In this document: positions 1 to 23,293 of the stretch, in pieces
Numbering within the stretch: the stretch's first letter is position 1
How the letters are laid out: each line of letters starts with the position of its first letter
Virus record (IMG/VR): IMGVR_UViG_3300020572_000043
Span: 1 to 23,293 of that record
Direction: 5' to 3' (one strand)
DNA from: a virus
Length of the DNA stretch: 23,293 nucleotides
Position numbers and translations under genes: made by a program
Notes under the pieces: model-generated
What the model was told of the DNA's origin: nothing
Seen by the model: only the letters and a program-made list of their open reading frames with translations
The model's database searches: none

Positions 1-68
1 GAGTGCGCGTCTGCCCGAAATACGCACCATTTTAGCAAAAAAACCAAATCCTAAACTCCACCACGTCC

Positions 69-734
69 ATGAGCCAGAAATTCGAAATCAAAAGTGTCGC
101 AGTCGCGTCGCTCAAACCCTATGCCAACAACGCGCGAACGCATTCCGAAGAGCAAGTCGCACAGCTTGCAAAATCCATCGAGGAGTTTGGGTTTAACAAC
201 CCCATCCTCATCCAAGAAGATTTAACTGTCATCGCCGGGCATGGCAGACTTGCGGCCGCAACGAAGCTTGGCATGACTGAGGTGCCGACCATCACTCTCA
301 GTCACCTGTCTCCCTCGCAGATGCGCGCGTATGTGCTTGCGGATAACAAGCTCGCCCTCAACGCCGGGTGGGATGCGGACATCCTCAAAGCTGAACTCCT
401 TGCCATTCAGGAAGCCGGAGAAATCGACCTGTCGCTCATCGGCTTCGACGAAAGTGACCTTGGCTACCTCATCACCGATGTCGGTGACGTGGAGCAGTTG
501 ACCTCTTCCGGCGAGGACCGCGGCAAAAGCATCAGCGAACGCAAGGGTGACTACGACAAGTCCATCATCCGGCAGATTATCCTCGTCTACGGAATGGAGG
601 AGTACAACGCGGTCATTGACGCGCTCGCGGACTACGCTGACAAGTTCGGCCTTGCAAACAACGCTGAGGTCGTTAACCATCTTCTGGAATCCAATGGCTA
701 TCAAGTCAATACACGCCAAGTTCAGGGAGATTAA
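69..734 (+). CDS. ParB/Sulfiredoxin-fold (ParB N-terminal-like) protein
   Basis: This 221-aa protein carries a ParB N-terminal-like domain at about residues 8-100. It begins with a strand containing SLKPYANNART, followed by a helix (EEQVAQLAKSIEEFGF), the strand PILIQ and the signature GHGRLAAATKLGM near residues 57-69. The C-terminal 70 residues form a second, mainly helical domain with a strand at IIRQIILVYG. Phage proteins of this fold are often DNA-binding or nuclease-like and often neighbour DNA methyltransferases or other modification enzymes; they are not necessarily partition proteins. No ParA is visible. The next gene, a TET/JBP-like dioxygenase, starts inside this gene's 3' end (40-base overlap), so the two are probably translationally coupled. 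The start is the first ATG after an A-rich, CA-type leader. The fold is fairly certain; the exact role in DNA modification is inferred from the neighbour. Confidence 0.85.
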   Translation: MSQKFEIKSVAVASLKPYANNARTHSEEQVAQLAKSIEEFGFNNPILIQEDLTVIAGHGRLAAATKLGMTEVPTITLSHLSPSQMRAYVLADNKLALNAGWDADILKAELLAIQEAGEIDLSLIGFDESDLGYLITDVGDVEQLTSSGEDRGKSISERKGDYDKSIIRQIILVYGMEEYNAVIDALADYADKFGLANNAEVVNHLLESNGYQVNTRQVQGD

Positions 735-1515
735 TCTCAAGGAGTACAAGTCGCGCTCCGCGAAGCCGGAGGACGGCTCTACCCTCATTGACGAGAACAC
801 CATCGTTTACTTGGGTGACCAGATTGTTCTGGTCTACATCGCCAAGGTAGACGAGGACATGCGTGAGTTCGTCGAGGCCTTGGGCCGGGTCAACTACTCC
901 AAGAATTACCGGAGCAACGGACTGCTCACGACGAGCCGCATCTTCGGATACGCGCCGCGTAATGTCGTCCGCAATCACCCGTGCCGGGCCGCGTCCATCG
1001 CCGCGGAGCAACCCAACGAGAGCGACATCGTTCAGCGATTCGCCGAGGTTGCGGCAAAGTACTACCATGCGTACAACCCGGCCCTCGCCGAAACCCACCT
1101 ACAGCTGACGGAGGAGAAGGTGCTTGCCGGATACCGCATCGGTAGCTCGATGTTTACGAGCGGCATCATCAACCACAACAATCCGCTCAAGTACCACTTC
1201 GACGCGGGCAACTACAAGAATGTGTGGTCGGCCATGTTCGCGTTCAAGAAGAACATTGAGGGCGGCTACCTTGCCTTGCCGGAGCTGAACCTGTGCCTGA
1301 AGTGTACCCACGGAAGTCTTACATTGTTTGACGGTCAGTCTTACCTTCATGGCGTGACCCCGATTCGGAAGCTTTCCGAGGATGCCGTCCGGTACACTGT
1401 GGTCTTCTACAGCCTCCAGCAGATGTGGAATTGCGAGATGCCTAAGGATGAGATTTCCCGCATCCGTGCCAAGCGAGCCGAGGTTGAACTGAAGAAGCGT
1501 AACAAGCAATCCTGA
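694..1515 (+). CDS. TET/JBP-like 2-oxoglutarate- and Fe(II)-dependent dioxygenase
   Basis: This protein (273 aa from the ATG at 694) shows the jelly-roll dioxygenase pattern. It has the iron ligands H168-x-D170 (YHFDAGN), the strand pair GGYLALPEL at about 190-198, a turn with FDGQ at 212-215, the distal iron ligand H219 (YLHGVTPI) and a 2-oxoglutarate-binding arginine at about R233 (VRYTVVFYS). HxD, then GG..LPE, then HG.TP is typical of the TET/JBP group, which oxidises the methyl carbon of 5-methylcytosine or thymine in DNA. Phage members are known to start hypermodification of the virion DNA. The frame opens at 547 but codes no sensible protein before 694, so 694 is the chosen start, overlapping the ParB-like gene. 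A methyltransferase or downstream glycosylation enzyme is not in the window, so the substrate base cannot be told. The family is well supported; its action on DNA is inferred. Confidence 0.82.
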   Translation: MAIKSIHAKFREINLKEYKSRSAKPEDGSTLIDENTIVYLGDQIVLVYIAKVDEDMREFVEALGRVNYSKNYRSNGLLTTSRIFGYAPRNVVRNHPCRAASIAAEQPNESDIVQRFAEVAAKYYHAYNPALAETHLQLTEEKVLAGYRIGSSMFTSGIINHNNPLKYHFDAGNYKNVWSAMFAFKKNIEGGYLALPELNLCLKCTHGSLTLFDGQSYLHGVTPIRKLSEDAVRYTVVFYSLQQMWNCEMPKDEISRIRAKRAEVELKKRNKQS

Positions 1516-2111
1516 TGGCGGTCAGCCAAAAGACGCTCGCCGAAAGGTGGGAGCTTTCTCCGGGCCGCATCTCTCAACTGGTGTCCGAGGGTATGCCTTT
1601 GGACAGCGTCGAGGAGGCGGAGAAGTGGAGGGCGCAACGCCACCTGACCACAGGTATCGCTCCGGGCGATTACAAGCTCGATTCCGCGCCGGGGGAGGGC
1701 AACCCCGAGGAGGTCGAAGAAAAGGCTCCACAGACGGTGCTAGAGACCTTCGACTCCATCGTGGAGCGACAGCGTATCCTCGTCCAGATTTCCCGCAACC
1801 AATACATCAAGGCGGTCAAGTCCGGCTCGCCGCAACAGTCCCGGCTCTACGCCTCCTACGACAAGACCGTAAACACCCTGACCAAGCTGAAGGCGGAAGC
1901 GGACAGGCTCGCGCTTATGAACCGGGAATACATCCGGGCCTCGGATGCGACGGAAGCCATGCGGAAGCTTGCGAGCGATTTCGTCAATCGTCTGGACAAG
2001 CTCGCGCTCGATGTTGCGGAAGCCTGTAACCCGGAGAACCCGGCGAAGGCGGTCAAGGCTCTTGAGGCTTGGTCGCTGAGAATCCGCACGGAGCTTTCCA
2101 AGGATGGATAA
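1515..2111 (+). CDS. Terminase small subunit-like DNA-packaging protein
   Basis: The protein is 198 aa. Residues 1-45 look like a helix-turn-helix of the Nu1 type: TLAERWELSPGRISQLVSEG is followed by a short wing and EKWRAQR. The middle is polar and acidic (about 55-75). The rest, about 80-195, is strongly helical and probably oligomerises. It lies directly before the large terminase and overlaps it by 8 bases; its ATG shares a base with the TGA of the dioxygenase gene (TGATG). The small terminase recognises the packaging site on concatemeric DNA and regulates the large subunit. Identity rests on the helix-turn-helix, the size and the position; the sequence match itself is moderate. Confidence 0.75.
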   Translation: MAVSQKTLAERWELSPGRISQLVSEGMPLDSVEEAEKWRAQRHLTTGIAPGDYKLDSAPGEGNPEEVEEKAPQTVLETFDSIVERQRILVQISRNQYIKAVKSGSPQQSRLYASYDKTVNTLTKLKAEADRLALMNREYIRASDATEAMRKLASDFVNRLDKLALDVAEACNPENPAKAVKALEAWSLRIRTELSKDG

Positions 2112-3927
2112 GGCGGAACTGCTCAAGGTCGGCAGGACGGTCATCCGTCCGGCTTACTCTGGCGACATCGTGGACTGGCTTGAGCAGAACGTGCTGGCAA
2201 TCCCCGACTCTCCGATGCCCGGCCCGTTCAGAGCCGAGCGCACTCCGTGGATTGCCGAGGCCTTGCGTATCGCGGCTGACCCGGAGACACGGCTCCTGAC
2301 AATCCTTGCCAGCATTCAGTCCGGCAAGTCCCTGCTCGCGCGGTTGTTTTCCTGCTACGTCATCGCGAATCAGCCCGGCCCTACCATGGTGCTTCAGGCT
2401 ACGGATGCAGAGGCGAAAGACTTCTCTATCCGCTACCTCCGCCCGGTCTGGAACAACTGTCCGCCGGTCAAAGCAAAGTTCAAGAACGACGACATGGAGC
2501 GCTCGACGACTTCGGACTTCGACCGGATGACCATCTACTGTCGTGGCATCCACAACGAGACAAACCTTCAGCGTCTGTCTTTGCGTTACGTCATCGCAGA
2601 CGAGTGCTGGATGGCTCCGCAGGGGCACTTAGCGGAAGCCTCTGCGCGCGTCACCGCGTTTGGCTGGATGGGTAAGCGCATCTTCATGTCGCAGGGTGGT
2701 CAGGACGGTCAGGAGTTCCACCAGCTCCATGAGGCAACGGACATGCGGGATTGGAACATGTGTTGCCCGGCTTGCGGACACCTTCAGCCTTGGGTATGGG
2801 CACAGGTTAAGTTCCCGGATGACGCGAAGGTCAACGACGAGTGGGACTTGCTGAAGGTTTCTCACAACACGACCTACGAGTGTGTTTCTTGCAAGGCCAA
2901 GCTTCCGGACACTAACGCCACCCGGCTTGAAGCCAACGCGAATGGCAAGTTTGTTTCAACCAAGGCCTCCAGCAACGCAAGCTACGTCGGACTGCATTGG
3001 AACAGCATCGCGACCATGAGCTGGGGCGAGCTTGCGGTGATGCTCATCAAAGCCAAGGAATCCATCGAGGAGTACGGCGATGAGGAGCCTCTACGCATCT
3101 TCATCCAGAAGAGGCTCGCCGAAAAGTTCGAAGAACAGCCGGACGAAATCAAGACCGATGCCACTCCGAGCGACTTCGCTATGGGGTCGGACTGGGAACA
3201 GGAGGGGGGATTCGTGAAAGGACACCCGACCGCGTTCCACTTAATTACGCCGGAGATGAGGGTGGAACCGGACTTCGTCCGCATGCGATTCATGGGCGTT
3301 GACGTGCAGAAGCGCGGTTTCTATTGGGTCATCCGCGGCTGGTCTGGCGACGGACGCTCCCGGCTTGTGGACTGCGGTTACTGCTTCTCTTGGTCACAGC
3401 TTGCCGAGGCTCACAAGAAATACCAAGTCCACCCTGCTAATGTGTTCATTGACTCCGGCTACCAGCCGGACGAGGTGCTTCAGGCATGTGCGGCAAACGG
3501 GTGGGTGGCGACCCGTGGCGACCAGCGCAACGAGTTCGCTTGGAGGGTCAAGACCCCGGTCGGCCTCAAGACAGAACTGCGGCCCTACTCTGCCCCGGTG
3601 GTCGAGGCGGTCGGCAACAAGCGCGTCAAGAGGTTCTACTTCTCAAATCTCCGCCTGAAGGACGTGCTGGCGGCGCTCATCAAGCGCGGCAAGCACATGA
3701 TTCCCAAGGATGTCTCCGACGAATACCGCGAGCAGATGAAGTCAGAGAAGCGAACCATTGCCACGAACGGGAAGCCATTCTGGGAGCAAATCGGGTCAAA
3801 GGACAATCACTTCTGGGACTGCGAGGTCATCTGCATCCTCCCGGCCTTGGCTTGGCGGCTGACGGGCAAGCCGGACGACGTCATCGTGCCGGAAGAGAAG
3901 GAAGCTTCCGGCGAGACAGAGGCTTGA
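2104..3927 (+). CDS. Terminase large subunit, GpA family
   Basis: The protein is 607 aa, near the usual length for lambda gpA-type terminases. The N-terminal ATPase has a Walker A-like loop ASIQSGKS (69-76) and a Walker B segment YVIADECWM with D166/E167. A zinc-binding insertion follows: C221-x2-C224 and C260-x2-C263. The C-terminal RNase H-like nuclease has D400 (MGVDVQ), D450 (VFIDSGY) and D572 (FWDCEV) as likely metal ligands. It translocates DNA into the prohead and cuts the concatemer, docked on the portal encoded downstream. The start at 2104 overlaps the small subunit gene and has AAGG just upstream, one of the few SD-like matches in the window. All expected catalytic motifs are intact. 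Confidence 0.95.
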   Translation: MDKAELLKVGRTVIRPAYSGDIVDWLEQNVLAIPDSPMPGPFRAERTPWIAEALRIAADPETRLLTILASIQSGKSLLARLFSCYVIANQPGPTMVLQATDAEAKDFSIRYLRPVWNNCPPVKAKFKNDDMERSTTSDFDRMTIYCRGIHNETNLQRLSLRYVIADECWMAPQGHLAEASARVTAFGWMGKRIFMSQGGQDGQEFHQLHEATDMRDWNMCCPACGHLQPWVWAQVKFPDDAKVNDEWDLLKVSHNTTYECVSCKAKLPDTNATRLEANANGKFVSTKASSNASYVGLHWNSIATMSWGELAVMLIKAKESIEEYGDEEPLRIFIQKRLAEKFEEQPDEIKTDATPSDFAMGSDWEQEGGFVKGHPTAFHLITPEMRVEPDFVRMRFMGVDVQKRGFYWVIRGWSGDGRSRLVDCGYCFSWSQLAEAHKKYQVHPANVFIDSGYQPDEVLQACAANGWVATRGDQRNEFAWRVKTPVGLKTELRPYSAPVVEAVGNKRVKRFYFSNLRLKDVLAALIKRGKHMIPKDVSDEYREQMKSEKRTIATNGKPFWEQIGSKDNHFWDCEVICILPALAWRLTGKPDDVIVPEEKEASGETEA

Positions 3928-4057
3928 CATCCCGGGCCGGGGATTCAGATTCAACTCGCACCTCCTTTGCTCGGGCATGGGTTTCGGAGGCGGCACCCAT
4001 CCCCTCTGCCAACATGGTCAAGGGATGGGCCTTCCATTTTGACTCCCGCGTAGGGTT
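3928..4057 (+). other. Terminase-gpW spacer with competing hairpins
   Basis: This 130-base gap holds two mutually exclusive pairings. ACCCAT (3995-4000) can pair with ATGGGT (3977-3982). Alternatively, the overlapping CCCATCCC (3996-4003) can pair perfectly over 8 bases with GGGATGGG (4022-4029), followed a few bases later by TTTT. The layout recalls an attenuator, but the 18-base loop is large. The gap ends in copy 1 of the TTGACTCCCGCGTAGG repeat. A 21-codon ATG frame (3977-4042) also spans the hairpins and ends on the repeat's own TGA; it has no recognisable start signal. Confidence 0.3.
4039..4054 (+). promoter_or_regulatory. Start-associated repeat TTGACTCCCGCGTAGG, copy 1
   Basis: This is a perfect 16-base copy, 3 bases (GTT) before the ATG at 4058. 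Copies 3 and 5 have the same 3-base spacing. The function is unknown; it resembles the start-associated sequences reported in cluster K mycobacteriophages in placement, not in sequence. Confidence 0.8.
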
Positions 4058-4324
4058 ATGGCTCAGGCAACCGGGTGCTTTCTAATCCTATCTCAAGCTC
4101 GCATTGAGGCTATTGCTGACAAGGCCGCAAGCCTCTTGATGGAGGGGAAGACCATGATGAGTTACACGGATTCCGGCACTTCTGTCACCAAGTCCTTCCC
4201 TATGGATATCCAGACGACTCTGATTGAATGCCGATATGCGCTTCAAATCAAAGACCCGGCCCAATACGGAGCAATCGACCGAGTTCGCGTTTACAATGGA
4301 CTCTGGAACTTCCGCGGTCTATAA
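4058..4324 (+). CDS. gpW-like head-tail joining protein
   Basis: This 88-aa protein lies between the large terminase and the portal, exactly where lambda carries gpW (68 aa), which closes the head below the portal. Its plan also fits gpW: a first helix (ARIEAIADKAASLLMEGK, about 13-30), a short beta hairpin (TMMSYTDSGTSVTKSFP) and a second helix (IQTTLIECRYALQ). The ATG at 4058 follows the 16-base repeat with a 3-base spacer. Similarity is structural and positional, not by residue-level identity, so gpW-like is a reasoned call. A generic small head protein is the alternative. Confidence 0.6.
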   Translation: MAQATGCFLILSQARIEAIADKAASLLMEGKTMMSYTDSGTSVTKSFPMDIQTTLIECRYALQIKDPAQYGAIDRVRVYNGLWNFRGL

Positions 4325-4330
4325 GAGTTT

Positions 4331-5911
4331 ATGCCTAAGAAACTTACCAAGTCCCAAGTTCGCAAAGCTGTCGCTGATGTTAAGGCGTATGCCCGCAAAA
4401 AGGGACTGAAGACCATGGCCGACGGGTTCGGCGGCGGAGGTTCGGGCATCTTCTCGCAGTTTGAAGGCGCGAAGTATTCCAATAAGCGCCAGTGGGTCAA
4501 CACCCCGTGGCCCGCCGACCAGAAGAAGGTGATGACGGTCTTCGACCGCCAAGAGCTTACGCGCAAGATGCGCTGGCTGGCGGTCAACTCCGGACTCATC
4601 CGTCAGATGATTTCTGACAATGTGATGTACGCTATCGGCGACGGCATCCGTGGTCAGGCCGCAAGCAAGGACCAGAATTGGAACGGGCTGGCGGAGCATT
4701 ATTTCCTTGATTGGGCGAACAAGCCTTGCGACATCACCGGGCGATTCAACTTCTGGGAATGCCAGCAGATTGCTTGCCGCAAGGTGGATGTGGACGGCGA
4801 AATGTTCGTCCTCAAGACTTTCTCTACTGACGGAGTTGCCAAGATTCAGCTCATCGAATCTCACCGGGTGGGCACTTCTGCGGCCGCAATGGGTGCGCCG
4901 GAAGGCATGTTCGACGGCATCATGTTCAACAAGTTCGGAGCGGTTGTCGGCTACAATGTCATCCGTAGTGACGGCACGACCCGGATGGTTCCGGCTAACT
5001 CAATGCTCCACTTGCACCACCCTGAGAATGTTTCGGGTGCGCGGGCTTACTCCCCGATGCAACACAGCATCAACAACCTCATTGACATCCTTGAGATTCT
5101 GTCGATGGAGAAGCTTGCCGTCAAGACTGCCGGGGACATCACCCGAACCATCACTCGCGAGAATCCGCAGTTCGACGGAAGTGTTTCCGACTTCCAAGCC
5201 TTCGGCATGCGGCCGCAGGATTACCCGAATGGCGTTTACGACAACCCGGAACAGGTCGGCGCGTTCATCGGCGGTAAGATTCTCTCCCTTGCTCCCGGCG
5301 AGAAGCTCGACAGCTTCCAGAGCCAGCGTCCGAACGCAACCTTCACCGGGTTCATCGAGCATCTCCAGAAAGACTCGACCGCGGGAGTCCTCCCCTATCA
5401 GTTCACGGCAGACCCCAACGGCATCGGCGGCTCCGCCATTCGCCTCGTTGTCAGCAAGGCAGAACGCCACTTCGGCGCTCGCCAGCACATGTTCATGACG
5501 CGTTTCCTTACCCCGGTCTGGGGCTACGTCATCGGCAACGCCATCGCCCGCGGCGACCTCCCGCCCAACGACGAATGGTACAAGGTAAATTGGGTCACCC
5601 CTCGCCGCGTTACTGTCGATGCGGGCCGGGAATCCGCGGCGAACCAGAAGGACATCGCGATGGGACTCAAGACCCTGTCCGACCACTTCTCTGAGCTGGG
5701 CATGGACCCTCGCGAGGAAATCCGCCGCCGGGCCGCAGATGCCAAGCTCATCCAAGAAACCGCGACGGAGTTCAATGTTCCGGTTTCCTCCATTTACCAG
5801 CCTTCCAACAACCCGGCGGACATCGACCAGACGCTCGGCAACAGTCCTGCCCCGGTGCAGGAATCATTCACCCCATTCCCTGACGAATCTCAAAACAACT
5901 CCAATGCGTAA
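4331..5911 (+). CDS. Phage portal protein, lambda family
   Basis: The protein is 526 aa, matching lambda gpB (533 aa). Recognisable family segments are the early helix RWLAVNSGLIRQMISDNVMYAIGDGI (about 82-107), the central LIESHRV and MLHLHHPENVSGARAYSP blocks, and the late WVTPRRVTVDAGRESAANQKD segment with a helical clip/wing region around GLKTLSDHFSELGMDPREE. Twelve copies form the ring at the capsid vertex through which the terminase pumps DNA. It has a glycine-rich patch at about 32-38 (FGGGGSG). The last bases overlap the start of the protease gene by 8. The start at 4331 is the first ATG after the gpW-like gene's stop. High confidence. Confidence 0.95.
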   Translation: MPKKLTKSQVRKAVADVKAYARKKGLKTMADGFGGGGSGIFSQFEGAKYSNKRQWVNTPWPADQKKVMTVFDRQELTRKMRWLAVNSGLIRQMISDNVMYAIGDGIRGQAASKDQNWNGLAEHYFLDWANKPCDITGRFNFWECQQIACRKVDVDGEMFVLKTFSTDGVAKIQLIESHRVGTSAAAMGAPEGMFDGIMFNKFGAVVGYNVIRSDGTTRMVPANSMLHLHHPENVSGARAYSPMQHSINNLIDILEILSMEKLAVKTAGDITRTITRENPQFDGSVSDFQAFGMRPQDYPNGVYDNPEQVGAFIGGKILSLAPGEKLDSFQSQRPNATFTGFIEHLQKDSTAGVLPYQFTADPNGIGGSAIRLVVSKAERHFGARQHMFMTRFLTPVWGYVIGNAIARGDLPPNDEWYKVNWVTPRRVTVDAGRESAANQKDIAMGLKTLSDHFSELGMDPREEIRRRAADAKLIQETATEFNVPVSSIYQPSNNPADIDQTLGNSPAPVQESFTPFPDESQNNSNA

Positions 5912-7223
5912 TCTCTCCAAGGACTTCAAGGGCCAGCGCCCTCTCCTCATCCAGCCCGCTCAGGCGGAGGCATACCTCAACCGGGTCGGCGACATGGAAA
6001 TCCCCATGGACGCGAAGATGTCCGACATGGGCGAAATGCTTTCCGCCATCTTCGGCGAGAAGCCGACCCTCGAAAAGTTCCCGCCCTTCGCCATCATCCC
6101 GGTCAAGGGTGTCATCGGCAAGAACCTGTCCGAGCTTGAGTCGCTTTGCGGCTGTTGCGACATCCACGACGTCGAGGAAATGCTTGAGGAGTGCGAACGC
6201 GACACCTCCATTAAGACCATCATTCTCGACATCGACTCCCCCGGCGGCACGTCCGTAGGTGTCCCTGAACTCGCCAACAGAATCAAGAATTGCTCCAAGG
6301 AGGTCATCTCCTTCACGGGCAACGAATGCTGTTCCGCGGCTTACTGGCTTGGCTCTCAGGCCTCCAAGTTCTACGCAACCCCTTCGTCGTCCGTAGGCTC
6401 AATCGGCGTGTACATCGCCTTCCCTGACTGCTCGGAAGCTTTCAAGATGGAAGGGGTCAAGATGGATGTCATCAAGTCTGGCACTTACAAGGGTGCGGGC
6501 ATCCCGGGAACCTCCCTTGACGAGAACCAGCGCAAGATGCTCCAGCAGGAAGTCTCTGACATCCACGCCGACTTCAAGGAGGCGGTTAAGTCCGTCCGTA
6601 CCTTCGTCGAGGACAGCTCGATGGAAGGCCAGATGTTCTCCGGCAAGCGCGGTGCTGAAGCCGGGCTGGTCACTTCCCTGACCAATGGCTTTGACGAAAT
6701 GCTCAAGGAGATGGATGCGGCCGTGTTCACTCAGGTCGAGTCCGACGAGGAAAACGACAAGCGCCACGCCGATGAGATGGGTGCTTCTTCTGAGGAAGAC
6801 GGCGAAGAAGAGAAAGCGTTCGCGAAGGCCATGTCGGCCGCTGACCGCGCTCTCTCCGGCCTGAAGATTAAGATGTCCTCCGAGGAGGAAGACGAAGACA
6901 AGAAGTCCGAAGACGAAGACGAAGAGGACGAAAAGAAGTCCGAAGGAGACGACGAGGAGCCGAAGGAGGAGGACGAGGAGGAAAAGCCCGAGTCCAAGTC
7001 TGACGACGACGAGAAGCCCGAATCCGAGGACGAAGACGAAGAGAAGAAATCCGAGGACGACGAGGGTACCGAACCCCAGCCGGACGGCGAGGACAAGCCC
7101 GACGAGGACAAGTCCAAGGACGACGCGGACGACGAGAATGACTCCGGTGAGAAAGCTGTCGAGACGGACTCCAAGCACAACAAGGATTCGGTCAAGAAGA
7201 ACCGCTCAAAGGGAGTCGCTTGA
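5904..7223 (+). CDS. Capsid-maturation serine protease, peptidase family S49, with acidic C-terminal tail
   Basis: The protein is 439 aa from the ATG at 5904; the open frame begins upstream at 5619 but that part is a shadow of the portal gene. Residues 60-270 form an S49/ClpP-crotonase fold: DIDSPGG (109-115), the nucleophile S144 in ECCSAAYWLG and the general base K196 in SGTYKGAG. The 52-residue Ser-Lys spacing equals that of Bacillus SppA. Such enzymes (lambda gpC) process scaffold and portal during head maturation. From about residue 280 to 420 the protein turns into an extreme Glu/Asp/Lys/Ser tract with no hydrophobic core, unlike lambda gpC, whose C-terminal part overlaps the Nu3 scaffold. 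A separate scaffold-like gene follows. The tail may be disordered and act in assembly or be cleaved off. Its TGA lies inside copy 2 of the 16-base repeat. Confidence 0.9.
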   Translation: MRNLSKDFKGQRPLLIQPAQAEAYLNRVGDMEIPMDAKMSDMGEMLSAIFGEKPTLEKFPPFAIIPVKGVIGKNLSELESLCGCCDIHDVEEMLEECERDTSIKTIILDIDSPGGTSVGVPELANRIKNCSKEVISFTGNECCSAAYWLGSQASKFYATPSSSVGSIGVYIAFPDCSEAFKMEGVKMDVIKSGTYKGAGIPGTSLDENQRKMLQQEVSDIHADFKEAVKSVRTFVEDSSMEGQMFSGKRGAEAGLVTSLTNGFDEMLKEMDAAVFTQVESDEENDKRHADEMGASSEEDGEEEKAFAKAMSAADRALSGLKIKMSSEEEDEDKKSEDEDEEDEKKSEGDDEEPKEEDEEEKPESKSDDDEKPESEDEDEEKKSEDDEGTEPQPDGEDKPDEDKSKDDADDENDSGEKAVETDSKHNKDSVKKNRSKGVA

Positions 7224-7235
7224 CTCCCGCGTAGG
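7220..7235 (+). promoter_or_regulatory. Start-associated repeat TTGACTCCCGCGTAGG, copy 2
   Basis: This perfect copy overlaps the TGA stop of the protease gene (7221-7223). It ends 16 bases before the ATG at 7252. Like copy 4 it continues with a shared CTCAAC tail, marking a second spacing subclass. Confidence 0.8.
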
Positions 7236-7251
7236 CTCAACTCAAAGACCG

Positions 7252-7716
7252 ATGACCCTCGAAGAATCCCTCAAGGCGCTGAAGTCCGCCTTCACCTCCA
7301 AGTCCGGCGAAGCCGAAGCCATGGCGAAGGAAGTCTCTGAACTCAAGGCCGCGAACCAGTCCTTCAAGGACTCCGCTGAAGCCTCCGCCAAGGCCTCCGT
7401 CAAGGCGGTCGCCGCGGTCGCCGCCGAGCGCGATGCCGCCATCGCCAAGGTCGAGGAACTGACCAAGGCACTCGCCGCCACCGAAGAGCTCAAGAAGCAG
7501 GCTGTCTCGCAGATTGAGTCCGTCGGCAAGAAGTCTGCGTCCATCGCCGCCTCCGTCGGTGTCAACCCGGTGGAAATCTCCGCCGCGGACAGCGTCGCCT
7601 CCAAGTCTCCGGAAGAAGTCTGGAACGAGTACCTCGCCATCAGCAACCCGGCCGAGAAGCTTGCGTTCTACAACAAGAACCGCACGTCCATCGTCGCCCA
7701 TCTGGGCATCAAGTAA
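7252..7716 (+). CDS. Scaffold-like coiled-coil head protein
   Basis: This 154-aa protein is rich in Ala, Lys, Glu and Ser, with a long helical, coiled-coil-prone stretch at about residues 1-100 (SELKAANQSFK, AAERDAAIAKVEELTKAL, ATEELKKQ). The C-terminal part is more compact, with PEEVWNEYLAISNPAEKLAFYNKNR. It lies between the protease and the capsid genes, where scaffold proteins are encoded, and its composition fits a scaffold that the S49 protease could digest. The open frame starts at 7138, but the ATG at 7252, just after the repeat, is chosen because the earlier part overlaps the protease gene. The role is inferred from position and composition. Confidence 0.6.
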   Translation: MTLEESLKALKSAFTSKSGEAEAMAKEVSELKAANQSFKDSAEASAKASVKAVAAVAAERDAAIAKVEELTKALAATEELKKQAVSQIESVGKKSASIAASVGVNPVEISAADSVASKSPEEVWNEYLAISNPAEKLAFYNKNRTSIVAHLGIK

Positions 7717-7722
7717 TTTACC

Positions 7723-7959
7723 ATGGCTCTCCCTGCATCTCTTACCGCAGAAATCGGAACCCTCCTTTCTGGGTCTTGGACTCAGATTGTCGCAGACGCT
7801 GAAGCGAACGGAGGCATTACCAATTTTTCCTTCAGCATCAGGCTGACTGAAGTCACCTCTCCTACCGGCCCGGTCAACTACGACATCGGTTTCACTCACC
7901 GTTTCCGTACGGAGGTTTCCCAGAGCCAGTCTGAACGCGTCACCGGAACGGCTTCCTAA
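7723..7959 (+). CDS. Small protein of unknown function between scaffold and capsid genes
   Basis: This 78-aa protein appears mainly beta after a short N-terminal helix (LTAEIGTLLSGSWTQIVADAE). Alternating patterns such as NFSFSIRLTEV and NYDIGFTHRFRTEV suggest strands. It sits where lambda encodes the head-decoration protein gpD, but I see no real similarity to gpD and it is shorter. Possible roles are decoration, capsid accessory or regulation of head assembly. It is probably expressed, since it sits 6 bases after the scaffold stop and fits the operon. The start ATG follows TTTACC with no SD sequence. Confidence 0.55.
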   Translation: MALPASLTAEIGTLLSGSWTQIVADAEANGGITNFSFSIRLTEVTSPTGPVNYDIGFTHRFRTEVSQSQSERVTGTAS

Positions 7960-7991
7960 TTTTTCACCCACCCCTCACTCCCTAAATAATC

Positions 7992-8906
7992 ATGTCGAAC
8001 AACGTCCTCAATCAGGGCTTGGCTCCTCAGTTCGTGGCCGCGGAAACCCTCCGCACCCTCGTCCCGGTCCTCGCTCCCCTCAACAAAATCGTGACCACCG
8101 ACTTCAGCGCCTATGTCGCTGAAAAGGGTCAGGTCGTCCACACCCGTTTCGCCAACAAGTTCACGGCCAGCACCTATGTGCGCGCCAATGGCTTCGTCCC
8201 GGCTGACGCTGATGCCACCGATGTCGCCATCACGCTCGCTGACCATAACTACGTCGCGACCGCCTTCGACGACACCGAAGTCGCCACCATCTCGCTCGAC
8301 ATGCTTCGCCGCGTGTTCATCGCCCCGATGGCTAACGCCACGGTCAAGAGCCTGTTTGACGGTGTCCTCGCCCAGACCACTGCCGCTAACTACGCTGGCA
8401 TCGCCTACACGGGCACCAAGGCCAACTTCAACCGCGTCGCCATCGCTGGTGCGGCCACGAAGATGACCAAGGCTAACCTCCCGATGAACGACCGCTCGCT
8501 CCTGCTCTCGCCGGATGCCTTCGGCCAGCTCCTTCAGGATGCCTCCGTCGCTCAGTACCTCTCCATCGGCGACACCTCCGTCATCCGTGACGGCAAGGTC
8601 GGCCGACTGCATGGTATCGACATCTACGAGTACAACGGCTTCGACGCCGCTCCTGCGGGCCAGAACCTCGCTGGTATCGCTTCCTGCCGCGAAGGTCACG
8701 TCATCGTGACGCGCGTCCCTGCCGCCCCGACCACGGGTGGTGGCGAGCAGATTACCGTCCAAGACCCCGATTCCGGCTTCGCCTTCTCGCTCCGTAGCTG
8801 GTACGATTGGACCAAGGGTCTGTCGAACATCAGCGCTTCGTGGATTATCGGTCAGTCCGTGGGTAACCCGGACGCCGCCCTCCGCGTCGTCATCACCGAC
8901 CTCTAA
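7992..8906 (+). CDS. Major capsid protein (HK97 fold, P22 coat-like group)
   Basis: This 304-aa protein begins with a pattern seen in P22-type coat proteins: an N-terminal helix (QFVAAETLRTLVPVLAPLNKIV), then a segment describing the shell interface (EKGQVVHTRFANKF), a long spine-like helix region (DMLRRVFIAPMANATVKSLFDGVL), and a C-terminal beta region with LHGIDIYEYNGF and EGHVIVTRVPA. Position (after protease and scaffold, before connectors) and length agree. The gene is followed immediately by a strong intrinsic terminator, which fits a highly expressed transcript end. A longer minus-strand frame covers it but reads as a GC shadow. The capsid identity is strong; assignment to the P22-like subgroup is tentative. 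Confidence 0.85.
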   Translation: MSNNVLNQGLAPQFVAAETLRTLVPVLAPLNKIVTTDFSAYVAEKGQVVHTRFANKFTASTYVRANGFVPADADATDVAITLADHNYVATAFDDTEVATISLDMLRRVFIAPMANATVKSLFDGVLAQTTAANYAGIAYTGTKANFNRVAIAGAATKMTKANLPMNDRSLLLSPDAFGQLLQDASVAQYLSIGDTSVIRDGKVGRLHGIDIYEYNGFDAAPAGQNLAGIASCREGHVIVTRVPAAPTTGGGEQITVQDPDSGFAFSLRSWYDWTKGLSNISASWIIGQSVGNPDAALRVVITDL

Positions 8907-8925
8907 TCCAGAGGTCAGGCGGAAC

Positions 8926-8955
8926 AAGACCCCGGGCAACCGGGGTCTTTTGTTT
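8926..8955 (+). terminator. Strong intrinsic terminator after the capsid gene
   Basis: Left arm AAGACCCCGG (8926-8935), GCAA tetraloop, and right arm CCGGGGTCTT (8940-8949) form a perfect 10-bp stem, continued by TTGTTT. It begins 20 bases after the capsid stop. This is the best terminator in the window and separates head genes from connector and tail genes. Confidence 0.9.
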
Positions 8956-8959
8956 GGGA

Positions 8960-8999
8960 GGGCCAATAGACCCCTCTGGCTGGCCCGTAGGGGCGTTTT
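8960..8999 (+). repeat. Dispersed structured repeat, copy A (opposite orientation to copies B and C)
   Basis: The core GCCAATAGACCCCTCTGGC (8962-8980) is an exact reverse complement of 21191-21209. The flanks also match in part (GCCCGT, then G-rich and TTTT). Internal pairings include GGGCCA with TGGCCC (8960-8965/8981-8986), or GCCC-GTAG-GGGC followed by G and TTTT. It lies between the capsid terminator and repeat copy 3, so it could be a second terminator or an insulator. Confidence 0.75.
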
Positions 9000-9013
9000 G
9001 ACTCCCGCGTAGG
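8998..9013 (+). promoter_or_regulatory. Start-associated repeat TTGACTCCCGCGTAGG, copy 3
   Basis: This perfect copy lies 3 bases (GGC) before the ATG at 9017. It lies just downstream of the capsid terminator, so if transcription restarts here the repeat is a candidate initiation or control signal. Confidence 0.8.
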
Positions 9014-9016
9014 GGC

Positions 9017-9358
9017 ATGGGCAGTATCCAAGACGAATGGGCCGCAGATGCCGGGGAAATCCTTAACGAGATTCCCAAGGCTGTGACTGTTCAGAAAGCT
9101 TCCGGCCTTCCGGTGTCTTTCAATGTCCTGATGGGCGACCCCATGGTTCAGCAGGACTTGGAAACGGGTGGCTTCCTTGATGCGGCCGCATTTGATGTGA
9201 AGTTCCTCAAGGCGGACACCCTCGCCCACCCCGGCGTGGTCATCTTCGGCAATCTGGTCACCTTTAACGGCAAGCAGTATCGTATCGTCGCCATCAATGA
9301 CCGCCCTCCGTCGGCTTGGGTTATCGTCCGGGTTCAGACCAAGGTCGGTCCGGCCTGA
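9017..9358 (+). CDS. Putative head-tail connector/joining protein
   Basis: This 113-aa protein is the first gene after the capsid gene. An N-terminal helix (IQDEWAADAGEILNEI) is followed by a beta-rich body with GVVIFGNLVTFNGKQYRIVAIND and a C-terminal strand WVIVRVQTK. Size and layout resemble lambda gpFII-type joining proteins (about 117 aa), which seal the portal and receive the tail. A GxLVTxxGxxYxI pattern recurs in the protein at 10735-11076, suggesting a related fold. The call rests on position, size and predicted strands. The ATG follows the 16-base repeat with a 3-base spacer. Confidence 0.55.
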   Translation: MGSIQDEWAADAGEILNEIPKAVTVQKASGLPVSFNVLMGDPMVQQDLETGGFLDAAAFDVKFLKADTLAHPGVVIFGNLVTFNGKQYRIVAINDRPPSAWVIVRVQTKVGPA

Positions 9359-9360
9359 TA

Positions 9361-10254
9361 ATGGCTATCAAGCCCACAAAGCATGTTTCGCTTGATGCCT
9401 CCACGCTGATGGCTCACCTCCATGACTATTCAAAGGTCATGGGCAAAGAACTAGGCGAAGTCGTCCGCGAACAGGCCGGGCACTTCTGTTTGGACTTAGT
9501 CAAATACACCCGTCCGTTCACCAGCGCCGGGAAAGGCATGGAGCCGGGGTCAAAGAAGAAGGGCGAGGAGAATGTCCATAACGCACTCTTCAAGGTCTTC
9601 CAACCAATCGAAAAGGCGACCAAACAACAGGTCGCCGACATGCGAAGCTTCGAAGTCTTCAGGCTCTGGTCAAAGTCCCAAGGAGCTGGCAAGTCCAGCA
9701 TCTCAAAACAGAAACAATGGGAGATGTTTCAGGCCCGCAATCCGGCCCGGCGCACCCTAGCTTATGTCGGCTCAGATGCCGGAGCAATGGCGAAGACCCA
9801 CCAGAAACTGCGTAAATACTCCGGTAAGGGTGGTCTTGTTGATTACGCCAAACAGTCCAAGTCCGCCTTCGCTTTCGTAAAGAAGGAGTCCGACATCACC
9901 AAATACGCCAAGCAGAAGCTCAAGGACATCGGCTCCCTGAAGTCAGGGTATTGGTTCGCGGCCCAGAAGATTCGTGCAAAGGAAATCCGTGCTCCGGCAT
10001 GGATTAAGAACCACCAGATTGGTCAGTCCTACGCTATCGGTCAGGACATGGTCCAACAGCCGATGAAGCCAGAAGTGCTAATCGGCCACCTTTTCGGGCT
10101 TCGGGCTATGCCGAGGGGACTCCTCAAGTCCGCAATAAGTTATCGCCAATACGCCATGCGCGTGAAGATGGCCGCAGAGCTTAACAAGCGCAAGGTTCCG
10201 CTTTGGCTTGCAACGGCTCAAGGACTCACTACGAACACTCAACAACACTTCTGA
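9361..10254 (+). CDS. Putative minor tail/connector protein (gp10/gpZ position)
   Basis: This 297-aa protein is very basic, with many Lys in the middle (about 65-200: GSKKKGEEN, KQKQWEMFQARNPARR, KQSKSAFAFVKKESD). Its N-terminus (MAHLHDYSKVMGKELGEVVREQAGHFCLDLVKYTRPF) resembles the opening of HK97 gp10 or lambda gpZ-type proteins, in which an early helix precedes a threonine/proline segment. It lies between the joining protein and a tail-terminator candidate, as expected for that family, but it is longer than most. The ATG at 9361 is 2 bases after the previous stop. The basic middle might contact DNA or the acidic portal channel; this is conjecture. Confidence 0.5.
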   Translation: MAIKPTKHVSLDASTLMAHLHDYSKVMGKELGEVVREQAGHFCLDLVKYTRPFTSAGKGMEPGSKKKGEENVHNALFKVFQPIEKATKQQVADMRSFEVFRLWSKSQGAGKSSISKQKQWEMFQARNPARRTLAYVGSDAGAMAKTHQKLRKYSGKGGLVDYAKQSKSAFAFVKKESDITKYAKQKLKDIGSLKSGYWFAAQKIRAKEIRAPAWIKNHQIGQSYAIGQDMVQQPMKPEVLIGHLFGLRAMPRGLLKSAISYRQYAMRVKMAAELNKRKVPLWLATAQGLTTNTQQHF

Positions 10255-10255
10255 C

Positions 10256-10702
10256 ATGACCACTTACGGAATCCGTACAATCGCCGAGCAGTCCATGGCG
10301 GCTTGGTTCGCCACTAACGCCAGCATGCTCCCGGGCGTTCAGGTAAACATCGGCCAGACCGGGGAGATTCGCTCTATCCCGTCCGTAATCCTGTATGCGG
10401 AGGGCGCGGACTCACACCCAAGCTTCGGCTCCCGTCCTCTTGGAAACTTTGAGTTGAGCCTTAAAATCTACATCTATTCTTCCGCGGACGACGCTCCTAC
10501 GGAAGCCGAAGCTCTAAATCTGCACCGGGGCAGGGTAGAGAATGTTCAGGCAATCATGCAGGACTTGGACGGATTCAAGGCCGCATGGACGCAAGGAAAG
10601 CTGTACCATGCTTGGCTCCGCTCCGACGAGGAGGGAGTGTCCGACCGACGCTACGGCAATGTCCTGACATACACTGCGGTTGCCGTCTATCCCCCGGCTT
10701 GA
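10256..10702 (+). CDS. Putative tail terminator/completion protein (gpU-like position)
   Basis: This 148-aa protein has an N-terminal helix (IRTIAEQSMAAWFATNASML), a strand series (VQVNIGQTGEIRSIPSVILYAEG, FELSLKIYIYSS), a second helix (LNLHRGRVENVQAIMQDL) and the final strand NVLTYTAVAVYP. This helix-strand-helix-strand plan and size match the tail-terminator/completion families (lambda gpU is 131 aa), which cap the tail tube at the head end. The open frame begins at 10208; the ATG at 10256, one base after the previous stop, is used. The stop TGA lies inside repeat copy 4. Assignment is by architecture and gene order. Confidence 0.55.
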   Translation: MTTYGIRTIAEQSMAAWFATNASMLPGVQVNIGQTGEIRSIPSVILYAEGADSHPSFGSRPLGNFELSLKIYIYSSADDAPTEAEALNLHRGRVENVQAIMQDLDGFKAAWTQGKLYHAWLRSDEEGVSDRRYGNVLTYTAVAVYPPA

Positions 10703-10714
10703 CTCCCGCGTAGA
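10699..10714 (+). promoter_or_regulatory. Start-associated repeat, copy 4 (TTGACTCCCGCGTAGA)
   Basis: Fifteen of 16 bases match; only the last G is A. It overlaps the preceding TGA stop (10700-10702) and ends 20 bases before the ATG at 10735. The CTCAAC tail after it is shared with copy 2. Confidence 0.78.
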
Positions 10715-10734
10715 CTCAACACCAAGCGACCCTC

Positions 10735-11076
10735 ATGGCACTTCCCAATACTTACGGCGTTGACCACGATTTCGGCCCGGTCGATGTGACGTCCTCGTTC
10801 ATCACCATCCAGTCGGACAACCTCAAGGAGAACTGCAACCTTCACGTCGAAGTCAAGGACGCTCAGGGACGCATCATCACCGTCCGAAAAGACGACTTGA
10901 TTTTGGGTGTCAATTTCGTTGGTGTCCTTAAGATTGGCGCTACCATCCCCGTCCCCGGCAATCTGGTGACCTACGGGAGCGTGTCGTACATTATCGACGA
11001 CATCACTAACGACGGTACTAACGAGTCTTTCCGTCGCGTCGGCATCAACGGCCGCAAGTATCAGGAAATCGCCTAA
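10735..11076 (+). CDS. Small tail or connector protein, unassigned
   Basis: This 113-aa, beta-rich protein has strands such as SSFITIQSDNLKENCNLHVEVKD, DLILGVNFVGVLKIG and NLVTYGSVSYIIDDI. It stands where a major tail (tube) protein normally lies, between tail terminator and chaperone, but is short for one. The GxLVTYGxxxYxI segment echoes the joining protein at 9017-9358. It may therefore be a compact tube subunit, or a second joining protein with the tube protein elsewhere (perhaps 12889-13764). The start ATG lies downstream of repeat copy 4. Confidence 0.5.
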   Translation: MALPNTYGVDHDFGPVDVTSSFITIQSDNLKENCNLHVEVKDAQGRIITVRKDDLILGVNFVGVLKIGATIPVPGNLVTYGSVSYIIDDITNDGTNESFRRVGINGRKYQEIA

Positions 11077-11099
11077 GCCCCAAACGGGCTTAACCACCA

Positions 11100-11684
11100 A
11101 TGGACAAAAGGTGGATTAAGGCGGCAACAATCCTGCAACCCTCAGCCGAGGTTTGTGGGATTCGTCTTTTGCCGTTCTGCCTTCGGCACCGGGTAGCTCT
11201 TGAGGCAATCAATAGCCCAGTGCTTGAGCCGGGCAAGCCTATGACCGCAAAACATCTAGTCGCCGCGGCTAGGATTCTGTCTAGCAAAAGCCTCAGTGAT
11301 GTCGTGCGGCCCGCAACACTACGCGACAAGTTCTGGGTTTCCCGCCTCACTTTCAGCGAGAAGCTTCTTGTATTGGAAATCCACAAGCTGGTCGCCTACC
11401 TAAACGAGCAAGCCTTCTGGCCGCGTTTCTGGGAAAAGGGTGAAGGGACGGACAATAAGACCAGCAAGTCAGGCATCCCTTGGCAACTCGCCGTCGTGGC
11501 TTCGCTGACCCGGAATGGTTGCACACTTGAGGAAGCTTGGACGATGCCGGAGGCTGAAGCTATTTGGTTGCATATCGCTCATAGCACGGCATTAGGTGCT
11601 GATGTTTCTGTCATGTCTGACCATGAATGGGATGCTATCCAGAAATACAAGCGCGAGAAAAACAACCAAACCCCTAGCAACTAA
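11100..11684 (+). CDS. Putative tail assembly chaperone
   Basis: This 194-aa, mostly helical protein is encoded directly before the tape measure (3-base gap), the usual place for tail assembly chaperones. The N-terminal half describes helices (TAKHLVAAARILSSKSLSDV, TFSEKLLVLEIHKLVAYLNEQ). The C-terminal block IPWQLAVVASLTRNGCTLEEAWTMPEAEAIWLHIAHS recalls the helical cores of phage chaperones where a tight turn follows the first helix. Many phages make a long form by a programmed -1 frameshift here. I see no convincing slippery heptamer or overlapping second frame, so a single product is likely. Function is inferred from position. Confidence 0.5.
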   Translation: MDKRWIKAATILQPSAEVCGIRLLPFCLRHRVALEAINSPVLEPGKPMTAKHLVAAARILSSKSLSDVVRPATLRDKFWVSRLTFSEKLLVLEIHKLVAYLNEQAFWPRFWEKGEGTDNKTSKSGIPWQLAVVASLTRNGCTLEEAWTMPEAEAIWLHIAHSTALGADVSVMSDHEWDAIQKYKREKNNQTPSN

Positions 11685-11687
11685 AAC

Positions 11688-12887
11688 ATGGCTGACGACG
11701 TAAAAGTAAAATTCGGGGGAGATTTCTCCGATGTTTCAAAGGGTGCTTCCGAGGCCGTAAACAAGGCCGGAGGCGCGCTGTCCTCTTGGTTCAACGACTT
11801 CAATAAGTCCACGGTCGCAAGCATCACTTCCGCCCTTGCCCTGTCTGCGGTCTTTGGCAAGTTCACGGAAAGTCTTGGGAATACACTCAAGACCGCCAGA
11901 GGAATTGACGACGCATTTAAGCGTTTCGGAACCGGGAAAAGCTCACAAGAGTTTCAGCTTCTGGCGCGCTACGGCGCGGAAGTCGGAGTGTCAATGGAGG
12001 CCGTAGGACGGACAATGAACTATTTCGCCAAATCATCGGCTGACGCGTCAAAACAATCAGGCGAGCGAAGGAATGTCCTTCGCGCACTAAAATTCACCGA
12101 GGAAGAAATCCAGAAGAACAACATTTCTGCAATCGAGGTTTTGCGAAGGATGGCTGATGAATACGACCGGACCGGGCTTGAGGCCCTTTCAGCCCAGCGA
12201 GCAGTTCAGTTGTTTGGAAGTCAAGGAGAGCAACTTTCTGCGATTTACAAGAACGGAAAAATCAGCCTCGACGAATTCACCAAGTCGGTAAATGCTATGA
12301 GCGATGCGACTATCTCGAGCATGGCAAAAACCGACAAAAGAATTGAGCGCGCAAAGAGGACGCTTGCCGAGCTCAGTGGCCTGTCGTTCGCAGAAGTCGG
12401 TCTGGAAGGGTCTATCACAAAGGCCGAAGGAACAGTCGTCGAAACCATGTCTGGACAATACGGGCAAACGGGCGGTACCCCGGAACAAGAAGGACGTAGC
12501 ATCGGTGGGCAGATTTACAGCGTTTTAAAAGACGACGAGGACGCATTAGCGAAGGCTATCGAAATGCTCAGAGATTATGAACGGGACGATTGGTTCACAT
12601 CAGAGAAGAAAGCAATCACAGCTGAAGAAGCTGTCAAAACTATGCTGTTTCTCATGAAAGATGAAAAGAAAGCCCAACCAGAAGGCCCGCCATTGCTACA
12701 GGCCGCAAAGGTCATGGCGGCTTCTTCGCTTCAGGAAATCGGCGGCGGAGACATTAACTCCGTACTCTCTGGCACTTACCAAAGTTCAATGCTTGACGCG
12801 GCCAACAAGACTGCTGACAATACCGCCAAGCTTGTCCAAGAGTCCGGAAAGCCATCCCAAACTAAACCTGTGAACGTCGCTAAATAA
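11688..12887 (+). CDS. Tape measure protein (short)
   Basis: The protein is 399 aa. The start (DDVKVKFGGDFSDVSKGASEAVNKAG) and helical repeats that follow are typical of tape measure N-termini. The first hydrophobic stretch is SITSALALSAVFGKF (about 45-60). The C-terminal segment (ASSLQEIGGGDINSVL, then Q...ML..A.KTADNTAKLV) is a common tape-measure ending. In siphoviruses tail length scales at about 0.15 nm per residue, so this would predict a tail near 60 nm. It threads the tail tube during assembly and is ejected with the DNA. The middle is Glu/Lys-rich coiled coil. Good confidence from sequence style plus position. Confidence 0.75.
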   Translation: MADDVKVKFGGDFSDVSKGASEAVNKAGGALSSWFNDFNKSTVASITSALALSAVFGKFTESLGNTLKTARGIDDAFKRFGTGKSSQEFQLLARYGAEVGVSMEAVGRTMNYFAKSSADASKQSGERRNVLRALKFTEEEIQKNNISAIEVLRRMADEYDRTGLEALSAQRAVQLFGSQGEQLSAIYKNGKISLDEFTKSVNAMSDATISSMAKTDKRIERAKRTLAELSGLSFAEVGLEGSITKAEGTVVETMSGQYGQTGGTPEQEGRSIGGQIYSVLKDDEDALAKAIEMLRDYERDDWFTSEKKAITAEEAVKTMLFLMKDEKKAQPEGPPLLQAAKVMAASSLQEIGGGDINSVLSGTYQSSMLDAANKTADNTAKLVQESGKPSQTKPVNVAK

Positions 12888-12888
12888 C

Positions 12889-13764
12889 ATGCCCGAACCC
12901 TCCATCACCAGACTCAACTACGGCAACGAACTACTCGCTCCCGGTGAGCTTACTTTTTCCGGTTCTATTGTATTAGATGCGTTCGGTCTGGCACAAGCCC
13001 AGCTGACCTACACGATTGACTCCGCCAACAGCAACCTGACGGACACTATCGACATGGTGTCGATGGGCATCAATTATCCCTACGACGTCGGGTTTGAAAT
13101 GAAGTCTCATAAGTACGCCATCGCCCTTCAGCCGGGCGGCGTGGCGACGATGACGATTGACTTCATGGGAATCGCCCGGGGTGTCGGTTACACCGACGCA
13201 CAGATTTCCGGGGTGTCCACGACGACGGCACAACCAATCGAGACACACCCAAACTTCACTATCGTCACCGACCCGACAATCGGAGACCAGTCTGCTACGC
13301 AGATTCTTGCCGGACCTCCGGCCGCACCTTCCAGCAATCCGAACAAGCCAATCTTCATCCCTTCCGGGGACGCGCTTGCTCCTTGGCGTTTCGACGGATT
13401 CGGACTTCCGGCTAACGGAACTAGAAACCCGAAGGCTGGTATCCGTCAGTTCCTCCGGCCGATGTATTCCGTTCGCGGAGTCATTTTCTTCAACACGAAT
13501 GAGGGATACCGTTCCGCCTACATGACCAACGGAGTAGGCAGAACTCTCAAGACCGAGGGCGACATGTTCAAGCTCATTACTCCGAACGATGTCCTAGGTG
13601 CACTTTCCCCGGAGCTTTGCCTTCTGACCGCGGCTAATGCGGAGTGCATCGGAACGCCTGACAACTACGCCGGAATCAAGGTTGTCTACGACATCATGAT
13701 TGGCGGCGGAACGGGCTGGGATTCTGACATCTACGGCCCGATGGACACCGCCATCTTCGCATAA
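12889..13764 (+). CDS. Tail structural protein, unassigned (possible tube or distal tail protein)
   Basis: The protein is 291 aa, almost entirely beta by pattern (ELTFSGSIVLDAFGLAQAQLTYTID, HKYAIALQPGGVATMTIDFMGIA). Two halves seem separable: about 1-110, and about 130-291 with a Pro/Asn-rich link (GPPAAPSSNPNKP). The first half is a good candidate for a tube-like or distal-tail barrel. It follows the tape measure by one base. I do not recognise a family. Since the tail-tube gene upstream is unusually small, this could be the true major tail protein placed after the tape measure, or the distal tail protein. Confidence 0.5.
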   Translation: MPEPSITRLNYGNELLAPGELTFSGSIVLDAFGLAQAQLTYTIDSANSNLTDTIDMVSMGINYPYDVGFEMKSHKYAIALQPGGVATMTIDFMGIARGVGYTDAQISGVSTTTAQPIETHPNFTIVTDPTIGDQSATQILAGPPAAPSSNPNKPIFIPSGDALAPWRFDGFGLPANGTRNPKAGIRQFLRPMYSVRGVIFFNTNEGYRSAYMTNGVGRTLKTEGDMFKLITPNDVLGALSPELCLLTAANAECIGTPDNYAGIKVVYDIMIGGGTGWDSDIYGPMDTAIFA

Positions 13765-13766
13765 CG

Positions 13767-15350
13767 ATGGAAGACCTTGGCTTCAACGGCTCCGGCTCTC
13801 GGTTCAATTCTCGGTTTGAAGCCGGGTCGCCAATTCAAGCCAAGCAACTCAACGACCTTGCGGCCGGGATTCAGACAAGCTTGCCGATGCCGTATCTCGG
13901 CGAAGGGCCGTCTGTTAGCTTCACGCCGGGAGGCTCCGTCATCACTCAGAACCAAAGCAGAATCGAGTCTGACGCTCCTCCGGCCGCAAGCATCGTCCAG
14001 CAGTATCAGATGCGTGTCGCGTCAATCGAAGGAAACGAAGTCCTTCAGATTGCCAAGGGTACGGTCACCTTCACGCAGAGCAACATGCCGCGCGTCCGTC
14101 AGGGTGGTCACAACGACCAGCGTCAGGGATGGATTAGCAAGGTCGCCGTCTATGGTTCGAATGTCGAAGTTACCTCCGGTGAAGGCGACCCTCTTTGGAT
14201 GGACGGAAACGGCTACTATAGCGTCGACTCAGCGGGGACTTACTATGTCACCATAAGCAAGTTCGACATCAGCCAGTCCAACGACGACACAGAAAACGCT
14301 CTGCTCAATGCGGAAGCACCTTGGGTTTCCATCTTCAAGGCTGGCGACGACATTGAGGGTACTATCTTTTCGGAGACCGGGCCGTCTCTTTACGTCAACA
14401 AGACCAACGTCCAAAAGATGGTCGGGTATGACGCGATGTCCACCGGGCTTCAGGGGGACTGGGGCAACTGCCATACGACTTGGTTCAACCCGGTTAAGTG
14501 GGGTTACGCCGTGAAGCTAATCGGCATCGTCTACGCGACGAACGTCGTCGGCGAGGGAATCAGGCTCGTCATTGACCAGCACATCGTCGGACCGATTGAC
14601 CTACAGATTCCTTGCCTATTCAACGGCACGACCCTGTGCAATCAGGACGACCTGACGGAGACGAACGACCCGTACAACCTGAACAAGGACGCTACCCCGG
14701 CTTGGTCGCTGATGGCGAACGCGGACACCCTCAACGGCATGAACGCGCTGGCGGAAGCCAACGATGATTGGTATGAAGAGTTCGTAGGCCCGGCGGATTG
14801 GACGGAGCAGAATTACGACTACAAGCTTCCGGGAAGCTGTGCGGCGCAGGACGACGGAGAGGTGTGCATACATCCGTTCTACACCTACCCTCGCATCTTG
14901 AAGCCAAGCCCAGACCCGGCATTCTGGCTGTACCGCGCCAATGTTTGCGGAGGCATGGTGAACAATCTTATCCCTTGGAACAAAGACGGATTGCTTGCTA
15001 CGAAGCAGAAGCTTCCTACGAGCATCGACTTCCTCCCCCTGCTTGGGACGGTCAACATTTACATTCGACTTGGCACGGAAGCATACGAGTCTAACAACCC
15101 TGTCTTCCCTGTCATCGACGACACCGACGAATACTATCCTTGCCTCGTTCAGTACCCAGCAAATACGCCGGAGGAAATTGAACAGCTCCCGGTAGACACA
15201 GACGAGTATTGCTACCTCCTCATGGCGGTTGCGCGCAACGTCGGCGACCCCGAGAACTTCATCATCGACCAGATGGTCAGCGGCTCGCTGTGGGTTGACC
15301 GCATTAAGATGGGAACGCAGACGGCCCGATACTATTGGGCAAGAGTCTGA
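13767..15350 (+). CDS. Tail tip or minor tail protein, unassigned
   Basis: This 527-aa protein starts with a segment seen in several phage tip proteins: SRFEAGSPIQAKQLNDLAAGIQ followed by PYLGEGPSVSFTPGGSVI (about 16-60). The remainder is rich in aromatic, Asp and Asn residues with scattered Cys (about 290-390: LQIPCLFNGTTLCNQ, GSCAAQDDGEVCIHPF), suggesting an ordered beta domain, perhaps with disulfides or metal, facing outward. It is the largest protein of the tip region, after the tube candidate and before the fibre. A host-recognition or hub role is plausible but not shown. The next gene starts within its stop codon (TGATG). Confidence 0.6.
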   Translation: MEDLGFNGSGSRFNSRFEAGSPIQAKQLNDLAAGIQTSLPMPYLGEGPSVSFTPGGSVITQNQSRIESDAPPAASIVQQYQMRVASIEGNEVLQIAKGTVTFTQSNMPRVRQGGHNDQRQGWISKVAVYGSNVEVTSGEGDPLWMDGNGYYSVDSAGTYYVTISKFDISQSNDDTENALLNAEAPWVSIFKAGDDIEGTIFSETGPSLYVNKTNVQKMVGYDAMSTGLQGDWGNCHTTWFNPVKWGYAVKLIGIVYATNVVGEGIRLVIDQHIVGPIDLQIPCLFNGTTLCNQDDLTETNDPYNLNKDATPAWSLMANADTLNGMNALAEANDDWYEEFVGPADWTEQNYDYKLPGSCAAQDDGEVCIHPFYTYPRILKPSPDPAFWLYRANVCGGMVNNLIPWNKDGLLATKQKLPTSIDFLPLLGTVNIYIRLGTEAYESNNPVFPVIDDTDEYYPCLVQYPANTPEEIEQLPVDTDEYCYLLMAVARNVGDPENFIIDQMVSGSLWVDRIKMGTQTARYYWARV

Positions 15351-15841
15351 TGGGCGTAATCATCGGAGCAACCGACGCACTCACGGGCGACTATTACACG
15401 ACGTGGGGGAAGTTGCGCTCACCTATCCTCGGGAAGAATACCAATGGATATACGGGGTTCTCCACGATGCACAGTTCTCAATACGAGGCAGGTGAAGGCT
15501 TTATGACTTCATACGGGACGCTGCTTCGCTTCGATATGCGCTACGACAGCACGACGTGGTTTCCGGGCTACTGGCGGCCGACGTTCTATTTTTACGAAGA
15601 CAACCTGTTTTCAGTCAATGGCTGGTACGCTGAACTGTTCGTCCCGTCCCCCTCCCTGACCAATGAGGATATCGCCGAACTGACGGGGGAGACGGTCGTT
15701 GCCTCCGGCACAATCGGGACGTTTACCATCGCCTCGTCTTTCTTCACGCCAGCCCAACTCATTCAGGCCGGGTCAGGCTTTACCCCGCCCTACCCAGTCG
15801 AGCAACCTATCTTCACAGTCGGCAAACTAGCGGCATTCTGA
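15350..15841 (+). CDS. Tail-associated protein of unknown function
   Basis: The protein is 163 aa from the ATG at 15350, which shares a base with the preceding TGA. A TTG at 15335 in the same frame is less likely. It is beta-rich and aromatic (GDYYTTWGKLRSPILG, WFPGYWRPTFYFYEDNLF, GWYAELFVPSPS). The end contains GTFTIASSFFTPAQLIQAGSGF. No family is recognised. The overlap and composition indicate co-expression with the tip protein, so a baseplate or receptor-binding accessory is the best guess. Confidence 0.5.
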   Translation: MGVIIGATDALTGDYYTTWGKLRSPILGKNTNGYTGFSTMHSSQYEAGEGFMTSYGTLLRFDMRYDSTTWFPGYWRPTFYFYEDNLFSVNGWYAELFVPSPSLTNEDIAELTGETVVASGTIGTFTIASSFFTPAQLIQAGSGFTPPYPVEQPIFTVGKLAAF

Positions 15842-15854
15842 CCCCGGTCTGACT

Positions 15855-15870
15855 TTGACTCCCGCGTAGG
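15855..15870 (+). promoter_or_regulatory. Start-associated repeat TTGACTCCCGCGTAGG, copy 5
   Basis: This perfect copy lies 3 bases (GTC) before the ATG at 15874. With copies 1 and 3 it defines a class in which repeat, 3-base spacer, ATGG are fixed. Confidence 0.8.
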
Positions 15871-15873
15871 GTC

Positions 15874-16200
15874 ATGGCGGCACCGACAATCATTTGGAAG
15901 CGCGGGCAGACTTTCGTCGCTTCCGGCCCTTATGTCCCGGGCGAGGGCGACCCGGCCAACCTCGTAGGCGTAACTATCGAAAGCGAAGTCCTTGACTTCT
16001 CGCGGACGCGCCGCCCTCTTGCCGTCACCATCGGCGGAGACAACCTGACCGTCACCCTTCGTGCGGAAGCTTCCGACACGGCAGATTGGGCCGTCGGGAC
16101 TGCCGCCATTGACCTCCGTTGCGTAAAGGACGGGGTCGTTTTTGCCACGACGACTGTCCGCTTTGTCGTTGACCAAGAAATCACCCTCCCCAATGGCTAA
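15874..16200 (+). CDS. Small beta-sandwich-like tail protein preceding the fibre
   Basis: This 108-aa protein has an Ig-like or BppU-N-type strand pattern: [73 protein letters not shown]. Phages commonly encode such small adaptors before the collagen-repeat fibre, where they fix fibres to the tail tip. It overlaps the fibre gene start by 8 bases. The Ig-like fold is a pattern reading, not a family match. Confidence 0.55.
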
Positions 16201-17476
16201 CATCGAGCTAGTCCTCACTCCCGCCTCGCCCACTGGGTCGATGGTTTTCACCCTCGGTGCTCCCGGGCCGCAGGGTCCAGCCGGACCTCCCGGGCCGCAA
16301 GGTGAGCCGGGCGAGCAGGGTATCCCCGGCCCGAAAGGCGACAAGGGTGACAAGGGTGACCAAGGCGACCCCGGTCAGCCCGGAGTTGTAGCCGCTACCG
16401 CTCCGCTGGCTTACGACGCGCTGACGCAGACTGTCAGCATCGACCTGACTGGCTACGCTACGGAGTCTTGGGTCACTAGCCAAGGATACCTTACTTCGGC
16501 AATCCTAGACGGCTACGCCCTGCTCTCCGGCGCTTCGTTCTCTGGATTCTGTGACTTCATCAATGGGCTTAGTTCAAGCGGACCTGTCACTTTGCTGGAT
16601 AATGGATACCTAGATGCGTCTGGACTCGACGGAGACAGTCGTCGTCGCATCCGTTTCGGAGCAGGAAACGGTGGCGGGTCGTGGGGTTGTGGAGACTTCG
16701 GTTTCGATGGGAGCAATCTTCTGTTCGGCAATGACGAGAACCTCCCGGAGACGCTCGCCACTAGGTCTTGGGTTACGGCTGGATTCTACCCGCTTGAGGG
16801 AAACCCCGCTTCGTTTGTAACGGAGTCTTTCCTTACTACTTACGGTTACACCACGCAGGGATGGGTGCAGTCCAATTTCTACCCGCTTGTAGATAACCCT
16901 TCTAATTTCACCACTAGTGCGACGGTTTTTGAGAACGGAGGAACATTCTTAAACAAGGTTACCTTCACCTCACTCGACGGCGCGGCCGGACTCAATATCG
17001 GCATCGGTGGCAGTTCCGCCAACGCAACCGTCAACGGCGACATTTGGATTCCGACCGCGGGAACGAATCTTAACTTCCGAGACGGCAACGGAATTGCTAG
17101 GGTCTGTGCTTCTACTACTTCGGGCAATACCTTCAACCAGCCCCAAGCCGTCGATACGACCAACGCACTTCCGGCCTTGCGCGTTACCCAGCGAGGAACA
17201 GGAAACGCTCTGCTGGTTGAGGACCAAACCACCCCTGACACTTCCGCGCTCGTCGTAGACGGAGCCGGAAACGTCGGCGTCGGCGTCGCAACTGGTTACA
17301 CTTCCACCTCCAAATTGGAAGTCGTCGGAAACGTCAAGGGTACCACCCTCTCGACCGCCTCTGGCCCGGTGTTCTCGGTCAACAGCATCACCAGCCATAC
17401 TGGAGGGTCTGACACTAATGACCTACTCGTCACCATCGGTGGCGTAAATTACCGCATCGGCATTCGCCTCGCTTAA
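16193..17476 (+). CDS. Tail fibre with collagen-like repeats
   Basis: The protein is 427 aa from the ATG at 16193; the upstream part of the frame is out of phase with the real gene it overlaps. Residues 22-63 are 14 uninterrupted Gly-X-Y triplets ([19 protein letters not shown] and so on), a trimeric collagen-like stalk. Then come repeats with the WVT.GFYPL and W...[12 protein letters not shown] theme (about 85-240), giving a beta-helical shaft. The end ([19 protein letters not shown], then [10 protein letters not shown] and a strand-rich tip) is typical of phage fibre tips. It probably binds the host surface as a trimer. No chaperone domain or separate assembly gene is seen next to it. Confidence 0.85.
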
Positions 17477-17480
17477 TTCC

Positions 17481-17585
17481 ATGACCTACCTCATCGCTCT
17501 CGCCCTTGGCTACGCCGCCGGGGTATACCGCAACACCATCGCCGAAAAGGCCAGCGAGCTTTACATCAAGTACTGCTCCAAGTGA
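17481..17585 (+). CDS. 34-aa membrane peptide at the start of the lysis cassette
   Basis: This tiny frame encodes a peptide starting MTYLIALALGYAAGV (one hydrophobic segment, about 3-15) and ending in a charged tail (AEKASELYIKYCSK). Its TGA overlaps the ATG of the lipoprotein gene (TGATG), the coupling style used by its neighbours, and it starts 4 bases after the fibre stop. That regular spacing, rather than its length, supports it. It could be a holin-like or accessory membrane peptide; nothing identifies it further. Confidence 0.5.
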   Translation: MTYLIALALGYAAGVYRNTIAEKASELYIKYCSK

Positions 17586-18307
17586 TGCGTCTCGCCGCGG
17601 TCATCGCCCTCCTTGCTTTGACCGGGTGCAAGTCCACTCCGAAGGTCGAGCCTCTGCCTGTCCAGCCTCCCGCGCCGACCAAGGAGTCCGTCGTTAACGA
17701 ACTCGGCAAAGACTTGGACAAGGCCGACCACCGGGTTGCCGCGTCGCTCGTCGCTATAGAGAAGAACGCCGACAAGCCAAAGGTGGTCGTGGCGGAGTCC
17801 CGCCTAGCCCAGTCCTACCTCCCTGAGCCTCCGGCCGGGGACGTTGCCTTTGCGATGGCTCGCGCAACCAAGTCCGACCCTCTGGACTACAAGAAACAGA
17901 TGGAGTTCGGACGACAGCTGGCGACCGCGGTCAACAAGGCATGGGAGAAGCTAGAGGCCGACCAGAAAGAAGCCGCCCGAGTCTCCGGCCTGAAGGATGC
18001 CCGCATCAAGGAACTGACCGACGAGGTCGCCCGTGTGAAGCAGGAAGCTTCCAAGAACATCTGGACGCTCACGGGTGCGGCCTTGTTCGTCGCAGGAGCA
18101 CTCGCCACAGCTTTTGCCGGGCCGCGTATCGGCATCCCCCTAATCGCCTGTGCGGCCTTCGCCGGGGGAGTCCCGTTCATCTACGACTCGCCCTACTTCC
18201 TCCTCGTCGCCATCGGGACTGCCGCAATCGCCTCCGGCTTCGGGCTGTGGTGGGTTTGGGACAAGGTGCGGGACTCCGTCAACTCCTCCAATGTCAAAAG
18301 GGATTAA
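17585..18307 (+). CDS. Lipoprotein with C-terminal membrane segments (u-spanin-like layout)
   Basis: The protein is 240 aa from the ATG at 17585; a GTG at 17582 also exists. It has an N-terminal signal peptide and lipobox (LLALTGC, LTGC at 12-15, lipidated C15), then a Pro-rich linker, a helical, coiled-coil-prone stretch at about 100-157 and three hydrophobic segments at about 159-179, 181-199 and 204-225. A lipid anchor at one end and membrane segment(s) at the other are the hallmark of unimolecular spanins (phage T1 gp11), which fuse inner and outer membranes in the last step of lysis. This one is longer and has more C-terminal segments than T1 gp11, so holin or envelope-anchored tail functions remain possible. 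It overlaps the mini peptide upstream and the HExxH gene downstream. Confidence 0.6.
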   Translation: MRLAAVIALLALTGCKSTPKVEPLPVQPPAPTKESVVNELGKDLDKADHRVAASLVAIEKNADKPKVVVAESRLAQSYLPEPPAGDVAFAMARATKSDPLDYKKQMEFGRQLATAVNKAWEKLEADQKEAARVSGLKDARIKELTDEVARVKQEASKNIWTLTGAALFVAGALATAFAGPRIGIPLIACAAFAGGVPFIYDSPYFLLVAIGTAAIASGFGLWWVWDKVRDSVNSSNVKRD

Positions 18308-18587
18308 GGTCGTATGGCGAAAGCTGGGCCGCGAGGTCGCTTGGGGTCAGGCACACTTCGACCCGGCGCATCCGCTGATTGAGGTAGACCCTCGCCTTGG
18401 TGCGAAACGCCAGCTTGAAGTCCTGTGCCACGAAATCCTGCACATCACCCTGTTCCCGAATGACACCACCCCGGCCACGGAGAAGCTTGTCGATGCCGCG
18501 GGCAAGAAACTTTGCGAGACTCTCTGGAAGCAAAACTATCGCCGGGTGCTGATGGACAAGAACACCAAGCCTCCCCGCATATCATGA
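18291..18587 (+). CDS. Small HExxH zincin-like protein
   Basis: This 98-aa protein has HEILH at residues 47-51 within LEVLCHEILHITLFP, a zinc-metallopeptidase signature, and a later acidic helix (PATEKLVDAAGKKLCETLWKQ) that could supply a third ligand (E64 or D68). The ATG at 18291 overlaps the lipoprotein gene. Similar small HExxH proteins occur widely in phages without a clear role. Set between a spanin-like gene and a holin-like gene, it could be a peptidoglycan-cutting enzyme or a structural zincin; it is shorter than usual endopeptidases. Motif certain, role unknown. Confidence 0.65.
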   Translation: MSKGIKVVWRKLGREVAWGQAHFDPAHPLIEVDPRLGAKRQLEVLCHEILHITLFPNDTTPATEKLVDAAGKKLCETLWKQNYRRVLMDKNTKPPRIS

Positions 18588-18892
18588 GTCCCGTCCCACA
18601 GCCAGAAGAAGTCCCGGCAAGCTTGCGAGACATCGGCATCGGAATCGCCATCGGCGCGGTTTCGTGGATGGTGCGCTACTTTTGTTCGACGGAACGGCAC
18701 TCGGTTGGTTACATCGCCCGCCGGACAGTCGTCGCCGGGCTGACCTCTTTGCTGGTCGGTCTCGCCACGCAGTCCTACTTCGCCAACGCGGGCCTCGGAT
18801 ATGCGGCCGCAGGAATGGCGGGATACGCATCGCCGGAGCTTGTGGACGCCGGGCTGGCTTGGCTCAGGAGTCGGGGTCGGTCTAAGGGGTAG
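18584..18892 (+). CDS. Holin-like membrane protein
   Basis: This 102-aa protein has three probable membrane segments: about 16-34 (DIGIGIAIGAVSWMVRYF), 47-65 (RTVVAGLTSLLVGLATQSY) and 69-88 (AGLGYAAAGMAGYASPELV), plus a basic C-terminus (WLRSRGRSKG). Length, small-residue-rich helices and charged tail fit class I/III holins of the LydA or lambda S type, which permeabilise the inner membrane at lysis time. Its ATG overlaps the HExxH gene stop (ATGA). It is the last gene of the late block before the repeat-containing spacer. Confidence 0.7.
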   Translation: MSPVPQPEEVPASLRDIGIGIAIGAVSWMVRYFCSTERHSVGYIARRTVVAGLTSLLVGLATQSYFANAGLGYAAAGMAGYASPELVDAGLAWLRSRGRSKG

Positions 18893-18915
18893 GGGAAGGG
18901 TCGGGGTAAGGGGCC

Positions 18916-18960
18916 AAAAGGCCTCCACGGGCTTCCTAGAGGGGTCTTTTGGGGGTCGCC
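18916..18960 (+). repeat. Dispersed structured repeat, copy B
   Basis: AAAAGGCCTCCACGGGCTT (18916-18934) is identical over 19 bases to 21172-21190 in copy C. The following half, AGAGGGGTCTTTTGG, is close to copy C's AGAGGGGTCTATTGG. CCTC can pair with GAGG. It sits just after the holin gene. Confidence 0.75.
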
Positions 18961-19000
18961 GGGCATCGGTCGCAGTAGAGCCTGTATTCGCTAAACCCCT

Positions 19001-19089
19001 AAATCGCACTTAGACCCCAAAATAAACCTTTCGCTGAGTCGGTTGTTCGGGCAAGGTTGTTCTCGTTCCACCAAACCACACCCAAACAA
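19001..19089 (+). promoter_or_regulatory. Early promoter/leader module, copy P1
   Basis: AAATCGCACT (19001) lies 19 bases before AAATAAACCTTTCG (19020-19033). A variable stretch with TTCGGGCAAGG follows, then TTCCACCAAACCACACC and the ATG at 19090. The spacing resembles paired -35/-10 elements, though neither matches the standard sigma-70 consensus. The CA-rich end replaces a Shine-Dalgarno site. Confidence 0.7.
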
Positions 19090-19338
19090 ATGAACACCAA
19101 CGACACCACCTCCCATCTCGCCGAACTCGCCAAGGAAATCGCCAAGGCCGAACTCGCCGTCGAGAACGCACAGCAGACTGCCTTCAAGTTGGAGCAGTCC
19201 GACTCTTGGGGTTCGTGCGGTCGCCTCAACTTCGGTCGCCACGCCAAGGCCGCGTTCACTCGCCTTGAAAAGCGCCGCCGGGAACTGCGTCGCCTCCGCG
19301 AACGCCACGCCACCCTTGCCGCTCGCCTCGCCGCCTAA
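19090..19338 (+). CDS. Small helical protein of unknown function
   Basis: This 82-aa, highly charged protein is predicted as two helices: LAELAKEIAKAELAVENAQ and the basic RLEKRRRELRRLRERHATLAARL. Amphipathic, coiled-coil-like patterns suggest a DNA- or protein-binding role. It is first in the unit led by promoter/leader P1. The ATG at 19090 is preferred over an in-frame non-ATG start upstream because it falls at the end of the conserved leader. Confidence 0.6.
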   Translation: MNTNDTTSHLAELAKEIAKAELAVENAQQTAFKLEQSDSWGSCGRLNFGRHAKAAFTRLEKRRRELRRLRERHATLAARLAA

Positions 19339-19360
19339 TCACCTTCACCCACCAACGAAC

Positions 19361-19585
19361 ATGACCATCAACGAACAGAAGCTAACGCTCGCCAGCCCGC
19401 TGAAGAATCCCCTCCGCGACAAGCTCCGGGCCATGACCAACGAACAGCTCCTCGCTGAAAAGGCGAAGGCGACCAAGGCGCAGAAGGTCAAGGACACCCG
19501 TGCGAACTTCAACTACATGATGTTCGTGGACTACCTCTGCGAGTCTCGCGGCATCACCAAGCCCACGCCGGGCATCTGGGCTTAA
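19361..19585 (+). CDS. Small unknown protein
   Basis: This 74-aa basic protein has a helical core (LRAMTNEQLLAEKAKATKAQKVKD) and a C-terminal NYMMFVDYLCESRGI. No family is recognised. The start follows a CAACGAACATGACC context shared with the gene at 19605, showing a common leader style. The open frame before 19361 overlaps the previous gene and is not used. Confidence 0.55.
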   Translation: MTINEQKLTLASPLKNPLRDKLRAMTNEQLLAEKAKATKAQKVKDTRANFNYMMFVDYLCESRGITKPTPGIWA

Positions 19586-19604
19586 CCTCTCATCATCAAC
19601 GAAC

Positions 19605-19907
19605 ATGACCACTCCGTTCAATCCCATCACCGCCCTCGACCACGACGAGCGCGTCCTCGTCAGCACCAACCGGGAAGCCGGGCTTACTGTCCCGGACTCG
19701 CTCCCCGTCAGCTGGAACGAGGCTGACTCCACGACGCGCTCCGTCTGCCTCTGGTATGCCCGCAACACCATGTCCTACTTCGACAAGGCCAAGGTTGCCC
19801 GGCACATCATCGGTTGCGAAATCCTCGCCAACGAACAGGCCGGAGTAAAGCCCGTCATCACCAAGTCCCGCGCCGACCAGCTGTGGGCGATGGTCTTCGC
19901 CAAGTAA
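19605..19907 (+). CDS. Small unknown protein
   Basis: This 100-aa protein has an N-terminal part with PITALDHDERVLVSTNREAG and a helical second half (TTRSVCLWYARNTMSYFDKAKVARHIIGCEIL). No known motif is visible. It starts in the same CAACGAACATGACC context as the gene before it and is read from the P1 unit. Confidence 0.55.
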   Translation: MTTPFNPITALDHDERVLVSTNREAGLTVPDSLPVSWNEADSTTRSVCLWYARNTMSYFDKAKVARHIIGCEILANEQAGVKPVITKSRADQLWAMVFAK

Positions 19908-19924
19908 CCTTTCCCCCAACCCAA

Positions 19925-19943
19925 ATACACCCATGCTCCACAA
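19925..19943 (+). repeat. Start-spanning 19-bp repeat, first copy
   Basis: ATACACCCATGCTCCACAA covers the start codon of 19933-20250 and is identical to 20260-20278 at the next start. Both are preceded by AACCTTTCC and CA-rich bases. Confidence 0.8.
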
Positions 19944-20250
19944 AATCGCAGTTACTGTCGATGTCGCCCACGAAAGCGGGGAAGAAGGCATCGCCGCCCG
20001 CGCCTTGAAGAAACTGTTCGCCGAGGACAACCTCGACATCTCCGAGGTCGGCGACTCTACCGGGTCAGTAATCGTCCACGAAGTCACGGAGCCGGAAGCT
20101 TCCGGCCGCCGATACTTCGCCCAGCTCACTTATGTCCTTGTCGTCGAGGCCGCATCCGCCGAAGCCGCGCAGGAGGCTGTCGATGAATCCATCTGCTTCT
20201 ATGCGGACGGATGGGAAGTCGACCAAATCGCCGTCCGTAACCTTTCCTAA
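19933..20250 (+). CDS. Small unknown protein, alpha/beta pattern
   Basis: The protein is 105 aa. Alternating strands and helices (KIAVTVDVAHES, EGIAARALKKLFAED, RYFAQLTYVLVVEA, AAQEAVDESICFYA, EVDQIAVRNL) suggest a ferredoxin-like or similar small fold. It is rather acidic. No catalytic motif is seen. Its start shares a 19-base identity with the next gene. Confidence 0.6.
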   Translation: MLHKIAVTVDVAHESGEEGIAARALKKLFAEDNLDISEVGDSTGSVIVHEVTEPEASGRRYFAQLTYVLVVEAASAEAAQEAVDESICFYADGWEVDQIAVRNLS

Positions 20251-20259
20251 CCCACCAAG

Positions 20260-20278
20260 ATACACCCATGCTCCACAA
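20260..20278 (+). repeat. Start-spanning 19-bp repeat, second copy
   Basis: This is identical to 19925-19943 and includes the ATG at 20268. The two proteins share only their first codons (Met-Leu-His), so the identity is likely a leader duplication rather than gene homology. Confidence 0.8.
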
Positions 20279-20480
20279 CCCAAACCGCAAGCCCCACAAG
20301 TACCGCGAGACTCGCCAGCAAGGCCGCGAAGTGAACCTCACGCTCACCGCGCCCTCCGCCTTGGCGAAGCTTGTCCACATCGAGTCCCGGCTCGCCAACA
20401 AGTCCGTCTCCAAGTTCATGCGCGATGTCCTCGCCGACCGCTACAAGCACATCATCGGCGACCGCACCAAAGCCCGATAA
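20268..20480 (+). CDS. Small basic protein, possible ribbon-helix-helix regulator
   Basis: This 70-aa basic protein has a strand EVNLTLTAP followed by two helices (ALAKLVHIESRLAN and SVSKFMRDVLADRYKHII), the order seen in ribbon-helix-helix DNA-binding proteins. Size and basic N-terminus fit. If so, it could bind the repeated leader elements in this region; that is a guess. No stronger identity can be claimed. Confidence 0.5.
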   Translation: MLHNPNRKPHKYRETRQQGREVNLTLTAPSALAKLVHIESRLANKSVSKFMRDVLADRYKHIIGDRTKAR

Positions 20481-20481
20481 C

Positions 20482-20748
20482 ATGTACAACCTCGAAACCA
20501 CCGGGTCGCCCGGCATCTCCATGCTGATGGGCAATGACCCAAGCGGAGTCCGCATGCTGGAAGCCTTCCACAAGTCCCTCGGTCGCCCCGAATGCGAGCT
20601 GTCCTACGGCGACGGCTTCTCGCTCGGCATCGCCAAGGGCGAAACCATCAAGGACGCGCTCCTACGGGCCGCAGAAGAAATCCGCACCACAAACAAGATG
20701 GCAGAAGCCTCCCGCGAACACATCCCGAAGCTTCTCGCCAATCTGTAA
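20482..20748 (+). CDS. Small unknown protein
   Basis: This 88-aa protein has an N-terminal half with SPGISMLMGNDPSGVRMLEAFHKSLG and a helical second half (ETIKDALLRAAEEIRTTNKMAEASREHI). Its ATG lies one base after the preceding stop, so it is probably coupled. No family is recognised. Confidence 0.55.
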   Translation: MYNLETTGSPGISMLMGNDPSGVRMLEAFHKSLGRPECELSYGDGFSLGIAKGETIKDALLRAAEEIRTTNKMAEASREHIPKLLANL

Positions 20749-20752
20749 TCCC

Positions 20753-20959
20753 ATGCACCCTCCCAAGACCGCACAGACCTTCACGCTCACCCGTGACCAG
20801 CTCATCGGGCTGTCCAAGCTACAGACCCGTGGCTGGACGCTCGACTTCAACGACCTCACGCACCTCCCGGCGGAACGCGCCATCGCCATCCGCGTGGTCG
20901 GGCAGTCCGGCATGGTCATGTACATGGTCATCGAGCCGGACGGCTACACCCACTCATGA
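20753..20959 (+). CDS. Small unknown protein
   Basis: This 68-aa protein has a helix start (TLTRDQLIGLSKLQTRGW) and a strand pair (RAIAIRVVGQSG, MVMYMVIEPDG). The ATG is 4 bases after the previous stop. The larger frame upstream overlaps the previous gene and is ignored. No known motif. Confidence 0.5.
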   Translation: MHPPKTAQTFTLTRDQLIGLSKLQTRGWTLDFNDLTHLPAERAIAIRVVGQSGMVMYMVIEPDGYTHS

Positions 20960-21138
20960 TGACCCCTTACCTTGCGTACAGCATCGCCGTCGGCGTTCAG
21001 GCTCCCCTGAGCATTGACCAAGCCGCCGAAGCTGTCGAAGTCTTGGAGGCACATCCGGAGATGCTTACCTCCGGCGAGGCTTGTCGCGGCCTTGAACGGC
21101 TCCGATACATTGTGGAACGCCACTCGTCCGATGACTAG
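20956..21138 (+). CDS. Small helical unknown protein
   Basis: This 60-aa protein has three short helices (YLAYSIAVGVQ, IDQAAEAVEVLEAH, SGEACRGLERLRYIVERH). It begins at ATGATGA across the preceding stop; the second ATG at 20959 is an alternative. It is the last gene before repeat copy C and promoter/leader P2, probably closing the P1 unit. Confidence 0.5.
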   Translation: MMTPYLAYSIAVGVQAPLSIDQAAEAVEVLEAHPEMLTSGEACRGLERLRYIVERHSSDD

Positions 21139-21162
21139 CCCGTCCCTAGGGGTTGGGTCGGG

Positions 21163-21224
21163 CCGGGGACGAAAAGGCCTCCACGGGCTTGCCAGAGGGG
21201 TCTATTGGCGACCCTCGTCCCCGG
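21163..21224 (+). repeat. Dispersed structured repeat, copy C, in a 10-bp stem
   Basis: CCGGGGACGA (21163-21172) pairs perfectly with TCGTCCCCGG (21215-21224). The repeat core, 21172-21217, lies between and can form two inner arms (CCTC/GAGG and GGGTC/GACCC). It shares 19 bases with copy B and 19 inverted bases with copy A. A folded RNA or terminator-like element is likely. Confidence 0.75.
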
Positions 21225-21267
21225 TTAAACCGAGCTTTTCGTCGTCTAACTCCCTCGGTCTGCGGCC

Positions 21268-21348
21268 GTGCGATTTCCGAAAATAAACCTTTCGACCTGA
21301 CGAATCTTCGGGCAAGGTTACTCTCGTTCCACCAAACCACACCGACAA
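21268..21348 (+). promoter_or_regulatory. Early promoter/leader module, copy P2
   Basis: AAATAAACCTTTCG (21281-21294), TTCGGGCAAGG and TTCCACCAAACCACACC match P1 in order and spacing, ending at the ATG at 21349. Here the AAATCGCAC box is reversed (GTGCGATTT, 21268-21276) and closer to the core. Confidence 0.7.
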
Positions 21349-21660
21349 ATGCCCTCCATCAAAGCCAACAAAACCATCACTCGCGAAGACGAATCCTTCC
21401 TCGCCAACCTCATCGCCACTCGCTGGCTGATGTTCAGCGAGCAGGTCATCGCGATGGGCGAAAAGCCCGCCAAGCTCTCCGAAGTCGTCGAGGGTAACGT
21501 CCGCGGTCTGTACGAGCCGGGTTGCTTCCTCGACGGCAAGAAGTTCGTCGCGGCCCGCAACGAGCGCATCGCCAAGCTGGCTATCTGCTTCGCGGCTGAA
21601 GCCTTGAAGTGCGGCGCTCATCCCTCGGTCTTGGCCCACTTCAAATCCCGGGCCGCATAA
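21349..21660 (+). CDS. Small unknown protein
   Basis: This 103-aa, basic, mostly helical protein has SFLANLIATRWLMFSEQVIAMG and RNERIAKLAICFAAEALKCG as core helices. It is first in the P2 unit. No family is recognised. The start is the ATG at the end of the conserved CA-rich leader. Confidence 0.6.
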   Translation: MPSIKANKTITREDESFLANLIATRWLMFSEQVIAMGEKPAKLSEVVEGNVRGLYEPGCFLDGKKFVAARNERIAKLAICFAAEALKCGAHPSVLAHFKSRAA

Positions 21661-21746
21661 ATCGCACTCGCCCCGAAAATAAACCTTTCGCCCAGTCCGA
21701 TTCTCCGCCAAGCTCTCTTTCGTTCCACCAAACCACACCACCACAA
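21659..21746 (+). promoter_or_regulatory. Early promoter/leader module, copy P3
   Basis: AAATCGCACT (21659-21668) lies 18 bases before AAATAAACCTTTCG (21677-21690), followed by a CCGCCAAGCT variant and TTCCACCAAACCACACC, with the ATG at 21747. It overlaps the stop of the previous gene. Orientation of the AAATCGCAC box is as in P1. Confidence 0.7.
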
Positions 21747-22067
21747 ATGAAAAAGAAAAACCAAGGTTCGTTCGATGTCTTCGGTCGCTTCACGCGCCAC
21801 AGCTCCACTCGCGTGTTCAACGCGTTCTGCCCGAATAAGCACCACTTCTCCAAGCGCGTCCCTGACCGCGTCGAAGAAGAGTTCGACTTCCCGTTCGCCG
21901 TGTTCGGCGTCGCCAGCAACGCGCCGGGTCGCGAGATGATGCGCGTCAAGTCCACGACTTCCGTTCGCTGGTGCCGCAACGAAGCCGAAGTCGAGGCCGC
22001 ACACAAGTTCTTCACGAAGAAGGGTTGCGACACCGTCGTCACCACCAAGACCTCCGTCTGGGCTTAA
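21747..22067 (+). CDS. Small basic unknown protein
   Basis: This 106-aa protein begins very basic (MKKKNQG). It has several aromatic-rich strands (FDVFGRFTRHSS, EEFDFPFAVFGVAS) and ends in a helix and strand (EAEVEAAHKFFTKKGCDTVVTTKTSV). Compact beta/alpha folds of this size occur in phage nucleic-acid-binding proteins, but I cannot name the family. It is led by P3. The ATG is at the leader end; the frame upstream is not used. Confidence 0.6.
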   Translation: MKKKNQGSFDVFGRFTRHSSTRVFNAFCPNKHHFSKRVPDRVEEEFDFPFAVFGVASNAPGREMMRVKSTTSVRWCRNEAEVEAAHKFFTKKGCDTVVTTKTSVWA

Positions 22068-22092
22068 TTTCCACCACCAACCAAACACACAA

Positions 22093-22320
22093 ATGAACAG
22101 CATCAGCATCACCACCATCATCGTCGGCACGACCCTCGCGAAGCTCTACGGAACGCCGGGTCACGACAACGCGACGCTCGTCTCGGTCATCTCCGCGTTC
22201 CGCGCCGCGCTAAAGGCCGACCACAAGCGCGTCCCGGCTTGCGACCTCGACCTCATCGAGCTGGCTCGCGCCATCCGCCACGACTTCGGCTACATCATCA
22301 ACGAGTATCCCTGCGACTAA
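22093..22320 (+). CDS. Small unknown protein
   Basis: This 75-aa protein has an N-terminal hydrophobic helix or strand (ISITTIIVGTTLAKLYG) and two helices (ATLVSVISAFRAALKAD, LDLIELARAIRHDFGYII). The leader is CA-rich (CCACCACCAACC...ACAAATG), like the P leaders but without the upstream box. No family is recognised. Confidence 0.55.
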   Translation: MNSISITTIIVGTTLAKLYGTPGHDNATLVSVISAFRAALKADHKRVPACDLDLIELARAIRHDFGYIINEYPCD

Positions 22321-22339
22321 TCCTCGCAAGCTTCCCGAC

Positions 22340-22477
22340 ATGAAAACCCTCGCCACCCTGTTCGCCATCGCCATCTTCGGATGGCTCGCGGTCGTGACCT
22401 TCTGCGGCCCGGAACTCTACCGCCTCATCAACGGCCCGGAGCCTGTCAAAGCCAAGGTCGTCCGCCGCCATCGCTGA
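22340..22477 (+). CDS. 45-aa single-span membrane peptide
   Basis: This short frame from the ATG at 22340 encodes one membrane segment (LATLFAIAIFGWLAVVTF, about 4-21) and a basic tail (VKAKVVRRHR), so inside-out by the positive-inside rule the C-terminus would be cytoplasmic. It starts 19 bases after the previous stop and ends 9 bases before the next start. The spacing supports it as a real gene. Function unknown. Confidence 0.5.
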   Translation: MKTLATLFAIAIFGWLAVVTFCGPELYRLINGPEPVKAKVVRRHR

Positions 22478-22486
22478 CCCACTTCC

Positions 22487-22831
22487 ATGCCTAAGAAATC
22501 AAAAGACCTTACCGCGCTCGTCGCGGAGCTGTATCCCCATAAGGACATCAGCCTCAAGCCGGAAGCCATGGTCGCATACTGCGAACACCTTGGCATAACC
22601 GAGCCGAGCCTGAGCGACCTTGAAGCCGCCGACGACAGCTACTACGGCGAACACCGGAGCGACCGGGACTTCGCCTACGAGCTTGCCGACGCGACCGACC
22701 TGTTCGGCGACCTCCCTAAGCACGGGCGACACACCCACCCGTGCGAGCTTTACTTCGATTGGGACAAATACGCTCGCGACCTGATGTACGACTTCTTTGA
22801 ATCCTCCGGCCACTACTTCCGCAACCAATGA
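22487..22831 (+). CDS. ArdA-like anti-restriction candidate
   Basis: This 114-aa acidic protein has a second half that recalls ArdA anti-restriction proteins: SYYGEHRSDRDFAYELADAT (about 51-70), then LP and a FDWDKYARDLMYDFFES block (about 90-106) where ArdA has a similar D-x-E/D-x-A/Y-ARDL segment. ArdA (usually about 165 aa) mimics B-form DNA and blocks type I restriction enzymes. Here the first ArdA domain would be missing or reduced. The gene overlaps the zinc-ribbon gene (ATGA). A phage-specific relative with another role is possible. Confidence 0.5.
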   Translation: MPKKSKDLTALVAELYPHKDISLKPEAMVAYCEHLGITEPSLSDLEAADDSYYGEHRSDRDFAYELADATDLFGDLPKHGRHTHPCELYFDWDKYARDLMYDFFESSGHYFRNQ

Positions 22832-23061
22832 GCAACCTCCTGCACCCCAAGCTAGAGCGCCTAGAGGTCGTCGCTGACAAGGACGGATGGGCAAGCCGGG
22901 ACGAGTTCAGCTGGCGACCCTGCCCGTGCTGTGGCGACCACCTCGGCGGGGAACGCTACGAGGTCAAGGCAATCTACTACAACCGCAAGTCCCCGTCCAC
23001 CATCTCCGTCATGCGGGGAAGCTTCTGGGTCTGCAACGACTGCGTGTACGAATACCAATGA
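22828..23061 (+). CDS. Small zinc-ribbon protein
   Basis: This 77-aa protein has paired cysteines C32-x2-C35 (PCPCCG) and C69-x2-C72 (CNDC), a classic zinc-ribbon arrangement with a strand-rich middle (ERYEVKAIYYNRKS). It starts inside the stop of the ArdA-like gene. Zinc ribbons of this size bind nucleic acid or protein; no specific family is evident. Confidence 0.65.
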   Translation: MSNLLHPKLERLEVVADKDGWASRDEFSWRPCPCCGDHLGGERYEVKAIYYNRKSPSTISVMRGSFWVCNDCVYEYQ

Positions 23062-23293
23062 ACGCTCAGGCCCACCACTTCGTGTTCCGCCACCTGATGG
23101 CTGAAGTATCCGAGGTCAACGACCGCATCGAGGCCGGGGACATCTGCTCCAATAAGACCGCGCTCCCCCGGTGTCGAAAGCTGTGCGAGCTATACGCCGC
23201 GGCCTACGACCGGGCCGGATGCCGCGAGGTTCGCCTTGAACCTTATGTTGCGGCTGGCGGCTGGGTAGGCATAACCTACTCCTACGACGCTCC
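23058..23293 (+). CDS. Unknown protein, truncated by the window end
   Basis: The frame from the ATG at 23058 (overlapping the previous TGA) is open for 78 codons to the window end. It encodes a helical start (FVFRHLMAEVSEVNDRIEAG), a Cys-containing stretch (ICSNKTALPRCRKLCELYAA) and a strand (EVRLEPYVAAGGWVGITYSY). The same stop-start overlap as its neighbours indicates it is real. No family is recognised and the C-terminus is not seen. Confidence 0.55.
   Translation, partial: MNAQAHHFVFRHLMAEVSEVNDRIEAGDICSNKTALPRCRKLCELYAAAYDRAGCREVRLEPYVAAGGWVGITYSYDA

Follow-up and report, generated by a model that had tools for sequence, protein, structure and literature searches.

Each of five copies of a short repeat in the virion-gene block of this phage is probably a compact late promoter, of a family that would give leaderless or short-leader mRNAs. 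The copies lie in a 23.3-kb virus record (23,293 nucleotides), which is referred to as the window. They have the sequence TTGACTCCCGCGTAG(G/A), are all on the + strand, and each precede a virion-gene start (Table 1). Copies 1, 2, 3, and 5 are exact, and copy 4 has one change, in the final base. The gap between the repeat and the ATG is 3 bases for copies 1, 3, and 5, 16 bases for copy 2, and 20 bases for copy 4. Copies 2 and 4 overlap the TGA of the preceding gene, which is the S49 protease gene in the case of copy 2.

A pattern scan agreed with the first-pass annotation on the positions and strand of the five copies, on their distances to the ATG, and on the two TGA overlaps. Its claim that the repeat is absent outside the virion block also holds, both in the window and, by a full-genome motif scan, in the complete relative G002 (36.2 kb, with a 397-base terminal repeat). 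The repeat length it reported was too short: the conserved unit covers 20 bases, beginning with TTGACT-NNN-GCG and ending with an invariant A as its 20th base, which has C or T before it. When up to 3 mismatches were allowed, the window scan gave one other match, at 13664 on the minus strand in coding sequence. Shuffled sequences gave a mean of 0.22 matches at this threshold, and 0 of 100 reached six.

Table 1. Repeat copies, the genes behind them, hairpins, and the motifs of other clades
Feature	Positions	Strand	Description
Copy 1	4039..4058	+	TTGACTCCCGCGTAGG-GTT-A; predicted +1 is the A of ATG 4058, leaderless; gene g1
Copy 2	7220..7239	+	TTGACTCCCGCGTAGG-CTC-A; predicted +1 at 7239, 13-nt leader to ATG 7252; gene g2
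Copy 3	8998..9017	+	TTGACTCCCGCGTAGG-GGC-A; predicted +1 is the A of ATG 9017, leaderless; gene g3
Copy 4	10699..10718	+	TTGACTCCCGCGTAGA-CTC-A; predicted +1 at 10718, 17-nt leader to ATG 10735; gene g4
Copy 5	15855..15874	+	TTGACTCCCGCGTAGG-GTC-A; predicted +1 is the A of ATG 15874, leaderless; gene g5
g1	4058..4324	+	88 aa, no family match; position of small head-tail joining protein; behind copy 1
g2	7252..7716	+	154 aa; scaffold-like position between protease and capsid genes, before decoration and capsid; behind copy 2
g3	9017..9358	+	113 aa; directly 3' of capsid gene; behind copy 3
g4	10735..11076	+	113 aa; major-tail-protein position; behind copy 4
g5	15874..16200	+	108 aa; weak phrog_1084 match; before collagen-like tail fibre and lysis genes; behind copy 5
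Weak hairpin	3996..4029	+	CCCATCCC...GGGATGGG, upstream of copy 1; similar hairpin dG -11.7
Intrinsic terminator	8926..8956	+	3' of capsid gene, upstream of copy 3; stem AAGACCCC/GGGGTCTT, T-rich tail
Second hairpin-like block	8961..8999	+	GGCCAATAGACCCCTCTGG...TAGGGGCGTTTT; T-run merges into copy 3; relatives at 18910 and 21166
Clade B motif			TTGACANNNGGCTAAAC
Clade C motif			TTTGACN3-4GGCYA
Clade D motif			TTGCCAATN3-4GCARG; also present before tape measure gene
Clade E motif			YTACCN5-7CAATA
Clade G motif			TTCCAN5-7GCAW

Motif classes in related phages

The same five gene starts were compared in about 90 loci. G001, G002, G004, G010, and G012 each carry exactly five copies, all ahead of these genes; five is also the exact number in G017 and G035, and the genes are the same in all close relatives. 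In G034 the clade A pattern, that of the window, matches at one more place (TTGACTATCGCGATGGCTCA, at L147:9917), between the regulator gene and g1; this sixth match is probably due to chance. When the window is compared with G010, 79 of 80 motif bases are kept as against 24 of 80 in the 16 bases upstream of each motif, which argues that the motif is under selection.

Remoter relatives carry different bipartite motifs before the same genes, so that there are six motif classes in all. Before g1 the motif proper to the clade is present in clades A, B, D, E, and G, and clade C is irregular at this gene. The spacing of the two boxes differs between clades, and the distance from motif to ATG ranges from 3 to 25 nt across clades and is specific to the gene. 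Motif types are never mixed within one locus: the 13 loci flagged as mixed belong to clade E or have misassigned or truncated starts. Clade E has no clear motif before g3, though the terminator is there, and its g5 spacer is longer. Variants within a class also change together: all five sites of G017 carry TTGACTGTGGCGGAGG, and GCGGAGG stands at each of the three sites seen in L162. The motifs are uniform within a genome, and the concerted change of the sites points to one trans-acting reader.

Fixed adenine after the motif

In five of the six classes an invariant A, usually with a pyrimidine before it, stands at a fixed distance after the motif. The position was anchored on the 3' box, and unique sites were counted. 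The A is present at 36/36 sites in clade A (16 where it is not in the start codon), 22/22 in clade B (21), 3/3 in clade C (2), 18/18 in clade D (14), and 17/17 in clade G (17); that is, it lies outside the start codon at 70 of the 96 sites. Nearly all sites have C or T directly before it; in clade E the fixed A is less clean. The chance of such an A was estimated as a product of about 1e-7, a rough value that takes one observation per gene and clade and ignores the relatedness of the clades. The ATG is never upstream of the fixed A, and at g3 the two coincide exactly in clades A-D. In the window, the fixed A is the A of the ATG at three sites and lies 13 and 17 bases upstream of it at the others.

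A pyrimidine-A step at a fixed distance from the motif, which may reach the ATG but never passes beyond it, resembles a transcription start. Alternatively, the A could belong to the sequence that is recognised and not mark the start. If it is the start, transcription would begin at the fourth base after the 16-base repeat, and the 5' box (TTGACT) would lie at about -19 to -14 and the 3' box (GCGNAG) at about -10 to -5, the promoter as a whole extending from about -19 to -4. The ATG would then form the very 5' end of the g1, g3, and g5 mRNAs, and the g2 and g4 mRNAs would carry the short leaders given in Table 1. The two sites overlapping a preceding stop codon, copies 2 and 4, would be internal promoters, boosting the scaffold and capsid genes and the major tail gene, respectively.

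The surroundings of g3 are consistent with such a promoter. A strong intrinsic terminator follows the capsid gene and precedes g3 in all clades examined; between the terminator tail and the g3 ATG there are 15-61 nt. In clades B-D this gap shrinks to 15-26 nt, most of which is taken up by the motif.

Several conventional assignments were considered and rejected. The first-pass annotation had judged a plain sigma-70 promoter unlikely, and this judgement stands: no sigma-70-type match was found at any of the five sites, where -35/-10 hexamers 16-18 bp apart are absent. For a sigma-54 promoter, with its GG and GC elements at -24 and -12, a start about 12 nt after the GC would fall inside g1, g3, and g5, and the box spacing is clade-dependent. 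A hairpin or other RNA element was rejected because the CCC/GGG pairing is lost in copies ending TAGA or TAGGT; the repeat has no Rfam match, and no tRNA was found.

If the promoter assignment is true, the late promoters of many uncultured Opitutae phages would be readable from sequence alone, with transcription start predictions exact to the base in phages of a little-studied phylum. The six motif classes, with the same five genes and the same position of the candidate regulator, would form a natural series of factor-promoter pairs and a source of short orthogonal promoters. It would also mean that phages of hosts without Shine-Dalgarno sequences time and weight their virion genes via leaderless messages. 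The literature searched gave no description of these motifs and nothing direct on leaderless phage late promoters or Opitutae phage promoters.

Candidate reader of the motif

In every clade with a contig that reaches the end of the early region, a gene for a helix-turn-helix (HTH) protein of 105-255 aa lies there, just 5' of terS. The window starts just 3' of the place expected for this gene, as judged by G002; the gene would therefore be just off its left end. Members of the family show weak matches to various HTH families. The second structure model improved on a poor first one in the C-terminal domain only (pLDDT about 90 there). In a Foldseek comparison of the second model with the PDB, sigma-region-4 chains were prominent, with probabilities up to 0.93 and E values of at least 0.15, which are not significant; the viral structure matches were uncharacterised phage proteins. 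The C-terminal domain is thus predicted to resemble sigma region 4.

The chances that this protein is the reader of the motif seem about even. The link between the two is one of position and co-occurrence. Within clade A the recognition helix differs between GA-type phages (G017 and L162) and TA-type phages; G010 does not fit, and the covariation is suggestive only. In the proposed mechanism, host RNA polymerase would transcribe from the fixed A, and the HTH protein, with its sigma-region-4-like C-terminal domain, would recognise the motif. It is conceivable, though less probable than the promoter assignment itself, that a protein with only a region 4-like domain redirects the host polymerase to boxes within 20 bp of the start, giving leaderless late mRNAs in bacteria that do without Shine-Dalgarno sequences, with at least six co-diverged specificities. 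Two features speak against it: no sigma-70 promoter has its 5' box nearly so close to +1, and a recognisable region 2 is missing from the candidate. If this mechanism is true, it would be a new mode of transcription initiation.

It should be mentioned that a conserved basic protein of 113 aa with a winged-helix-like end is encoded directly before the HTH regulator (L040:3556-3897). Homologues or look-alikes of it occur in clades A, D, and G.

Comparison with known systems

The late promoters of phiEco32 and 7-11 are read by phage sigma-like proteins; the factors are 15% identical and have dissimilar consensus sequences at similar genome positions (PMC8948821). These promoters consist of tAATGTAtA or GTAAtg-(16)-aCTA, and their start lies at a distance of 6-8 (6-9) bp (PMC8948821). 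As in those phages, the elements described here are phage-specific, differ by clade, and stand before several late or structural genes. In contrast to them, the boxes are about 3-7 bases apart and the predicted start is 3-4 bases away. A further difference, which holds against T4 as well, concerns the factor: the late promoters of these phages use a phage-encoded sigma-like protein with region 2, but Sigma70_r2 was not found in the complete genomes here, and the candidate has only an HTH domain with a weak resemblance to region 4. The late promoters of AR9, AACA-(6N)-T(A/G), are used by its own multisubunit polymerase (PMC5312081). They are likewise compact elements ending at the start base, with T at -1 and a purine at +1, but their sequence is different and a multisubunit polymerase was not found here. 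Neither phiEco32/7-11 nor AR9 has the architecture described here.

Alternative explanations

There is a small chance that the motif acts in the mRNA as a start signal to which a phage protein binds to activate or repress translation, the late transcripts arriving by read-through from upstream. Every copy precedes its start codon by 3-25 nt, the host apparently does without Shine-Dalgarno signals, and the placement is like that of the start-associated sequence (SAS) of cluster K mycobacteriophages. The latter, GGGATAGGAGCCC, lies 3-7 bp before the ATG in 11-19 copies, in the non-structural half of the genome, and has a Shine-Dalgarno core (PMC3203893). The likeness to SAS proposed in the first-pass annotation is thus borne out by position, both being short, asymmetric repeats in one orientation close before an ATG; it fails in that the present copies stand before five virion genes only and have no Shine-Dalgarno core. 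Moreover, a signal of this kind would have to lie at a roughly constant distance from the ATG, but this distance varies widely and is gene-specific, and the A is fixed to the motif and not to the ATG. The strong terminators directly upstream of g3 would need read-through, and no 16S rRNA pairing could suit all six motif classes.

A compact promoter could also be used by a phage RNA polymerase that escaped recognition, single-subunit or other, in place of host polymerase with an HTH factor; the chance of this appears slim. T7-type promoters are contiguous elements of about 20 bp that end at +1 and stand before capsid and tail genes, and single-subunit phage polymerases typically use a contiguous element that stops a few bases short of +1. 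The AR9 late promoters are similarly compact (PMC5312081). Against this, no PF00940 match was found in 16 phage records, although the T7 record was positive as a control, and a T7-type promoter was rejected on this ground. The complete genome has no ORF of the size of a single-subunit polymerase; its ORFs of more than 400 aa are the helicase, TerL, portal, protease, tape measure, fibre, and the 527-aa virion protein family.

That the repeat is an operator or stoperator, at which a phage repressor blocks late transcription as in cluster A mycobacteriophages, is very unlikely. Cluster A stoperators are asymmetric repeated sites in one direction. The present copies are also asymmetric, identical, intergenic, and in one orientation, and the uniform sequence within each clade fits a cognate DNA-binding protein. 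A lysogeny module would be needed, but neither such a module nor an integrase was found, the latter among 14 genomes. The placement is also different: the sites are before five late genes only and the early region has none. A fixed A and its exact coincidence with the ATG would not be expected of an operator.

As a recombination linker, i.e., a short conserved homology joining exchangeable gene modules, the repeat is hardly credible: the alignment does break at copy 5 against G002, G004, and G012, where the upstream gene is replaced, giving weak support at one of the five sites, and 4 of 70 break points are near a site with 0.94 expected, but the other sites are colinear, the clade-specific sequence defeats homology between clades, and mosaics generally break at gene borders.

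Among the candidate roles listed in the first-pass annotation, that of an activator site fits the results. The translational, repressor or stoperator, and RNA-processing roles fit worse, because the ATG distance ranges over 3-25 nt, no Shine-Dalgarno-type pairing and no integrase were found, and a terminator precedes g3 in every clade.

Phage, host and other elements

The window encodes ParB, a Tet/JBP-type oxygenase, a GpA-type terminase, a lambda-type portal, an S49 protease, and the capsid, as well as a short tape measure and a collagen-like fibre. Protein relatives are plentiful in IMG/VR. In bacterial assemblies, TerL relatives were found on MAG contigs of Opitutales, Opitutae, and Verrucomicrobiota, so that the host is probably a member of the Opitutae; two of these contigs carry the clade G motif before g1. 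A host search with the 527-aa virion protein gave no match. The clade A pattern is nearly absent from three Opitutae/Verrucomicrobiota genomes, and a host element was rejected as the origin of the repeat on this basis. No Shine-Dalgarno sequence precedes any motif gene, and among 15 starts only a weak GGAG was seen, at terL; the host seems to do without Shine-Dalgarno sequences.

Some other features of the window were also observed. The gene for the Tet/JBP-type 2-oxoglutarate oxygenase (547-1515), which may modify phage DNA bases, adjoins that of the ParB-like protein just before terS. Acidic/lysine low-complexity repeats (6735-7126) lie at the C-terminal end of the S49 protease ORF. The 527-aa virion protein (13767-15350) has no PHROG match and is common to the motif clades, its clade A and clade D versions being up to 75% identical; this sharing suggests that its gene has been exchanged between clades. 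The gene 5' of copy 5 (15353-15850) is replaced in G001, G002, G004, and G012, and the alignment resumes at or close to the repeat. A terminator-like sequence of 43 bp occurs in three copies (8959-9001, 18910-18952, and 21166-21208), one of them directly before copy 3, and also gives a 38-nt inverted match between 8962 and 21172.

A second start-associated block, of about 80 bp, is found at 19015-19094, 21276-21355, and 21672-21751, before several small right-arm genes, and has the form AAAATAAACCTTTCG...TTCCACCAAACCACACC..AAATG. This block may be an early promoter with its leader. A part of it, TTCCACCAAACCACA, recurs in G001, G002, G004, and G012.
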